Assembly (NCBI RefSeq): GCF_000166415.1
Contig: NC_014654.1
Span: 992,001 to 1,056,000 of the forward strand
DNA length: 64,000 nt
Direction of reading: 5' to 3'
Source of the DNA: Halanaerobium hydrogeniformans
Lineage (GTDB): Bacteria > Bacillota > Halanaerobiia > Halanaerobiales > Halanaerobiaceae
Shown here: positions 1 through 64,000 of the stretch, in pieces
Numbering within the stretch: position 1 is the stretch's first letter
Layout: each line of letters opens with the position of its first letter
Made by a program: the position numbers and the translations under genes
Notes under the pieces: model-generated
Seen by the model: the letters and a program-made list of their open reading frames with translations, nothing else
The model's database searches: none
Told to the model about the DNA's origin: nothing

Positions 1-890
1 AAAGTTTCGGCAGCTTTGAAGCTTTAAAAGGTATTGATTTAAAGGTTAATAAAGGTGAAATCATTGGGCTCTTAGGACCAAATGGAGCTGGAAAAACAAC
101 AACTATTAAAATTATTATCGGACTTTTAAAAGCAGATAGTGGAGAGATCAATATTTTTAGCGAAAATATAATATCTGGGCTGCCCGGTTGGATTAAAGAA
201 AAAATAGGAGTTGTTTTTGAAGAAAGCAATTTGTATCATCGGCTTAGTGCTTATGATAACCTGATTTTTTTTGCCAGAATAAATAATGTTAAAAAAGCTA
301 AGGTTGAAGAGCTTTTAAAGGAATATAAATTATTTGATGTTCGCAAAAAAGCTGTCAAAAACTTTTCTAAAGGTATGAAAAAAAGGTTGATGATCTGTCG
401 TTCTCTTTTAGCAGAACCAGAAATATTAATCCTTGATGAAGCAACTGGAGGTCTTGATCCAATTTCTGCAGAAATAATAAGAAAAAAGATTTCTCAATTA
501 AAAAATGAGGGTAAAACTGTTTTATTAAGTACTCATTATTTAGAAGAAGCTGATCGCCTCTGTGATAGAGTAGCTTTTATAAATAAGGGAAATCTGATTG
601 CACTGGATAAACCATCGATCTTTAAAGATAATTTACAACAGGATTTTTTAGAACTGATTTTTGCTTATGATCCTTTTTCTTTAAATAAAAAAAGTTTAAA
701 AAGGCAGTTAGAAGTTTTGCTTAAAAAAGGTGAAGAATTCAAAATTGAAGAAGACAACTTTTATCTTAAGCTATTTGTTGAGGAGAATCTTTTTAAAAGG
801 CTAAATCAGATTACTGACCAATACAAATTAGTTGATCTTAAAAATAGAGAAGGAGACCTACAGGAAGTTTTTAAACAGATTAATTCTTAG
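1..890 (+). CDS. ABC transporter ATP-binding protein, 5' end missing
   Basis: This is the ATPase subunit of an ABC exporter of the NatA/ABC-2 type. It hydrolyses ATP on the cytoplasmic side to drive a separate permease. The reading frame is already open at base 3, so the true start lies before the window. The Walker A motif GPNGAGKTT is at bases 75-101. The signature region is FSKGMKKR instead of a classical LSGGQ. It is followed by Walker B LILDEATGGLDP and the H-loop STHYLEEADR. A C-terminal extension of about 90 residues follows, as is common in NatA-like ATPases. No permease gene follows; the next gene is a histidine kinase, so the partner is probably upstream. The substrate cannot be told. 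Confidence 0.93.
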   Translation, partial: SFGSFEALKGIDLKVNKGEIIGLLGPNGAGKTTTIKIIIGLLKADSGEINIFSENIISGLPGWIKEKIGVVFEESNLYHRLSAYDNLIFFARINNVKKAKVEELLKEYKLFDVRKKAVKNFSKGMKKRLMICRSLLAEPEILILDEATGGLDPISAEIIRKKISQLKNEGKTVLLSTHYLEEADRLCDRVAFINKGNLIALDKPSIFKDNLQQDFLELIFAYDPFSLNKKSLKRQLEVLLKKGEEFKIEEDNFYLKLFVEENLFKRLNQITDQYKLVDLKNREGDLQEVFKQINS

Positions 891-939
891 CCTCCTTATA
901 ATATACTGTTTTAAATTTTTTAAAAAAGAGGTTTTTAAA

Positions 940-2517
940 TTGACTATATTATCAGATGATTTTTATTTTCTATTTAATGATTTAAAACAAATTGCATTTA
1001 CTTTTAATAAGGCAGATGAGTTTGGTGCTGTTAATAAAAAAATGGCCGATTTTTGCGGATTAAAAATTGAAGAACTTGAAAATAAAAATATATCAGTGAT
1101 TTTAAATCAAGAGGACTCTCTAAAAATCAAAAACTTTAATCAAAAGATTTTTGAAAGTGGAGAGCGGAAAAAGAAAAAAATAATTTTGGAAATAAATAAT
1201 AAAAAGAAGAATGTTGAGGTAGATGTAATTCCTCATCAAAATTATGAGCAGGAAATTGATTATTTGCTCTGTCTAGCAGTTGATATCACAGATAAGATAA
1301 AAAAAGAAAATATATTTTTTAGAAATAGAGAAAGGTATAGAACCTTGTTTGATCAGGCTCCATTAGCTTTTGTCGTTTATGATCGTCAGACTAATATTAT
1401 TGATTGGAATCAACGGGCAGAAGAAATTTTTGGTTGGGAAAAGGAAGAGGTTCTTGATAAGAATTTTAATCTTTTAGTTCCAGAGGACTATTATTCAGAA
1501 GTTACAGAGATGACTGAAAAGTTATTCAGTGGTTTTCAAAATTATAATAATAATATTAACAAAAATGTTTCTAAAGATGGTAATGAGATATATTGTGAAT
1601 GGAACAATGCAATTATAAGAGATCAAGAAGATAATATAATCGAGGTTATTTCAATTGCGAGAGATATTACAGAAAGACTTAGAGCTGAAGAAAAAATTAA
1701 AAAACAAAACGAAGAACTAGAATACAGTAAATTAAGAACTCAATTTTTTGCCAATATTTCTCACGAATTAAAAACGCCATTAAATTTAATTTTTTCTAGT
1801 CTACAGTTGCTCGAGTTTTATTTGTATAATTCTCAAACTTATAAAGACAAAGACAAAATAAATAATTATTTAAAATCCATAAAAAACAATGGTTTTAGAC
1901 TTTTGCGTCTGGTTAATAATTTAATAGATATAACACGAATTGAAGTGGATGCTTTCAGTTTGCACAGAGGTAATTTCGATATAGTTAAACTTATTAGAGA
2001 AATTGTGAATACAGTTAGTGATTATCTTGAAGAGAAAGAAAGAGATTTTAAATTTATTTGTGATTTAGATTCTGCTGTTATTGCCTGTGATCCTTTTAAT
2101 ATAGAAAGAGTTATTTTGAATTTAATTTCTAATGCTGTCAAGTTTTCTGCTAGAGGAGATCAAATAATTTTAACTCTCCAGAAAGTTGATGAAGCTATAT
2201 CATTATCTGTTAAAGACACTGGAATTGGAATTGAAAAAGAAAATCAGGCAATAATTTTTGATAAGTTTAGACAGGTCGACCAAAGTTTTAAGAAAAAAAG
2301 AGAAGGCAGTGGAATTGGACTTTCTTTAGTTAAATCAATAATCGAAATGCACGGTGGCAAAATAGAGCTAGAAAGTGACTATGGTTATTATAGCAATTTT
2401 AAAGTTTTTTTGCCGTTTAAAACTATTGATCAAGAAATAGTTGAAAAAGAAAGTTATTCTCCTGATAGTTTGTTAAACAAAGTAGAACTAGAATTTAGTG
2501 ACATTAATTATATATAA
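940..2517 (+). CDS. soluble PAS-PAS sensor histidine kinase
   Basis: This is a cytoplasmic sensor kinase. Two PAS-like sensor domains (about residues 10-110 and 125-250) precede a HisKA dimerisation/phosphoacceptor domain with the H-box FFANISHELKTP, and a C-terminal HATPase with N-box NLISNAVKFS, G1 DTGIGI and G2 GSGIGLSLVKS. There are no membrane segments, so the signal is intracellular. I chose the TTG at 940 because AAAAGAGG at 924-931 gives a good SD with 8-base spacing. An ATG at 832 lies inside the upstream gene and would add a hydrophobic stretch that is probably just the overlapping frame. No response regulator is adjacent, so it is an orphan kinase with unknown partner and ligand. 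Confidence 0.88.
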   Translation: MTILSDDFYFLFNDLKQIAFTFNKADEFGAVNKKMADFCGLKIEELENKNISVILNQEDSLKIKNFNQKIFESGERKKKKIILEINNKKKNVEVDVIPHQNYEQEIDYLLCLAVDITDKIKKENIFFRNRERYRTLFDQAPLAFVVYDRQTNIIDWNQRAEEIFGWEKEEVLDKNFNLLVPEDYYSEVTEMTEKLFSGFQNYNNNINKNVSKDGNEIYCEWNNAIIRDQEDNIIEVISIARDITERLRAEEKIKKQNEELEYSKLRTQFFANISHELKTPLNLIFSSLQLLEFYLYNSQTYKDKDKINNYLKSIKNNGFRLLRLVNNLIDITRIEVDAFSLHRGNFDIVKLIREIVNTVSDYLEEKERDFKFICDLDSAVIACDPFNIERVILNLISNAVKFSARGDQIILTLQKVDEAISLSVKDTGIGIEKENQAIIFDKFRQVDQSFKKKREGSGIGLSLVKSIIEMHGGKIELESDYGYYSNFKVFLPFKTIDQEIVEKESYSPDSLLNKVELEFSDINYI

Positions 2518-2536
2518 CCAGAAAGGGGGAGAGATC

Positions 2537-4819
2537 TTGTCTTTAAGATGCAGGGTAATTTTTACAGCATTTATTTTATTATTACTTCCAATTCTTGCTT
2601 TTGAATCCGCTGCTGCTCAAAATACTATTTATTTTAATAATGAAGATATTACAGATCAAATTTCTAGTACTGTGGTTGAAGGTGAATTTTTAATTAAAGC
2701 TACTGATCTTGCTGATCTCTTGGATATTGATTATAACTGGCACCCTTCACTTAAATTACTGGAAATGGAAACAGATGGGGTAGAAGTTAAATTGATGGCC
2801 AACAGCAGATTTATTCAGATTAGAAATAATAATCGAAATGATGCTATTCGGACTGAAGCCGGGCTGGTTTTAATTGATAATCAGGCTTACATACCACTGG
2901 CAAAAACAATAGAAGCTTTTGGCTATTTATTGGAATTTCAGCGAGATAGTGATGAATTATATATTTTTCAGCCAGATACTACCATTAATAATATCGAGTG
3001 GAAAGAGGATGGTAATCAGTTAAATATTGAAATGGATGAGATCTCTCCTTATCGGGTTTTACAGAGTGATGATGGTAGAGAAATTATAATTGAAATCGAT
3101 AAAGCTGAGGTCAACCGAGAATTCAGTGATAATGTTTCAAATAACAACTTTTATTTAAGGGTAGTCAATGTTCCAGATCGGGCACTTTTGAGACTCGTTT
3201 TGAGAAGTAGAAATCCGATTCCATTTCAAATTGATGGAGGAGTTTATGAATATAGTGGTGAAGATAGTGATACCCTTGCTCTGAGCTTTTTGCCTCAGTT
3301 AAAAAGAGTATCTATTGGTGATGACAATTTCTTTAATATAGAAGCTACCGGAGATATACCTCAGGCAGACATCAATTATTTAAGTGATTCTAACCGGGTG
3401 ATTATTGATATTCCTTCACTTGTAATTGGTAATTATGAAAAGGATCTGCGAGATAATCCCCTAATTAAAGATGTGAATGTCACTCAACATAGCCTGGATC
3501 CTGTTATTTTAAGAATAGAAGCCCAACTTAAAGATAATCAAATTATGCAGGCGGTTGATAACAGCGAAGACAGGCAGAGCAGTATTTTGAGCTTTAGAAA
3601 AGGTGAGCAGTCAGAAATCAGCAATTTAGAATATGCAGCAGGCAAAATTACTTTTCAATCACAATCTTCTATAAATCCTGACAACTTTTTGTTGTCTGAG
3701 CCGCCAAGACTTGTTGTTAATCTCTTGAATACTAAAAGAGGTGCAAATATTGCTGATAAATTAGAGGTTGATGATCCCTTAATAAACAGTATAAGAACTG
3801 CTCGTTTTGATAATGATACAGTTAGACTGGTAGCTGATTTACATGAGCTAACTGGCTATAACTGGCATGAAGAAAAGAAAAATGGAGTTTATAATTATAC
3901 AATTAGCTTTCAAAATAAATTTTCTAGCATACAAAGCAGTGAAGATGAAGATTTTCAAAATCTGGCTGTAGCATTAACAGGTAATCCAGATTATGAAGTT
4001 AAAAAATTTACTCATCCTCACCGAATTGTTATTGATGTGGAAAATACTATAGATAATATTTCTGAACTAGATTTGCCAGAAAAGGGTTCTTTAATTAAGG
4101 ACATTCGAAGCAGTAATTATGTTATAGAAGACAGAGAAGTTACCCGTTTAGTTTTTGAATTAGATGAATATTATAATCATCGGGTAAATGAAAGTGATCA
4201 GGGAAGGGTAATCAATATTGCTCTTTCTAAGCATGATGATGTACTTGATGATATTAAAGAAATGCCGGAAAGATTAATTGTTGTTGATGCTGGCCATGGA
4301 GGTTTTGATCCTGGAGCAATTGGCAGAGCAGGTTTAGAAGAAAAAGAGCCTGCACTTGCTATTTCATTAAAAATTGCTGAATTATTAGAAGCAGAGGGTC
4401 AGAATGTTCTTTTAACCAGAGATAAAGATGAATTTCTTTCTTTACAACAGAGGGTAAGAATTGCCAATCAATCAGGGGCTGATTTATTTGTTAGTATTCA
4501 TTCTAATTCGACGAACAACCCTGAAGTTGGTGGTGTTGAAACTTATTTCAACCATAACAATACTGAGTACAGTCGCAGATTCGCGGAAAAAATTCATGAT
4601 AAGTTATCAAGGAATCTTGGTCTTGTAGATCGTGGTCTGAAAAACGATAATTTTTATGTAATAAGATACACAGAAATGCCGTCTGCACTGGTGGAATTAG
4701 GTTTTCTATCTAATCCTGAAGAAGAAGCTCTACTTAAAACAGATGAATTTCGAAATAAAGCTGCCAATTTAATTGTTGATGGTGTTCTTGACTATATCAG
4801 AGAGAACGGAGGCAGATAA
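2537..4819 (+). CDS. N-acetylmuramoyl-L-alanine amidase with AMIN domains
   Basis: This exported peptidoglycan hydrolase cleaves the amide bond between MurNAc and L-alanine. Translation from the TTG at 2537 (SD AAAGGGGGA at 2522-2530) gives a signal peptide with hydrophobic core FTAFILLLLPILAF. A copper-amine-oxidase-N-like stalk domain follows (about residues 30-145), then several AMIN-like repeats (about 155-570) that usually bind peptidoglycan. The C-terminal Amidase_3 domain shows the zinc ligands: His in VDAGHGG, Glu in GLEEKE, His in SIHSNS, and the catalytic Glu in ALVELGFLSNP. It runs directly into a GerMN gene with almost no gap, so the pair is co-transcribed. The role is cell-wall remodelling or daughter-cell separation. 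In a diderm host it would act in the periplasm. Confidence 0.93.
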   Translation: MSLRCRVIFTAFILLLLPILAFESAAAQNTIYFNNEDITDQISSTVVEGEFLIKATDLADLLDIDYNWHPSLKLLEMETDGVEVKLMANSRFIQIRNNNRNDAIRTEAGLVLIDNQAYIPLAKTIEAFGYLLEFQRDSDELYIFQPDTTINNIEWKEDGNQLNIEMDEISPYRVLQSDDGREIIIEIDKAEVNREFSDNVSNNNFYLRVVNVPDRALLRLVLRSRNPIPFQIDGGVYEYSGEDSDTLALSFLPQLKRVSIGDDNFFNIEATGDIPQADINYLSDSNRVIIDIPSLVIGNYEKDLRDNPLIKDVNVTQHSLDPVILRIEAQLKDNQIMQAVDNSEDRQSSILSFRKGEQSEISNLEYAAGKITFQSQSSINPDNFLLSEPPRLVVNLLNTKRGANIADKLEVDDPLINSIRTARFDNDTVRLVADLHELTGYNWHEEKKNGVYNYTISFQNKFSSIQSSEDEDFQNLAVALTGNPDYEVKKFTHPHRIVIDVENTIDNISELDLPEKGSLIKDIRSSNYVIEDREVTRLVFELDEYYNHRVNESDQGRVINIALSKHDDVLDDIKEMPERLIVVDAGHGGFDPGAIGRAGLEEKEPALAISLKIAELLEAEGQNVLLTRDKDEFLSLQQRVRIANQSGADLFVSIHSNSTNNPEVGGVETYFNHNNTEYSRRFAEKIHDKLSRNLGLVDRGLKNDNFYVIRYTEMPSALVELGFLSNPEEEALLKTDEFRNKAANLIVDGVLDYIRENGGR

Positions 4820-4820
4820 A

Positions 4821-5360
4821 ATGGCAGAAAAGCAAAGTATTTTGAATCCAGAAATGAAAAGAAAGATTTTAGCTGTCATGCGAATTCTTCTTTTAACTGC
4901 TGCTTTAGTTTATTTGCTTATCTTTATCTCCAATAATTTATTTGTAGATGATCAAATTAATGTCTATTTTTCAACAGAGGATGCTCAATATTTAGTTGCC
5001 GAGCAGAGAGAAATTATTGAAGATGATGATCTTTATTTTCAGATCATCGCAGAGCTAAATAAAGGACCCGAGTCTGAAAATCTTTCAGCTACAATACCAG
5101 AGGAAGTGGAGTTGCTGGAATATGATTTAGATGAAGATGTTTTAATATTAAATTTCAATTCAGCTTTAAGAGAAAACCACTGGGGTGGAAGCACTGGTGA
5201 ACTATTAACTATCTATTCTATAGTTAATAGCTATACAGCTTTAAATGAGGTTCAATCAGTACAAATTTTACTGGAAGGTCAAGAAGTAGAAACTTTAGTT
5301 GGTCATCTTGACTTGAGTCGCCCTTTAATGTACAATCAAGAACTAGTTACAGACAATTAA
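4821..5360 (+). CDS. GerMN domain membrane-anchored protein
   Basis: This is a 179-residue protein with one N-terminal membrane helix (MRILLLTAALVYLLIFISNN) and a single extracytoplasmic GerMN domain. The domain includes a region near ALRENHWGGSTGE and an IVNSYTALNEVQSVQILLEG segment. GerMN domains occur in spore germination protein GerM and in non-sporulation envelope proteins. The ATG at 4821 starts one base after the amidase stop, with SD ACGGAGG at 4805-4811; an upstream ATG at 4773 lies inside the amidase gene. Coupling to the AMIN amidase suggests a shared job in peptidoglycan remodelling. It is not good evidence that the organism sporulates. Confidence 0.82.
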   Translation: MAEKQSILNPEMKRKILAVMRILLLTAALVYLLIFISNNLFVDDQINVYFSTEDAQYLVAEQREIIEDDDLYFQIIAELNKGPESENLSATIPEEVELLEYDLDEDVLILNFNSALRENHWGGSTGELLTIYSIVNSYTALNEVQSVQILLEGQEVETLVGHLDLSRPLMYNQELVTDN

Positions 5361-5378
5361 GAATAGGAGATTTAGGAG

Positions 5379-6263
5379 TTGGTCTTTTTGGATGATTCTA
5401 AAAGAGCAATTGGTTTGCTTGATTCAGGTGTTGGAGGTTTAACAGTTGCTCGCGAAATATTTAAGCTATTACCTGGAGAGGATATAATTTACTATGGTGA
5501 TACTTTGCACCTGCCTTATGGTCCTAAAAAACTCTCTGAGGTTAGAGAATATGTAGAAAATATAATAGCTTATTTAAAACAAGAAAAAAATGTTAAAGCT
5601 GTTGTAATTGCTTGTAATACTGGTAGTTCAGCAGCTTTAGATTATGTAAAGCAAAAATTTGAAATTCCGATCTTCGGAATGATCGATAGTGCGGCCAAAA
5701 AAGCTGTTAAAGTTAGTCAGAACAATAAAATTGCGGTTATAGGTACTGAAGGGACTATAAACAGTCAGGCCTATCAGAAGGCTATTAAGTATGAATCAGC
5801 AGAGTCAGAGATTTTTGCAAAAGCCTGTCCGGGTTTTGTAAAATTAGTAGAAGCAGGAAAGTTTTCTGGCCCTGAGGTAGAAAAAACTGCTTATAGATAT
5901 TTAGAATCAATTATAAAAGCGAAAGTGGATGTATTGATTTTAGGCTGCACCCATTTTCCATATTTAATGCCTGTTCTAGCAAAGGTTATGGGAAAAGATG
6001 TAATGCTTGTTAATCCTGCTCAGGAAACAGCCTTAAAGTTCAGAAAAGAATTAAATAAAGCTAATTTATTGAACAAGGATATCTTTTTAAATAAAGATAT
6101 TGTTGAGGGGGAACATAAATTTATTGTAAGTGATGAGAGTAGAATATCTAAAAGCTTTTTGGAACATGGAAGACGTTTTTTAAAGCTGGATAATTTAGAA
6201 TTTAAAGAAGAAAATATTTTTCTTGCTTTAAAAAACAGAGGGGGAAATTTAAATAATGCGTAA
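5379..6263 (+). CDS. murI: glutamate racemase
   Basis: This is a cofactor-independent racemase that makes D-glutamate for peptidoglycan from L-glutamate. Both catalytic cysteines are visible, in IACNTGSSA and LGCTHFP, together with the N-terminal [10 protein letters not shown] and [11 protein letters not shown] motifs. Two in-frame TTG codons are each served by an AGGAG: TTG 5379 by AGGAG at 5365-5369 and TTG 5388 by AGGAG at 5374-5378. The N-terminus is therefore ambiguous by three residues, and I list the longer form. The gene sits behind the amidase and GerMN genes and overlaps rph by 8 bases, so it belongs to a wall and housekeeping transcription unit. At 294 residues it is slightly longer than the usual 265-280. 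Confidence 0.95.
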
Positions 6264-6975
6264 TGATGGAAGAGAACTTGATCAGTTAAGAGATATTCAA
6301 ATAACGAGAGATTTTACAAAATATGCTGAAGGCTCAGTATTAGTTGAAACTGGAGATACAATGGTTTTGTGTAATGTTTCTATAGAAGATAGTGTACCAT
6401 ATTTTTTGAGAGGGCAGAACACTGGCTGGTTGACAGCAGAATACTCTCTTTTACCTAGAGCTACTCAGGATAGAAATATTAGAGAAGCTGCTAAAAGAAA
6501 GTTAAGTGGCAGAACCCAAGAAATACAGCGTTTAATTGGTCGTAGTTTAAGAGCAATAATTGACCTTGATAAAATGGGAGAAAGAACTATCTGGGTTGAT
6601 TGTGATGTTTTACAGGCTGATGGAGGGACTAGAACTGCTTCAATAACAGGAGCTTATGTTGCTTTAGTTGATGCGGTTAACTTTTTGCTTGCTGAGGGTA
6701 AGTTAAGCGAAAACCCTTTAAAAGATTTTATGGCAGCTACCAGTGTGGGAATTGTTGAGGGGAAAGCAATGCTAGACCTCTGTTATGAAGAAGATTTTAG
6801 GGCTCAGGTGGATATGAATATCGCTATGACCGAAAATGGTGAGATAATCGAAATTCAGGGTACTGCTGAAGAAAATCCCTTCACCAGAGAAGAAATGAAC
6901 AAATTGTATGATTTAGCTGAAAAAGGAATTAGAGAATTAATAGAGATACAAAAGCTGAATCTGGCAGTTGAATAA
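6256..6975 (+). CDS. rph: ribonuclease PH
   Basis: This phosphate-dependent 3'-5' exoribonuclease trims the 3' ends of tRNA precursors. Its 239 residues match the family. Typical segments are the N-terminal [44 protein letters not shown], and the phosphate-site region [14 protein letters not shown]. The ATG at 6256 lies inside the 3' end of murI, with SD AGAGGGGG at 6237-6244, so translation is probably coupled. Next comes the XTP pyrophosphatase gene 2 bases downstream, the usual rph-rdgB order in Firmicutes. A six-gene tRNA cluster follows shortly after. Confidence 0.96.
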
Positions 6976-6977
6976 TT

Positions 6978-7580
6978 ATGCAAAAAATTATAATTGCCAG
7001 TGGTAATCAGCATAAAATTGAAGAGATAAAATCTTTTTTTTCAGATTTAAAAATAGATTTTTTGCCGTTACCAGAAGATAAAAAGCTGCCTGAAGTTATA
7101 GAAGATGGGAAAAGTTATAGAGAAAATGCCCTCAAAAAAGCAAGGCAAAGGGCAGCTGAACTTAATGAGGTTGTTTTAGCAGATGACTCAGGGCTTTCAG
7201 TAGAATATTTAGCTGGTGCTCCAGGTATCCGTTCTGCTCGATTTGGTGGAGATGATCTGGATGATCGTGAGAAGTATTTAAAAATCATCTCTCTATTAGA
7301 GGGAATAAATGGGGAGCAGCGCAAAGCTGCTTTTATTTCGGTACTGGCCCTTGTAGATCCTTTTAAAGAGGAAGAAATAGTTGTAGAAGGACGCTGTGAG
7401 GGCTTGATAGTTCAACAACCTGCAGGAGAGCATGGTTTTGGCTATGATCCCATTTTTTATCTACCAAAATTCAATAAAACTATGGCAGAAATATCACCTG
7501 AAACAAAGAATAAAATAAGCCATAGAGCTAAAGCACTTCAGAAATTAAAAGAGGTACTTAAAGAGTGTTATATGGAGTAA
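6978..7580 (+). CDS. rdgB: XTP/dITP diphosphatase (HAM1 family)
   Basis: This house-cleaning pyrophosphatase removes non-canonical purine triphosphates (XTP, ITP, dITP) from the nucleotide pool. The N-terminal IIIASGNQHKIEEI, the VLADDSGLSVEYLAGAPGIRSARF block and the C-terminal EHGFGYDPIFYLP and ISHRAKAL segments are diagnostic. Its 200 residues are the usual length. It starts two bases after the rph stop, with no strong SD of its own, which suggests reinitiation after rph. It is the last protein gene before the tRNA cluster; that cluster has its own promoter at 7637-7665. Confidence 0.95.
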   Translation: MQKIIIASGNQHKIEEIKSFFSDLKIDFLPLPEDKKLPEVIEDGKSYRENALKKARQRAAELNEVVLADDSGLSVEYLAGAPGIRSARFGGDDLDDREKYLKIISLLEGINGEQRKAAFISVLALVDPFKEEEIVVEGRCEGLIVQQPAGEHGFGYDPIFYLPKFNKTMAEISPETKNKISHRAKALQKLKEVLKECYME

Positions 7581-7636
7581 ATGAGAGTATCTAATACTTT
7601 ATTTAATTTAAGAGCTAATATATGGCTATTTGTTTT

Positions 7637-7665
7637 TTGACCGAGGCATATATTTACTATATACT
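7637..7665 (+). promoter_or_regulatory. sigma-A promoter of the tRNA cluster
   Basis: TTGACC at 7637-7642 and TATACT at 7660-7665 are separated by exactly 17 bases. The site lies 44 bases upstream of the first tRNA and downstream of the XTP pyrophosphatase stop, so it probably drives tRNA-Pro, tRNA-Gly and tRNA-Arg. Confidence 0.7.
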
Positions 7666-7708
7666 ATTAATTGCTGTCACAGAAAAAATACTTTTTTGGC
7701 GGCATAAT

Positions 7709-7785
7709 CGGAGCGTGGCGCAGCTTGGTAGCGCACCTGCTTTGGGAGCAGGGGGTCGAAGGTTCAAATCCTTTCGCTCCGACCA
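7709..7785 (+). tRNA. tRNA-Pro(TGG)
   Basis: A 77-base cloverleaf. The acceptor CGGAGCG pairs with CGCTCCG, the anticodon loop TTTGGGA gives anticodon TGG, the T-loop is GGTTCAAATC, the discriminator is A, and CCA is encoded. An identical copy lies at 8282-8358. Confidence 0.97.
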
Positions 7786-7793
7786 TTTTATAC

Positions 7794-7947
<154 letters not shown>

Positions 7948-7977
7948 TTTTTATTTTAATAAGAACAAGTATTAATT

Positions 7978-7998
7978 CACCTGAGAAGGTGTTTTTTT
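7978..7998 (+). terminator. intrinsic terminator of the first tRNA group
   Basis: The hairpin CACCT-GAGA-AGGTG at 7978-7991 is followed by seven T residues. It ends the Pro-Gly-Arg transcript. Confidence 0.8.
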
Positions 7999-8104
7999 AT
8001 TTAAAAAACATTTAAATGTGATATAATATGAATAGAAGCTTAATAGAGTTAATAATATTAGTTTTATTTTTGTCTGATTTTTAATTTAAAAGATTAAAAG
8101 CTGC

Positions 8105-8134
8105 TTGACAAATACTTAATTTTACTGTTATAAT
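8105..8134 (+). promoter_or_regulatory. sigma-A promoter of the His-Pro-His tRNA group
   Basis: A perfect TTGACA at 8105-8110 and a perfect TATAAT at 8129-8134 are separated by 18 bases. The start would be about 45 bases upstream of tRNA-His. Confidence 0.8.
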
Positions 8135-8189
8135 AACAATTGTCGTCAGATAATTAAGCTTGATTTTCAAGCTTTAATCAATCTAATAT

Positions 8190-8267
8190 GGTGGATGTAG
8201 CTCAGTTGGCTAGAGCGCAGGATTGTGGCTCCTGAGGCCGTGGGTTCAAGCCCCATCATCCACCCCA
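8190..8267 (+). tRNA. tRNA-His(GTG), copy 1
   Basis: The acceptor GTGGATG (8191-8197) pairs with CATCCAC. The extra G at -1 (8190) opposite discriminator C73 is the His identity element and is encoded. The anticodon loop TTGTGGC gives GTG, and CCA is encoded. It is identical to the copy at 8385-8462, including about 14 bases of 5' flank. Confidence 0.97.
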
Positions 8268-8281
8268 TTTTTATTTTTTTG

Positions 8282-8358
8282 CGGAGCGTGGCGCAGCTTG
8301 GTAGCGCACCTGCTTTGGGAGCAGGGGGTCGAAGGTTCAAATCCTTTCGCTCCGACCA
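8282..8358 (+). tRNA. tRNA-Pro(TGG), copy 2
   Basis: This 77-base gene is identical to the tRNA-Pro at 7709-7785, with anticodon TGG and encoded CCA. It lies between the two His copies. Confidence 0.97.
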
Positions 8359-8384
8359 TTTCAAGTTTTTAATCAATCTAATAT

Positions 8385-8462
8385 GGTGGATGTAGCTCAG
8401 TTGGCTAGAGCGCAGGATTGTGGCTCCTGAGGCCGTGGGTTCAAGCCCCATCATCCACCCCA
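8385..8462 (+). tRNA. tRNA-His(GTG), copy 2
   Basis: This gene is identical to tRNA-His at 8190-8267, again with encoded G-1 and CCA. The 5' flank AATCAATCTAATAT is also repeated, so this is a recent tandem duplication of a His-Pro unit or part of one. Confidence 0.97.
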
Positions 8463-8488
8463 TTTTTTTATAAAAGTTTATAACAGCT

Positions 8489-8519
8489 TCTCCACTCTAT
8501 AATCGGTGGGGATTTTTTT
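8489..8519 (+). terminator. intrinsic terminator of the tRNA-His group
   Basis: The stem TCTCCAC (8489-8495) pairs with GTGGGGA (8506-8512, one G-U) around a 10-base loop and is followed by seven T residues. Confidence 0.8.
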
Positions 8520-8563
8520 GGTTAAATTGATATACTTAAAATTCAAATAAGTTGGTGAAAAAT

Positions 8564-9685
8564 ATGGATTTAAAGATAGATTTTAAAAAATGGATATTTG
8601 TGATTATTATACTCAGCCTGATATTTATTATTTCAAGTTTTTTTATTCCAGAAACAAACTTAATTTCATCTCAGCCTACAAACGAAGAATATTTTAGGGG
8701 TAGAGTTTTAGAAATTGAAGAATATCAATCTGAGGATGGATATATTCAAGAGGCTTTAGTTGAAGTTACTGATGGACCCCTGGCTGGTGATATAGTAGAG
8801 ATTGAAAATGACTATCAGGCTGATCACAGATTTTTAAATATTAGACTGGAAGAAGGATTAAGGGTTGTTTTAGTTTCTTTTGAACATAATGGAACAAGAG
8901 ATATTTATCTGCAGGATATTGCAAGAGATCGAGGATTATTATTAGCGGTAATAATATTAGTTTTAGCTCTGCTTTTGGTTGGCAAACTAAAAGGTCTGGA
9001 AACTATATTTACCTTATTTATTACAGCATTTATAATTGTTCGGGTTATGCTGCCTCTTATTTTAGCGGGCTGGTCACCAATTTTGGCAACTACTTTTAGT
9101 GCACTTGCAGTTATAGTGTTAATTTTAACAATTATTGGTGGTTTGAATGTTAAATCTTTATCTGCAATAATTGGTACTGGTTCAGGTGTAATAATAGCCG
9201 GTATTTTGGCCTATTATATTGGAAATATAGCTCACCTATCAGGGCTTGGAACCCAGGAGGCTCAAATGTTAGCTTCAGGTATAGAAGGACTTGATTTCAG
9301 AGGCCTTTTATATGCAGGAATAATAATTGCTTCTTTAGGTGCAATTACTGATGTGGCAATGTCAATAGCTTCAGGAGCTTATCAGATTAAAAATGCCAAT
9401 CCTGAGATTGAATTTAAAGAATTAATGGATCATTCACTTGAGCTGGGAAGAGATATTATGGGGACAATGGCAAATACTCTGATCTTAGCCTATGTAGGTG
9501 GAGCAATTCCGTTTTTATTACTTTTATTATTTAATCAAATTTCCTGGTTGAGAATTATCAATATGGATTTTGTAGCAACAGAAATTTTAAGTGGTATAGC
9601 AGGAACGATAGGACTGGTAATTTCTATTCCTATTACAGCTTTTTCTGCAGCACTTTTAATTAATAAAGTTAAGAAAAAGCATTAA
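8564..9685 (+). CDS. YibE/F family polytopic membrane protein
   Basis: This integral membrane protein is of the YibE/F-like family, whose function is unknown. The N-terminal helix (WIFVIIILSLIFIISSFFIP) is followed by an extracytoplasmic domain of about 90 residues. About seven membrane helices follow, including LLLAVIILVLALLLVGKLKG and several glycine-rich helices. The motif SLGAITDVAMSIASGAYQI is conserved in the family. The ATG at 8564 is preferred; GTG 8555 and TTG 8552 are in frame just upstream but have no SD. The gene stands alone between the tRNA terminator and a c-di-GMP gene. Transport has been suggested for relatives but is not shown by this sequence. Confidence 0.85.
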   Translation: MDLKIDFKKWIFVIIILSLIFIISSFFIPETNLISSQPTNEEYFRGRVLEIEEYQSEDGYIQEALVEVTDGPLAGDIVEIENDYQADHRFLNIRLEEGLRVVLVSFEHNGTRDIYLQDIARDRGLLLAVIILVLALLLVGKLKGLETIFTLFITAFIIVRVMLPLILAGWSPILATTFSALAVIVLILTIIGGLNVKSLSAIIGTGSGVIIAGILAYYIGNIAHLSGLGTQEAQMLASGIEGLDFRGLLYAGIIIASLGAITDVAMSIASGAYQIKNANPEIEFKELMDHSLELGRDIMGTMANTLILAYVGGAIPFLLLLLFNQISWLRIINMDFVATEILSGIAGTIGLVISIPITAFSAALLINKVKKKH

Positions 9686-9697
9686 TTATTTTACTGC

Positions 9698-9727
9698 TTG
9701 ATAATATTGCTAATTTTAGTATATAAT
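9698..9727 (+). promoter_or_regulatory. sigma-A promoter for the EAL-domain gene
   Basis: TTGATA at 9698-9703 and a perfect TATAAT at 9722-9727 are 18 bases apart. The start would be near 9734, giving a leader of about 110 bases before the ATG at 9846. The leader contains the hairpin at 9763-9803. Confidence 0.65.
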
Positions 9728-9762
9728 GAAGTTAAAATAGTAAATAAATTTTGTAAATTATT

Positions 9763-9803
9763 AAAACTCCGGTTATAGCTTTATAAGCTTTAGCTGGAGT
9801 TTT
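9763..9803 (+). terminator. leader hairpin, possible attenuator
   Basis: AAAACTCC (9763-9770) pairs with GGAGTTTT (9796-9803). Inside it AGCTT and AAGCT can also pair. The T-run is only four bases before ATCTATATT. It could terminate the yibE/F transcript, but it lies downstream of the 9698 promoter and so must also be in the leader of the EAL gene. Confidence 0.55.
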
Positions 9804-9845
9804 ATCTATATTAGTAAAATAGTTACGCTTTGATTGGAGGATATT

Positions 9846-11375
9846 ATGAAAAAAAATGATAGTAATAATCCTGTTAGGAAAATAGTCATTAGATATTTCG
9901 TGTTTGGGATTTTATGGATATTGTTTTCTGATTCTTTAGCTGCCTTTCTTTTTAAAGATTATGTTAGCTATCAGCAAATCCAGTCGGTAAAAGGGATAGC
10001 CTTTGTTGTAATAACAGGTTTCTTTTTATATTATCTTCTAGTTAGTAATTTTGAAGAGATTTTTAAAAAAGAGGAAGAGTTATATCAGCAGGCTTATTAT
10101 GATTCATTAACCTCACTTCCTAATAAAAGATATTTAGATGAAGAATTAAAAGCTAAGATAAAAAAATCACAAAATAATAAAAATTATAACTTTGCAGTTT
10201 TTTACATAAATATTGAAAATATTAATACTTTAATGGATATTAAAGGCTATAAGCAGACCAGTAATTTTATCAAAAAACTGGCTGATATCTTAAAAGATAT
10301 AGAAAAAGAAGATTCAAAATCATTTATTGCAAATTATAATTATAGTAAGTTTATAATCATTAACAATAGGGTCAACAAGAAAAAATATAGTAAGAAAGCA
10401 GAAAAAATTCTAGCAGCTGTTCAAAAACTCTGGGAAAAAGGAGAAATAGATTATTATTTAAATATTAATATAGGTATAGCTTTTTACCCTGATTCTGCAT
10501 TAGATGGTGAAGGATTAATTTCGGCTGCTCAAATAGCTGCTCACAGTATAGAAAATAAGAAACAAAATTATAGATTTTTTGATCAGGAACTTTATTTAAG
10601 AAAGTTGAAATTTGAAAATCTAAAACAAGATTTAAGAACCGGTTTAGAAAAAGATGAGTTTTCACTTGTCTATCAACCTAAAATCAGGCTTAGTGATAAA
10701 AAAATTGTCAGTTTAGAAGCTTTAATTCGCTGGCAGCATCCTGATTTAGGTATTATTTCTCCAGCAGAATTTATACCAATTGCCGAAAAAACTCATCTGA
10801 TTAGAGAAATAGGCTGCTGGGTATTAGATGAAGTTTTAAAGCAGATAAGCAAGTGGAAAAATAATACTGAAGAAGAAATCAAGGTTTCTATTAATTTATC
10901 TCCACTGGAATTATCCAATCCAAATAAAATTAAAAATATTGATAGGGCTTTTGAGAAATATAAAATAAAACAGGAGCTAATAGAATTTGAAATAACAGAA
11001 AATGCTTTTTTAGATAATAAATATAATTTTCTAAAGATCTTAAAGCAATTAAAGGGACGAGGTTTTACTATAGCTTTAGATGATTTTGGAAGTGGTTATT
11101 CTTCTTTAAATTATCTTAGCTATTTACCTATTGATAAATTAAAAATTGATAAATTATTTGTAGATAATTTAGAAAAAGAGAAAAATCAGCTTTTAACTCA
11201 ATCGATAATTAGTTTATCACATAATTTAGATTTAAGTGTTATTGCCGAAGGAGTAGAAACCAAAGAACAATTAGATCTGCTTGAAAAATTCAATTGTGAC
11301 CAGGTTCAGGGTTATTATTTTTATAAAGCACTTAGTCCAAAAGAAATAGAAAAATTATTGCTAAATAACGACTGA
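9846..11375 (+). CDS. membrane EAL phosphodiesterase with degenerate GGDEF domain
   Basis: This is a predicted c-di-GMP phosphodiesterase that hydrolyses c-di-GMP to pGpG. Two N-terminal membrane helices (about residues 14-32 and 45-65) lead into a GGDEF-fold domain whose signature is lost: the loop reads NYNYSKF, so diguanylate cyclase activity is unlikely. The C-terminal EAL domain (about 255-505) keeps the catalytic set: LEALIRW, INLSPLEL, EITENAF, DDFGSGYSS, KIDKLF, AEGVET and DQVQGYYF. The ATG at 9846 has SD TTGGAGG; the TTG at 9834 would lie inside that SD. It is monocistronic, with a promoter at 9698. It may lower c-di-GMP for targets such as the MshEN glycosyltransferase at 55913. Confidence 0.9.
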   Translation: MKKNDSNNPVRKIVIRYFVFGILWILFSDSLAAFLFKDYVSYQQIQSVKGIAFVVITGFFLYYLLVSNFEEIFKKEEELYQQAYYDSLTSLPNKRYLDEELKAKIKKSQNNKNYNFAVFYINIENINTLMDIKGYKQTSNFIKKLADILKDIEKEDSKSFIANYNYSKFIIINNRVNKKKYSKKAEKILAAVQKLWEKGEIDYYLNINIGIAFYPDSALDGEGLISAAQIAAHSIENKKQNYRFFDQELYLRKLKFENLKQDLRTGLEKDEFSLVYQPKIRLSDKKIVSLEALIRWQHPDLGIISPAEFIPIAEKTHLIREIGCWVLDEVLKQISKWKNNTEEEIKVSINLSPLELSNPNKIKNIDRAFEKYKIKQELIEFEITENAFLDNKYNFLKILKQLKGRGFTIALDDFGSGYSSLNYLSYLPIDKLKIDKLFVDNLEKEKNQLLTQSIISLSHNLDLSVIAEGVETKEQLDLLEKFNCDQVQGYYFYKALSPKEIEKLLLNND

Positions 11376-11461
11376 TTTTAATCTTTAATTTTTTTAAAAA
11401 CTATGCTATAATATATATACCTTGTTGACCATAAGTCATATTACAGTGGAGGGAATAAAGA

Positions 11462-12094
11462 TTGGCTAAAAAGACAAAAAAATCGCTTAAGAGGCGTAAC
11501 ACAATTTTAAGAGAAGCAGAAAAGCTATTTATTGAAGAAGGTTTTGAAAAAGCAACTGTTAAAGAAATTGCCGAAAGAGCAGGAGTTGCTAAAGGAACCT
11601 TTTATTATTATTTTGACACAAAAGAAGATATAATTAATGCTTTGTTAGGAAAAAGGTATAATCATACTGAAAAAAAAGCTCAACATATTTTAGAAAGTGA
11701 TAAATACAGTCCACTTGAAAAATTAGAAAAAGTAATTTTAAGGCTTATTTTTACCAGACAGGGTAATTTTAAGGTTTATGAGTTTTTTAAGATAGATGAA
11801 AATGCAAAGTTTATGAAAAAAAGAAATAAAGAATTCTGGAATAAGTTTATTCCGGTTTTTACTGAAATAGTAAAAGAAGGTGTAGAAGCTGGAGTGTTTG
11901 AAACCGACTACCCGGAAGAATTAACAGAAATATTATTTATGGGTATTGATGGTTTTTTGCATCGGCATTATGCTAAATTTACTACCAAAGAAATGTACCA
12001 GGCAAAATTTTGTGCTGTAGAAGAATTATTAACCAAAGCACTTAATTTAAAAGGACAAAAAGTTGATCTATCATTGATGAAACCGGATAATTAA
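11462..12094 (+). CDS. TetR/AcrR family transcriptional regulator
   Basis: This is a one-component repressor. The N-terminal helix-turn-helix is in the FEKATVKEIAERAGVAKGTF and YYYFDTKEDI segments. The C-terminal ligand-binding half (about residues 70-210) is not diagnostic of a ligand. The TTG at 11462 has SD GGAGGG at 11448-11453 with 8-base spacing. A TATAAT at 11407-11412 and the imperfect repeat TGAC-CATAA-GTCA (11425-11437) lie just upstream, so autoregulation is possible. No efflux or enzyme gene is adjacent. The next item downstream is tRNA-Leu, so its target cannot be guessed. Confidence 0.9.
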   Translation: MAKKTKKSLKRRNTILREAEKLFIEEGFEKATVKEIAERAGVAKGTFYYYFDTKEDIINALLGKRYNHTEKKAQHILESDKYSPLEKLEKVILRLIFTRQGNFKVYEFFKIDENAKFMKKRNKEFWNKFIPVFTEIVKEGVEAGVFETDYPEELTEILFMGIDGFLHRHYAKFTTKEMYQAKFCAVEELLTKALNLKGQKVDLSLMKPDN

Positions 12095-12134
12095 ATTTAA
12101 TCTAAAATTTATTAAGAAAATTAGGTCTTAAGTC

Positions 12135-12163
12135 TTGACATTTATAAAAAGCTATGCTAACAT
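12135..12163 (+). promoter_or_regulatory. extended -10 promoter of tRNA-Leu
   Basis: TTGACA at 12135-12140 is followed by 17 bases and TAACAT at 12158-12163, with TG one base before the -10 (TGCTAACAT). It lies 75 bases upstream of tRNA-Leu. Confidence 0.7.
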
Positions 12164-12238
12164 TATATGTGCTTTTTGTGAAAAGTAAAGTTAATTTTTA
12201 CAATTAAAATAATTAATTTGAAATTATCTCAAAAGCTT

Positions 12239-12324
12239 GCGAAAGTGGCGGAATTGGCAGACGCGCTAGATTTAGGATCTAGTGGGTAATCCCCGTGTGG
12301 GTTCGAGTCCCACCTTTCGCACCA
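12239..12324 (+). tRNA. tRNA-Leu(TAG)
   Basis: An 86-base class II tRNA with a long variable arm. The acceptor GCGAAAG pairs with CTTTCGC, the anticodon loop TTTAGGA gives TAG (reads CUA), the discriminator is A, and CCA is encoded. Confidence 0.97.
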
Positions 12325-12345
12325 TTTAATAATTCTGTCATTGAC

Positions 12346-12375
12346 CCCCGATATTGGCCCGGTGCCAGATCGGGG
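12346..12375 (+). other. GC-rich hairpin between tRNA-Leu and tig
   Basis: CCCCGAT (12346-12352) pairs with ATCGGGG (12369-12375), with an inner TGGC/GCCA helix. There is no T-run, so it is a weak candidate for a terminator. It may be a processing or leader structure in front of the trigger factor gene. Confidence 0.55.
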
Positions 12376-12436
12376 ATTATTAACATATAGAGCCTATAAC
12401 AAAATAGTTTTTAAATATGAGTTAGGAGGAATATTG

Positions 12437-13717
12437 GTGGAAATAAATAAAGAGGTATTAGAAGGTAACAAGATTAAACTGGATATTGAAATAGAAAGTG
12501 AAAAGGTTGAAGAAGCTTTAGAAAAAGCATATCGTAAGGTTGTTAAAGATATGACCATTCCTGGTTTTAGAAAAGGGAAAGCTCCTCGAAAAATTGTAGA
12601 AAAAAGATATGGTGAAGAGGTGCTTCATAAAGATGCACTTGATATTTTAATTCCTCAGGGATATAGTCAAGCATTAGAAGAAACTGATATTGAACCAATA
12701 GATCAACCAGAAATTGCAGATTTTTATATTGCCAAAGGTGAGCCTGCTAAATTTACAGCAGTAGTTGAAGTTAAACCTGAAGTAGAACTTGGTGAATATA
12801 AAGATTTAGGTATAGAAAAAGAAGATGCTTCTGTAAAAGAAGAAGAAATAGATGCACGTCTTAAAAATATGCAAAATGAACACAGCCAGCTTGTAACTTC
12901 TGAAAGAAAAGAACTGCAGGAAGGTGATTTTGCAATAATAGATTTTACCGGTTATGTTGATGGAGAAGAATTCCCCGGTGGATCTGCTGAAGAATACAGT
13001 TTAGAGATTGGGTCAGGTAGCTTTATTCCTGGTTTTGAAGAACAGCTGATTGGACTTGAGGTTGGTGAAGAAAAAACTGTTGAAGTAACCTTCCCCGAAG
13101 AATATCAGGCAGATGACTTAGCCGGTCAGGATGCTTCATTTGATGTAAAGTTAAAAGAAATCAAGGTTAGAAAGTCTCCAGAGCTTGATGATGATTTTGC
13201 TGTTGAAGCCAGTGAATATGAAACTTTAGCTGAATTAAAAGAAAGTATTAAAGAAGAGCTTTCAGAACAAAAAGAAAAAAATGCTGAAAATAACTATAGA
13301 GAAGAATTAATTAAAAAAGTAAGTGAAAATGCTGAAGTTGAGATGACTGATACTTTAGTAGATGAACAGCTTGATCAAATGTTCCAGAGTCTTTCCCAAT
13401 CAATTTCTCAGCAGGGTATGGAAGTTGAAGATTATCTAGGATATATGGGAATAGATGAGGAAGAATGGCGTGAACAGAATAGAGATTCTGCAGCTGAAAG
13501 AGCTAAAGAATTGCTTGTTTTAGATGCTATTGCAGAAGTTGAGGGAATTGAAATTAGTGATGAAGAATTAGATGAAGAAATAGAAAATATAGCTGAAATA
13601 CATGACAGAGAAGCTGAACAAATTAAAGCTATCTTTCAGATGCAGGGACAGCTTGAAACTCTAAAAGATGATATTAAACGTCAAAAAACTATTGAGTTTT
13701 TAAAAGAAAATAACTAA
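12437..13717 (+). CDS. tig: trigger factor, ribosome-associated chaperone
   Basis: This ribosome-bound peptidyl-prolyl isomerase and chaperone meets nascent chains at the exit tunnel. The N-terminal ribosome-binding loop reads GFRKGKAPRKIVEKRYG. The FKBP-type PPIase domain (about residues 155-240) includes GDFAIIDFTGYVDGEEF and GSGSFIPGFEEQL. The C-terminal helical chaperone domain runs to the end. The GTG at 12437 follows SD AGGAGG (12424-12429) by 7 bases; the TTG at 12434 is possible. A longer frame open from 12341 crosses the hairpin and lacks an SD. It heads the tig-clpP-clpX-lon-ysxC block. Its 426 residues are normal. Confidence 0.96.
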   Translation: MEINKEVLEGNKIKLDIEIESEKVEEALEKAYRKVVKDMTIPGFRKGKAPRKIVEKRYGEEVLHKDALDILIPQGYSQALEETDIEPIDQPEIADFYIAKGEPAKFTAVVEVKPEVELGEYKDLGIEKEDASVKEEEIDARLKNMQNEHSQLVTSERKELQEGDFAIIDFTGYVDGEEFPGGSAEEYSLEIGSGSFIPGFEEQLIGLEVGEEKTVEVTFPEEYQADDLAGQDASFDVKLKEIKVRKSPELDDDFAVEASEYETLAELKESIKEELSEQKEKNAENNYREELIKKVSENAEVEMTDTLVDEQLDQMFQSLSQSISQQGMEVEDYLGYMGIDEEEWREQNRDSAAERAKELLVLDAIAEVEGIEISDEELDEEIENIAEIHDREAEQIKAIFQMQGQLETLKDDIKRQKTIEFLKENN

Positions 13718-13819
13718 ATGTAATTATAGTATTTTGTAAATTATTAACTGTTTTTAAGTGATAATACTGTTATAATTTATTTAAATACTTTGATTTAAAA
13801 AATAAGGAGGTAAATTGTT

Positions 13820-14416
13820 ATGAGCCTTATACCAATGGTAGTAGAACAAACAAATCGAGGAGAGAGATCATATGATATATACTCTCGTCTTTTAAAAGAT
13901 AGAATCGTATTCTTAGGTTCTCCAGTATCAGATCAGGTCGCCAATACAGTAATTGCTCAATTGCTTTTTTTGGAAGCAGATAATCCAGATAAAGATATAT
14001 ATCTTTATATTAACAGCCCAGGAGGTTCTGTAACAGCTGCTCTGGCTATGTATGATACAATGCAATATATTAAACCTGATGTTGTTACAATCGGTATGGG
14101 ACAGGCCGCAAGTGCGGGTGCACTTCTTTTAGCAGCTGGTGCTGAAGGTAAACGTTATGCTTTACCTTATGCGAGGGTTATGATCCATCAACCTGCTGGA
14201 GGAGCACAGGGAAAAGCTACTGAAGCGGAGATTCATATTAAAGAGCTGATGAGGATTAGAGAGCTCTTAAATCAAATATTAAGTGAGCATACTGGTCAGG
14301 ATGTAGAAAAGATTGCTCAGGATGTAGAAAAAGATTATTTCATGACTGCAGAAGAAGCACTTGATTATGGTATCATTGATGAAGTAATCACACGTAACGA
14401 GTTAGAGGAAAAGTAA
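13820..14416 (+). CDS. clpP: ATP-dependent Clp protease proteolytic subunit
   Basis: This is the tetradecameric serine protease chamber that works with ClpX. The catalytic Ser is in [14 protein letters not shown], the His in [11 protein letters not shown], and the Asp lies near the segment [19 protein letters not shown]. Its 198 residues are standard. The ATG has SD AAGGAGG at 13803-13809. A TATAAT at 13771-13776 without a good -35 may be its own promoter. No CtsR- or HrcA-type operator was recognised. Confidence 0.97.
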
Positions 14417-14437
14417 TTTAGCCTAAGAGGTGATATA

Positions 14438-15703
14438 ATGTTTAAATTTGGCGATCATGAAGAAGGAGAACTTAAATGTTCTTTTTGTGGAAAAAGCCAG
14501 GATCAAGTAAAAAAGCTAGTTGCTGGCCCAGGTGTATATATATGTGATGAATGTATAGAATTATGTAATGAAATTGTTGAAGAAGAAATTGATGAAGAAA
14601 TTGATCTTAAGCTTAGTGAAATACCAAAACCAAAAGAAATAAAAGAAATCTTAGACCAATATGTAATTGGTCAAGAAAGAGCCAAAAAATCACTGTCTGT
14701 TGCTGTATATAACCATTATAAAAGGGTTAATACAAATATGGTAGTTGATGATGTTGAATTACAGAAAAGTAATATTATGATGGTTGGACCAACCGGATGT
14801 GGTAAAACATTAATGGCTCAGACTTTAGCAAGAATCTTAGATGTTCCTTTTGCTATTACAGATGCTACTTCTTTAACAGAGGCTGGTTATGTAGGAGAAG
14901 ATGTAGAGAATATTCTCCTCAAATTAATTCAGGCTGCTGATTATGATGTAGAAAAAGCGGAAAAGGGAATTATTTATGTAGATGAAATTGATAAAATTGC
15001 CCGCAAATCAGAAAACACCTCTATAACTAGAGATGTGTCTGGAGAGGGAGTACAGCAGGCACTGCTCAAAATAATTGAAGGGACAGTTGCAAGCGTACCA
15101 CCACAGGGAGGCAGAAAACATCCCCACCAGGAATTCATTCAGATAGATACAACAGATATTTTATTTATTGCCGGTGGAGCTTTTGATGGTCTGGAAAAAT
15201 TAATTGATTCTAGAATTAGTGAAAAAGTGATGGGTTTTGGTGCTGATATTAAAACCAAGAATGAAAGTAAAAATATAGGAGAAATTTTAAAGCATATTCA
15301 ACCACAGGATCTTCTTCATTATGGTTTGATTCCTGAATTTATCGGTAGAATGCCTGTTCAGGTGACTTTAGACGAACTTGAAGTTGAAGATATGGTGAGA
15401 ATAATGCAGGAGCCTCGTAATGCACTTGTAAAACAATATCAGAAGTTTTTCTTGATGGATGATATAGAGTTAGAATTTACAGATGATGCTTTAGAAGCTA
15501 TTGCCAATCAGGCACTTTCTAGAAATACAGGTGCCCGTGGTTTAAGATCTGTAGTAGAAAATACTGTACTTGATATTATGTATGACTTACCATCAAGACC
15601 AGAAATCAAAAAATGCATTATAACTAAAGAGGTTATAGAAAATAATGCAGATCCAATTTTAGAAATAGAAGATGAAATGACAGAAAAAGAAGAAAGTGCT
15701 TAA
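14438..15703 (+). CDS. clpX: ATP-dependent Clp protease ATP-binding subunit
   Basis: This AAA+ unfoldase delivers substrates to ClpP. The N-terminal C4 zinc-binding domain is CSFCGK...CDECIELC (about residues 10-45). Walker A is GPTGCGKT and Walker B is [11 protein letters not shown]. The GYVGEDVEN pore region, the RKHPHQEF segment and a C-terminal AAA lid are present. It starts 21 bases after clpP with SD AGAGGTGAT. An intrinsic terminator follows at 15763. Confidence 0.97.
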
Positions 15704-15762
15704 AAACTTAGTTCAGACTAAAATCATTTAGTTCTCTGCTAAGGATTGCTTTACTAAGAATT

Positions 15763-15808
15763 AGAGATAATATTACTCTTTAAGAGTGGTATTGTCTCTT
15801 TCGTTTTT
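15763..15808 (+). terminator. terminator after clpX
   Basis: An 18-base arm (15763-15780) pairs fully, allowing three G-U pairs, with 15782-15799, and is followed by TTCGTTTTT. It separates the clpPX transcript from lon. Confidence 0.8.
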
Positions 15809-15869
15809 AAAGATTTATAAAGGTAAAATATTAATTATATCGAATTATAATAGGTGAGAGGTGAGATAA

Positions 15870-18221
15870 ATGTCTGAAGCAATTAAAAGTAAAAAAACTA
15901 TGGAACTGCCTTTGCTGGCTTCAAGAGGAGTAATTGTTTTTCCCCATATGGTTATACCTCTTTTAGTGGGTAGAGATAAGTCGATTGAAGCACTTGAAGA
16001 AGCAATGATGGAAGAGAAGAAAATTATTATTGTGGCCCAAAAGGATGAAAAAATCGAGGACCCAGAAATAGATGATATTTATTCATTTGGTACTATTGCT
16101 GAGGTTAAGCAATTTGTTAAATTACCAAATGATATGATGAAAGTAGTTGTAGAAGGTTTAGAAAGAGCCAGAGTTAAAAGATATATTGATACTGAAGGTT
16201 ATTTTCTAGCCGAGGTAGAAAGTTGCCCTGAAGAAAAAGTTGAGGTTGATACTGAAACAAAGGCTCTGATGAGAACAGTTGTTAAAGAGTTTGAACAGTA
16301 TATAAAATTCAATCGTAATTTACCCGCAGAAACCATTATGTCGGTTAATGATATAGAAGATCCCGGTAGACTGGCAGATGTTATATCTTCGCAAATCGAC
16401 TTAAAATATCAGCAGCTGCAGGAACTTTTAGAGGCAACTGATATAATAGAACGTTTAGAAAAAATGCTGGCTGTACTTCGTAGTGAGATAGAGGTTCTTA
16501 AAATTGAGCAAGATATAAATAAGAGAGTGAAAAAAAAGGTAGAGAAAAATCAAAAAGAATATTATCTGCGCGAAAAGATGAAAGTTATTAAAGATGAACT
16601 TGATGAAGATCAGGGTGCAAGTGCAGAGATAGCGGAGTATTATGAAAAGCTTGAAGAAGTAGATCTACCTGAAAAAGCTGCAGAAAAAATTGAAGAGGAG
16701 ATAAAAAAATTGGATCGAACCCCAAATATGTCTCCTGAGGCAACTGTGATACGTAATTATCTTGACTTTATACTTGATTTACCATGGAATATTTCTAAAG
16801 AAGACGAAATTGATATTAAAAAATCTGATGAGATACTTGAGGCAGATCACTATGGTTTAGAAGATGTCAAAGAAAGAATCATCGAATATCTGGCTGTAAG
16901 GAAAATGGCACCTGCTAAAAAGAGCCCGATCTTATGTCTTGTAGGTGCTCCAGGAGTTGGTAAAACTTCACTTGGGCGTTCAATTGCAAGGGCTTTAAAT
17001 AGAGAATTTGTTCGCCTGTCTTTAGGTGGTGTAAAAGATGAGGCAGAAATTAGAGGGCACCGTAGAACCTATATTGGTTCACGTCCAGGTAGGATATTAA
17101 GTGCAATAAAAGATGCTGGTACTAAAAATCCTGTGTTTTTATTAGATGAAGTGGACAAAATGAGTTCCGATTTTAGAGGAGATCCCGCCTCAGCTTTATT
17201 AGAAGTTCTTGACCCGGAGCAAAATATAGAGTTTAGTGATCATTATTTAGAACTTCCTTTTGATTTATCAGAAGTATTATTTGTGACCACTGCTAATGTT
17301 GCTCATACAATACCGGCTCCACTTTTAGATAGAATGGAATTGATAGAGATACCTGGTTATACAGAAGATGAAAAATTAAAAATAGCAGAAAAACATCTCT
17401 TGCCAGATATTTATGAAGATCATGGTTTAAAAGAAGATCAAATCAACATTTCTTCTAATGCTATTTATAAGGTTATTAGAGAATATACAAGAGAAGCTGG
17501 AGTTAGAAATCTTGAGCGCAAACTTGCAGCAATTGCTCGTAAAGTAGCTAGGGAATTTTTAGAAGGCAGAGACAAAAAAGTATTAGTAGCTGTAAATAGT
17601 GTTGAAAAATACCTTGGTTTACCAGATTATGAATATCAGCAGAGCAGCTTGGAGGATAGAGTTGGAGTTGCAACCGGTTTAGCCTATAATCAGGCAGGTG
17701 GAGACATTTTAGATATTGAGGTTGCTGTAGTACCGGGCAAAGGAGAGCTTACTCTAACTGGTTCTTTAGGTGATGTTATGAAAGAATCAGCCCAGGCTGC
17801 ATTGAGTTATGTTCGTTCAAAACAAAATGAACTTTCTTTAACTGATGGATTTTATAAAAACTTTGATATTCATATTCATGTTCCTCAAGGTGCCGTACCA
17901 AAAGATGGCCCATCTGCAGGAATCACAATTGCTATTGCTCTTGCTTCTGCACTTACAAATCGTAAGGTGCGGGGAGATTATGCAATGACAGGAGAGATTT
18001 CACTTAGAGGTAGGGTGCTGCCAATCGGTGGCTTAAAAACTAAAATTCTTGCCGGCCGTAGAGCGGGTTTAAGTAAGTTTATATTACCTCAAAAAAACAA
18101 AAACAATTATGAAGAAATAGATAGAGAAATAACAAAAGATATAGAGGTTTCTTTTGTTTCTCATATGGATGAAGTATTAGAAATGCTGTTATGTAAGGAA
18201 GATGAAAATGAAATTGAGTAA
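15870..18221 (+). CDS. lon: ATP-dependent protease Lon
   Basis: This is a AAA+ serine protease for damaged and regulatory proteins. The N-terminal substrate-binding domain (about residues 12-205) precedes a coiled-coil and the AAA module with Walker A GAPGVGKTSLG and Walker B VFLLDEVDKM. The C-terminal protease domain holds the Ser-Lys dyad: Ser in PKDGPSAGITIA and Lys in GGLKTKILAGRRAG. Its 783 residues are typical. The ATG at 15870 has SD GAGAGGTGAG. It overlaps the ysxC gene by 14 bases, the usual lon-ysxC arrangement. Confidence 0.97.
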   Translation: MSEAIKSKKTMELPLLASRGVIVFPHMVIPLLVGRDKSIEALEEAMMEEKKIIIVAQKDEKIEDPEIDDIYSFGTIAEVKQFVKLPNDMMKVVVEGLERARVKRYIDTEGYFLAEVESCPEEKVEVDTETKALMRTVVKEFEQYIKFNRNLPAETIMSVNDIEDPGRLADVISSQIDLKYQQLQELLEATDIIERLEKMLAVLRSEIEVLKIEQDINKRVKKKVEKNQKEYYLREKMKVIKDELDEDQGASAEIAEYYEKLEEVDLPEKAAEKIEEEIKKLDRTPNMSPEATVIRNYLDFILDLPWNISKEDEIDIKKSDEILEADHYGLEDVKERIIEYLAVRKMAPAKKSPILCLVGAPGVGKTSLGRSIARALNREFVRLSLGGVKDEAEIRGHRRTYIGSRPGRILSAIKDAGTKNPVFLLDEVDKMSSDFRGDPASALLEVLDPEQNIEFSDHYLELPFDLSEVLFVTTANVAHTIPAPLLDRMELIEIPGYTEDEKLKIAEKHLLPDIYEDHGLKEDQINISSNAIYKVIREYTREAGVRNLERKLAAIARKVAREFLEGRDKKVLVAVNSVEKYLGLPDYEYQQSSLEDRVGVATGLAYNQAGGDILDIEVAVVPGKGELTLTGSLGDVMKESAQAALSYVRSKQNELSLTDGFYKNFDIHIHVPQGAVPKDGPSAGITIAIALASALTNRKVRGDYAMTGEISLRGRVLPIGGLKTKILAGRRAGLSKFILPQKNKNNYEEIDREITKDIEVSFVSHMDEVLEMLLCKEDENEIE

Positions 18222-18810
18222 TGCTAAATTCTATAAAAGTGTTTATAAATATGAAGAATGTCCAAGATTACAACAGCCAGAGGTTGCTTTCAGTGGGCGT
18301 TCAAATGTTGGGAAATCATCTTTGATTAATAGAATTACAAAAAGAAAAAAACTGGCAAGGACAAGTAACACTCCTGGCCGGACCCAATCATTAAATTATT
18401 TTAATATTGATGATAAATTTTATCTGGTAGATTTGCCGGGTTATGGTTTTGCAAATGTACCCAAAAAGGTCAAAGATGATTGGGCAGAATTAATAGATAG
18501 TTATTTAAATTATAGAGAAAATTTAATCGGGATAGTACAAATTATTGATTCCAGACATAAACCAACTAAAGACGATAAAATGATGGTAGAATGGTTAAAA
18601 GCCAGTGGGTTAAGCTTCTTAATTGCTGCTACTAAAGTTGATAAAATTTCAAATAATGAAAGAGCAAAACAGAAAAAAATTATTTTAAAAGAACTAAATT
18701 TAGATAAAGAAGACAATTTTATTTTCTTTTCTGCAGAAACAGGAGAAGGAAGTAAAGAAATTTATAATTATTTAGAGTCTCTACTTCAACTTGCCAAAGA
18801 CAGGTCTTAA
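18208..18810 (+). CDS. ysxC: ribosome-biogenesis GTP-binding protein YsxC/EngB
   Basis: This is an essential GTPase for 50S subunit assembly. The G1 motif is GRSNVGKSS, G2 is near SNTPGRTQ, G3 is DLPGYGFA, G4 is TKVD and G5 lies in SAETGEG. The ATG at 18208 is placed 8 bases after AAGGA (18195-18199). The ATG at 18202 is only 2 bases from it and less likely. The 5' end lies inside lon, implying translational coupling. Confidence 0.95.
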   Translation: MKLSNAKFYKSVYKYEECPRLQQPEVAFSGRSNVGKSSLINRITKRKKLARTSNTPGRTQSLNYFNIDDKFYLVDLPGYGFANVPKKVKDDWAELIDSYLNYRENLIGIVQIIDSRHKPTKDDKMMVEWLKASGLSFLIAATKVDKISNNERAKQKKIILKELNLDKEDNFIFFSAETGEGSKEIYNYLESLLQLAKDRS

Positions 18811-18811
18811 A

Positions 18812-19681
18812 ATGGAAAATAGTTATACGAATTCTTTTGCCAAAATATATGATGATATAATGCAGGAAGTACCCTATCAATTTTGGTTTAAATATTTAAA
18901 AGATCTGCTTAGCTATTATAACTTAGAAGTAGAATCCATTCTTGAGCTTGCAGCAGGAACTGGCAATATGACAGAAGAACTGATAAATCTTCCTAAAATA
19001 AAAGAAATTAAAGCTCTTGATCTATCATCAGCAATGCTCGAAAGAGCAGAAAACAAACTTTCCCAATATGAGCTTAAAAATTTAAAGCTAGAATTTGTTC
19101 AGGCAGATATGACTGACTTTAAATTTCCTGGTAATTTTGATTTAATTTTATCTGTTTTTGACAGTTATAACTATCTTCTAACTGAGAAAGATCTTAAGGA
19201 GAGTTTTAGCTGTGCTGCAGAAGTTCTACAAAAAGATGGCTTATTTATTTTTGATATGAATTCGATTAAAAGGATTAATACTATTGAAGAAAAAAAGACA
19301 ATGCTTGAGGGCGAAAATTACAGCTGTTTATGGGAAGATATTGTGAATACAAAAGAATCCGTCTGGCAGGTTAAATTACAGATCAGTCCTGAAGATGATA
19401 AGCTACCTGCTTTTGAAGAATTTCATACTGAAAAAGGTTATGAAATTAAAACAATTAAAAAGTTACTCCAGCAAAGTGGTTTTAAAGGGGTAGAAGTTTA
19501 TCGATCATTTAATTTTTTTAAAGCAAATGATAAGGTGGATAGGATTTATTTTGTAGCAGCCTTAAGTGAAGAAAGGCTGGCAGAGAAAAAAGGTTTTATG
19601 ACTAAACTTTATTTCTCAATAAAAAATGAATTTAAATATTTATTAATCGGTTTAAAAACCATTTTTAAACAAACTATCTGA
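18812..19681 (+). CDS. class I SAM-dependent methyltransferase
   Basis: This is a Rossmann-fold methyltransferase of unknown substrate. Motif I is SILELAAGTGNM, followed by ALDLSSAMLERAE (motif II) and VQADMTDFKFPGNFDLILSVFDSYNYL. It resembles the small YqeM/UbiE-like group. The C-terminal stretch after about residue 215 is less conserved, with a hydrophobic end that could touch membrane. The ATG at 18812 gives the typical N-terminus NSFAKIYDDIM; the TTG at 18791 lies within ysxC. It is probably co-transcribed with lon-ysxC and ends at a bidirectional terminator. Confidence 0.85.
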   Translation: MENSYTNSFAKIYDDIMQEVPYQFWFKYLKDLLSYYNLEVESILELAAGTGNMTEELINLPKIKEIKALDLSSAMLERAENKLSQYELKNLKLEFVQADMTDFKFPGNFDLILSVFDSYNYLLTEKDLKESFSCAAEVLQKDGLFIFDMNSIKRINTIEEKKTMLEGENYSCLWEDIVNTKESVWQVKLQISPEDDKLPAFEEFHTEKGYEIKTIKKLLQQSGFKGVEVYRSFNFFKANDKVDRIYFVAALSEERLAEKKGFMTKLYFSIKNEFKYLLIGLKTIFKQTI

Positions 19682-19688
19682 AACTAAG

Positions 19689-19717
19689 AAACTGCCGGGT
19701 ATAATACCCGGCAGTTT
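19689..19717. terminator. bidirectional terminator between convergent genes
   Basis: A near-perfect palindrome: AAACTGCCGGGTA and TACCCGGCAGTTT around a 3-base loop, ending in TTTGTGTTT on the plus strand and AAAC-flanked on the minus strand. It separates the methyltransferase from the convergent NDH-2 gene. Confidence 0.85.
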
Positions 19718-19740
19718 GTGTTTAAATAGCATATTATCTT

Positions 19741-21501
19741 TTATTTTCTTTTTGTAACAACTTCTTTAAGATGTTCAGCTTTATTTTTGGGTTTTCTCCA
19801 GACTAATTTCTTGATTAAAGGAAGTACATAATAGTCAAGTCCTAATGATTGACCTGAATTTGCCAGACAGGGGAAAGAAGCCATTAAATACCACATGTTT
19901 CCCGTTCCAGATAAAAAGAAATTAATATTCATGAATATAGAAGCCATGGCTCCTAAGACACTAAAGAGACCTAAAAAGAGTGATAGTCCAATCGCAATTT
20001 CGGTAAAGGTTACGACAACCTGGAAGAACATCGGATACTGCATAACCACTGCTTCCATAAAAGCTTCATACCAGCCAACAGCATTTGGCCCTATTGGAGC
20101 AGCTGTTGCTCCTGCAACTAGATGATCAGGGCTCTGCAACCAGCCATCCTGAACTTTAGATATACCACTCATCAACCACTGATAACCAAGGAATATTCTT
20201 AAAATAGCGATAAAGAAAGTATGAGATTTCATTGTAGCTTGATCAAATAGCTGAGGTACTATACCCTTTTTTGAAGCCTGTTCATGGATGTATTCATTTA
20301 CTAAAGAAAAACCTTCTTTAATTCCACCTATTTCAAAGAAATAAAACATATTAACAAAATGTTTTAGCAATAATGCGGGTCGTCCTTTTAATGATAGGCC
20401 GGTAACATCTGCAACAGCATAATCCGAACCTACTGATACCATTACTCCATGTAATTTGGCATCAATTTTTTCTTTATTCTGGCCTTTTATATCTGCAAAA
20501 ATATTTTTTGCTGCACATTCACCAGTCTGCATGGCTGTCTCTACTAAAGCAGGCAGTGTTTTTTTATCGGCCCATGGAGCTGCAGAATTATCACCAATTG
20601 CATAAACTTCTTTATGCACTGGTATTTGTAAATATTCATTAACTATTAATCTTTCAGTTTTATCTTTTTCTAAATCTAGATCTTCAACTAAAGGAGCACT
20701 TTTTACTCCACAGGTCCAGATTACTGTATTTGAAGGTATTGTTTCAGTTCCCTGCTCACCTTTATCAATAATAATAGCATTTTCTTTTACTTCCTGAGCG
20801 AAGTGACCTGTTAAAATTTCTACATTTTTTTTATTGAGATATTTTTCAGCTTTTTTGGCCATTTCTTTATCTATATTGGGAAGAATTCTTTCTAATCCTT
20901 CTACAAGATAAAGTTTGATTTCATTTCTAGGAACTTCATATTGTTTAGATAATTCATCAAACCATTGAGTCAATTCTCCAACCATTTCAACTCCGGTAAA
21001 TCCAGCACCTGCTACAACAAAAGATAATAATTCTTTTCTTTTCTCAGGATCATCTTCAAATTGGGCTTTATGAAACATTTTTTCTACCTGATGATTTATT
21101 TTTTTAGCATCATCCATTGACCAGAGAGTAAAGGCATTTTCGTTAACACCTTTGACACCACAGTCATTTGGCTGACTACCAGTTCCTAAGATCAAATAAT
21201 CGTAACTATATTCTTTTTCCTCGGAATAAAGCTTTTGATCATCAAAATTTATCTCAGTTATTTCATCCCAGATTAGATTAACCTTGGTACTTTCAAAAAG
21301 TCTGTTTAAGCTAATTTCTAGATTTTCAGGCTCAACTCTATTACCTGCAACTTCGTGTAATTCAGTAATTAAATGGTGCTTTTTTCCTTTATTAAGAAGC
21401 GTAACCTCTATATCTTCTTCTTTTTTGGCGAGTTTAGCCATTTTTTTGGCAGCAGAAACACCTCCATAACCTGCGCCTAATATAATAACATGTTGTCGCA
21501 T
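19741..21501 (-). CDS. type II NADH dehydrogenase fused to a DoxX-like membrane domain
   Basis: This 586-residue fusion would oxidise NADH with FAD and pass electrons to a membrane acceptor. The N-terminal NDH-2 part (about residues 1-400) has the FAD motif ILGAGYGG, the NADH motif VVAGAGFTGVEMVGE, and the C-terminal FAD contact VYAIGDNSA. The C-terminal part (about 430-560) is a four-helix DoxX-like membrane domain, starting HTFFIAILRIFLGYQWLMSG and containing FTEIAIGLSLFLGLFSVLGA. Plain NDH-2 is about 400 residues and binds membranes peripherally; here the anchor is a DoxX unit. The ATG has SD GGGAGG. A minus-strand promoter lies at 21581-21609. The acceptor is unknown; nearby apbE and polyprenyl synthase genes suggest a quinone or flavin route. 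Confidence 0.88.
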   Translation of the reverse strand: MRQHVIILGAGYGGVSAAKKMAKLAKKEEDIEVTLLNKGKKHHLITELHEVAGNRVEPENLEISLNRLFESTKVNLIWDEITEINFDDQKLYSEEKEYSYDYLILGTGSQPNDCGVKGVNENAFTLWSMDDAKKINHQVEKMFHKAQFEDDPEKRKELLSFVVAGAGFTGVEMVGELTQWFDELSKQYEVPRNEIKLYLVEGLERILPNIDKEMAKKAEKYLNKKNVEILTGHFAQEVKENAIIIDKGEQGTETIPSNTVIWTCGVKSAPLVEDLDLEKDKTERLIVNEYLQIPVHKEVYAIGDNSAAPWADKKTLPALVETAMQTGECAAKNIFADIKGQNKEKIDAKLHGVMVSVGSDYAVADVTGLSLKGRPALLLKHFVNMFYFFEIGGIKEGFSLVNEYIHEQASKKGIVPQLFDQATMKSHTFFIAILRIFLGYQWLMSGISKVQDGWLQSPDHLVAGATAAPIGPNAVGWYEAFMEAVVMQYPMFFQVVVTFTEIAIGLSLFLGLFSVLGAMASIFMNINFFLSGTGNMWYLMASFPCLANSGQSLGLDYYVLPLIKKLVWRKPKNKAEHLKEVVTKRK

Positions 21502-21580
21502 AGTAGTTCCTCCCTTTTAATTAATGTGCAAAATTAAATTACTTAAATAATTAGCTAGTAGTTATATTTTTCACACTACA

Positions 21581-21609
21581 ATTATAGCATATATAAAAAA
21601 AAATGCAAA
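21581..21609 (-). promoter_or_regulatory. promoter of the NDH-2-DoxX gene
   Basis: Read on the minus strand, TTTGCA (21604-21609) and a perfect TATAAT (21581-21586) are 17 bases apart. The start would lie about 75 bases upstream of the ATG. Confidence 0.6.
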
Positions 21610-21703
21610 TATCTGAGTAAATTACTCAAGAATAAAATATTATTTTATCTAAAACTGCCAAGAAAACTCCTTCCAAGCTATGCATTGGGTGGAGATGAAT
21701 TGG

Positions 21704-21824
21704 CTATTTATTCTGATTTTCAATATACTTTTTAATTGTCTCAATAGTAGCACCACCAGAAGATACAATAATGATATTGTAGACTATAAACAGAATAATA
21801 ATTGTTATTTAAGTCTCTATTCAT
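21704..21824 (-). pseudogene. tnpA (Y1 HUH transposase) remnant, central part deleted
   Basis: On the minus strand an ATG at 21824 begins MNRDLNNNYYSVYSLQYH, which matches the start of IS200/IS605 TnpA. The frame then shifts by one base into IVSSGGATIETIKKYIENQ followed by a stop at 21704, which matches a TnpA C-terminus. About 90-100 residues, including the HUH and catalytic Tyr, are missing. The SD GGAGGT lies before the ATG. Confidence 0.75.
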
Positions 21825-21903
21825 AAAGATCAAACCTCCATTTTTTCTTTTACAAGCAAACATATGTATGATATAATTATAGTAGGATGGAGGTGAAAAA
21901 TCA

Positions 21904-22627
21904 ATGCGATTATCATTTAAATTCAACCCTAAATTAAGCCATAAGCAATTAGTAATAATTAATGAATTAGCCTGGCATTGCTCTAAATTATATAATATAG
22001 TCAATTATCAGATTAAAAATAATAAAGATGTAAAAGCTGTCTATACTGAATTAGAAACTAGATATAAAAATAACTGGCATAATGACTACCTTCACTCCCA
22101 TAACAGACAGCAGGCATTAAAGCAGTTAGCTCAGGACTGGAAAAGTTTTTTTAATTCTCTCAAAGATTATAAAAAGAATCCTCAAAAATATAAGGGTCAG
22201 CCAGGGTCACCTAATTTTAAACATATGAACAGTAATCCCTGTGAAATAATTTTTACCAATTTAGCTGTTAGAATTAGAGATAATAAATTACTCTTATCCT
22301 TATCTAAAAAGATACAGTCTAAATATAATGTGAAAGTCACTAAAGCTTTTAATTTATAATACGCAAGGAAAGCTTTAGTATGACCGTATTCGATTTGGCC
22401 GCTATTCAGTAGATCTGGAAAAAATAAATAAAAGTAACTATGATAAATCCAGAAGAATTACTAGAGGTCTCTTTAAAACTAACGAGGGCCTATTAATTAA
22501 TGCTGATCAGAATGGTAGCTTTAATATACTTCGTAAATACCATAACGATAAATGTATTCTCAGACCTATCAAAGAGGCGAGAGATAATGGATTTGTGGAC
22601 AATCCTTCAAGATTAAGGGTATCCTAA
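21904..22627 (+). pseudogene. tnpB (RuvC-like guided nuclease) remnant, core deleted
   Basis: The ATG at 21904 has SD GGAGGTGA and opens 151 residues of TnpB N-terminal domain (MRLSFKFNPKLSHKQLV to KVTKAFNL) before a stop at 22357. A second in-frame stretch, about 22382-22627, encodes a TnpB C-terminus: NYDKSRRITRGLFKTNEG, then LINADQNGSFNILRK and RPIKEARDNGFVDNPSRLRV. The NAD motif with the third RuvC Asp is kept. The DE residues of the main RuvC core are absent, because at least 150 residues are lost around 22350-22390. The protein cannot be active. An 11-base perfect inverted repeat sits at the junction (22339-22349 and 22369-22379). Confidence 0.82.
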
Positions 22628-22940
22628 ACTATTAGGAGCAAAACTTAAAAGCCAAACATCTTGTAAACTGACCTAGTAATATAGGTTGAACTTTAATCTA
22701 TATGAAGCAGTTAGAAGCTCCCTCTAAATCTTGGTTTTGATTTAGGTGGAGAGGTTCACTCATTTTTAAGGCGGTTTTTTCCTATAAACCTTTAAAATCT
22801 AGTGAAAAATATGTAATTTAACTAAAAAAAGTTTTAATTTCTTGGTGACTTAAATCAAAAAAACAATCCAAAATAAGATTTAATTGAAATAAAAAAATGC
22901 TATGTTAAAATTATAACAAATATATTCCGATATTATTTAC

Positions 22941-22969
22941 TTTGCATTAATTAATATTTATGATAAAAT
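22941..22969 (+). promoter_or_regulatory. promoter of apbE
   Basis: TTTGCA at 22941-22946 is followed by 17 bases and TAAAAT at 22964-22969, with an extended TG (TGATAAAAT). It lies about 65 bases upstream of the apbE start and beyond the IS right end. The rest of 22760-22940 shows no gene. Confidence 0.55.
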
Positions 22970-23035
22970 ATAAGTAGTTTACTCCGGTTTAAGTTGAGCC
23001 TTAATAAATTAATACAAAATAATGGAGTGGTAGAT

Positions 23036-24091
23036 TTGTTAAAAAATAAAAAATTAACTTTTTTATTAATTGTAATTATTAGTTCATTTTTGTTTATGAC
23101 TGCTTGTGGAAGGGATGGTGGACAAGATATTCCTTCTGCTGAAGACAATTCTTTTATTATGAATACCCTGGTCCAGATGAGGGCTTATGGTGAAAATTCT
23201 GAAATAGCAGTTGAAGAGAGTATGGAGAGGATAAGAGAGATTGAATATTTAATGAGTAGAACTTTAGAGGATAGTGAAATTAATCAGATTAATATGAATC
23301 CAAAAGAATTTATTGAACTTTCTCAAGAAAGTAAAAAAGTATTGGAAGAAGCGCTTTATTTTGCTGAATTAAGCAGTGGTGATTATGATCCCACAATTGG
23401 CCCTATTGTAGACTTATGGGGTATTGGTACTGATCAGGCTCGAATCCCTTCTGAGGAAGAGATTGCTAAAGCTTTAGAATTTGTAGATTATAATTATCTC
23501 GAGATCGAAGGTAATAGAGCTAGAGTTACTAAAGAAGGAGTAAAAATTGATTTAGGTGGAATTGCCAAGGGTTATGCTGCAGACGAAGTTAAAGAGATCG
23601 TTAAAAAGCATGATGTCCCAAGTGCTTTTATTAATATCGGTGGTAATGTATTAGTTGTTGGAAATAATGTTGATGATTCAAAGTGGAGAATAGGTATACA
23701 GGACCCCAGACATGGTAGAGGTAATGTGATGGCCATTATTGAGAGTGAAGATCAAACTATAGTTACTTCAGGTAATTATGAACGCTATTTTGAAGAAGAT
23801 GGAGAAATTTATCATCATATTTTTGATCCAGAAAATGGCCATCCAGCCAGAACCGGTCTGCTGAGTGCTACAATAATTACTGAAACTTCTTTAGACGCTG
23901 ATGCTCTATCAACAATAGCTTTTATTAAAGGTTTAGAAGATGGAATGAAATTTGTTGAAGATATTGAAGATGTTGAAGTGATGTTTATAACTGAAGAATT
24001 AGATGTTTATATTTCTTCAGGTTTAAATGATGGTTTTGAAATAACGGGTCCGGACTTTAACTTAATTGAAGGTGGAAATATTGCTGATTGA
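23036..24091 (+). CDS. apbE: FAD:protein FMN transferase, lipoprotein
   Basis: This enzyme attaches FMN covalently to Thr or Ser of extracytoplasmic flavoproteins such as Rnf or Nqr subunits and FMN-binding-domain proteins. The start TTG 23036 follows GGAG (23024-23027) by 8 bases and gives a lipoprotein signal with lipobox FMTAC. Diagnostic segments are DYDPTIGPIVDLWGIG, IDLGGIAKGYAADEV, FINIGGNVLVVG and the C-terminal metal-site block ETSLDADALSTIAFIKG. It overlaps the polyprenyl synthase gene by 11 bases, so the two are co-translated. Its flavoprotein substrate is not in this window. Confidence 0.93.
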   Translation: MLKNKKLTFLLIVIISSFLFMTACGRDGGQDIPSAEDNSFIMNTLVQMRAYGENSEIAVEESMERIREIEYLMSRTLEDSEINQINMNPKEFIELSQESKKVLEEALYFAELSSGDYDPTIGPIVDLWGIGTDQARIPSEEEIAKALEFVDYNYLEIEGNRARVTKEGVKIDLGGIAKGYAADEVKEIVKKHDVPSAFINIGGNVLVVGNNVDDSKWRIGIQDPRHGRGNVMAIIESEDQTIVTSGNYERYFEEDGEIYHHIFDPENGHPARTGLLSATIITETSLDADALSTIAFIKGLEDGMKFVEDIEDVEVMFITEELDVYISSGLNDGFEITGPDFNLIEGGNIAD

Positions 24092-25073
24092 AGATAGGTA
24101 TTACAAAAATATTGTAAAAAAATTAGATAAAAATATTATAGAAAAAACTACAACACATCGAGAAATAATTAATTCTGCCATTGTTGATTTAATTGATGGT
24201 GGTGGAAAAAAGCTTAGGCCGTTCTTAATGTTTTTAGCGGCAAGTTTTGGTGATTATGATAAAAAGGAACTCTTAGATCTAGGAAGCAGTATTGAAATAC
24301 TGCATATGGCTTCATTGCTTCATGATGATATAATTGATGATGCTGATTTGAGGCGGGGAAAAGTAACTGCTCAAAAAAGATTTGGTAAAAATGAAGCTGT
24401 TTTTATCGGAGACTTTTTAATATCCAGAACTTTTGATATTTTATTTGAATATCTTGATAAAGAAACATTAATAAAAATGAATAAAAACCTCCGTTTAATC
24501 TGTGAAGGAGAAATAGAACAGGCTGAAAAAAAATATGATTTTAATATTTCAATTAGAGATTATTATAGGAGAATTAGACATAAAACAGCCTTATTATTTG
24601 CAATCAGCAGTTATTTAGGTGCATATGTAAGTGGAATTAGAGGTAAAAAGTTAAATATATTATATAAACTTGGTTTAGAAATTGGAATGGCTTTTCAGAT
24701 CCAGGATGATATACTTGACTTTAATGGAGAACAGGCAAAAACCGGCAAAAAAATTGCCAAGGATTTAGAAGAAGGAGTTATAACCCTTCCTGTAATTTTA
24801 TTATTTCAAAAAGAAGAATATCAAAAAAAATATTCTCATGTATTAGAAATGGGTGGACTTAAAAATACTGAGCTTGATAACAGAAAACTTGAGCAGGAGA
24901 CAATTATTTCAATTACTGAAGATGTAAGGAACTCTTCAGTATTAGAGGAAAGCCGTGAAATTTTAAAAATATTTATCACTAGAGTGGATAAATATTTGAA
25001 TTATCTGCCTAAAAACAAAGCAAAAAAGAGATTAAAAAAGCTAATTGCTGCTCAAATTGATAGGAAATATTAA
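24081..25073 (+). CDS. polyprenyl (heptaprenyl-type) diphosphate synthase
   Basis: This trans-prenyltransferase condenses isopentenyl diphosphate into a long isoprenoid. The first Asp-rich motif is LLHDDIIDDADLRRGK and the second is FQIQDDILDFNG; GGGKKLRPF is the N-terminal IPP site. The TTG at 24081 follows AAGGTGG (24068-24074) by 6 bases; the TTG at 24066 would place the SD inside the gene. Small residues and no aromatic block before the first DDxxD (ILHMASLLHDD) point to a long-chain product, as in quinone side chains. It overlaps apbE. An undecaprenyl role is unlikely, since that enzyme is of the cis type. Confidence 0.9.
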   Translation: MLIEDRYYKNIVKKLDKNIIEKTTTHREIINSAIVDLIDGGGKKLRPFLMFLAASFGDYDKKELLDLGSSIEILHMASLLHDDIIDDADLRRGKVTAQKRFGKNEAVFIGDFLISRTFDILFEYLDKETLIKMNKNLRLICEGEIEQAEKKYDFNISIRDYYRRIRHKTALLFAISSYLGAYVSGIRGKKLNILYKLGLEIGMAFQIQDDILDFNGEQAKTGKKIAKDLEEGVITLPVILLFQKEEYQKKYSHVLEMGGLKNTELDNRKLEQETIISITEDVRNSSVLEESREILKIFITRVDKYLNYLPKNKAKKRLKKLIAAQIDRKY

Positions 25074-25098
25074 TTGAAGAAAAAATTAATTATTTTGC

Positions 25099-25127
25099 TT
25101 GACAAATAACCTATTTTTGACTATAAT
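25099..25127 (+). promoter_or_regulatory. consensus sigma-A promoter of the peroxiredoxin gene
   Basis: A perfect TTGACA (25099-25104) and a perfect TATAAT (25122-25127) have 17-base spacing, the best promoter in the window. The start would be about 40 bases upstream of the ATG. This predicts strong constitutive expression. Confidence 0.85.
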
Positions 25128-25173
25128 TGATAATAGCAATCAATACTAATAATTAATAATAGGAGTGATAAAA

Positions 25174-25836
25174 ATGGAAGAGAAAAAATCTATGCCATTA
25201 ATTGGGGATCAATTTCCAGAATTTGAGGTAACTACAACTAAAGGTAAAATTAATTTACCAGAAGATTATAAGGGTCAGTGGTTTATATTATTCAGTCATC
25301 CTGCTGACTTTACACCTGTTTGCACAACTGAATTTGTTGCTTTTCAAAGAAGATATGATGAATTTCAAGAATTAAATACTGAATTAATCGGATTAAGTAT
25401 TGATCAAGTATTCAGTCATTTAAAATGGGAAGAATGGATAGAAAATAATATGGGTGATAAAATTGAATACCCAATTATAGCTGATGGAACAGGCAGAGTT
25501 GCAAGAGAAATAGGTTTACTACATACTGCTAGTGAAACTGCTACAGTAAGGGCGGTATTTATTGTTGATCCTGAATCAAAGATAAGAGCAATTTTATATT
25601 ATCCTTCCGAATTAGGTAGAAACATGGACGAAATAGTTAGAATGGTTAAAGGACTGCAGAAAGCAGATAAAGAAAATGTAGCAATTCCTGCTAACTGGCC
25701 AAATAATGAAGTTGTAGGAAGCAATGTCATAGTACCACCTGCTAATAGTGCAAAAGAAATAGAACTGAGGAAAAAACAGGTTGAAAGTGGAGAACTAGAA
25801 AGTTTTGATTGGTGGTTATGCCACAAAAAATCTTAG
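25174..25836 (+). CDS. peroxiredoxin, Prx6 (1-Cys-like) type
   Basis: This thiol peroxidase reduces H2O2 and organic peroxides. The peroxidatic Cys is in [12 protein letters not shown]. The [16 protein letters not shown] and AIFIVDPE-like segments and a long C-terminal arm are of the Prx6 class (about 220 residues). A second Cys near the C-terminus (WWLCHKK) matches the position used in archaeal Prx6 enzymes. The ATG at 25174 has SD AGGAG with 8-base spacing; the GTG at 25165 lies in the SD. It is monocistronic, with a consensus promoter and terminator. A role in oxygen tolerance of an anaerobe is likely. Confidence 0.92.
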
Positions 25837-25863
25837 AATTTAGAAATTTAATAACTTATATTA

Positions 25864-25894
25864 AGGCGGAGAGCTTATTTCTCCGCCTATATTT
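25864..25894 (+). terminator. terminator after the peroxiredoxin gene
   Basis: AGGCGGAGA (25864-25872) pairs perfectly with TCTCCGCCT (25880-25888) and is followed by ATATTT. Confidence 0.75.
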
Positions 25895-26022
25895 AGTTGA
25901 TAGCGATTATTTTTAACTTTTTAGCAAAAAAAATAATTTAATTATAAAATATTATTTATAAAAATTCAAATATATGTTAAGATTAATATTGAGGATTTAA
26001 ATTTAAACAGGAGGTAGGATTT

Positions 26023-27036
26023 ATGCTGATAGAGAAAAAAAATGAAGAATCTAAAGAAAATAATATTTTAATAAATATATTTAAATTTAAGCAATTTAAG
26101 TTTGGGATACTGATACTGCTTTTACTCTTATTTTTGGGAAGTCAAAACACTATGGTTTTTAATAATCAAGTTTTTGCACAGCCGGATAATACAGGCAGCA
26201 GAGAAAGCTTTTCCAGCAGCCAGGCAGAATCAATTTTTTCCAGTAATCAAATTTTACGTGAAAATGATCGCGGTGAGAATGTAAAAAAAGCTCAAAAGAT
26301 TCTTAGACAAAAAGGTTTTTATCAGGGGGAAATTGATGGTCATTACGGACATCAGACAAGGCTGGCTGTGATTAAATTCCAAAAAATAGCTGGGTTACAG
26401 GCTGATGGTGTTTTGGGTCCTAAAACTTTAAGCAAATTAACTGCAGAAGGAGAAAATGATGTTGCTGAATATACTGTACAGTCAGGAGATAGTCTGTGGG
26501 TTCTGGCAAGAAGGTTTGATAGCAGCATTAATGAACTCAAAGCAATTAATAATTTAAATTCTGATAGTATAAGAGCAGGAGATAAGTTAAAAATTCCTGG
26601 TGACAATCACAGTTCTTTTTCGGTTAATATTGTTGACATGGAATGGAGCAAGGTAGATTCTATTTTTCCCAGGGAATCTAAAGCAATTATAACTGATGTA
26701 GAAACAGGTTTAAGCCTTGAGGTTAAAAGACTTTATGGAACAAATCATGCAGATGTTGAACCACTAACTGCTCAGGATACTAGAATTTTACGTAGTATTT
26801 ATGGTGGTAGCTGGAGCTGGGAGAGAAGATCAGTAATTGTTTATGTTGACAATCATTTAATTGCAGGTTCTATAAATGGTAAACCACATGGTGGTGCAGC
26901 CATAGAAAACAATAACTTTCCAGGCCATATCTGTCTTCACTTTAAAAACAGTCGCTTACATAATAATGGAACAAAAGATCCTGAACATCAAAATATGATT
27001 GAAAGTGTTGTTGAAAATGATATTTATGATCTTTAA
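26023..27036 (+). CDS. exported peptidoglycan-binding/LysM protein with an unassigned C-terminal domain
   Basis: This secreted cell-wall-associated protein has an N-terminal hydrophobic segment (FGILILLLLLFLG, about residues 30-42). A PG_binding_1 domain follows (about 85-145, with ENDRGENVKKAQKILRQKGF and DGVLGPKTLSKL). A LysM repeat comes next (about 150-195, YTVQSGDSLWVLARRF and IRAGDKLKIPG). The C-terminal 140 residues form a domain I cannot name. It ends in a His-rich block: PGHICLHFKNSRLH, then DPEHQNM. It does not show the HGxxN/SxGC motif of YkuD transpeptidases. The clustered His, Asp and Ser suggest a metal or hydrolytic site. SD GGAGGTAGG precedes the ATG. Confidence 0.82.
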   Translation: MLIEKKNEESKENNILINIFKFKQFKFGILILLLLLFLGSQNTMVFNNQVFAQPDNTGSRESFSSSQAESIFSSNQILRENDRGENVKKAQKILRQKGFYQGEIDGHYGHQTRLAVIKFQKIAGLQADGVLGPKTLSKLTAEGENDVAEYTVQSGDSLWVLARRFDSSINELKAINNLNSDSIRAGDKLKIPGDNHSSFSVNIVDMEWSKVDSIFPRESKAIITDVETGLSLEVKRLYGTNHADVEPLTAQDTRILRSIYGGSWSWERRSVIVYVDNHLIAGSINGKPHGGAAIENNNFPGHICLHFKNSRLHNNGTKDPEHQNMIESVVENDIYDL

Positions 27037-27050
27037 TTTATAATATAAAA

Positions 27051-27127
27051 GGGGCTATAGCTCAGGCGGATAGAGCGGTAGATTCCTAATCTGCAAGCCA
27101 CAGGTTCGAATCCTGTTAGCCCCACCA
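27051..27127 (+). tRNA. tRNA-Arg(CCT)
   Basis: The acceptor GGGGCTA pairs with TAGCCCC. The anticodon loop TTCCTAA gives CCT (reads AGG). The discriminator is A and CCA is encoded. It starts only 14 bases after the LysM gene stop. Confidence 0.96.
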
Positions 27128-27162
27128 TTATATTAATAATATTATTATATTTTATAAAATAC

Positions 27163-27187
27163 CTCCCACTTTGGTTGGGAGTTTTTT
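27163..27187 (+). terminator. terminator after tRNA-Arg(CCT)
   Basis: CTCCCA (27163-27168) pairs with TGGGAG (27176-27181) and is followed by six T residues. It lies just before the histidine kinase gene. Confidence 0.8.
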
Positions 27188-27202
27188 GCTATTAAATAGG
27201 GG

Positions 27203-28717
27203 GTGGAAATAATATTTTCTAAAATAAAGGAGTTTTTTAGTAAAGATAAACGTTCAATAAGAACTAGAATTATTAGTGTTTTTATTATAATAATTATTAT
27301 CTTAAATTTAGTTTTCTTTTTTTCTTTTATCAGAAGAGAAAGAGAAATCCAAATTTATCAAGATAATGTAGATATAAATTTTAAATTAAATCAGCTGTCA
27401 TTAGAAATAACTGAAAACTCTCGTTATTTCTCGCTTTATTTTCAAAACAGAAATGAAGAAAACAGAGAGATGTATTTAAATTCTAGGGAAAAAATTATGG
27501 GTTTAATTTCAGATATAGAAGCGGAAGTAGCTCAAGATCAAAAGAGTAGAACTTTTTATAGAAATTTAAACAATATGTTAAATTATCATGATGAGTTGGT
27601 CAATGAAGTCCTAGAGACTAATATTTTTGATTCCAGCACTTATCAGACTTTAACCAGAATAGACACATTATATTCCTATATGAGCAGTCATTCTCAAAAT
27701 CTTATTAATTCTTATTTAGAGCATCACAGTAGAAGTTATGTAGATTTATTGATCAGCACTCAGGAGAGAACAAAAACTATTTATTTAATTATTATTTTGA
27801 TCAGTATAGCAGTTTTTATTTTTTCAGTTTTATTTACCAACAATATTTTAAAAGCAATAGAAAAACTTTCTTATTCTGCTCGTTATCTATCTTTAGGCCA
27901 CTGGGATATTGAAGATATAGAAGAAATTAGATATAGAGAATTAAATATATTGGGACAAACTTTTAATTTAATGAAAAATAATATTAAAAAATATATAAAT
28001 GAGTTAAAAGAAAAAGCCGAATTGGAAAACAAATTAAATAAACAGAAGATGAAAAACATCGAAAAAGAAAGACTTTTAAAAGAATCGCAATTATTAAATC
28101 TGCAGATGCAGATGGATCCACATTTTTTATTTAACACTTTAAATACAGTTTCGAGGACAGCAATGTTCGAAAATGCTAAAAAAACTCAAAAGTTAATAAT
28201 AGCTATTTCAAAAATAATGCGTTACAATCTTGATCACACTGGTAAGTTGGTAAGTTTAGAAAAAGAAATTGAAGTTTTAAAAGCATATTTAACTATTCAG
28301 AAAACTCGTTTTGAAGAACAGATGGAGTTTGATATACAGATAAATGGAGATATTTCTGATATTGAAATCCCCCCAATGCTCTTACAACCTGTTGTTGAAA
28401 ATGCTATTATTCATGGTTTATCTGATAAAGATTCAGGTGGTCAAGTGATAATTAGAATTGAAAGAAAAGCTACAAACTTGAAAATAATTATTGAAGATAA
28501 TGGTATAGGTATTAAAAAAGAAAGATTAGTAAGTATTCTAAATGGGAAAATAAATGACAAAGATGAATCACAAAAAGGTAGTCTTGGTTTGTTGAATGTA
28601 AAAAAACGCTTAAAGCTTCAATACGGAAAAGATTTACTTTCAATAAAAACGGAAGTCGATAAAGGTACAAAAATAATAATTAATATTCCTTTAACAGCAG
28701 GAGGTAATGATGTATAA
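27203..28717 (+). CDS. LytS/YesM-like membrane sensor histidine kinase
   Basis: This is a two-component sensor. A membrane helix (about residues 23-45), an extracytoplasmic region of about 140 residues, a second helix (about 190-212) and a HAMP-like segment lead into a His_kinase (LytS-type) domain with phosphoacceptor His in QMDPHFLFNTLN. The C-terminal HATPase has VVENAIIHGL and DNGIGIKKERL. The 5' end is uncertain: GTG 27203 overlaps the best SD (AGGGGGTG, 27198-27205). In-frame ATA codons at 27209 and 27212 have normal spacing but are very rare starts. It overlaps its response regulator gene. Together they sit upstream of a TRAP transporter they probably control. Confidence 0.9.
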   Translation: MEIIFSKIKEFFSKDKRSIRTRIISVFIIIIIILNLVFFFSFIRREREIQIYQDNVDINFKLNQLSLEITENSRYFSLYFQNRNEENREMYLNSREKIMGLISDIEAEVAQDQKSRTFYRNLNNMLNYHDELVNEVLETNIFDSSTYQTLTRIDTLYSYMSSHSQNLINSYLEHHSRSYVDLLISTQERTKTIYLIIILISIAVFIFSVLFTNNILKAIEKLSYSARYLSLGHWDIEDIEEIRYRELNILGQTFNLMKNNIKKYINELKEKAELENKLNKQKMKNIEKERLLKESQLLNLQMQMDPHFLFNTLNTVSRTAMFENAKKTQKLIIAISKIMRYNLDHTGKLVSLEKEIEVLKAYLTIQKTRFEEQMEFDIQINGDISDIEIPPMLLQPVVENAIIHGLSDKDSGGQVIIRIERKATNLKIIIEDNGIGIKKERLVSILNGKINDKDESQKGSLGLLNVKKRLKLQYGKDLLSIKTEVDKGTKIIINIPLTAGGNDV

Positions 28718-30221
28718 AATTTTAATTGCAGAAGATGAAAAGATTGAAAGAAAAGCTATTAAATTCTATTTAAATGAGTTTTATTCTAAAGAATTTGAAA
28801 TTGTTGCAGAAATTGCAAATGGAAAAGAAGCAGTTAAAAAGGCACTTGAAAATGATGTAGACTTAGTATTGATGGATATTAAAATGCCTAAAATGGATGG
28901 TTTAGAAGCTGCCAAAAAAATTAAAGAAAAAAATGAAGAGATTGAGATTATTATATTAACTGCTCACAGTGAATTTGATTATGCAAAAAAATCAATTGAA
29001 ATTGGAGTTATTGATTATTTAGTAAAACCATATCTTGAAGATGATTTTTGTCGAGTAATTGATAAAAGTTTAGCTAAAATAAAAGAGAAAGAAATAAATA
29101 AATCCAGAGAAAAAAATCTTGTTAATAAAGTTAAAGAAACCTTACCTTTTTTAGAAAAAGAAATAATTCTAGAAGTTGTTTATAACACAAAAGCTTCTTT
29201 AGTTAATTTTGAAGAACATAAAAAATTATTAGGTATAGAGGCTGCTGAACATCAGTTTCTTCTTTTGAGTGCCAAACCACGAGAAAAATTATCTGATACT
29301 TTTTTTTATAAAGCAAAAAAAATAGTAAAGAAGCATTTCAAAGGAACTATTTCTTATAATGGTTTAAATGATATAATTTTTTTAATAATTGCTGATAATT
29401 TAGAGGATGATGCTGAACAAAAAAAAATGGATATCATCATAAATGAGCTTAAGAAAAATTATAATGAAAAATATAATTCGCGTTTATATCTTAAAAAAAG
29501 CAGGGTAATTAAAGATATAAAAAACTTAAACCAAATTTATAATAAAACTAGATCACATCTTTTTGAAAGTGAGCTTCAAATTGATAGCTATCCTTATCAA
29601 AGAGAAAAAAATATTTTTGCTAAAATAATTGATAAAGATCAAAATGCTGCTGAAACAGAATTTGCAGAAGTCTATCAATATTTAATTGAAGAAGAGAATT
29701 GTGATATTTCAAGTATAAGATCCTATTTAAGACGCTTTGTTATCTTTTTAAATAGAAGGATCATGGAATATTACAATAGAGAAGAGCCACTATTCAATTT
29801 AGAAAAAACAGAAAATGAAATTGCAGCTATAAGTGATTTAGAAAACTTAAAGCTTTATGTTGAAAACTTGATCAACAAAATAATCTTAAATATAAGTCAC
29901 ACACATAAAGAACAAAAAGTTGAAGTTATAGAAAAAGTAAAACAATATATTCAGGATAATTATTGTCATGATATTACTCTAGAGATGGTTGCAGAACATA
30001 TAGCTTTTAGCAAATACTATTTAAGCAAATTGTTTAAAGAGGTTGAAGGTATAAATTATAAAGATTATTTAATCAAGGTTAGAATGGAGAAAGCTAAAGA
30101 ACTGTTAAAAGATGGTGTAAAGATAAAAGTAGTTGCCCAAAAAGTGGGATATTCAAATCGTAATTATTTCAGTAGATCCTTTAAAAAATATACGGGTATT
30201 TCACCCGGTAAATACAAATAG
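28710..30221 (+). CDS. YesN-like response regulator, AraC-type DNA-binding domain
   Basis: This is a transcriptional activator paired with the kinase just upstream. The N-terminal receiver domain has the phospho-acceptor Asp in LVLMDIKMPKMDG, the acidic pair in IAEDE, and the Lys in LVKPY. A long middle region (about residues 130-395) is of unknown fold. The C-terminal HTH_18 domain carries two helix-turn-helix units: DITLEMVAEHIAFSKYYLSK and VAQKVGYSNRNYFSRSFKK. The ATG at 28710 is 5 bases after GGAGG (28700-28704); the ATG at 28707 is too close. Its likely target is the TRAP operon 139 bases downstream. Confidence 0.93.
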   Translation: MYKILIAEDEKIERKAIKFYLNEFYSKEFEIVAEIANGKEAVKKALENDVDLVLMDIKMPKMDGLEAAKKIKEKNEEIEIIILTAHSEFDYAKKSIEIGVIDYLVKPYLEDDFCRVIDKSLAKIKEKEINKSREKNLVNKVKETLPFLEKEIILEVVYNTKASLVNFEEHKKLLGIEAAEHQFLLLSAKPREKLSDTFFYKAKKIVKKHFKGTISYNGLNDIIFLIIADNLEDDAEQKKMDIIINELKKNYNEKYNSRLYLKKSRVIKDIKNLNQIYNKTRSHLFESELQIDSYPYQREKNIFAKIIDKDQNAAETEFAEVYQYLIEEENCDISSIRSYLRRFVIFLNRRIMEYYNREEPLFNLEKTENEIAAISDLENLKLYVENLINKIILNISHTHKEQKVEVIEKVKQYIQDNYCHDITLEMVAEHIAFSKYYLSKLFKEVEGINYKDYLIKVRMEKAKELLKDGVKIKVVAQKVGYSNRNYFSRSFKKYTGISPGKYK

Positions 30222-30359
30222 TATAAGAAAAACAACTCTATTTAGACAATTTTCAGAAAATAAACAATGAAGTGAATAAAATAGCAATTTAGTCTATAGT
30301 AATCATTTATTTGCCCTGATATTATATTAGTAGAGTAAATAAATGAGGAGGAGAAATTA

Positions 30360-31340
30360 ATGAAAAAGATTTTTGCTTTCGTTTTAGTTGCTGTTCTGGT
30401 ATTTTCATTTGGTGTTCAGGCTCAGGAAATGACACTTCGCCTGGCTGATAACCAACCTGAAGGATATCCAACAGTTGTTGGTGCTGAAGAATTTGCCCGT
30501 TTAGTTGAAGAAAGAACTGATGGTAGAATTAAGATCGAAATTTATCCTGGTGGTGTTTTAGGAGATGAAAGTTCTACAATAGAACAGATTCAGTTTGGTG
30601 CAATTGATTTTGTAAGAACTTCAATTACTCCAATGTCTAACTTCGAACCTGCTATGGATGTATTATCACTTCCTTACTTATATCCTAGTGATGATTTCAT
30701 GTTTGAAGTTCTTCAAAGTGAAATTGGAGAAGGAATCCTGGAAGGTTTAGAAGATTCAGGTATTGTTGGTTTAACCTGGTATGATGCTGGTGCTCGTAGT
30801 TTTTATACAGCAGATAAAAGAGTAGAAAGTGTTGAAGATTTAGAAGGATTAAGAATTAGAGTTCAGGAAAGTGGTTTGATGATGGATATGGTAGAAGCTT
30901 TAGGTGCATCACCTACTCCTATCGCCTGGGGTGAAGTATACAGTGCCCTACAAACTGGAGTTGTAGATGCTGCAGAAAACAACTATCCTGGATGGTATTA
31001 CAACAGTCACCATGAAGTTGCTCCATATTTTGTAGAAGATGAGCATAACCGTATTCCTGAGTTAATTATTATGAGTAAAATTACCTGGGATAGCTTAAGC
31101 CCAGAAGATCAGGATATTATTAAAGAAGCAGCAGTTGAATCAACTGATACTCAGCGAGAAGCATGGGCTGAAAGAACAGAAGAAGCTAAAGAACTGGCTG
31201 TAGAAGAAGGAGCAGAGATTATTACTTTATCCGAAGAAAAACAAGCAGAATTCCAGGATGCAGTAATGGATATGTATCCAGAATATAGTGAAGGATATGA
31301 AGATTTACTTGAAAGTATTCTTAATTTCGAAGTAGAGTAA
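30360..31340 (+). CDS. dctP: TRAP transporter solute-binding subunit (DctP family)
   Basis: This is the exported binding protein of a tripartite ATP-independent transporter, usually for C4-dicarboxylates, keto acids or sugar acids. The signal peptide has core IFAFVLVAVLVFSFGVQAQ. The family block RLRVQESGL-like segment, here GLRIRVQESGLMMDMVEALG, contains the Arg that binds the carboxylate. TPIAWGEVYSALQTGVVDAAENN is also typical. SD GGAGGAG precedes the ATG. A 9-base-pair hairpin follows the gene, before dctQ. The LytS/YesN-like pair upstream suggests ligand-induced expression. The substrate cannot be set from sequence alone. Confidence 0.94.
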   Translation: MKKIFAFVLVAVLVFSFGVQAQEMTLRLADNQPEGYPTVVGAEEFARLVEERTDGRIKIEIYPGGVLGDESSTIEQIQFGAIDFVRTSITPMSNFEPAMDVLSLPYLYPSDDFMFEVLQSEIGEGILEGLEDSGIVGLTWYDAGARSFYTADKRVESVEDLEGLRIRVQESGLMMDMVEALGASPTPIAWGEVYSALQTGVVDAAENNYPGWYYNSHHEVAPYFVEDEHNRIPELIIMSKITWDSLSPEDQDIIKEAAVESTDTQREAWAERTEEAKELAVEEGAEIITLSEEKQAEFQDAVMDMYPEYSEGYEDLLESILNFEVE

Positions 31341-31368
31341 TTAATATAGAATAATAGTATTGTAAATT

Positions 31369-31395
31369 AAGGTGGAGTATTCATTTCTCCACCTT
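31369..31395 (+). other. intercistronic stem-loop between dctP and dctQ
   Basis: AAGGTGGAG (31369-31377) pairs perfectly with CTCCACCTT (31387-31395) around a 9-base loop, followed by TAATAAA. With no long T-run it is probably a partial terminator or an mRNA stabiliser that keeps binding-protein levels high. Confidence 0.65.
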
Positions 31396-31413
31396 TAATA
31401 AAGGGTGAGAGTA

Positions 31414-31944
31414 ATGAAAGATAATAAAAAAACAGGATTTATTAAATCTGGCATTGAACTTTCTGATAAATTACTTAATTATCTTGCAATGTTTTTTTTA
31501 ATTATTATGGTTGTGGTTGTTAGTACAACTGTATTTACCCGTTATGTATTTAATTTTACTTTAAGATGGACCGATGAGGTTGCCCTATTGATGATGATCT
31601 GGTTTGGGTTTATTGGAATGGCTTTAGGAGTTAAAGAATCAATTCATTTAAGTATAGAATTTTTTATGAGTTTACTACCCGATAAATTTCAGGAGTTTAT
31701 TTATAGAATTGAAGATATATTAGTAGGTCTTTTTGGTTGGTTTTTATTAAGGTATGGATGGCAATTATATAATGCTACAAAAAGAACTAGATTGCCAGCA
31801 ACTAAATGGTCAAGAGGCCTATTGTTTATAGTACTACCAATTTCAGGTTTTTTGATTATAATTTATTCTTTAGCAAAAATGTTTTCTGTAATTAAGCATG
31901 GCACTAAAATTGCTAGAGTTGATGAATGTGAGGGGGAAGAATAG
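31414..31944 (+). CDS. dctQ: TRAP transporter small permease subunit
   Basis: This is the four-helix small membrane subunit that joins DctP to DctM. The visible helices include YLAMFFLIIMVVVVSTTVF, ALLMMIWFGFIGMALG and GLLFIVLPISGFLIIIYSL. The sequence FTLRWTDEVALLMMIWFGF is the family hallmark. The ATG at 31414 follows AAGGGTGAG; the GTG at 31405 lies inside that SD. Its stop overlaps the dctM start by one base. Confidence 0.93.
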   Translation: MKDNKKTGFIKSGIELSDKLLNYLAMFFLIIMVVVVSTTVFTRYVFNFTLRWTDEVALLMMIWFGFIGMALGVKESIHLSIEFFMSLLPDKFQEFIYRIEDILVGLFGWFLLRYGWQLYNATKRTRLPATKWSRGLLFIVLPISGFLIIIYSLAKMFSVIKHGTKIARVDECEGEE

Positions 31945-33236
31945 TGGATCCAGCTGTACTGATTTTGTTAGGTTCATTTTTAATCATGTTAGTTATTCGT
32001 ATCCCCATTGCTTTTGCACTTGGTCTTTCAAGCATGTTTACTGCCTTTTATGTTGGCTTATCACCGATGGTAATAGTTCAGCAGATGGTAAGTGGAATTA
32101 ATTCTTTTTCACTTATGGCAATACCGTTTTTTATAATAGCAGGAGAAATAATGGGTAAAGGTGGTATTTCTGACCGGTTAATAAAATTTTCGAATGTTAT
32201 GATCGGCTGGATGCGTGGTGGACTGGCAATGGTAAATATTTTAGCAAGTATGTTTTTCGGTGGAATTTCTGGTTCCTCAGTAGCTGATGTTTCTTCAATT
32301 GGATCTATCATGATTCCAATGATGGAAAAAGCAGGTTATGATAAAGATTATTCCATAAATGTTACAATTACTTCTTCTGTTCAGGGGATTATTATCCCTC
32401 CCAGTCATAATATGATCATTTATTCACTGGCTGCTGGTGGAGGAATTTCAGTGGCAAGATTATTTTTAGCTGGTATAGTTCCCGGTGTTTTATTGGGAGT
32501 AGCTTTGATGATCTTAAGTCATCATATTGCTGTAAAAAGGGATTATCCAAGAGAAAAAACTGTTTCACTAAAAGAATCATTGATTATTGTAAGAGATAGT
32601 ATACTTGGTTTATTGACTGCAGTAATTATTATCGGTGGAGTTACAACTGGTATTTTTACAGCAACAGAATCTGCTGCAGTAGCTGCGGTATATGCCTTTA
32701 TTCTTACATTTTTTGTTTACAGAGATATTAAGCTAATAAAGTTGATAGATATTTTAAAAAATTCATTGAGTACTATAGCAATGGTTGTTGCAATTATTGC
32801 AACCTCCAGTTCTTTTGCCTGGATGATGTCATATTTACAGGTTCCAAGGATGATTACTAATACTTTACTGGGTATTTCAGAAAACCCGATAATTATACTT
32901 TTATTAGTTAATCTTGTTTTACTACTTTTAGGTATGATAATGGATATGGCACCATTAATATTGATCGCCACTCCAATCTTATTACCTGTAGTGACAAGTG
33001 TTGGCATGAATCCAATTACCTTTGGTGTAGTAATGATGCTTAACCTGGGAGTAGGATTATTAACTCCTCCGGTTGGCTCAACTTTATTTGTTGGCTGTTC
33101 AATTGGTGGGGCTCCAATAGAAGATATTGCGAAATCACTGATGCCTTTTTATATGGTGCTCGTTATTATGGTACTGCTGCTGACTTTTGTACCAGAAATA
33201 ACTCTCTTTTTACCCCGCTTATTAATGGGAATTTAA
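31944..33236 (+). CDS. dctM: TRAP transporter large permease subunit
   Basis: This ion-coupled permease has about 12 helices and is of the DctM/IT superfamily. The GTG at 31944 follows SD GAGGGGGAAG and overlaps the dctQ stop. Typical segments are SFSLMAIPFFIIAGEIMGKG, MFFGGISGSSVADVSSIGS, IIPPSHNMIIYS and GVGLLTPPVGSTLFVG. Its 430 residues are normal. It completes a dctPQM operon ended by the terminator at 33297. Confidence 0.95.
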   Translation: MDPAVLILLGSFLIMLVIRIPIAFALGLSSMFTAFYVGLSPMVIVQQMVSGINSFSLMAIPFFIIAGEIMGKGGISDRLIKFSNVMIGWMRGGLAMVNILASMFFGGISGSSVADVSSIGSIMIPMMEKAGYDKDYSINVTITSSVQGIIIPPSHNMIIYSLAAGGGISVARLFLAGIVPGVLLGVALMILSHHIAVKRDYPREKTVSLKESLIIVRDSILGLLTAVIIIGGVTTGIFTATESAAVAAVYAFILTFFVYRDIKLIKLIDILKNSLSTIAMVVAIIATSSSFAWMMSYLQVPRMITNTLLGISENPIIILLLVNLVLLLLGMIMDMAPLILIATPILLPVVTSVGMNPITFGVVMMLNLGVGLLTPPVGSTLFVGCSIGGAPIEDIAKSLMPFYMVLVIMVLLLTFVPEITLFLPRLLMGI

Positions 33237-33296
33237 ACTAAAGTTTTTAAGATAAAATTTATTTCAAAAACTCCTTATAAATTAATATAATCTAGA

Positions 33297-33318
33297 AAAA
33301 AGCCCTTAAGGGCTTTTT
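33297..33318. terminator. bidirectional terminator between dctM and the epimerase gene
   Basis: A perfect palindrome AAAAAGCCCTT/AAGGGCTTTTT that carries a T-run on both strands, between convergent genes. Confidence 0.85.
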
Positions 33319-33319
33319 T

Positions 33320-34309
33320 CTATTTGTTTTCTGCGATGATTTTATCTATCAGTTTATTCCAATCTTCATCTACGGTCTGATATTCTCGATTATTGTCAAA
33401 CCAATCAATTGATTTTTTTACACCTTTTGCAAAAGGAATTAGAGTTTTATAATCAGGGGCAAATCTTTTTATTTTGCTATTGTCAAAAACAACACTCACT
33501 GCTTTATCACCCAGTAAAGTACCTCTTAGGCTTTGATCATACTGAATGATCTTTTCAGATGCTACATGAAGCAGTTCTATCTCTACTCCAGCTGCTTTAG
33601 CTATTAATTTAAATATTTGATTCCAATTTAGACTTTCATCGGAAGTAATCTGAAAAGCATGCCCAATTGCTTGAATATTGCCCATTAAAGGTAGAAAAGC
33701 CCTGGCAAAGTCTGTATTATGGGTCATTGTCCAGAGTGAACTTCCATCTCCATGAACTAATATTTTTTTCCTTCTACGCATCCTATCGATTAAAGACCAG
33801 GGAGCTTTACTACTGTTTAAAGCTGCTGGTATTGAACGATAACCATAAGTATGAGAAGGTCTGACAATTGTCACCGGAAAACCATTGCGGCGATATTCAG
33901 CCATCAGTAGGTTTTCACATGCTATTTTATTTTGTGAATATTCCCAGTAAGGATTTGCTAAAGGTGTGGATTCATCAATCAGATAACTACTCTGTGGTTT
34001 CTGATAGGCAGAAGCAGAGCTGATAAAAATATACTGTTCTGTTTTGTCCCTGAAAATTTCTAGATCATTTTTAATGTGCTCAGGCTTATAGGCAATCCAG
34101 TTAACAACTACATCAAAATTATGATCTTTAAGTTGAGTTTTTACTTCTTCTTGATTGCGAATATTGCCTTTGATAATGGTAGCTTTGTTTGGAGCAAATT
34201 GATTATTATTACCTCGATTAAATAAATACAGGTCGATGTCTTTTTCCATACTTAATTTTGAGACTGCTTCACTTATAGTTCCAGTGCCTCCAATAAATAA
34301 AACCTTCAT
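33320..34309 (-). CDS. NAD-dependent epimerase/dehydratase (extended SDR)
   Basis: This is a sugar-nucleotide-epimerase-like Rossmann enzyme. The cofactor motif is FIGGTGTISEAV at the N-terminus. The catalytic Ser is in FISSASAYQ, and the active-site Tyr-Lys is in YWEYSQNKIACE. The substrate is not evident; relatives include chloroplast-stem-loop-binding-like and isoflavone-reductase-like SDRs. The minus-strand ATG has SD GGTGGTGG. It stands alone between a terminator and a divergent ACT-domain gene. The roughly 250-base gap to that gene shows AT-rich promoter-like sequence but no clear consensus. Confidence 0.85.
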   Translation of the reverse strand: MKVLFIGGTGTISEAVSKLSMEKDIDLYLFNRGNNNQFAPNKATIIKGNIRNQEEVKTQLKDHNFDVVVNWIAYKPEHIKNDLEIFRDKTEQYIFISSASAYQKPQSSYLIDESTPLANPYWEYSQNKIACENLLMAEYRRNGFPVTIVRPSHTYGYRSIPAALNSSKAPWSLIDRMRRRKKILVHGDGSSLWTMTHNTDFARAFLPLMGNIQAIGHAFQITSDESLNWNQIFKLIAKAAGVEIELLHVASEKIIQYDQSLRGTLLGDKAVSVVFDNSKIKRFAPDYKTLIPFAKGVKKSIDWFDNNREYQTVDEDWNKLIDKIIAENK

Positions 34310-34567
34310 TTAATCCACCACCCATTTTGATTTTTAGTTTACTATTATTTAATATATTCACTATTAAATTTTTTTCACCTTTAAGTAATTAGATTAAAAG
34401 CCAAGTTTTCTTGAGATAACTACTGGAATTTTTAAAATAGCTGGAAATAGCCTTTGATAAGTGATAAGATAGTATATTAGTGAAGGGATAATATATATTA
34501 AAATATTATTAAAGTAAATTTAAAATGACATCTATATAATTATTAATTTGGAAAGGAAGTCACTTAT

Positions 34568-34837
34568 ATGAAAGCAATAATTAGTGTAATTGGAGTAGAT
34601 CAAATAGGAATAATAGCTGAGGTAAGTTCTTTACTGGCGGCAAATAAGGTTAATATTCTTGATATTAATCAGACAGTTTTAGATGAGTATTTTACAATGA
34701 CAATGTTGGTTGATTTAGAAAAATTAGAAACCCCATTAGAAGAATTAAAAAAAGAATTAAGCAATAAGGGGGAAAAGATGGGGCTTTCAATTAAGCTGCA
34801 GCATGAAGATATTTTTAGATCTATGCACAGAATTTAG
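34568..34837 (+). CDS. ACT domain protein, UPF0237 family
   Basis: This is an 89-residue stand-alone ACT domain (family of GcvR-like small regulators). It begins AIISVIGVDQIGIIAEVSSL with the ligand-binding turn VDQIG, then LDINQTVLDEYFTMTMLVDL. ACT domains bind small molecules, often amino acids. It is followed 42 bases later by a UPF0210 gene, and this pairing is conserved in many Firmicutes, suggesting joint function. SD GAAAGGAAG precedes the ATG. The ligand is unknown. Confidence 0.9.
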   Translation: MKAIISVIGVDQIGIIAEVSSLLAANKVNILDINQTVLDEYFTMTMLVDLEKLETPLEELKKELSNKGEKMGLSIKLQHEDIFRSMHRI

Positions 34838-34879
34838 CAGTATTAATTAAATAATTTTTTCTAAAAAGGAAGTGGAGAA

Positions 34880-36238
34880 ATGATAAATAATTATGAAATA
34901 ATGGAAACTATTAGAATGTTAGAGGAAGAAAAGCTTGACATTAGAACAATAACAATGGGCATATCTTTAAGTGATTGTGCTGATAGTGATGGCGATAAAG
35001 CCAGAGAAAAGATTTATAATAAAATAGTTGATTATGCGGGAGAGCTGGTCAGTGTAGCTGAAGAAATTGAAGTTAAGTATGATATACCGATAATAAACAA
35101 AAGGATTTCAGTTACCCCGATCTCACTAGTAGCAGCAGCTTCAAATGATGATAATTATTTAAAATTTGCTAAAACATTAGATAAAGCTGCAAAAGAGGTT
35201 GGTGTTGATTTTATTGGCGGCTTTTCTGCTTTAGTACATAAAGGAATGACTAAAGCTGATAAAAAATTAATCGCCTCCATTCCTGAGGCGTTAGCTCAAA
35301 CTGAGCGGGTATGCTCATCAGTTAACATAGGTACTACAAAAGCAGGTATAAATATGGATGCAGTTGCATATATGGGTTTAATAGTTAAAGAGGCTGCTCA
35401 ATTAACTGCAGAAAATGGAGGAGCAGGAGCCAGTAAATTAGTTATTTTTGCTAATGCCCCTGAGGATAATCCGTTTATGGCCGGTGCTTTTCATGGAGTT
35501 GGTGAGGGAGAATGTATGATTAATGTTGGTATTTCTGGTCCGGGAGCTGTAAAATCTGCTTTAACCAATGTTAAAGGAAAATCTTTTGATGTAGTTGCAG
35601 AAACTATTAAAAAAAGTGCCTTTAAAATTACCAGAATGGGTCAGCTTGTTGCAAATGAAGCTTCAGAAATGCTTGGGGTAACACCAGGTATAGTAGATTT
35701 ATCTTTAGCACCTACTCCAGCGGTTGGAGATAGTGTAGCAAGAATTCTAGAAGAAATGGGTTTAGAAAGCTGTGGTGTACATGGTACAACAGCTGCTTTA
35801 GCCCTTTTAAATGATGCAGTTAAAAAAGGTGGGGTTATGGCTTCTTCTCATGTAGGTGGCTTGAGTGGTGCCTTTATTCCGGTCAGCGAAGATGCGGGTA
35901 TGATTGAGGCTGTAGAAAAAGGATCTCTCAGTTTGGAAAAATTAGAAGCTATGACTGCAGTTTGTTCAGTGGGACTCGATATGATCGCAATTCCAGGCAA
36001 AACAACGGCAGAAACTATTTCTGCTATTATTGCTGATGAAGCTGCAATTGGGATGGTAAATAATAAAACTACTGCCGTTAGAATTATACCAGTACCAGGT
36101 AAAGATGTCGGTGATGAAGTAGTATATGGAGGTTTATTTGGCCGGGCTCCTATTATGAAGGTTAGTGAATTTTCCAGCAGTGAATTTATAAAAAGAGGTG
36201 GCAGAATTCCTGCTCCAATGCATAGCTTAAAAAATTAA
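34880..36238 (+). CDS. UPF0210 (DUF711, PFL-like) family protein
   Basis: This is a 452-residue member of the UPF0210/DUF711 family. Its fold is related to glycyl-radical enzymes, but the function is not established. Recognisable segments are [20 protein letters not shown], the glycine-rich [18 protein letters not shown] and [13 protein letters not shown]. Whether it acts as a radical enzyme is doubtful, since there is no clear C-terminal glycyl radical motif. It is co-transcribed with the ACT gene; SD AAGGAAGTGGAG precedes the ATG. A strong terminator follows. Confidence 0.9.
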
Positions 36239-36250
36239 TAATTAAAAAAT

Positions 36251-36306
36251 TAACTCCCTTTTTAGATAAAAGCTTAGAAAAGCATCTATCAAAAAGGGAG
36301 TTTTTT
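36251..36306. terminator. bidirectional terminator between UPF0210 and the lipase gene
   Basis: AACTCCCTTTTT (36252-36263) pairs with AAAAAGGGAGTT (36291-36302), with inner GATA/TATC pairing, and is followed by TTTT. It serves two convergent genes. Confidence 0.8.
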
Positions 36307-36330
36307 AATTAGAAAAAATTAAACTACTTG

Positions 36331-37146
36331 TTAGATTCTTTTTTCAATCCAGTTAAGGATATCTATAATTACATCTTCTTTTTCTGGAGCATTTAAGATT
36401 TCGTGATAAAGTTCATCGTAAATTTTTAATTCTTTATCTTCAGATGAGATTAATTTATAAAGTTCTTCTGAGCAATATGAATCTACTATCTGATCATCTC
36501 CACCATGTAAGATCAAAGCAGGGTAGGTGTATTTATTTAAATTACTTACCAACCAGGGGATACCTTTATCAAGCATTGTTTTCATTAATCTTAAGGTAGT
36601 ATATTCTGATACATAAGGATCTTTTAAATAATCGTCTATAACATATTGAGATCTTGAGATTAAATCTCCCAGTTCATTTGGTAATTTAAGGTCTGGATTA
36701 TCTTCTAAGCTCATATTATCAATTTCTGCAAAAGCATCAGTTTTATTTGTCCAGCCTCCTGTTAAAATTTGACCATCTAAACTTTCAGGATATTTAATAC
36801 CATAGCCTGCTGCAATAAAACCACCCATACTGTGCCCAAGCATAAATATCGGCAAATCCGGATTTTCACTGCTGGCTTTTTGGACTGCAGTATCTGCATC
36901 ATCTAAATAAACATTATGATCTTCTAGATATGCCTGTTTGCCATCAGAGCGCCCATGACCTCTATTATCAAATCTATAAACAGAAAAACCTTCACCATTA
37001 AAACGACCAGCCAGATAATCATATCTGCCCTGATGTTCATCTAAACCGTGAACTATAACGATTACTGCCTTCGGGTTATCAACTAGGTCTCTGCGAAAAA
37101 ACATCTTTTTACCGTCAAAAGTTTTAAGATATTCACTATTATGCAT
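36331..37146 (-). CDS. alpha/beta hydrolase, monoacylglycerol-lipase-like
   Basis: This is a serine hydrolase of the lysophospholipase/monoglyceride lipase group (Hydrolase_4). The nucleophile Ser is in MLGHSMGGF, the acidic residue is in LHGGDDQIVD and the His in YHEILNAPE. The oxyanion HG motif is in VIVIVHGLDEHQGRY. There is no signal peptide, so it acts in the cytoplasm. Its 271 residues are typical. The minus-strand ATG has SD AAAGGAGGAG. It is monocistronic, next to divergent GntR genes. Its substrate may be a lipid ester but is not fixed by the sequence. Confidence 0.88.
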   Translation of the reverse strand: MHNSEYLKTFDGKKMFFRRDLVDNPKAVIVIVHGLDEHQGRYDYLAGRFNGEGFSVYRFDNRGHGRSDGKQAYLEDHNVYLDDADTAVQKASSENPDLPIFMLGHSMGGFIAAGYGIKYPESLDGQILTGGWTNKTDAFAEIDNMSLEDNPDLKLPNELGDLISRSQYVIDDYLKDPYVSEYTTLRLMKTMLDKGIPWLVSNLNKYTYPALILHGGDDQIVDSYCSEELYKLISSEDKELKIYDELYHEILNAPEKEDVIIDILNWIEKRI

Positions 37147-37241
37147 TTAATTACTCCTCCTTTAAGATTAAGTAATTTCTAATTATATAATTAACTATAA
37201 AAGATTTTATTCCTGCTTGAGAAAATTTAATTTAAATATCG

Positions 37242-37270
37242 TTGAGTGTTAATCCACTATATGGTAATAT
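37242..37270 (+). promoter_or_regulatory. promoter of the first GntR gene
   Basis: TTGAGT (37242-37247) and TAATAT (37265-37270) are 17 bases apart. A TATAAT at 37269-37274 is an alternative -10. Confidence 0.55.
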
Positions 37271-37303
37271 ATAATCAATACAGTTTAGATTGGGGCTGGT
37301 AAA

Positions 37304-37987
37304 ATGAACCTGCTTAAACATGAGGAATATAAGAATCTCAAGATGAAAGATTATGTTTATAATGTTTTAAAGAAAAATATAATTTACTTAAAATTAAAAC
37401 CAGGGAAACGTTTAATAAAAAAAGAAATCAAAAAAGAATTTAATGTCAGCAGAACACCTATTAGAGAAGCTTTTATAAAACTGCAGGAAGAAGCTTTAAT
37501 TGATGTTTATCCACAAAGAGCAACTTATGTTTCCTATATTGACTTAAAAAATGTAGAGGAAGCAAAATTTATGCGAAATACTTTAGAAAAAGAAATTGTA
37601 AAATTAGCGGCGCAAAAAAGGACTGAAGAAATAATTTTTGAACTTGAAACAAATTTAAAGTTGCAGGAGATAAGTTTTGAATCTAAAGATCATCTCAAAT
37701 TATTTGAATATGATAGTGAGTTTCATAAAATTTTATTTGCCTGTGCTGATAAAATTAAAACCTGGGCTGCAATTGATCAGATCAGTACTGATTTAAAAAG
37801 AATGAGGATTTTAGCTTTATCAACAGGACTAAGTCGTAAAAAAATTATTGAAGACCATCAAAAAGTAATAGAGGCATTAAAAAAAGCTGATGCAGATTAT
37901 GCAGAAGAGATGATGCAGTCTCATCTTGCTAGAATAAAAATCGATCAGGAAAAATTAATTAATAAATATCCTGATTATTTTAACTAA
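37304..37987 (+). CDS. GntR family regulator with FCD domain (copy 1)
   Basis: This is a FadR/UxuR-type transcriptional repressor. The N-terminal winged helix includes RLIKKEIKKEFNVSRTPIRE and ALIDVYPQRATYVSYI. The C-terminal FCD ligand-binding domain has metal-ligand positions in YDSEFHKILF, EDHQKVIEAL and MQSHLARI. It is 227 residues, the same length as the next gene, and clearly paralogous to it. The ATG at 37304 follows TTGGGGCTGG. FCD regulators of this kind often sense sugar acids, which fits the uronate genes downstream. Confidence 0.9.
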   Translation: MNLLKHEEYKNLKMKDYVYNVLKKNIIYLKLKPGKRLIKKEIKKEFNVSRTPIREAFIKLQEEALIDVYPQRATYVSYIDLKNVEEAKFMRNTLEKEIVKLAAQKRTEEIIFELETNLKLQEISFESKDHLKLFEYDSEFHKILFACADKIKTWAAIDQISTDLKRMRILALSTGLSRKKIIEDHQKVIEALKKADADYAEEMMQSHLARIKIDQEKLINKYPDYFN

Positions 37988-38019
37988 AAATTCACTATTA
38001 ATTTAACTTTGGAAATTGT

Positions 38020-38052
38020 TTGACAATTATGAACTGATATGTTAGTATACAT
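38020..38052 (+). promoter_or_regulatory. promoter with overlapping operator before GntR copy 2
   Basis: TTGACA (38020-38025) and TAGTAT (38043-38048) are 17 bases apart. The -10 lies inside ATGTTAGTATACAT (38039-38052), which has ATGT/ACAT arms. The core GTTAGTAT recurs at 38805. Confidence 0.6.
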
Positions 38053-38097
38053 CTAGTGAGTTTATTTTTTAAACTGTTTAACTGAAAGGAGAAGCTG

Positions 38098-38781
38098 ATG
38101 AACCTTATTGAACTTAAAAATAAAGATAATTTATCCATGAAAAATTATGTTTATAAAATATTAAAAAAGAATATTTTAGAATTAAGATTAAAACCAGGTA
38201 CAAATTTGCGCAAAGAAGAAATTGCTGAAACTCTTCAGGTCAGTAGAACTCCTATCAGAGAAGCATTTTTAAAATTAGCTGAAGAAGCTTTAATTGATGT
38301 TTATCCACAAAGAGGAACTTATGTTTCTTATATTGCTCTTGATAATGTTGAAGAAGCAAAGTTTATGCGCCAGACTTTAGAAACAGCTATAGTTAAACTG
38401 GCCTGTGATTTATTAACAGAAGATGATCTGTTTAAATTAAGAACAAATATCAGGCTGCAGGAAATGACTTCAGCCCAATCAGATTATATTAATTTTTTTA
38501 GACATGACAATAATTTCCACAGAATATTATTTGATGCCTGTCATAAAAGTAATATCTGGAATGCTATGGATCAGATGAGTAATCATTTAAATAGATTTAG
38601 AATTCTTAGCCTTCAAGAGAAATTTAACAGTAAGGCATTAATCGAAGAACACAGATCTATTTATAAAGCATTAGAAAAAAGAGATAGCTTAAAAGTTGAA
38701 AATGTTATGAAAGAACATATTGAAAGAGTAAGAATTGATGCTAATATTCTTAAAAGAGAACACCCAGAATATTTCAAATAA
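38098..38781 (+). CDS. GntR family regulator with FCD domain (copy 2), probable uronate repressor
   Basis: This is a winged-helix repressor with FCD domain, paralogous to the gene before it along its full length (227 residues each). The DNA-recognition segment is LQVSRTPIREAFLKLAEEAL and the wing YPQRGTYVSYI. The FCD His residues are in HDNNFHRILF, EEHRSIYKAL and MKEHIERVRI. It has its own promoter, whose -10 overlaps a GTTAGTAT motif, so autoregulation is likely. It lies directly upstream of the uronate import and catabolic genes, and is the stronger candidate for their regulator. Confidence 0.9.
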   Translation: MNLIELKNKDNLSMKNYVYKILKKNILELRLKPGTNLRKEEIAETLQVSRTPIREAFLKLAEEALIDVYPQRGTYVSYIALDNVEEAKFMRQTLETAIVKLACDLLTEDDLFKLRTNIRLQEMTSAQSDYINFFRHDNNFHRILFDACHKSNIWNAMDQMSNHLNRFRILSLQEKFNSKALIEEHRSIYKALEKRDSLKVENVMKEHIERVRIDANILKREHPEYFK

Positions 38782-38790
38782 TTTTTTTAT

Positions 38791-38827
38791 TATAATGCTA
38801 ACATGTTAGTATTATAAGTATGTTAAT
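38791..38827 (+). promoter_or_regulatory. candidate GntR operator at the sugar ABC operon promoter
   Basis: A TATAAT (38791-38796) is followed at once by the perfect 12-base palindrome CTAACATGTTAG (38798-38809), then TATTATAAGTATGTTAA. A bound repressor here would block the start site. GTTAGTAT is shared with the site at 38042. Confidence 0.55.
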
Positions 38828-38956
38828 AATTAATATTTTTATTAATTATTAAATTTTTCTAATATTCAATCAAGGAGGTGAAAAAGACTTTAGTTGTTGT
38901 ATTAGTAGGTATGTTTTTTAATAAAACTTAAAAATTGATCTATAGGGGGAAGTAAA

Positions 38957-40189
38957 TTGTTTAAAAAAACAAAAGTATTATGGGTTTTAATGGTCTTGAT
39001 TTTAGCTTTTTCTCTTAATGTTAGTGCAGAAAATATTGAATTAGATGTCTGGGTTGTTAGGGATAATTATCAAATTGATTTAACTGAATGGAATGAAGCT
39101 AATCCAAATGTTAAAATCAATTTTGAGGTTGTACCATGGGAGCAAGCTTTAAATCGTCTAATTATGTCTGCAAGTTCAAATAGAGCCCCAGATGTAGCGG
39201 TTTTAGATAGACCCTGGGTTGGTACTCTTGGTGGTTTAGGTCATTTAACACCACTTGATGATTATATGGATGAGTATTATACCGAAGAAGAACTTAATGA
39301 TTATATTGATGCAGCCTGGGATTTTGCCCAATATGATGGTACTACATATGCAATGCCATTTACAGTTTTTGGTAGAGCATTATTTTATCGGGCAGACTGG
39401 TTTGAAGAAGCTGGTTTAGATACTCCTGAAACCTGGGAAGATGTTGTAGAAGCTGGAAAAGTATTTACTGATCCTGCTCAGGATAAATGGGGCTTAAGTG
39501 TTAGAGGTATTAGAGATGACGGCACCACACAGGGTTGGTTACCGATCTTTGCAGCTATGGGTGGAGAATTTGATGGGCAGGCCCCACAAATTAATTCTGA
39601 AGCAGGTATTGAAGCTTTAAAATTATATAGAGATTTAGTTTTTGACTCAGAAATCATGTCACCAGAAACAGTTATTTTTGGTAGTGGAGAAGCCAGAGGA
39701 CTATTCCTCTCAGGCAATGCAGCAATGGCCATTATGGGAAGTCATATTGCACCTGCAGTTGTAAATAATGGTATCGAATATGGAGATTTTAAAATGACTC
39801 ATATTCCAGTACCTGAAGCAGGAATGCCGAAAAGAAATGTTGCAACCGGTTTTCAGTGGGCTGTTCATGAACAATCTGAGCACAAAGATGCAGCTTTTGA
39901 ATTTGTAAAATATGCTACAGATACAGCTGGACAGTTCGAGTTTAATCAGGATTATATGGAAGCTGTAAGGTTAAGTGTTTATGATATACCAGAATATAGA
40001 GAAGCAAAGCCATGGGTTGACTTTATTTTAGATGATATGGAAGGTTTTAGTGCTATTCCAGCAGCTCCACAATACAGTCAGATGTCACAGGCTATTCAAA
40101 ACGGTATCCAGGAAATGTTAAATAATCCAGATGCAGATGCTGAGGCAGTAGCTGCAGAGATACAGTCAGTTATAGATCCTTTATTCTAA
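38957..40189 (+). CDS. sugar ABC transporter substrate-binding protein (family 1)
   Basis: This is the exported binding protein of a CUT1-type importer. The signal peptide has core VLWVLMVLILAFSLNVSA. There is no lipobox, so the protein is free in the periplasm, as expected for a diderm. The SBP_bac_1 pattern is clear (WNEANPNVKINFEVVPWEQA, GRALFYRADWFEEAGLDTPE). Its 410 residues are normal. The TTG at 38957 follows GGGGGA (38945-38950). Two permease genes follow after a strong hairpin. No ATPase gene is present in the cluster, so a shared MsmK-like ATPase elsewhere is implied. Genomic context suggests a uronate or oligogalacturonide ligand. Confidence 0.93.
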   Translation: MFKKTKVLWVLMVLILAFSLNVSAENIELDVWVVRDNYQIDLTEWNEANPNVKINFEVVPWEQALNRLIMSASSNRAPDVAVLDRPWVGTLGGLGHLTPLDDYMDEYYTEEELNDYIDAAWDFAQYDGTTYAMPFTVFGRALFYRADWFEEAGLDTPETWEDVVEAGKVFTDPAQDKWGLSVRGIRDDGTTQGWLPIFAAMGGEFDGQAPQINSEAGIEALKLYRDLVFDSEIMSPETVIFGSGEARGLFLSGNAAMAIMGSHIAPAVVNNGIEYGDFKMTHIPVPEAGMPKRNVATGFQWAVHEQSEHKDAAFEFVKYATDTAGQFEFNQDYMEAVRLSVYDIPEYREAKPWVDFILDDMEGFSAIPAAPQYSQMSQAIQNGIQEMLNNPDADAEAVAAEIQSVIDPLF

Positions 40190-40240
40190 AATAATTCAAA
40201 TCAAGAATAATTAAAAACTGATAAAAAAAAACTCAAAAGA

Positions 40241-40282
40241 TAATACTGTCTTTCGCTCCAGTTTGAACGGAAGACAGTATTA
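40241..40282 (+). other. intercistronic stem-loop between binding protein and permeases
   Basis: TAATACTGTCTTTCG (40241-40255) pairs with CGGAAGACAGTATTA (40268-40282), 15 base pairs with one G-U and a 12-base loop. No T-run follows; the permease SD lies 10 bases on. It likely sets a high ratio of binding protein to permease mRNA. Confidence 0.7.
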
Positions 40283-40305
40283 TTAAATTAGGAGGATAGC
40301 ATAAA

Positions 40306-41175
40306 ATGAAATTATCGAAGTTAAAATTTAGCAGTGATGATAAAGTAGCTTATACATTTATCTTACCTTCTTTTATTATTATTGTTTCTTTATTAGGTTA
40401 TCCAATGCTTTTTGCTTTAAACCAGAGTCTCCAGGATGTAACAGTTTTTAATGAGGGCAGTTATATAGGTTTAACAAATTACATAAATGCTTTTCAAGAT
40501 ACAGCTTTTATGGGGAGTTTTGGCAGATCATTTGCATTTGTAGGATTTTCTATGATAGGGGCCTTTTTCATCGGCTTGATAATTGCCCTATTATTAAATA
40601 GAGATATTTTTGGCCGTGGCTTTTTAAGAGCGCTAATAATATTACCATTTATAGTTTCTGAAGTGTCTGTTGGTGTTATCTGGCAGTGGTTATTATCACC
40701 ACAATTGGGTGTATTAAATCGGATGTTAAGTGCAGTTAATCTACCTACTTTCCGCTGGTTGAGTAATCCTTTTTTAGCAATGGTATCGATTATTATGGCA
40801 AATACCTGGCGCTTAACTCCTTTTGTAGTTTTAATATTATTGGCAGGTCTACAGGGAATTGACAAAAGTTATTATGAAGCTGCCGATGTGGCTGGAGCTA
40901 ATCACTGGCAGAAATTTAAAAGTATTACTTTACCGATGATTAAACCGATGATGCTTGTTACTTTAGTATATCTATCTTTTGCATCTTTTAATCAGTTTTC
41001 AGTTATTTTTTCTTTAACAGGTGGAGGCCCGGGTAATGCGACTGAGGTAATTGCTTTAAATATGTATCAAAATGCTTTTCAGCATTTTAACTATGGTTAT
41101 GGTTCTGCTTTAGCAATTTTATTATTTTTATTAAATGTTGCTTTAAGTATTTTTTATACTAAGGTATTAGATTAG
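40306..41175 (+). CDS. sugar ABC transporter permease (MalF/UgpA-like)
   Basis: This is one of two membrane subunits of the CUT1 importer. There are six membrane helices; the EAA loop is YYEAADVAGANHWQKFKSITLP. Other family segments are IIVSLLGYPMLFALNQSLQD and TGGGPGNATEVIALNMYQNAF. SD TAGGAGG precedes the ATG. It is followed 11 bases later by the second permease. Confidence 0.94.
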   Translation: MKLSKLKFSSDDKVAYTFILPSFIIIVSLLGYPMLFALNQSLQDVTVFNEGSYIGLTNYINAFQDTAFMGSFGRSFAFVGFSMIGAFFIGLIIALLLNRDIFGRGFLRALIILPFIVSEVSVGVIWQWLLSPQLGVLNRMLSAVNLPTFRWLSNPFLAMVSIIMANTWRLTPFVVLILLAGLQGIDKSYYEAADVAGANHWQKFKSITLPMIKPMMLVTLVYLSFASFNQFSVIFSLTGGGPGNATEVIALNMYQNAFQHFNYGYGSALAILLFLLNVALSIFYTKVLD

Positions 41176-41186
41176 GGAGGATAGTA

Positions 41187-42035
41187 ATGAACTTAACATA
41201 CAAACAAAAAACTAAAATTAGAAATATTTTCTTATATTTATTAACGATTGTCTTAGTTTTGTGGGCGGTAATTCCTTTTATTTGGTCTCTGTCAACTTCA
41301 TTTAAAACTTCAGCAGAAATATATTCGGGTGGGATGACTTTGATTCCCAGAGCAGTAACTATTGCCAATTATGAGATCATTTTTGAAAGGTTGACCTTTT
41401 TCAGATTTATGTTAAATAGTGCAATAGTAACTACTGCAACAATCATAATAACGGTTGTTTTTAGTTTATTTGCTGCTTATGCTTTTTCTAGATTTAATTT
41501 TCCATTCAGACATCTTCTATTATTATTTATTTTAATACCGAGAATTATTCCAAGTGTTACCAGAATTATTCCTTTATATCAAATATTTGCTCGCTTCAAT
41601 TTATTGGATAGTTATATTGGTTTGGTCTTACCATATGTTGCTGATGCTTTACCTATAGCTATCTGGATTTTAATTGGGTTTTTTGATGGTATACCAAAAT
41701 CATTAGAAGAGGCTGCCTGTATTGATGGATGTAATAGGATACAGGCTCTATGGAAGGTTATAATACCTTTAACTGCACCTGGCATAGTTTCTGTAGCCTT
41801 ATTTACTTTTCTAAGGGCCTGGAATGAGTTTATTATTGCTTTTACATTTATTTCAAGAAATGCAATGTCTACTTTACCGGTTTCTCACTACCGGGTATTT
41901 GAACTCTTTGGTTTAAGAGACTGGGGAGCAATAAATGCCTTTACAATTCTGGCTATATTGCCAATAGTGATTTTCTTTATGATTTTCGAGAAAAACCTGG
42001 TAAAAAGTATGGTTTCTGGAGCAGTAAAAGGGTAA
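41187..42035 (+). CDS. sugar ABC transporter permease (MalG/UgpE-like)
   Basis: This is the second membrane subunit of the CUT1 importer, with six helices. The EAA loop is SLEEAACIDGCNRIQALWKV, with the usual ending IIPLTAPG. The N-terminal WAVIPFIWSLSTSFKT segment is typical. SD AGGGAGG precedes the ATG. It is followed by uxuA after about 43 bases, so import and catabolism are co-transcribed. Confidence 0.94.
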   Translation: MNLTYKQKTKIRNIFLYLLTIVLVLWAVIPFIWSLSTSFKTSAEIYSGGMTLIPRAVTIANYEIIFERLTFFRFMLNSAIVTTATIIITVVFSLFAAYAFSRFNFPFRHLLLLFILIPRIIPSVTRIIPLYQIFARFNLLDSYIGLVLPYVADALPIAIWILIGFFDGIPKSLEEAACIDGCNRIQALWKVIIPLTAPGIVSVALFTFLRAWNEFIIAFTFISRNAMSTLPVSHYRVFELFGLRDWGAINAFTILAILPIVIFFMIFEKNLVKSMVSGAVKG

Positions 42036-42078
42036 TCAGTATATAATTTATATAACAAATAAGGATTGGTGATGAAAA

Positions 42079-43146
42079 TTGAAAATGGTCTTTCGTTGGT
42101 TTGGCAGTAATGATGATAGTGTGAGCTTAGAAGAAATTCGACAGATTCCTGGTATGACAGGGGTTGTTAGTGCACTACAGGAAATTCCTGTCGGAGAAAT
42201 CTGGCCTTTAGATAGAATACTGGAATTAAAAAAAGAAGTAAATGAAGCAGGACTTGAGTTAGAAGTTATAGAAAGTGTTAATATACATGAAGATATTAAA
42301 CTGGGTCTTCCTGCTAGAGATGAATATATAGATAATTACATAATTACCCTGAAAAATTTAGCAGAAGCAGGGATTAAAGTAATCTGCTATAATTTTATGC
42401 CTGTTTTTGACTGGTTGCGATCTGATCTGTCCCGTATACTTGAAGATGGTTCAGAGACCATGTCATACGATGAACAAAAGATTAGAAACACAGACCCGGT
42501 AAAATTAGTAGAAGAATATGATAAGGAAAACTCTGAATTCTCTTTACCAGGCTGGGAACCAGAACGTCTGGCTGAATTAAAGGAAATAATGGAAAAGTAT
42601 AAAAATATTGATGAAAATGATTTGTTTACAAATTTAAAATATTTCCTAGAAAAAGTGATACCAGTCTGTGAAGAAAATGAGATTAAACTTGCAATTCATC
42701 CTGATGATCCACCCTGGCCGATTTATAATTTACCGAGGATTATGACAGGGGCAGATAATATGAGAAGAATGCTCAACCTGGTTGATAGTCCCTACAATGG
42801 TTTAACATTATGTAGTGGCTCTTTAGGTTCTAACCCAACTAATAATGTAGCAGATTTAGTCAGAGAATTTGGCAGCAGAATTCATTTTGCCCATGTCAGG
42901 AATTTGAAATTTGATGGTGATGACAAATTTCATGAAACCTCCCATTTATCATCAGATGGATCACTTGACTTATATGAGATTATGAAAGCTTATTATGAGA
43001 TAGGATTCGAGGGTTATTTAAGGCCTGATCACGGTCGGATGATCTGGGGAGAAAAAGCAAGACCAGGTTATGGACTATATGATAGAGCTTTGGGTGCAAG
43101 TTATATAAATGGGCTCTGGGAAGCTATTACTAAAATGAGTTATTAA
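42079..43146 (+). CDS. uxuA: D-mannonate dehydratase
   Basis: This enzyme converts D-mannonate to 2-keto-3-deoxy-D-gluconate in the glucuronate branch; it is an Mn/Fe-dependent TIM-barrel enzyme of the cytoplasm. Diagnostic segments are MVFRWFGSNDDSVSLEEIRQ, CYNFMPVFDWLRSDL, AIHPDDPPWPIYNLPRI, LTLCSGSLGS and RPDHGRMIWGE. The TTG at 42079 has GGTGAT 5 bases upstream; the ATG at 42085 is an alternative. At 355 residues it is of the shorter Firmicute form. It is followed by uxuB. Confidence 0.95.
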   Translation: MKMVFRWFGSNDDSVSLEEIRQIPGMTGVVSALQEIPVGEIWPLDRILELKKEVNEAGLELEVIESVNIHEDIKLGLPARDEYIDNYIITLKNLAEAGIKVICYNFMPVFDWLRSDLSRILEDGSETMSYDEQKIRNTDPVKLVEEYDKENSEFSLPGWEPERLAELKEIMEKYKNIDENDLFTNLKYFLEKVIPVCEENEIKLAIHPDDPPWPIYNLPRIMTGADNMRRMLNLVDSPYNGLTLCSGSLGSNPTNNVADLVREFGSRIHFAHVRNLKFDGDDKFHETSHLSSDGSLDLYEIMKAYYEIGFEGYLRPDHGRMIWGEKARPGYGLYDRALGASYINGLWEAITKMSY

Positions 43147-43173
43147 ATAATGTATTTAAGGTAGGTGTAAAAA

Positions 43174-44790
43174 ATGCTTGAATTAAATAAAGAAGAATTA
43201 AAGAACAAAGAACAGTGGCAGGATGAAGGAATTAAAACCCCAGAATTTAATTTTCAAAATTTATGCAATAATACTAAAGAGAATCCAGAGTGGGTTCATT
43301 TTGGAGCTGGAAATATTTTTAGAGCTTTTATAGCCAGACTGCAGCAGGAATTAATTAATCAAGGAGAAGTAGAAACCGGTATTATTGCAGCAGAAGGTTA
43401 TGATTACGAAATAATTGATAAAGTTTATGCTCCTAATGACAATTTGAGTTTACTTGTTAAAATGCATCCCAGTGGAGAATTAAGTAAAACTCTTCTGGCC
43501 AGTATCACAGAGGGCTTAAAAGCTGATCCAAGCTTTAGTTCAGACTGGGAGAGACTTAAAGAGATTTTTCAAACAGAAAGCCTTAAAGTGGCAAGCTTTA
43601 CTATAACAGAAAAGGGCTACAGTTTAAAAAATATGGAGGGAGATTTTTTTGATTTAATTTTAGAGGATTTCAAAAATGGCCCTGAATCACCAAATCATAT
43701 TATGTCTAAAGCTACAGCATTGGCTTATGAAAGATTTAAAAGTGGACAACTTCCTTTTGCTTTTAGCAGTTTAGACAACTGTGCTCATAATGGACAAAAA
43801 CTTCATCAGTCTATACTTACAGTTGCTGAAGCCTGGGTTAAAAATGGTCTAGTTGAAAAAGAATTTTTAGGCTATCTTAATGATGAAAGCAGGGTTACTT
43901 TTCCCTGGTCGATGATCGATAAAATTACTCCAGGGCCATCTAAAATTGTTCAAAAAGAATTAGAAAAAATAAACTTTAAAAACTCCGAAATAATAACAAC
44001 TGATAAAAATACAGAAATAGCAGCTTTTGTAAATGCTGAAGCACCAGAATATCTAGTTATTGAAGATAAATTTCCCAATGGCAGAATCCCTCTAGATAAA
44101 GTAGGGGCAATTTATACTGATCAGGAAACTGTAAATAAAGTTGAAAAAATGAAGGTGACAACCTGTTTGAATCCCCTTCATACCGCAATGGCAGTTTATG
44201 GTTGTCTGCTGGGCTATCATTCAATAGCTGAAGAAATGCAAGATCAGGAAATTAAAACTTTAGTAGAAACGATTGGTTATCAAGAAGGATTACCTGTGGT
44301 TGTAAATCCAGGTGTTCTTGATCCAAAAGAATTTATAGATGAGGTTGTAGAGGAGCGTTTAACAAATCCCTATATTCCGGATACACCACAAAGAATTGCT
44401 AAAGACACATCACAAAAGATAGCAATTCGCTTTGGCGAAACCATTAAATCTTATCGTGATGGCAGTGATTTAAAAGCTGCTGATTTAACAGCTATTCCAC
44501 TGGCTATTGCCGGCTGGTTGAGGTATTTAATCGCTGTTGATGATTCAGGCAAAAAAATGTCTTTAAGTTCTGACCCGATGTTAACTGAGCTTAGAGAAGA
44601 ATTACAGGGTATTGAATTTGGCAGTCCTGATACTGTTAACGGACAATTAAAAAATCTTTTAAGCAGTGAGCAGCTGATGGGCTTAGACTTATATCAAGTT
44701 GGACTTGGCGATAAAATAGAAAGCTATTTCAAAGAAATGATTGCTGAAAAAGGGGCAGTTAGAAAAACATTAAAAAAATACCTAAATTAA
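43174..44790 (+). CDS. uxuB: fructuronate reductase (D-mannonate oxidoreductase)
   Basis: This NADH-dependent long-chain polyol-dehydrogenase-family enzyme interconverts D-fructuronate and D-mannonate. The cofactor motif is VHFGAGNIFRAFIARLQ. FPWSMIDKITPGPSK and CLNPLHTAMAVYGCLLGYH carry the conserved active-site Lys-Asn-His environment. Its 538 residues suit the UxuB subgroup. SD AAGGTAGGTG precedes the ATG. It follows uxuA and ends at a very strong terminator. UxaB at 48522 is the paralogue of the other branch. Confidence 0.93.
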   Translation: MLELNKEELKNKEQWQDEGIKTPEFNFQNLCNNTKENPEWVHFGAGNIFRAFIARLQQELINQGEVETGIIAAEGYDYEIIDKVYAPNDNLSLLVKMHPSGELSKTLLASITEGLKADPSFSSDWERLKEIFQTESLKVASFTITEKGYSLKNMEGDFFDLILEDFKNGPESPNHIMSKATALAYERFKSGQLPFAFSSLDNCAHNGQKLHQSILTVAEAWVKNGLVEKEFLGYLNDESRVTFPWSMIDKITPGPSKIVQKELEKINFKNSEIITTDKNTEIAAFVNAEAPEYLVIEDKFPNGRIPLDKVGAIYTDQETVNKVEKMKVTTCLNPLHTAMAVYGCLLGYHSIAEEMQDQEIKTLVETIGYQEGLPVVVNPGVLDPKEFIDEVVEERLTNPYIPDTPQRIAKDTSQKIAIRFGETIKSYRDGSDLKAADLTAIPLAIAGWLRYLIAVDDSGKKMSLSSDPMLTELREELQGIEFGSPDTVNGQLKNLLSSEQLMGLDLYQVGLGDKIESYFKEMIAEKGAVRKTLKKYLN

Positions 44791-44832
44791 ATTTAATATC
44801 TTAACTTTTTTTAAATGCTTGCAAATTGATTT

Positions 44833-44888
44833 GATCCTCTTAGGCTAAACAGATTTAGTAAATCTGTTTAGCGAAAGGGGATTTTTTT
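44833..44888 (+). terminator. strong terminator after uxuB
   Basis: GCTAAACAGATTTA (44844-44857) and TAAATCTGTTTAGC (44859-44872) form a perfect 14-base stem. An outer ATCCTCTT/AAGGGGAT stem extends it, and seven T residues follow. Confidence 0.88.
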
Positions 44889-44964
44889 GCTTATTTTTTG
44901 CAGAATTTAACTTAATAACATATAATTAATTAAACTGAAGAATTATTAAAAGAGGAGGGCTGAG

Positions 44965-46047
44965 ATGTCAAATATTAAAATAACTAAAGATACCTTCGCA
45001 AAAAAAGAAAAGATTAAAGGACTTAAACTTTATAGCCTTGAAAACGAAAATGGAATAAAGGTTGATATCACTAACTATGGTGGGATAATCCAGAAATTGA
45101 TCGTTCCAGATAGGTATGGAAATAAAGAGGATATTGTTTTAGGTTATAATGACTATCAACACTATTTAAGAGATAAAAACTATTTTGGTGCTTTAATAGG
45201 TCGTTATGCTAATAGGATTGCTGAAGGTAAATTTGAGCTTGATGGCCAGAAGTACCAGGTACAGACAAATGAAGAGATAAATGACAGATTAAACTGCTTA
45301 CACGGTGGAGAGCAGGGTTTTAATTCAGTCATCTGGAAGGCAGATGTGAAAAAAATAGATTCTAATAAATCTCTCAGCTTAAGTTATTTAAGTAAAGATG
45401 GAGAGGCAGGATTCCCCGGCAATATAGAAGTAACTGTAAACTATATTTTAAGAAATGATAATACTTTAAGAATTGAATATCATGCTAAAACTGATCAGAC
45501 TACAGTTGTTAATTTAACCCAGCACAGTTATTTTAATTTAAAGGGGCATGGAGAAGGTAAAATCACAGATCATCTTCTACAGATAAATGCAGATTATTTT
45601 ACCCCGGTTGATAAGTTTATGATTCCCACTGGAGAAATTAAGGACGTTAATGATACTCCATTTGATTTTAGATCAGCAACTGAAATCGGAAGTAGAGTTG
45701 AAGTAGAAAATGAGCAGCTACATATTGGGGGCGGTTATGACCATAACTGGATTTTAAATAAAGAAGAAAATGAGCTCTCTCTTGCAGCAAAACTAATTGA
45801 AACTTTCAGTGGTAGAACTATGGAAGTCTGGACTACCGAACCTGGGCTGCAGTTTTATAGTGGGAATGTAATAGATACTGGAAATATAGAAGTTAAAGAT
45901 AAGCAAATTTATCAAAAAAGAGGAGCCTTATGTTTGGAAACACAGCATTATCCCGATTCACCAAACCAGCCAAACTTCCCTTCAACCGTCTTGGAAGCTG
46001 GTGAAGAATATAATTCAATAACAGAATTACGTTTTAATACACAGTGA
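44965..46047 (+). CDS. galM: aldose 1-epimerase (mutarotase)
   Basis: This enzyme interconverts alpha and beta anomers of aldoses such as galactose or possibly uronic acids. The sequence has the substrate-binding GRYANRIAEGKFELDGQKY, the catalytic His in VVNLTQHSYFNL, and the catalytic Glu in CLETQHYPDSPNQPNFPS. Its 360 residues are typical. SD GAGGAGGG precedes the ATG. It stands between terminator-separated uxuB and an outer-membrane protein gene. In this context it could act on galacturonate anomers. Confidence 0.92.
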   Translation: MSNIKITKDTFAKKEKIKGLKLYSLENENGIKVDITNYGGIIQKLIVPDRYGNKEDIVLGYNDYQHYLRDKNYFGALIGRYANRIAEGKFELDGQKYQVQTNEEINDRLNCLHGGEQGFNSVIWKADVKKIDSNKSLSLSYLSKDGEAGFPGNIEVTVNYILRNDNTLRIEYHAKTDQTTVVNLTQHSYFNLKGHGEGKITDHLLQINADYFTPVDKFMIPTGEIKDVNDTPFDFRSATEIGSRVEVENEQLHIGGGYDHNWILNKEENELSLAAKLIETFSGRTMEVWTTEPGLQFYSGNVIDTGNIEVKDKQIYQKRGALCLETQHYPDSPNQPNFPSTVLEAGEEYNSITELRFNTQ

Positions 46048-46141
46048 TTTAGTTTCTGATTTATTTTAAAAAGAACATTGTATTATAAGAATAATTAAAA
46101 ATATTAAATGAGAACTAAAGAAAATAAAACAGGAGGAATTT

Positions 46142-47398
46142 ATGTATAAGAAAAGATTAATAATTTTATTCGTGTGTATTATTTTGCTTACCACCTTAAA
46201 TGCTCAAGCAGCATTAAATCCCAGGGCCATCGGGTTAGGTCATGATTTCTCAACTTTGAGCGGTGATGATTTTTATTATTCAAATCCTGCTGGTCTGGCT
46301 GGAAGAGAAAAAACAGCTTCTTTAAAAAGCTTTGCATCTTTTTCAGCCTGGAATAATATCCTCGATAACACAGAGTTTACAGAAGATGTTATCAAAAGCA
46401 AGTTAGAAGATGAAGATTTAATTTTAGCTGCTCGATCAGCAGCGGGGGTTCATTTTTATTATAAGAACTTTGCCCTTGGAATAAGTGGTAGAGCAGATGG
46501 GTTGATGGAACTAGACAGTGATGTAACAGAAATTTTAACCGCTGACAAACCACAAATAACCTTTGAAAATGGAGAAATTACTGCTGATAGTGTGACCGCC
46601 AACTTTGATGTTACTCAAGGTGGGGCAGCTGCAGCAGCTGATATTTCTTTAAGTTATGCCAGACCTGTTGCAGATCGATTTATAGATAGTTTTAATGAAA
46701 ACAGAGATAACAAAATTGAATCTATTTATCTTGGTGGAACATTTCATTATTTAGAAGGAGATATCTATAATTTTTCAGGTGATGGAGAAATAAAGGCAGA
46801 ATTAGAAAATCAACAAATTAAATATTCAGGTGAAGCAGAATTTATCACAAATAGAACTGACCAAAAAAAAGCTGTCGGCAGTGTTTTTGATCTGGGAATC
46901 AATCTTAAAATGGAAGATAGATATAGTTTTGCTTTTGCTTTAATGAATATTGGTGAGCTATCTGCAAATAACTTTATAAGAGATGGTTATAAATATTATC
47001 CTGATGAAAATGATAATACTGAACTTATTGAAGAAGAAATAGAAGATCAAAAAGTTGAAGAGCAGATAAAATACAAATTGCCTTTAATCTATAAGCTGGG
47101 AGCGAAGCTGGATTATAGTGAAAACACCGCATATTATGCTGAATATTCAAGAGTTGATTACGATAATGGTCCTACTGATAATATTTTTTCTTTTGCCGGT
47201 GATTTTAGACAAGACAGCAGCGTACCTTTAAGATTTGGAGTTAATTATGCCTCTTTAAGAGAAAGTTTAGAAGTTGCTGCAGGTTTAAGTCTTAACTTCA
47301 ATAATTTTAAAATAGATTTTGGTATGGCAGATTTAAGAGCTTTATTTGATGATGCAAAAAGTGTTAAATTAGGACTAGGTACAACCATTACTTTTTAA
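46142..47398 (+). CDS. outer-membrane beta-barrel protein, TraF/PorV-like
   Basis: This is an exported protein with signal peptide (LIILFVCIILLTTLNAQA). It begins ALNPRAIGLGHDFSTLSGDD followed by FYYSNPAGLAG, the N-terminal pattern of the TraF/OmpP1-PorV-like barrels. Alternating beta strands run to a C-terminal Phe (LGLGTTITF), the signature of BAM-inserted barrels. It is 418 residues long. This supports a diderm envelope. It lies inside the uronate gene region, so a role in passage of sugar acids or oligomers through the outer membrane is possible. SD AGGAGGA precedes the ATG. Confidence 0.78.
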   Translation: MYKKRLIILFVCIILLTTLNAQAALNPRAIGLGHDFSTLSGDDFYYSNPAGLAGREKTASLKSFASFSAWNNILDNTEFTEDVIKSKLEDEDLILAARSAAGVHFYYKNFALGISGRADGLMELDSDVTEILTADKPQITFENGEITADSVTANFDVTQGGAAAAADISLSYARPVADRFIDSFNENRDNKIESIYLGGTFHYLEGDIYNFSGDGEIKAELENQQIKYSGEAEFITNRTDQKKAVGSVFDLGINLKMEDRYSFAFALMNIGELSANNFIRDGYKYYPDENDNTELIEEEIEDQKVEEQIKYKLPLIYKLGAKLDYSENTAYYAEYSRVDYDNGPTDNIFSFAGDFRQDSSVPLRFGVNYASLRESLEVAAGLSLNFNNFKIDFGMADLRALFDDAKSVKLGLGTTITF

Positions 47399-47467
47399 AT
47401 TTAGAAATAATTTAAAATGATTGTATAACTGAATAATGGTATTAAAATATATAATAATTCAGATAGC

Positions 47468-47496
47468 TTGACACTTGAAAATAAAAGGATTAAGAT
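47468..47496 (+). promoter_or_regulatory. promoter of the small outer-membrane protein gene
   Basis: TTGACA (47468-47473) and TAAGAT (47491-47496) are 17 bases apart. The start at about 47503 gives a 185-base leader, unusually long for this window. Confidence 0.6.
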
Positions 47497-47534
47497 TATA
47501 TCAGTATCGAATATTTGTTAGGCTTGGATTGTAA

Positions 47535-47581
47535 CTTTTGGTGGGGTAGTTTTGAACTCTCCTGCTTCTGCCTCACCAAAG
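47535..47581 (+). ncRNA. structured 5' leader or small RNA candidate
   Basis: TTTGGTGGGG (47537-47546) pairs with CCTCACCAAA (47571-47580), 10 base pairs, around a 24-base pyrimidine-rich loop. A run of T residues (47601-47617) follows. It could be a riboregulatory leader of the barrel gene at 47688 or a small RNA. I do not recognise a riboswitch class. Confidence 0.4.
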
Positions 47582-47687
47582 ATTAAATTATTAAATTGAT
47601 ATTTTTTTGTTTTTTAAAAAAGAAAGGGTTTTTTTGCCTTATCCGGAATATTATTAATAAGCGATAAAAAAAAAGGAGGAATTATTT

Positions 47688-48236
47688 ATGAAAAGAACTT
47701 TAATTGTTTTAATGGTACTTTCTTTAATGTTATTTAGTTTTTCAGCTCTGGCAGAAGCTTATACTGCTCAAAGAGCTGGTGATTTTGAGGTTAAGCTGGG
47801 TATCGATTTTGGTGGAGATTTTGATTATGGTTCAGATAGTTATGATGTTGATATGGGTTACAGCCTGATTGGTGAATATAAGTATGCTTATAATCAAAAT
47901 ATTAACTTAGGTGCTGGCTTAAATTATCAATTTGACCGTGACTTTGATGATACTGATGGTGACTTTTCTTTTACAACAGCCTATATTTTAGGAGAATATA
48001 AAGTAACAGATAGTCCTGTTTATTTAATCGGTCATCTTGGTTATGGTTCTCTAAGTGTTGATAGTGCAACATTTTCTGGAGATGAAAGTGGAGGCCTTTA
48101 TTATGCAGCTGGTGCTGGTATGATTCTAGATAATGATTATGTGGCAGAAGTTCTTTACAGCCGTAATAACGGTGAAGTTAATGATGAAGATGTAGAATAT
48201 GATAAATTTACTATTTCTTTTGGAATTAGATATTAA
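47688..48236 (+). CDS. small outer-membrane beta-barrel protein
   Basis: This is a 182-residue exported protein. The signal peptide is LIVLMVLSLMLFSFSALAEA. The mature part has amphipathic strands with Gly/Tyr/Asp-rich turns and ends in TISFGIRY with a C-terminal aromatic residue, as in eight-stranded OmpX/OmpA-like barrels. SD AAAGGAGGAA precedes the ATG. It has its own promoter and a long structured leader, and a terminator follows. No substrate can be assigned. Confidence 0.8.
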   Translation: MKRTLIVLMVLSLMLFSFSALAEAYTAQRAGDFEVKLGIDFGGDFDYGSDSYDVDMGYSLIGEYKYAYNQNINLGAGLNYQFDRDFDDTDGDFSFTTAYILGEYKVTDSPVYLIGHLGYGSLSVDSATFSGDESGGLYYAAGAGMILDNDYVAEVLYSRNNGEVNDEDVEYDKFTISFGIRY

Positions 48237-48282
48237 TTTAACAGCCCTGTTTTAATAATATAAAGTATTTACTTAAATTAGT

Positions 48283-48321
48283 CTTCCTCTGCATTTAAAA
48301 GTGCAGGGGAGGCTTATTTTT
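48283..48321 (+). terminator. terminator after the small barrel gene
   Basis: CTTCCTCTGCA (48283-48293) pairs with TGCAGGGGAGG (48302-48312) with G-U pairs, followed by CTTATTTTTA. Confidence 0.75.
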
Positions 48322-48343
48322 ATTTAAAAGAGGAGAAATGCAA

Positions 48344-48415
48344 ATGAAAACAGCAGTTATTTATTTGTCAAAAACTGCTTTTGTAAAAAAAGAAACTGCG
48401 CTAAAGATTACATAA
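48344..48415 (+). pseudogene. 23-codon ORF resembling a flavodoxin N-terminus
   Basis: A good SD (AGGAG at 48331-48335) lies 8 bases before ATG 48344. The peptide starts MKTAVIYLSKT, the beta-1/P-loop start of flavodoxin-like proteins, then AFVKKETALKIT and stop. The Gly expected after SKT is Ala. No further flavodoxin sequence follows in any frame that I could see before uxaB, so it looks like a remnant. It could also be a real small peptide. Confidence 0.45.
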
Positions 48416-48436
48416 AAAAACAAGTTATTTTATTGT

Positions 48437-48451
48437 TTATTAACTAATATT
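48437..48451 (+). promoter_or_regulatory. candidate operator upstream of uxaB
   Basis: TTATTAACTAA (48437-48447) is identical over 11 bases to 54749-54759 upstream of the AEC permease. Followed by TAT, it resembles the reversed TTAGT core of the other sites. Confidence 0.4.
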
Positions 48452-48521
48452 CTTATATCATTAAATTTGAAAGGTAAAATAGATTTAATAGTTAGTTTTT
48501 AGAAGTTGAGGGAGGATAAAA

Positions 48522-50057
48522 ATGGCTAAAAAAGAGTTGAAGACCTTGAATCGAGAACTTCTTGAAAATGAATTTTTGGGCAGTAACTTAGCTGATTTCC
48601 CGGCTGAAATATTGGATTATCCCGAAAAAGTGGTTCAGTTTGGAGAAGGGAATTTTTTAAGAGCTTTTATTGACTGGATGTTTCACAAAATGAATAAAGA
48701 GGGGATTTTTAAAGGTAGAGCTGTTGTAATTCAGCCGATCAGAAAAGGAAGGGTCAGTAATTTAAATGAACAGGATGGTCTTTATACCCTTTATTTAAGA
48801 GGTATTGAAGCAGGTAAAGAAGTTAATAAAAAAGAAATAATCACCTCTATTTCAAGAGGCTTGGAATCTTATGCTCAATGGGATAAGGTGCTTGAGCTTG
48901 CTGAAAAAGAAGAAATAGAAATAGTTGTTTCAAATACAACTGAAGCAGGCATAAGTTATAATCCAGAAGATCATCTAGAAGACTGTCCACCCGAATCTTA
49001 TCCAGGCAAATTAGCTGCCTATTTATATAGAAGATATGAACATTTTGCTGGTGATCCTGAAAAAGGTATGATTATCCTACCAGTAGAGCTTATAGACCGC
49101 AATGGTGATAATTTAAAGAGGATTATCTTAAAACTTGCAGATGACTGGAAGCTTGAAAAGGAGTTTAAAGATTGGATTAAAAACAGCAATCATTTTTTAA
49201 ATACTCTTGTTGATAGGATAGTTACCGGTTATCCCTTCAACGAGATTGCTAAATTAGAAGCAGAATTAGGCTACCATGATCAGAATTTAGATACCGGAGA
49301 GATTTTTCACCTCTGGGTTATTGAAGGTGATGAAAGTTTAAAAGAAAAATTACCTTTTCATCAAGCTGCTTTAAATGTTAAATGGGTTGATGATTTAACA
49401 CCATACCGCACAACTAAAGTTAGAATTTTAAATGGAGCCCATACTTCAACAGTTCCGGTCGCTTATCTAGCTGGAATCGATTTAGTTAGAGATGCAGTTA
49501 ATGATCAACTGCTAGGAGAATTTATCAAAAAGGCTGTTTTTGAAGATATTATACCAACCCTTACAGCAGGTAATGCTGAATTAGAAGATTTTGCAGCAAA
49601 GATATTTGAAAGATTTAAAAATCCATATATTGATCACAAGTGGCTGGATATATCATTGAATTCTACCTCTAAATTTAAAACAAGAGTATTACCATCTATA
49701 ATTGAACATATTGAAAAATTGCATAAAACACCGAAATATTTAAGTTTTTCTCTGGCTGCTTTAATAGCCTTTTATAAAGGTACAGAAATAGAAACTTCTC
49801 AGCTTAAAGCCTATCGAAATGGAGACAGCTATTTAATCAAAGATGATCAGGCTGCTTTAGAATTTTTTGCTCAACTCTGGTCTGAATATGAGAATAAAGA
49901 AATTAAATTATCTGAGCTAACAAAAAAAGTTTTAGCTGCAGAGAAGTTCTGGGAAAGAGATTTAACTGAACTGCCAGAATTAGAAAAAACTGTTGTTGAT
50001 CAGCTTAAAAATATTGAAAAAGAAGGAATGAAAGCTGCTTTAGAGAATTTATTATAA
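48522..50057 (+). CDS. uxaB: tagaturonate reductase (altronate oxidoreductase)
   Basis: This NADH-dependent polyol-dehydrogenase-family enzyme reduces D-tagaturonate to D-altronate in the galacturonate branch. The cofactor motif is VVQFGEGNFLRAFIDWMFHK. VLPVELIDRNG-like IILPVELIDRNGDN and KVRILNGAHTSTVPVAYLAG carry the conserved Lys-Asn-His catalytic residues. Its 511 residues are of the UxaB type rather than UxuB. SD GGGAGG precedes the ATG. It starts the uxaB-uxaE-uxaC-uxaA run. Confidence 0.93.
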   Translation: MAKKELKTLNRELLENEFLGSNLADFPAEILDYPEKVVQFGEGNFLRAFIDWMFHKMNKEGIFKGRAVVIQPIRKGRVSNLNEQDGLYTLYLRGIEAGKEVNKKEIITSISRGLESYAQWDKVLELAEKEEIEIVVSNTTEAGISYNPEDHLEDCPPESYPGKLAAYLYRRYEHFAGDPEKGMIILPVELIDRNGDNLKRIILKLADDWKLEKEFKDWIKNSNHFLNTLVDRIVTGYPFNEIAKLEAELGYHDQNLDTGEIFHLWVIEGDESLKEKLPFHQAALNVKWVDDLTPYRTTKVRILNGAHTSTVPVAYLAGIDLVRDAVNDQLLGEFIKKAVFEDIIPTLTAGNAELEDFAAKIFERFKNPYIDHKWLDISLNSTSKFKTRVLPSIIEHIEKLHKTPKYLSFSLAALIAFYKGTEIETSQLKAYRNGDSYLIKDDQAALEFFAQLWSEYENKEIKLSELTKKVLAAEKFWERDLTELPELEKTVVDQLKNIEKEGMKAALENLL

Positions 50058-50145
50058 TAGAAAGAATAAAATAAATTTTAAAATAAGCAGATTAGAAGAT
50101 TTCTATTAGCTGCTATTTTGCTTTAACTTCTAAGGAGGTTATATT

Positions 50146-51666
50146 ATGCCATGGAGAGACTTTGCTGAAGAACTTGTAGGTACTTCAAAAGAGGCAATTA
50201 AAAAGCTTGCAGAATATGCTGAGGATTATAGAATTTATCCTCGCTCTATTAACAAACTGGGTAAATCATTTTTCTTTTTAGCAAAAGTTGAACAAAAAAA
50301 GAAGCTCATTATTTTAAATGAAAGCAAACACTTTGAAAGTTTTAATGGTGAGATTGAAGAGTTTGCCGGTTTTAAAGCAAAGGTAGCACCTTTAAACCAT
50401 CACAATGCTCAAAGACTTAGAAAACTATTTCCTCATACAGCTCCTAAAGTACTGGGTAATAAAAATCCAAGTATTGGCCTTGGAGACAGGCTTGGTATAG
50501 CAACACCTGGCCATATCGATGCTGTTAAAGAAAGTGAAGTTATGCCAGTTTTTGCTCAGCAGTCAGTTCGTGAGTTAAATTTAACAAACCGAAGTTTCGA
50601 AGCTGTCTTAGATGATGTAAGTTGGGCTGTTTTTCAAGAGGGTTATGAAGACGGTTTTGCTGCTGATGCTGATCATTTAAAAAATAAAAATGAGGTCGAA
50701 ACAGCTCTTGATATTGGTTATACCATGATAACTCTGGACTGTACTGATTATATCAATAACCTTAGAGAAGGTATAACATTTCAGGAACTTAAGGCACAAT
50801 ATGAGGAAATTGCTGATTATTTAAAAGATGGTCTGGAAAGTCAATATTTAAATAAAACATTTGTTTTAGGTTCAAATCATGAATTGGAATATAATAAAAT
50901 GAATTTTTATAAAATTGTGCTCACCTATTATCAGATAATTGATTTTGCCAAAGAAATTTATCACCTGATAAAAAAAGAAAGTAAAGAGATTGATTTTGAA
51001 ATTTCGATTGATGAGACTTCTCTACCTACCAGTGCAGAAGCTCACTTTTTTGTTGCAAATGAGTTAAAAAGAAATGGAATTAATATCAATAGTCTTGCCC
51101 CAAGATTTGTTGGCAGTTTTGAAAAGGGTATTGATTATATTGGCAGTTTAGATAAATTTGAAAAACACTTTAAAATCCATGCTGAAATTGCTGATCGCTT
51201 TGGCCATAAGTTGAGCATTCATTCCGGTAGTGATAAATTCAGTCTTTATCCTATTATCGGTCATCATACAAAGGGTAGAGTTCATGTTAAAACTGCTGGT
51301 ACAAATTGGCTGGAAGCACTTAGAGTTTTAGCAGAAAATGACCCAGCACTTTTTAGAGACATTTATTATTATGCTCAGAAAAAATATAAAGATGCTAAAG
51401 AATATTATCATGTAAGTACTGAACTGGTTGATATTCCAGATTTAGCAAGGTTAAGTGACAAAGAACTGTCAGAGCTGCTGGAAATTGATGAGGCCAGACA
51501 GCTGCTTCATATTACCTATGGTTTTATTTTAGAAGCAAAAAAAGATGGGGATTATCTATTTAGGGACAAACTCTATAAATTTTGGGAAAAACATGATAAA
51601 GAATATAGAAAAGCCCTTGAGTTTCACATTATAAAACATCTAAAAAAGTTAGGGTTTTATAATTAA
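50146..51666 (+). CDS. uxaE: tagaturonate epimerase UxaE
   Basis: This is a metal-dependent epimerase known from Thermotoga-type pathways that converts D-tagaturonate to D-fructuronate, joining the galacturonate and glucuronate branches. The 506-residue protein has the family segments GLGDRLGIATPGHIDAV, FAADADHLK, SIDETSLPTSAEAHFF, LAPRFVGSFEKGIDYIG and LSIHSGSDKFSLYPIIG. His, Asp and Glu in these are likely metal ligands. SD AAGGAGG precedes the ATG. It is flanked by uxaB and uxaC. The assignment rests on recognition of family motifs and context. Confidence 0.88.
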   Translation: MPWRDFAEELVGTSKEAIKKLAEYAEDYRIYPRSINKLGKSFFFLAKVEQKKKLIILNESKHFESFNGEIEEFAGFKAKVAPLNHHNAQRLRKLFPHTAPKVLGNKNPSIGLGDRLGIATPGHIDAVKESEVMPVFAQQSVRELNLTNRSFEAVLDDVSWAVFQEGYEDGFAADADHLKNKNEVETALDIGYTMITLDCTDYINNLREGITFQELKAQYEEIADYLKDGLESQYLNKTFVLGSNHELEYNKMNFYKIVLTYYQIIDFAKEIYHLIKKESKEIDFEISIDETSLPTSAEAHFFVANELKRNGININSLAPRFVGSFEKGIDYIGSLDKFEKHFKIHAEIADRFGHKLSIHSGSDKFSLYPIIGHHTKGRVHVKTAGTNWLEALRVLAENDPALFRDIYYYAQKKYKDAKEYYHVSTELVDIPDLARLSDKELSELLEIDEARQLLHITYGFILEAKKDGDYLFRDKLYKFWEKHDKEYRKALEFHIIKHLKKLGFYN

Positions 51667-51776
51667 AGCTGATCAATAATTTCTTTTAATTGAGAGAAAT
51701 TACGTCTAATATCTATGAAATATCTAGATTTTTAAGTATCATGAAAACATTTTCAAAAAAGTTAAGGAGGCTTATA

Positions 51777-53144
51777 ATGGCGTTATTAGATCAAAATTAT
51801 TTGTTAGAAAGTGAAAGTGCAAAACGTTTGTATAAAGAAATTGAAGAACTGGCAATTTTAGATCCCCATAATCATGGAGATGTAAAAGAGATACTGGACA
51901 ATGAAGCCTGGAATGATATTTGGGAGGTTGAAGCTGCAACTGACCATTATGTCTGGGAATTAATGAGAAAAAGAGGGGTTCCTGAAGAAAAAATAACAGG
52001 TGACGCTTCAAATAAAGAAAAGTGGATGGCCCTTGCGGAAGTATTTCCAGAATTTGCTGGTAATCCAACCTATGAATGGATCCATCTTGATTTGAAGAGA
52101 CAGTTTGGTATTGAAGAGAGTATTTCCAAGGATACTGCAGAACTGATCTGGGACAAAACTAAAGAAATTTTAGCTCAGGCTGATATGAGGCCTCAAAGTT
52201 TATTAAAAAAGATGAATGTTGAGATAATGTGTACAACAGATGAGCCATATTCTCTATTAGAAGAACACAAACGAGCTAAAGAAGAGGTGGATGGAGTTAA
52301 AATATTACCCACCTGGAGACCTGACAAAATCATGAATATAGAAGCTGATAACTGGCTTGAATATGTTGAAAAACTAACTAAGGCATATAATGAATCAAAA
52401 ATTGAGCAGTTAGATGATCTTTTAACTGCCTTAAAAAATTCTCATGATTATTTTGCCGAGATGGGTTGTATTGCAAGTGATCACGGGATTTTAGAACCGA
52501 TTTCTTATAGAGTTGAAAAAGGCAGAGCTGCAGAAATTTATCAAAAAGGCCTTAAAAATAAAGAGCTCAGCAAAAAAGATATTAAAGATTTCAAGGCTTT
52601 TATGCTGGCAGAATTCGCTAAATTAAATCAGGAAAAAGACTGGGTAACCCAACTTCATATTGGTGCAGTAAGAAACTACAGAGAGAGCCTGTATGAAAAG
52701 CTCGGACCTGATACTGGTGGAGATATTTCTAATTATTCTATAGAGATAGTAGATAACCTTAAGTATTTTATTAACCAATTTGGTGAAGACTTAAATATAG
52801 TACTTTATACTATGGATCCTGTCCATTGGTTTACGGTTTCTACGATCAGCAGGGCTTTCCCTAAAGTAAGTTTAGGTGCCCCCTGGTGGTTAAATGATAC
52901 TCCTTATGGTATGGAAACACAGCTTAAACAGGTGACTACTGTTGATTTGTTTTATAATTTGGCGGGAATGGTAACAGACTCAAGAAAATTAATGTCTTAT
53001 TCTTCTCGAACAGAGATGTTTAGAAGAACATTAGCCAATGTAGTTGGAAAGATGGTTGATAAAGGCCAGATGCCTTATAGTGTTGCTGCTGACCTTGTGA
53101 ATCATGTTTGTTATGAGGGTCAATACAATCTATTTTTTAAATAA
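51777..53144 (+). CDS. uxaC: uronate isomerase (glucuronate/galacturonate isomerase)
   Basis: This amidohydrolase-fold enzyme isomerises D-glucuronate to D-fructuronate and D-galacturonate to D-tagaturonate, the first step of both branches. The metal-site motif is LDPHNHGD near the N-terminus; CTTDEP and LPTWRPDK are the conserved substrate-site segments. VLYTMDPVHWFTVSTISRAFP and LGAPWWLNDTPYGM occur near the C-terminus. The ATG at 51777 has SD AAGGAGG with 6-base spacing; an upstream frame from 51690 has no SD. Its 455 residues are slightly short of the usual 465-470. Confidence 0.94.
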   Translation: MALLDQNYLLESESAKRLYKEIEELAILDPHNHGDVKEILDNEAWNDIWEVEAATDHYVWELMRKRGVPEEKITGDASNKEKWMALAEVFPEFAGNPTYEWIHLDLKRQFGIEESISKDTAELIWDKTKEILAQADMRPQSLLKKMNVEIMCTTDEPYSLLEEHKRAKEEVDGVKILPTWRPDKIMNIEADNWLEYVEKLTKAYNESKIEQLDDLLTALKNSHDYFAEMGCIASDHGILEPISYRVEKGRAAEIYQKGLKNKELSKKDIKDFKAFMLAEFAKLNQEKDWVTQLHIGAVRNYRESLYEKLGPDTGGDISNYSIEIVDNLKYFINQFGEDLNIVLYTMDPVHWFTVSTISRAFPKVSLGAPWWLNDTPYGMETQLKQVTTVDLFYNLAGMVTDSRKLMSYSSRTEMFRRTLANVVGKMVDKGQMPYSVAADLVNHVCYEGQYNLFFK

Positions 53145-53151
53145 ATATTAT

Positions 53152-53179
53152 AAATAGCCCGGTTATAACCGGGCTATTT
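53152..53179 (+). other. 28-base perfect palindrome between uxaC and uxaA
   Basis: AAATAGCCCGGTTA and TAACCGGGCTATTT form a perfect inverted repeat right after the uxaC stop. The T-run is only three bases before AAGG, so it may be a leaky terminator or an mRNA stabiliser. Confidence 0.65.
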
Positions 53180-53200
53180 AAGGTTTAGGAGGAGTTAATT

Positions 53201-54706
53201 TTGGGAGATAAAACATTATTAATCAATCAAAAAGATAATATAGCTATTACTTTAACAGAACTGGATGCAGGAGAGTTTGTTGAAATAGATTCACAAAAAA
53301 TTAAAGTTTTAAGTGATATTCCACTTGGTCATAAAATTGCTCTAAAAGATATTAATAAAGGAGAGCAGGTTATCCGCTATGGATATCCAATTGGAAATGC
53401 AAAAGAAGATATTAAAAAGGGAGAATGGGTACACACCCATAATCTAAAAACCGGGCTCCAGGGTAAGCTTGACTATAATTATCAACCTCAGCTAAAAAAC
53501 CTAGAATGTTCTGGGAAAATCCCGGAATTTCTTGGCTATAAAAGAGAAAACAAGAAAGTTGGAATTAGAAATGATATCTGGATTATTAATACTGTTGGCT
53601 GTATAAATAAAGTTGTAGAAAAATTAGCTTTTAAAGCAGAACAAAAATATCAATCTTTAATTGAATCAGGCATTATTGACAGCATTCATGCTTTTCCTCA
53701 TCCTTATGGTTGCTCACAATTAGGAGGCGATTTAAAAAATACTCAAAAAGCTTTAGCAGGTCTGGTAAATCATCCCAATGCTGCTGCAGTTTTGGTTGTT
53801 GGCCTGGGTTGTGAAAATAATTTGATTGAAGACTTTAAAAAATATATTGGTGATTATAACAACAAAAGGGTTAAGTTTTTAAATCTTCAGGATGTAGAAG
53901 ATGATATTAAGGTAGCAGAATCTCTGCTTGATGATCTGGTTGTTTATGCTAAAGATTTCAAACAGGAAAAAATTCCGGTTTCTAAGCTAAAGATTGGTCT
54001 TAAATGTGGAGGTTCAGACAGTTTTTCCGGGGTAACAGCAAATCCTCTTTTGGGTAAAATTTCTGATAAAATAGCAGCTTATAATGGGATCAGTATTTTA
54101 ACTGAGGTTCCAGAGATGTTTGGCGCAGAAAAGATTTTGATGAATAGGGCTAAAGATAAAGCAACGTTTTATAAGCTTGTTAAATTAATAAATGATTTTA
54201 AAGATTATTTTCTTTCTCATGACCAAGAGATTTATGAAAATCCATCTCCTGGTAATAAAGAAGGTGGGATCACAACTTTAGAAGAGAAGTCATTAGGTTG
54301 TACTCAAAAAGGTGGTACAGGGACTGTAAATGATGTCTTTTTCTATGGTGAACAGGTTGAAGGAAAGGGTTTAAATCTTTTAGAAAGTCCTGGCAATGAT
54401 CTGGTTGCAACTACTGCACTTACAATAGCTGGTGCCCACCTGATCCTCTTTACTACAGGAAGGGGAACCCCTTTTGGAGGAGCTGTTCCCACTGTTAAAG
54501 TTTCTACAAATAGTAGAATTTATGATCAAAAAAGAAATTGGTTTGATTTTAATGCCGGGCAATTACTTGAAGGCAAAAATATGGAAAATCTGGCAGAAGA
54601 ATTTTTTGATTATATTATTAAAGTTGCCTCTAAACAAATAAAAACAAAAAATGAAATAAATGATTATCGCGAAATTGCAATTTTTAAAGATGGTGTAACA
54701 TTGTAA
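53201..54706 (+). CDS. uxaA: altronate dehydratase
   Basis: This enzyme converts D-altronate to 2-keto-3-deoxy-D-gluconate, the last step shared with the mannonate branch. An N-terminal SAF-like domain (about residues 1-90) is followed by the large domain with GYKRENKKVGIRNDIWIINT, HPYGCSQLGGDL, LKCGGSDSFSGVTANP and a GRGTPFGG-like segment. Conserved Cys residues suit iron-dependent dehydratases. The TTG at 53201 has SD AGGAGGAG. Its 501 residues are the usual length for the fused N/C form. It closes the uxaB-E-C-A operon. Confidence 0.93.
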   Translation: MGDKTLLINQKDNIAITLTELDAGEFVEIDSQKIKVLSDIPLGHKIALKDINKGEQVIRYGYPIGNAKEDIKKGEWVHTHNLKTGLQGKLDYNYQPQLKNLECSGKIPEFLGYKRENKKVGIRNDIWIINTVGCINKVVEKLAFKAEQKYQSLIESGIIDSIHAFPHPYGCSQLGGDLKNTQKALAGLVNHPNAAAVLVVGLGCENNLIEDFKKYIGDYNNKRVKFLNLQDVEDDIKVAESLLDDLVVYAKDFKQEKIPVSKLKIGLKCGGSDSFSGVTANPLLGKISDKIAAYNGISILTEVPEMFGAEKILMNRAKDKATFYKLVKLINDFKDYFLSHDQEIYENPSPGNKEGGITTLEEKSLGCTQKGGTGTVNDVFFYGEQVEGKGLNLLESPGNDLVATTALTIAGAHLILFTTGRGTPFGGAVPTVKVSTNSRIYDQKRNWFDFNAGQLLEGKNMENLAEEFFDYIIKVASKQIKTKNEINDYREIAIFKDGVTL

Positions 54707-54723
54707 CATTGTAAAAAGAGAAC

Positions 54724-54759
54724 TTGATTAAAGCTCTAAAATTTAGTATTATTAACTAA
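54724..54759 (+). promoter_or_regulatory. promoter with overlapping operator before the AEC permease gene
   Basis: TTGATT (54724-54729) and TATTAT (54747-54752) are 17 bases apart. The inverted repeat TTAGT-N7-ACTAA (54743-54759) covers the -10. It shares TTAGTATTAT with 38807-38816 and TTATTAACTAA with 48437-48447. Confidence 0.55.
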
Positions 54760-54807
54760 CAAAATATAAATTATATAATTAATTACAGCACCTCAGAGGA
54801 GGTTTAA

Positions 54808-55755
54808 ATGTTAGACGACTTTATTTTTAGTCTAAGTGTAGCTTTACCGATATTTTTAATAATGCTAAGTGGCTTTATATTCAGAAAAAAACGAATAATT
54901 ACTGTAGAGTTTATTGATGCAGCTAATTTCATTATTTTTTATTTGGCTTTACCAATAAAACTTTTTAATAGTGTTGCAGAAAGCTCTGTTACTGAAAATT
55001 TTGATATTAGATTTATTGGCTATGCCCTTTCAGCAACAATTATAAGTGTTATCATAGTCTATTTGTTTTCAGTATTTTTTATTGATGAAAAGAGCAAAAT
55101 AGGAGCTTTTGTCCATGGAACTTTTAGAGGTAATTTTATATATGTAGGTTTTTCATTAATGGAAAATGTAACTGGAAGTATTGGGGCTAAAACCCCTTTG
55201 ATAGTTGCTTTTATAATCCCACTATATAATATAATCGCTGTTTTGATTTTAGTTTTTACAAATCCAGCCAATAAGGCAAAAAATCAACTTAAAAGTGCCT
55301 TTAAAAATATTTTAACTAATCCCTTTATCATTGCAATAATTTTAGGTGCTGCAGCTTCTTTAATTGATTTTAAATTACCTTTAATTTTGCAGAATACTGC
55401 TGATTATTTTGATGTACTGGCAACACCTTTAGCTTTATTGACAATTGGGGCAACATTTAAAATTGACAAATTATTTGTAGATATTAAATCTTCTATATTT
55501 GCCACCATATTAAAATTACTTATTTTACCTGCTTTAGCAGTTTCAACAGCAATTGCTTTTGGTTTTGCAAATGAGGAAGTGTTTTTGATTTATGTACTTT
55601 TTGGAGTACCCAGTGCTGTTGTTTCTTATGTGATCACAGCAGCTATGAATGGTGATCAGGACCTGGCAGCTTCAATTGTTATGATGACAACCTTATTTTC
55701 TGTTTTTTCGATCACTTTGTTTATCTTTTTATTTAAGGTTTTTGCTATTGTATGA
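54808..55755 (+). CDS. AEC (auxin efflux carrier) family permease
   Basis: This is a polytopic membrane transporter with about ten helices, of the AEC family that moves organic acids. The N-terminus reads FSLSVALPIFLIMLSGFIFR, typical of the family. The central YNIIAVLILVF and ATPLALLTIGATFKI segments match AEC helices. The ATG has SD GAGGAGG. It lies at the end of the uronate region with its own promoter and a shared motif. Import or export of sugar acids or keto acids is inferred from context, not sequence. Confidence 0.88.
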   Translation: MLDDFIFSLSVALPIFLIMLSGFIFRKKRIITVEFIDAANFIIFYLALPIKLFNSVAESSVTENFDIRFIGYALSATIISVIIVYLFSVFFIDEKSKIGAFVHGTFRGNFIYVGFSLMENVTGSIGAKTPLIVAFIIPLYNIIAVLILVFTNPANKAKNQLKSAFKNILTNPFIIAIILGAAASLIDFKLPLILQNTADYFDVLATPLALLTIGATFKIDKLFVDIKSSIFATILKLLILPALAVSTAIAFGFANEEVFLIYVLFGVPSAVVSYVITAAMNGDQDLAASIVMMTTLFSVFSITLFIFLFKVFAIV

Positions 55756-55912
55756 TAATGATAATTTTAACTTTTTAGATTAAATTTTATTCTAATTAAA
55801 AAAGTATATATCATTTAGACAATATTATCTTTGATTTACATATATAGAAAATAAATTTCTATAATGATGTTTAATAATCAAAATACAGCAGCAAAAAGGT
55901 AGGCGACAGATC

Positions 55913-57781
55913 ATGAAAAATAATAAGGATAGTTTTTTAGGAGAAGCGTTAGTTAAAAGAGCTTTAATAACCGAAGAAGAACTTAATAAGGCCCTGCAAA
56001 TCCAGGCTAAATCCGGAGGACTGCTTGGAGAAATACTTGTGGCTGAAGGTTTTATTAAGATGATTGAGTTGTTTTATATTATTGCTGAAAAAGAAGAGCT
56101 GTCTTTAGGAAGTAATGATTTAGCAGCCTGTCAAAAACTGCTTGATCCTGAGTTAGCTCATAAATTTGAAGTGGAAACTCTGGTTATTCATCAATTTTTC
56201 CCAATTATTATAGAAGACCAGAGATTAAAGGTCTTTGTTTCAAATCAAGGGAATCGGAAAGTTGATGAACTGCTTAAAAATGAATTTGGAGATATAGAAA
56301 TCCACAAGATTATTGCTACAAGTCGGGATATCAGGTTTATGCTCGAAGAAGTTTTTAAAGAAGAGATGGTTGAAGAAGCAGTAAATGGCTTATTTTACCG
56401 CAGTCCAAAAGAATCTGCTTCAACCGTATTTACCTCTGAACAGATATTTTTCTTTTTTCTGGTTATAGCTATTTCTGCATTTTTGGCCTATCTTTATCCA
56501 AGTGAAGCATTAAAATATTTTCTTTATTTTTTCAATATTTTGTTTTTAGCTTCTATACTTTTTAAGTTTGTTTTAAGTATTGTTGGATCTTTTCAAGAAA
56601 AAAAGAACCTTATTTCAGAAGAAGATGTCACCGGTATAGATGAAAAAGAACTGCCTGTTTACAGTATTTTGGTACCCGTTTATAAAGAGCCAGAAGTTAT
56701 AGATAAACTGATTTCAAGTTTGAAGAATTTAGATTATCCTAAAAGCAAATTAGATGTTTTGTTTTTATTTGAAGAAGGCGATATAGAAACTATTGAGGCA
56801 GCTAAAAATGCTTCACCTCCTGATAACTGGAGCTTTATTTATATTCCCGACAGTCATCCGAAAACTAAACCGAAAGCCTGTAATTATGGGCTTAAAGAAG
56901 CAAGAGGAGAACTCTTAACTATTTATGATGCTGAAGACATGCCGGAGCCAGATCAGCTCAAAAAAGCTTATTTAGCATTTAAAAAATCTGATGATAATGT
57001 AATTTGTTTTCAATCTGCTTTAAATTATTTTAATAGAGATGATAATATTTTAACAAAATTATTTACCCTTGAATATTCTTACTGGTTTGATTATATGCTG
57101 CCAGGACTTGATGCTTTAAAACTTCCTATTCCTTTAGGTGGCACATCAAATCATTTTAAAATTGAAAAATTAAGAGAACTGGGAAGTTGGGATCCTTTTA
57201 ATGTTACTGAAGATGCAGATCTAGGAATTAGAGCTAATGCACGAGGTTATAGAGTTGGTGTTTTAAATTCAACAACCTATGAAGAAGCCAATAATAAATT
57301 ATCTAACTGGATTAATCAGCGTTCTCGCTGGTTAAAGGGATATCTGCAGACTTTTCTGGTTCATAACCGACAACCCGTTAAATTTATCCAAAAAGTTGGA
57401 TTTAGAGGTTGGTTTACTCTGCAAATTTTCATCGGTGGTAGTGTACTAACTCATCTAGTAGCTCCATTTTTCTGGTTTTTATTTATTTACTGGCTTTTAA
57501 GTGGCACACCTTATTTTGGAGAATTTTATTACGGAACATTACTGCAAATTTCACTCTTAAACTTGCTATTTGGTAACTTTTTGGGCATCTATCTGGCAAC
57601 AATTGCAGTTTTTAAAAGAAAATATTACAGCTTAATAACCTATGCTCTATTAAATCCTTTTTATTATTTACTGCAGTCGGTAGCAGCCTGGAAAGCACTT
57701 TATCAATTATTTTTTAATCCATTTTATTGGGAAAAAACCCAACATGGTCTTACTGCAAGAGAGGTGAAAGAAAATGATTGA
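55913..57781 (+). CDS. membrane glycosyltransferase 2 with N-terminal MshEN domain
   Basis: This 622-residue processive-type glycosyltransferase has an N-terminal MshEN (GspE_N-type) domain. MshEN domains of PilB/MshE and the exopolysaccharide protein NfrB bind c-di-GMP through tandem LG(E)xLV motifs. Here LGEALVKRALITEEELNKAL and LGEILVAEGFIKMIEL form the pair (about residues 8-60). Two helices follow at about 177-225. The GT2 domain has PVYKEPE, DAEDMPEP (DxD type), a TEDADLG acid and the QRSRW motif at 469-473, as in cellulose-synthase-like enzymes. About four helices close the protein. The product and acceptor are unknown. The next gene overlaps it by 8 bases. The locus has no BcsZ, porin or secretion gene. 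Confidence 0.88.
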   Translation: MKNNKDSFLGEALVKRALITEEELNKALQIQAKSGGLLGEILVAEGFIKMIELFYIIAEKEELSLGSNDLAACQKLLDPELAHKFEVETLVIHQFFPIIIEDQRLKVFVSNQGNRKVDELLKNEFGDIEIHKIIATSRDIRFMLEEVFKEEMVEEAVNGLFYRSPKESASTVFTSEQIFFFFLVIAISAFLAYLYPSEALKYFLYFFNILFLASILFKFVLSIVGSFQEKKNLISEEDVTGIDEKELPVYSILVPVYKEPEVIDKLISSLKNLDYPKSKLDVLFLFEEGDIETIEAAKNASPPDNWSFIYIPDSHPKTKPKACNYGLKEARGELLTIYDAEDMPEPDQLKKAYLAFKKSDDNVICFQSALNYFNRDDNILTKLFTLEYSYWFDYMLPGLDALKLPIPLGGTSNHFKIEKLRELGSWDPFNVTEDADLGIRANARGYRVGVLNSTTYEEANNKLSNWINQRSRWLKGYLQTFLVHNRQPVKFIQKVGFRGWFTLQIFIGGSVLTHLVAPFFWFLFIYWLLSGTPYFGEFYYGTLLQISLLNLLFGNFLGIYLATIAVFKRKYYSLITYALLNPFYYLLQSVAAWKALYQLFFNPFYWEKTQHGLTAREVKEND

Positions 57782-58556
57782 GCTAATAGTATTTGCAGCT
57801 GCCAATTATTTCTTAGTGGCTTACTTTAAAAAAGAAGAAACTGCTTATTTGTATATAGGTAGTTTGATGCTGGCCTTAGTTTATGTTTTAGCACCAGCAG
57901 TAATATTTTTGCTGCCTTTATACAGTCTTATTTTTTATTTTGAGCTAGTTTTTAAAAATAGTGAAAAAGCCTGGGCCCAGCTCTTTACTTTTATTCTGCC
58001 TTCTTTAGCAGCAATATTTTCCTTAAGTTATATCAGCTGGCTTTATGGAAGAGGCTTTCGTTTGATTTATCTCAATGATGCTCTTTTTAATTCGGTTTCA
58101 CTTTACAGTGGTAATTTAGATTATCAGGCTTTTATTTCAGCTTTGTTTAGCAATATAATCTTTCTTGCCTTAAGTTATTTGCCTGTACTGTTGTATTTTG
58201 TTTTTAAAAAAGGTTTTAACAAACCATATCTATATTTATTTTTGATGCCTGCTTTATGGCAGTTTACCGGTTATTTTACAACAGGTTTAAAAGCAGAACT
58301 TTCTTTTTATATGCTCTATTTGTTTTTTGTGATAATATTTTTTGTATTATTTAGTGATGAGCTATCATTAAAGCTAAATAGATTGTACAGTCTTGCTGTA
58401 ATCACTAATGTAGTAATTGCTGCAATATATCTCAGTACTGCTTTAAATATCTATCTACCGGAAAACTATATATTTATCAATCAAAGTATAGATAGTTTTT
58501 TACAATCTTTTGAAAATATAGTTGTAGATAATTGGCCTGGCCCCAGCTTATTTTGA
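57774..58556 (+). CDS. polytopic membrane protein of the MshEN-GT2 locus
   Basis: I do not recognise this 260-residue protein. It has about seven or eight membrane helices (for example FAAANYFLVAYF, GSLMLALVYVLAPAVIFLLP and FYMLYLFFVIIFFVLF) and almost no polar loops. The ATG overlaps the glycosyltransferase gene by 8 bases, so translation is coupled and a shared complex is likely. It may be a polymer-export or acceptor-handling subunit. Its last 40 residues carry a polar segment (PENYIFINQSIDSFLQSFEN). It ends at the -35 of the next promoter. Confidence 0.7.
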   Translation: MIELIVFAAANYFLVAYFKKEETAYLYIGSLMLALVYVLAPAVIFLLPLYSLIFYFELVFKNSEKAWAQLFTFILPSLAAIFSLSYISWLYGRGFRLIYLNDALFNSVSLYSGNLDYQAFISALFSNIIFLALSYLPVLLYFVFKKGFNKPYLYLFLMPALWQFTGYFTTGLKAELSFYMLYLFFVIIFFVLFSDELSLKLNRLYSLAVITNVVIAAIYLSTALNIYLPENYIFINQSIDSFLQSFENIVVDNWPGPSLF

Positions 58557-58581
58557 CATTGTCAATAAAGATTGATATTAT
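58553..58581 (+). promoter_or_regulatory. promoter with palindromic operator over the -35
   Basis: TTGACA (58553-58558) and TATTAT (58576-58581) are 17 bases apart. The -35 is the first arm of the perfect palindrome TTGACA-T-TGTCAA (58553-58565), so a dimeric regulator could compete with sigma factor. It overlaps the stop codon of the previous gene. Confidence 0.7.
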
Positions 58582-58619
58582 ATAAATACTGAATATATTA
58601 TTAAAAAAGGAGAAGTGAT

Positions 58620-58934
58620 ATTATCAGTAAGAAAGCTACAATTTTAAAAGATCTTCTCTCAATGTTTATTGCTCAACACAAAAGCCAACTATCCTATGCC
58701 TTAGGATTTCTAACAGCCTTTGCTTTTAGTATAAGCTATATAAAATTTGGATTAGAATATGCTTTGCTTGCTCTTTTAGCAGGTCTTGTGATATTTGAAA
58801 TATTCAATTACTTTTTTGGTAGTACTCCTGATATTATTGTGATGGGTGTAGATAGTGAAGAAGATATTATGAAGACTTTGAAAAAATCTTTAAACAAAGC
58901 CGTACAGGAGAAGAAAGAAGAAAATAACAAATAA
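58620..58934 (+). CDS. small two-helix membrane protein, possible AUU start
   Basis: I do not recognise this small protein. It has two helices (LSYALGFLTAFAFSISYIKFG and ALLALLAGLVIFEIFNYF) and a polar C-terminal tail of about 35 residues rich in Asp, Glu and Lys (DSEEDIMKTLKKSLNKAV). An ATG at 58662 has no SD. An ATT at 58620 is in frame, 7 bases after GGAG (58609-58612), and adds SKKATILKDLLS, which looks like a cytoplasmic lead. I list that longer form. It has its own promoter and a terminator. Placement next to the GT2 suggests an accessory or regulatory subunit. Confidence 0.6.
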   Translation: MISKKATILKDLLSMFIAQHKSQLSYALGFLTAFAFSISYIKFGLEYALLALLAGLVIFEIFNYFFGSTPDIIVMGVDSEEDIMKTLKKSLNKAVQEKKEENNK

Positions 58935-58947
58935 ATTTTAAAATTAA

Positions 58948-58971
58948 GACAGCCGAGCAGGCTGTTTTTTT
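58948..58971 (+). terminator. terminator after the small membrane protein gene
   Basis: ACAGCC (58948-58953) pairs with GGCTGT (58959-58964) and is followed by seven T residues. Confidence 0.82.
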
Positions 58972-59067
58972 TATTGCTATTAGTCTAGAATTATTGCTCA
59001 AATTATGATAATATTAAAATATAGAAAATTTAGACAATAAGCCATTATTTCAAAGAGGAGAAAAATA

Positions 59068-61032
59068 ATGAATATAGATATTAAAAAAATCGAAGAGGCC
59101 TGGCAAAAGTTTATAGAAGAGGATATTGTAATTGAGAATAATTTAAGAAATGTGATTATTGAATCATGGCAGCGCTGTAAGGAGTATCAGGTAAATCCCT
59201 TTAGTGGGAGGGGTTCACATATTGCCGATAAAACTTTACAGAGAATTAGAAAGGCCAATCAGAATTTAATAAGAATTGCTCAGCCCTTTATGGAAGAATT
59301 AGCTGAGATAGTAAAAGATTCTGGTTTTGTTGTGGTATTAACAGATAATAAAGGTATGATTATGGAATCTACAGGTGATAAGCAGACTCTTAGCAATGCA
59401 GAAAAATTGAAATTCACTCCTGGTTCTTACTGGTCAGAAGAAAAGGTTGGAACTAATGCGATCGGAACAATAATAAAAATAGATAGACCACTTCAGGTCA
59501 TTGGTGCAGAACATTATTGTCAAGAACATCATCCCTGGACCTGTTCTGCTGCTCCTATTCATAACCCTCAGGGAGAGTTAATTGGTATTTTAGATATGTC
59601 CGGTCCTTTTGATCATGCTCACCCACATACTCTCGGTATGGTAGTTGCTGCAGCTAAATCAATTGAAAATCAGCTTTCTTTAACTGATAAAAACAAAGAA
59701 TTAAGAAAAACAAATAAATTTTCTAATGCTGTCTTTAACTCGATGTCAGAAGGTTTAATTTCTATAAATAAATTTGGGAGTGTTATTTTTATAAATCAGG
59801 CTGCTTCAAGAATGTTCGGTATTGATAGGAAAAAAGTAAATAACAAAGATGTAAGAGATATATTAGGAGAGCAAAAAGTAGTAGAAAAGATGTTAGCTGA
59901 ACACAAAGTTTTTACAGATGAAGATATCTATATCCATAAGAATGAAGAAAAATTATACTTTAATGCTTCTGCCAGAATGATGTTAAGCCATGGTGGAGTT
60001 GCAGATGGTTTTATTATAATATTGCGTAAAATGAAAACTGTAAAAAAGATAGTTAATAGAATGTCCGGTAGTGAAGCAAGATTTTCTTTTAAGGATATCA
60101 TCGGTAAAGATCCAGGTTTAAAAAAGGTTTTAGAAACAGCTAAAATGATCAGCAATAGTGATGCTGCAGTACTAATTGAAGGTGAAAGTGGGACAGGAAA
60201 AGAGATGGTTGCCCAGGCAATTCATAATAACAGCACCCGCAGTAAAAGGGTCTTTTTAAGTATTAACTGTGCTGCTATTCCGCAAAGCTTATTAGAAAGT
60301 GAGTTATTTGGTTATGAAGGAGGAAGCTTTACAGGTGCTCGCAAAAAGGGGAGACCTGGTAAATTCGAACTGGCTTCAGGTGGAACATTACTCTTAGATG
60401 AAATAGGAGAAATGCCGCTTAATATGCAGGCAAGCCTTTTAAGAGTTCTGCAGGAAAAAGAGATTAATAGAATAGGTGGTTTAGAACCTGTAGCAGTAGA
60501 TGTAAGGATTTTAGCTTCTACAAATAAAGATTTAGAAGAAGAAGTAGCAAAGGGTAATTTCCGTAAAGACTTATTTTTTAGATTAAATACTGTGAAATTA
60601 GAAATGCCTCCTTTAAGAAAAAGAAAAAAAGATATAGAAAAACTGATAGAACATTTTATTTTTATTTTAAACCAGAGAAGCAATAAAAATATCCATGGAG
60701 TAGAAAAAAAGGTAATTGATCTACTTGAAGGATATAACTGGCCTGGCAATGTAAGAGAATTACAGAATGTTATTGAAAGAGCAGCTCTTTTATCTGAAGA
60801 TGGTTTAATTAGGATTGAACAGCTTCCAGAAGACCTTAAAGAAAGTGAGCAATTTAATTTTAGTAATTTTGATCCAGGTCAAATTCCTTTAGTTAAGCTC
60901 AAAGATATGGAAAAAATAATGTTAAAACACAGTTTAACTCAAACCAAAACAATTACTGAGGCTGCAAAAGCACTTGGGGTTAGTCGCTCTACATTTTATA
61001 GAAAAGCTGATCAATTCAATATAAAAATTTAA
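59068..61032 (+). CDS. acoR: sigma-54-dependent activator, AcoR-like
   Basis: This is an enhancer-binding protein that activates RNA polymerase with sigma-54. The N-terminal GAF-like domain (about residues 60-200, including VGTNAIGTIIKIDRP and EHHPWTCSAAPIHNPQG) is that of AcoR family proteins. A PAS domain (about 215-320) follows. The AAA+ domain has Walker A GESGTGKEM, the sigma-54 contact loop GSFTGARKKG (Ser in place of the usual Ala of GAFTGA), Walker B LLLDEIGEMPL and the arginine-finger-containing LFFRLNTVKLEMPPLRKR. The C-terminal HTH_8 (Fis-like) is TEAAKALGVSRSTFYRKA. It lies directly upstream of acoAB and a GG-N10-GC promoter. Acetoin is the probable signal. Confidence 0.92.
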   Translation: MNIDIKKIEEAWQKFIEEDIVIENNLRNVIIESWQRCKEYQVNPFSGRGSHIADKTLQRIRKANQNLIRIAQPFMEELAEIVKDSGFVVVLTDNKGMIMESTGDKQTLSNAEKLKFTPGSYWSEEKVGTNAIGTIIKIDRPLQVIGAEHYCQEHHPWTCSAAPIHNPQGELIGILDMSGPFDHAHPHTLGMVVAAAKSIENQLSLTDKNKELRKTNKFSNAVFNSMSEGLISINKFGSVIFINQAASRMFGIDRKKVNNKDVRDILGEQKVVEKMLAEHKVFTDEDIYIHKNEEKLYFNASARMMLSHGGVADGFIIILRKMKTVKKIVNRMSGSEARFSFKDIIGKDPGLKKVLETAKMISNSDAAVLIEGESGTGKEMVAQAIHNNSTRSKRVFLSINCAAIPQSLLESELFGYEGGSFTGARKKGRPGKFELASGGTLLLDEIGEMPLNMQASLLRVLQEKEINRIGGLEPVAVDVRILASTNKDLEEEVAKGNFRKDLFFRLNTVKLEMPPLRKRKKDIEKLIEHFIFILNQRSNKNIHGVEKKVIDLLEGYNWPGNVRELQNVIERAALLSEDGLIRIEQLPEDLKESEQFNFSNFDPGQIPLVKLKDMEKIMLKHSLTQTKTITEAAKALGVSRSTFYRKADQFNIKI

Positions 61033-61090
61033 GCAAAAATCAATATACTTCTAAAATTAACCATCCCTTGTATTAGTGAAAATAAACACT

Positions 61091-61208
61091 TGTTTTATTT
61101 TAACACATATCATTATATTGTATCAAAATAAAACATATACCCCCGCGAAGCCTGTCATCACAAATATTTATATTTTTTTTAGTTCTATTCATGTTTCACT
61201 TTAAAACA
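61091..61208 (+). promoter_or_regulatory. candidate activator-binding sites upstream of acoA
   Basis: Three related repeats: TGTTTTATTTTAACA (61091-61105), the inverted TATCAAAATAAAACA (61121-61135), and TGTTTCACTTTAAAACA (61192-61208). All have TGTTT/AAACA-like ends. They lie 130-250 bases upstream of the sigma-54 promoter, the usual distance for enhancer-binding proteins. Confidence 0.5.
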
Positions 61209-61336
61209 TAAATTAATTAATTCACAAATAAAATACTTTTTAGATTTATATATAATAAAAAAATAACAGAACAAAAAAGCTGACATGACAACAATCTTAG
61301 AGCATTTTTAAAAAAATATTACAAATTATAATATTT

Positions 61337-61352
61337 TGGTATGATTAATGCA
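61337..61352 (+). promoter_or_regulatory. sigma-54 promoter of the acoAB operon
   Basis: GG at 61338-61339 and GC at 61350-61351 are separated by exactly 10 bases, in the context TTGG-TATGATTAAT-GCA. This is the -24/-12 spacing. It lies about 115 bases upstream of acoA and downstream of the acoR-like gene. The remainder of 61033-61464 has no gene; an AAGGAGGTGA at 61409 is an unused SD. Confidence 0.65.
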
Positions 61353-61464
61353 TCTTAAATAGTGTGAAAGTTTAAAATTTTATTATTTTCTTGTAATAAT
61401 TAATTATTAAGGAGGTGAGACTTACTTTAGTTCATTGAATTAACTTATAAAGGGAGGGGTCAAA

Positions 61465-62451
61465 TTGAAGGAAAGTAAAGAAGAATTGGTTGAATTGTTA
61501 GAGAAAATGTTAGTAATCCGTGAATTTGAGACCAAGGTACAGAAACATTTTGCAGAAGGTGAAATTCCAGGTTTCGTGCATCTTTATTTAGGTGAAGAAG
61601 CAGTTGCGGTTGGTGCCTGTAGTGCTCTTAAAGAAGATGATTTTATAACCAGTACTCACCGTGGACATGGTCACCTGTTAGCTAGAGGTGGAGATATTAA
61701 GAAAATGATGGCTGAGATTTTTGGTAAAGCCACCGGTTATAATAAAGGTAAGGGTGGCTCAATGCACATTGCAGATGTTAGTCTTGGTATTCTTGGAGCA
61801 AATGGTATTGTTGGTGCAGGTTTGCCAATAGCTGCCGGTTCCGGAATAAGTGCTCAAATATTAAATAAAGATTCTGTTACTATCTGTTTCTTTGGTGATG
61901 GAGCCTCAAATAGGGGTACATTCCATGAAGCAATTAATATGGCTTCTGTATGGAATTTACCTGTAGTTTTTGTTTGTGAAAATAATCTATACGGAATTTC
62001 AATGCCTCAATATACCAATGATAAAAGAAAAGGACAAAACATTCAGGATGTATCAGATCGGGCAGTAGCATATGGTATTTCTGGTGTAACAGTTGACGGT
62101 AATGATGTTATGGCCGTTAATGAAGCTGTTGTAGAAGCAGTTAAAAAAGCTAGAGCTGGAGGCGGACCAAGCTTAATCGAATGTAAAACTTATCGTCACC
62201 GCGGACACTTCGAAGGAGACCCAACTGTTTATAGATCAGATGAGGAAGTAAAACGCTGGAAAGAAAAAGATCCTATTGATAGATTTGTTAAAGTTCTTAA
62301 AGACCAGGAAGTTCTCGATGATGACGGCTATAAAAAACTTCGACAAGAAGTTAAGGGCAGAATAGAAGAAGCACTCCAGTTTGCCCAGGAAAGCCCTGAG
62401 CCAGATCCATCAGAAGTTACAACAGATGTTTATTATGGGGGTGCTGAATAA
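61465..62451 (+). CDS. acoA: acetoin dehydrogenase (TPP-dependent) E1 alpha subunit
   Basis: This is the alpha subunit of a thiamine-diphosphate-dependent 2-oxo acid/acetoin dehydrogenase E1. The TPP motif begins GDGASNRGTFHEAINMASVW and runs to CENNLYG. Also typical are THRGHGHLLARG, GKGGSMHIAD and YRHRGHFEGDP. The TTG at 61465 follows SD GGGAGGGG. Its 328 residues fit AcoA, and the flanking acoR and acoX genes favour acetoin over pyruvate. It overlaps acoB by one base. Confidence 0.92.
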   Translation: MKESKEELVELLEKMLVIREFETKVQKHFAEGEIPGFVHLYLGEEAVAVGACSALKEDDFITSTHRGHGHLLARGGDIKKMMAEIFGKATGYNKGKGGSMHIADVSLGILGANGIVGAGLPIAAGSGISAQILNKDSVTICFFGDGASNRGTFHEAINMASVWNLPVVFVCENNLYGISMPQYTNDKRKGQNIQDVSDRAVAYGISGVTVDGNDVMAVNEAVVEAVKKARAGGGPSLIECKTYRHRGHFEGDPTVYRSDEEVKRWKEKDPIDRFVKVLKDQEVLDDDGYKKLRQEVKGRIEEALQFAQESPEPDPSEVTTDVYYGGAE

Positions 62452-63425
62452 TGAAAAAATTAAGTTATGCTGAAGCTTTAAGAGAAGCAATGGCAGAAGA
62501 AATGGAAAAAGATAGCTCAGTATTTATAATGGGTGAAGATGTAGGTATATTTGGGGGCTGTTTTGGTGTTACAGGTGATCTTGTAGAAAGATTTGGTGAA
62601 GATAGAGTTAGAGATACACCTATTACCGAAACCGCGATTATCGGTGGTGCAGTTGGGGCAGCAATGACTGGAAGTCGCCCTATTGCAGAAATAATGTTTG
62701 CAGGCTTTTTGGGGGTATCAATGGATGAGATTTTCAATCAGGCTGCCAAAATGTGTTATATGACAGGTGGTCAGGCTAAAGTACCAATGGTCTTAAGAGC
62801 ACCTAATGGAGCAGGTATTGGAGCAGCAGCCCAACACTCCGAAAGAACAGAAGCCTGGTTTACTCATATTCCAGGTCTTAAAGTAGTTTATCCTTCTAAT
62901 GCAGCAGATGCAAAAGGGCTCTTAAAAACAGCGATTCGTGATGATAATCCGGTCATGTTTTTTGAGCACAAAATATTATATAATCATGTTGGAGATGTAC
63001 CAGAAGATGAAGATTATGTAATACCTTTTGGAGTTGCTAAAATTAAAAGAGAAGGTAGTGACTTAACCATAATTGCTACAGGTATAGAAGTTAGTCATTC
63101 TCTGGAAGCTGCAGAAAAATTAGCAGAAGAAGGAATAAGTGTAGAAGTAATTGACCCAAGAACATTAGTTCCACTTGATAAAGAAACTATTTTAAAATCA
63201 GTTGAGAAAACTGGTAAATTATTAATAGTTTCTGAAGAAACTAAAAGAGGTTCATTTGCTTCAGAAATTTCTGCAGTAGTTGCAGAAGAAGGCCTGTTCT
63301 ATCTAGAGCAGCCAATTAAAAGAGTCTGTGCACCAGATGCACCAGTTCCATTCAGTAGTGTACTAGAGCAAGCCTATCTACCAAATCCAGATGACATTGT
63401 TGCTGCAGTAAAAGAGATGTTGTAA
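62451..63425 (+). CDS. acoB: acetoin dehydrogenase E1 beta subunit
   Basis: This is the beta subunit partner of acoA, forming the E1 active site at the interface. The N-terminal FIMGEDVGIFGGCFGVT, the RVRDTPITETAIIGGAVGAA block and EQPIKRVCAPDAPVPFS near the C-terminus are typical of PDH/AcoB beta subunits. Its 324 residues are standard. The ATG overlaps the acoA stop by one base, so the two subunits are translated together. The E2 (acoC) and E3 (acoL) genes are expected beyond the window. Confidence 0.93.
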   Translation: MKKLSYAEALREAMAEEMEKDSSVFIMGEDVGIFGGCFGVTGDLVERFGEDRVRDTPITETAIIGGAVGAAMTGSRPIAEIMFAGFLGVSMDEIFNQAAKMCYMTGGQAKVPMVLRAPNGAGIGAAAQHSERTEAWFTHIPGLKVVYPSNAADAKGLLKTAIRDDNPVMFFEHKILYNHVGDVPEDEDYVIPFGVAKIKREGSDLTIIATGIEVSHSLEAAEKLAEEGISVEVIDPRTLVPLDKETILKSVEKTGKLLIVSEETKRGSFASEISAVVAEEGLFYLEQPIKRVCAPDAPVPFSSVLEQAYLPNPDDIVAAVKEML

Positions 63426-63426
63426 T

Positions 63427-64000
63427 GTGACTGAAAATATTAATTCAGTTGGAATCATTGCTAATCCAGCCTCCGGAAGAGATATCCGGAGGTTGGTAGC
63501 ACATGGTTCTGTCTTTGATAATGTTGAAAAAGTCAATATTGTAAGGCGTATACTGCTGGCTTTAAATAATCTTGATCTGGATAAAGTATATATAATGCCT
63601 GATTCATTTGGAATAGGTAATTCTGCTTTAAATGGACTCTGGGGTGAGGAAAAGAAAAACTTCAAGCTTGATGTAGAAATTATGGATATGATCATAAATG
63701 GTTCAGCAGAAGATTCTTTTAATGCTGCCTGTTTGATGGAAGAAAACGGGGTAGATGTAATCATCGTCTTAGGTGGAGATGGTACAAATAGGGTTGTTGT
63801 AAAAGCTCTAAAAAATACAGCAGTACTTTCGCTATCAACAGGAACAAATAATGTTTTTCCAATTATGGCCGAAAGTACGATGTTGGGGCTTGCAGCAGGT
63901 TTATATACTAAATTTACTCCTGAAGAAAGAGAAAAAGTAACCAAGCCAATAAAGTGTATCTATATCATTATAGATGGAGAAATAGTCGATATAGCATTAA
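63427..64000 (+). CDS. acoX: AcoX-like ATP-NAD kinase family protein, 3' end missing
   Basis: This gene is open to the window edge. The GTG at 63427 overlaps the region of the acoB stop (TAATGTGA). The protein begins NSVGIIANPASGRDIRRLVA and contains VDVIIVLGGDGTNR, the nucleotide-binding GGDGT motif of the NAD kinase/diacylglycerol kinase fold, then LSLSTGTNNVF. AcoX proteins of this type are found in acetoin operons; their biochemical role is unclear. At least 191 codons are present. Short frames on the opposite strand are not real genes. Confidence 0.85.
   Translation, partial: MTENINSVGIIANPASGRDIRRLVAHGSVFDNVEKVNIVRRILLALNNLDLDKVYIMPDSFGIGNSALNGLWGEEKKNFKLDVEIMDMIINGSAEDSFNAACLMEENGVDVIIVLGGDGTNRVVVKALKNTAVLSLSTGTNNVFPIMAESTMLGLAAGLYTKFTPEEREKVTKPIKCIYIIIDGEIVDIAL

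Follow-up and report, generated by a model that had tools for sequence, protein, structure and literature searches.

We analyzed a 64,000-bp window of DNA, corresponding to positions 992001-1056000 of the single-contig 2,613,117-bp genome of Halanaerobium hydrogeniformans, a non-motile haloalkaliphile that forms an opaque mass when grown without agitation (PMC4237134). The locus under study holds two reading frames of 622 and 260 aa that overlap by 8 nt, as expected from the translational coupling proposed in the initial annotation, followed by a third, small gene. Its features are listed below in window coordinates, with the evidence for each.

55913..57781, + strand: xagB-like gene for an MshEN-GT2 synthase, 622 aa (Pfam, NF053729, full-length relatives, AF2 model)
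55913..56407, + strand: MshEN (GSPII) domain, residues 1-165 (VIA-align to 5htl; phmmer to PilF and MshE chains)
55934..56005, + strand: putative c-di-GMP motif I, residues 8-31, with F8, L9, G10, A17, L24, L28 and Q31 (alignment to the published motif)
56021..56092, + strand: putative c-di-GMP motif II, residues 37-60, with L37, L38, G39, G46, L53, I57 and K60 (alignment to the published motif)
56651..57352, + strand: GT2 catalytic domain, residues 247-480 (Pfam; BcsA fold)
56927..56938, + strand: DAED (DxD), residues 339-342 (D339, E341 and D342 in 80/80 relatives, A340 in 77/80)
57206..57214, + strand: TED, residues 432-434 (80/80 relatives)
57317..57331, + strand: QRSRW (QxxRW), residues 469-473 (Q, R470 and W in 80/80 relatives, R472 in 79/80)
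57774..58556, + strand: shortened xagC/sfz3-like gene for a polytopic membrane protein of 260 aa that covers only the central part of XagC (HMM, hhalign)
58620..58934, + strand: small membrane protein gene, judged not to be part of the system (genus-wide; own promoter and terminator)

Sequence profiles and structure agreed on the MshEN domain and on a GT2 with cellulose-synthase-type motifs in the 55913 protein, both of which had been read from the sequence earlier. Pfam identified GT2 families with E-values of 9e-22 and 1e-20 and an MshEN match at residues 76-152 (26.0 bits, cut-off 23.1), and the NCBIfam profile NF053729, an MshE-related c-di-GMP motif, matched residues 9-59 (52.4 bits, cut-off 38). 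An AF2 model of the protein (pLDDT 87.8, pTM 0.88) was compared with known structures using VIA-align. Residues 6-148 of the model matched MshE with c-di-GMP (5htl) with a Z of 18.3 and 2.5 A over 139/139 residues, and residues 190-621 matched E. coli BcsA with a Z of 31.1. HMM and fold together place residues 1-165 in MshEN. The hyaluronan synthases gave Z values of about 24-26, and the mannosyltransferase PcManGT was second in the structure list with a Z of 27.9, a likeness of fold that says nothing about the donor sugar of the 55913 protein. Relative to the sister species, the dN/dS of the gene was 0.066 and that of residues 1-65 was 0.064, indicating that the MshEN domain is maintained.

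A scan of GTDB contigs identified at least 553 confirmed loci encoding relatives of the 55913 protein. The 80 loci that we analyzed were the best-scoring of these and not a random sample, and counts are per locus with kinship between loci ignored. The best 80 of the at least 553 were spread over many phyla; full-length relatives were 42-91% identical to the 55913 protein, and a Xanthomonas locus (L123) encoded one that was 44% identical over residues 9-621. In two Mariprofundus loci (L091 and L093) the genes were arranged in the order BcsB, MshEN-GT2, a 500-aa protein, GH113, a 310-317-aa protein and a long protein, and both the order and the lengths fit the published sfz1-sfz6 cluster. With a membrane GT2 behind its N-terminal MshEN and an alignment running from end to end, the 55913 protein belongs by its sequence to the XagB/Sfz2 family. 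Its equation with XagB was made through the Xanthomonas and Mariprofundus loci and published descriptions rather than through an X. campestris reference XagB sequence. The locus is a shortened variant of the published Xag/Sfz biofilm and stalk family. The initial annotation had taken the system to be possibly undescribed, a view that does not survive the earlier publication of the bcsB-xagB-xagC-xagD and sfz1-sfz4 clusters (PMC4643136, PMC8250860, PMC3609779) and of the MshEN-glycosyltransferase fusion, already noted in 2016 (PMC5013675). The name bcsB-xagB-xagC-xagD is used in the literature for the same gene set (PMC4643136). Both xagA and xagB contribute to the biofilm of a Xanthomonas rpfG mutant, whose extra biofilm disappears when xagB is deleted (PMC3609779). 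Within Halanaerobium, a full-length copy of the GT2 gene was found in 4 of the 12 genomes and none in the other 8.

A XagC-like gene lay directly downstream of the GT2 gene in 57 of about 80 loci (the best of at least 553); these neighborhood counts leave out the Xanthomonas locus. The 57774 protein had been assigned to an unknown polytopic family. We found that it covers positions 141-364 of 493 in the cluster-0 (XagC) HMM (E 8e-14) and that it matches the XagC profile at 97.6% in hhalign, which makes it a shortened XagC/Sfz3 homologue without the N-terminal third (the RLENLGxxYPP region) and the C-terminal domain. The dN/dS of its gene relative to the sister species was 0.138, so that both genes are under purifying selection. 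A Foldseek structure search with the 57774 protein returned nothing significant. With VIA-align its best structures were the GT-C proteins PIG-U and STT3, at Z values (5-8.8) that are low for a helical protein. One full-length XagC scored below the threshold for PMT_2 (24.4 vs 26.1 bits). By inference from these weak matches, the 57774 protein may be a GT-C-like scaffold without the catalytic part.

The small gene had been proposed as the third member of a new three-gene system with its own export route. The three-gene order was indeed present in the sister species (G010, 91% identical), but it was seen only there, and the third gene is unrelated to the other two. This 58620/58662 gene (90 aa) occurred in 12/12 Halanaerobium genomes, including those without GT2, with a product 58-93% identical in the other eleven, and it was unlinked to GT2 in two genomes that have the synthase (G006 and G008). 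The strong promoter suggested for it was confirmed at 58553-58581 (TTGACA-17-TATTAT with a TG, extended -10; 11/12), and a terminator follows the gene at 58946-58968. Since the order was confined to G010, the gene was present in all 12 genomes and it carries its own promoter and terminator, we rejected the three-gene system and consider it extremely improbable.

Of about 80 loci (the best of at least 553), 54-57 had a BcsB-like gene next to the synthase gene on its upstream side. G008 was the only Halanaerobium genome to keep bcsB, directly before the GT2 start, and BcsB was also kept in G045 and G027. Searches of the whole genomes of H. hydrogeniformans, G006 and G010 gave no PF03170 match at E up to 1, a BcsB too divergent for detection being beyond the reach of this search, and no homologue of the G008 BcsB protein. 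No end of a bcsB gene was visible in the ~380 nt upstream of GT2 in G006 (locus L050). With both searches empty, a BcsB elsewhere in the H. hydrogeniformans genome was not supported. The earlier statement that there is no BcsB partner is thus true of this genome but not of the family. In the GT2 tree, the clade of the 55913 gene is nested with the bcsB-bearing G008 and G045 (99 and 98), so that loss of BcsB is the simplest reading, and the absence looks like a local loss. The suggestion that export would need a new route is not supported for the inner membrane, given the BcsA/HAS channel fold and the BcsB of the relatives; for the outer membrane the locus offers no evident route, as the initial annotation had implied.

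These observations point to a two-gene locus that is a reduced xag/sfz-type surface-polysaccharide synthase with MshEN-sensed c-di-GMP control and without BcsB, to which we give a probability of roughly 0.74. Two points count against this reading: it would require a member of the XagB family to work without BcsB, and 8 of the 12 Halanaerobium genomes have no full-length copy of the GT2 gene. The loss of BcsB, the truncation of XagC at both ends and the lack of both XagD and GH113 would also fit a decaying remnant, that is, an incomplete operon without real output. Decay is improbable, however, given the low dN/dS of both genes, the intact catalytic motifs of the 55913 protein and an overlap between the two genes that is kept in all 4 Halanaerobium species.

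The control part of the reduced-synthase reading depends on the ligand residues, which we aligned with the published tandem motif (PMC5013675). The contacts were largely but not fully preserved: the two clusters of Leu residues (one residue being Ile), the third-position glycines and Q31 were kept, but four positions deviate. Motif I has F8 instead of R and A17 instead of G, with its other key residues intact, and in motif II L37 stands at the Arg position and K60 at the last Gln, a residue that contacts the ligand phosphate and ribose. K60 was common to all 4 Halanaerobium copies, and a Gln at position 60 was found in only 15 of the 80 best relatives of at least 553. The loss of both Arg residues is not damning because PilF GSPII-B binds c-di-GMP with a Kd of 6 nM with Lys and Leu at these positions, and its K167L variant binds at 2 nM (PMC11731258). 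L37 has its exact precedent in GSPII-B, and F8 is bulky and hydrophobic; we found no published test of a Phe at the motif I Arg position. Replacement of the second Gln does give cause for concern: in PilF GSPII-A, which does not bind, His and Arg stand in for the two Gln residues, and their reversion to Gln was part of the set of changes that binding required (PMC12002112). A literature search for c-di-GMP binding data on XagB-family members returned none.

K60 and A17 could therefore mean that c-di-GMP binding has been lost from the MshEN domain, which would then serve for structure or docking, with the synthase constitutive or otherwise controlled. The Mucilaginibacter homologues, which keep the MshEN-GT2 fusion with nearly all motif residues gone, and GSPII-A, an MshEN fold without binding (PMC12002112), are in line with such a role. 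We regard it as unlikely, since the Leu clusters, the third-position glycines and Q31 are retained, L37 occurs in the tight binder GSPII-B (PMC11731258) and the selective constraint on residues 1-65 is as strong as that on the gene overall. On the residues present, binding of c-di-GMP by the 55913 MshEN is likely and control of the synthase by c-di-GMP is plausible. The genome encodes 28 GGDEF domains, so c-di-GMP is very probably made in this organism, and a domain search detected no PilZ in the 55913 protein or in the genome, which leaves MshEN proteins as the receptor-type domains found. The EAL gene reported in the same window is real (9834-11375, a degenerate GGDEF plus EAL) and lies 45 kb from the GT2 locus.

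We also looked at the neighboring genes for indications of the polymer. A GH113 gene was found in the cluster at seven loci, including Xanthomonas (104-167 bits, cut-off 27), and these proteins matched solved endo-beta-1,4-mannanases with E-values down to 2.5e-25; the Sfz paper had assigned the GH113-type Sfz4 protein to family 10. Two further candidates for GH113 relatives, the c11 family and L041:1698 (the second gene downstream in G045), were rejected, as profile comparison showed no relation and the tested members had no PDB match. Mannose-1-phosphate guanylyltransferase genes lay at most three genes from the synthase at nine loci, which represent about six lineages and include those of two Halanaerobium species. 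They made up 9/406 genes at positions 1-3 vs 1/558 further away (one-sided Fisher p 0.0025; p 0.024 with lineages collapsed). GDP-mannose is also needed for other glycans. The two kinds of gene were not seen in the same locus except for one partial match at the edge of L091. In H. hydrogeniformans, a profile search of the genome found no GH113, and the two guanylyltransferase paralogues are both away from the 55913 locus. A Xanthomonas beta-1,4-mannanase disperses biofilm, and the same literature states the Xag polymer to be unknown (PMC3528676, PMC8042644): the 2012 paper asks for the substrate of the ManA mannanase and the identity of the Xag polymer (PMC3528676), and in the 2019 review its nature is still to be established (PMC8042644).

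The linkage to GH113 and guanylyltransferase genes, together with the Xanthomonas mannanase, therefore suggests a beta-mannan by association. We put forward only tentatively that the XagB/Sfz2 family, including the 55913 protein, may be a family of c-di-GMP-regulated bacterial synthases of beta-1,4-mannan or a mannose-rich polymer. If true, this would name both the Xag biofilm polymer and, since the answer would carry over to them, the stalk polymer of iron-oxidizing bacteria. A cellulose-like glucan or a PNAG-like N-acetylhexosamine polymer is also quite possible: among equivalog profiles and folds, the nearest matches are cellulose synthase, PgaC and the hyaluronan synthases, and BcsB is a cellulose-type partner. 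Yet the 55913 protein scored far below the NCBIfam equivalog cut-offs for CelA (81.5 vs 699.1 bits) and PgaC (49 vs 422 bits), the linked hydrolase resembles GH113 beta-1,4-mannanases, and the genes that cluster within three genes of the synthase are for mannose-1-phosphate guanylyltransferase.

In the mechanism that we propose, XagB would be a membrane GT2 that builds the polymer on the cytoplasmic side from a nucleotide sugar and exports it across the membrane by a BcsA/HAS-like channel of its own. The MshEN domain at its N-terminus would sense c-di-GMP and turn synthesis on, and the shortened XagC, without the regions outside the membrane core, may act as a small membrane partner. As H. hydrogeniformans appears to have lost the BcsB-like subunit that the ancestral operon encoded, the polymer would probably stay cell-associated as a coat or aggregation matrix rather than be secreted by a full envelope-spanning machine. 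Such a natural stripped-down synthase would help define the minimum, namely an MshEN-GT2 and the XagC membrane core without BcsB.

Among known systems, the 55913 protein resembles Xanthomonas XagB (xagABCD) in its MshEN(T2SSE_N)-GT2 architecture, full-length homology and linked XagC-like protein; the H. hydrogeniformans locus differs in lacking XagA, XagD and BcsB, in its shortened XagC, in the replaced second MshEN Gln and in belonging to another phylum. In the sfz1-sfz6 and sfb1-sfb4 stalk clusters of Zetaproteobacteria and Ferriphaselus, Sfz2 is likewise a T2SSE_N plus GT2 protein and Sfz3 a XagC homologue, whereas the window has no Sfz1 (BcsB-like), Sfz4 (GH113), Sfz5 or Sfz6. The likeness to BcsA extends over the GT2 fold and channel region (the Z of 31.1 given above), the DxD, TED and QxxRW motifs and the BcsB-like partner of the relatives, but the MshEN of the 55913 protein is N-terminal while BcsA has a C-terminal PilZ. 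E. coli NfrB, a c-di-GMP-activated EPS synthase, also combines GT2 and MshEN in one protein (PMC8669469); there, however, MshEN is C-terminal and the partner is NfrA rather than BcsB/XagC, and the 55913 protein did not pass the NfrB equivalog cut-off (20.8 vs 1170 bits, NCBIfam). Finally, PilF GSPII-B and MshE share with the 55913 protein the MshEN fold and the tandem 24-residue motifs, GSPII-B having the same Leu at the motif II Arg, but in the H. hydrogeniformans protein F8, A17 and K60 differ and MshEN is fused to a GT2 instead of an ATPase.

We analyzed the window and the whole H. hydrogeniformans genome for proteins of c-di-GMP turnover and binding, and identified in the window:

9834-11375, a GGDEF-EAL protein of 513 aa.

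The GGDEF domain of this protein is degenerate (NYNYSKF) and the EAL domain appears intact. The gene lies 45 kb from the synthase locus, a distance that indicates no special link between the two. The whole genome encodes 28 GGDEF domains and no PilZ domain was found in it; one PilZ protein of ~220 aa was present in each of the five other Halanaerobium genomes checked. The absence of a PilZ domain is consistent with the non-motile nature of this species (PMC4237134).

The start of the small membrane gene was also inspected:

58620-58661 of the window, start region of the genus-wide small membrane gene.

No in-frame ATG, GTG or TTG was found near its ribosome-binding site, an in-frame ATT follows AAGGAG by 7 nt, and the same layout occurs in the sister species, suggesting that a rare ATT start may be used.

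Among relatives, the Mucilaginibacter loci (L102-L128) conserve the bcsB-xagB-xagC operon with the MshEN motif of XagB almost wholly destroyed, and a histidine-kinase-like gene was seen by eye upstream. XagB control there may have shifted from c-di-GMP to a two-component system. In five other loci (L052, L053, L066, L078 and L088), a protein of 334-386 aa (cluster 11) sits where GH113 stands elsewhere; the members tested had no Pfam or PDB match, and it is possibly an unrecognised glycanase. Another candidate polysaccharide-acting enzyme, with no match in Pfam or PDB, follows full-length XagC in G045, a relative with BcsB:

L041:1698-2819, a secreted-looking protein of 373 aa.

In two BcsB-like partners, a SPOR domain is fused at the N-terminus; this architecture is unusual and might link the synthase to peptidoglycan:

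L040:1664-4129, in G045 (SPOR, 35.5 bits).
L043:16016-18472, in G027, another relative with BcsB (SPOR, 38.0 bits).

Upstream of the H. congolense synthase, the terminal sequence of the short contig contains inverted repeats and resembles an insertion-sequence end:

L050:1-381, apparent insertion-sequence end.

In other species, this position is occupied by bcsB.
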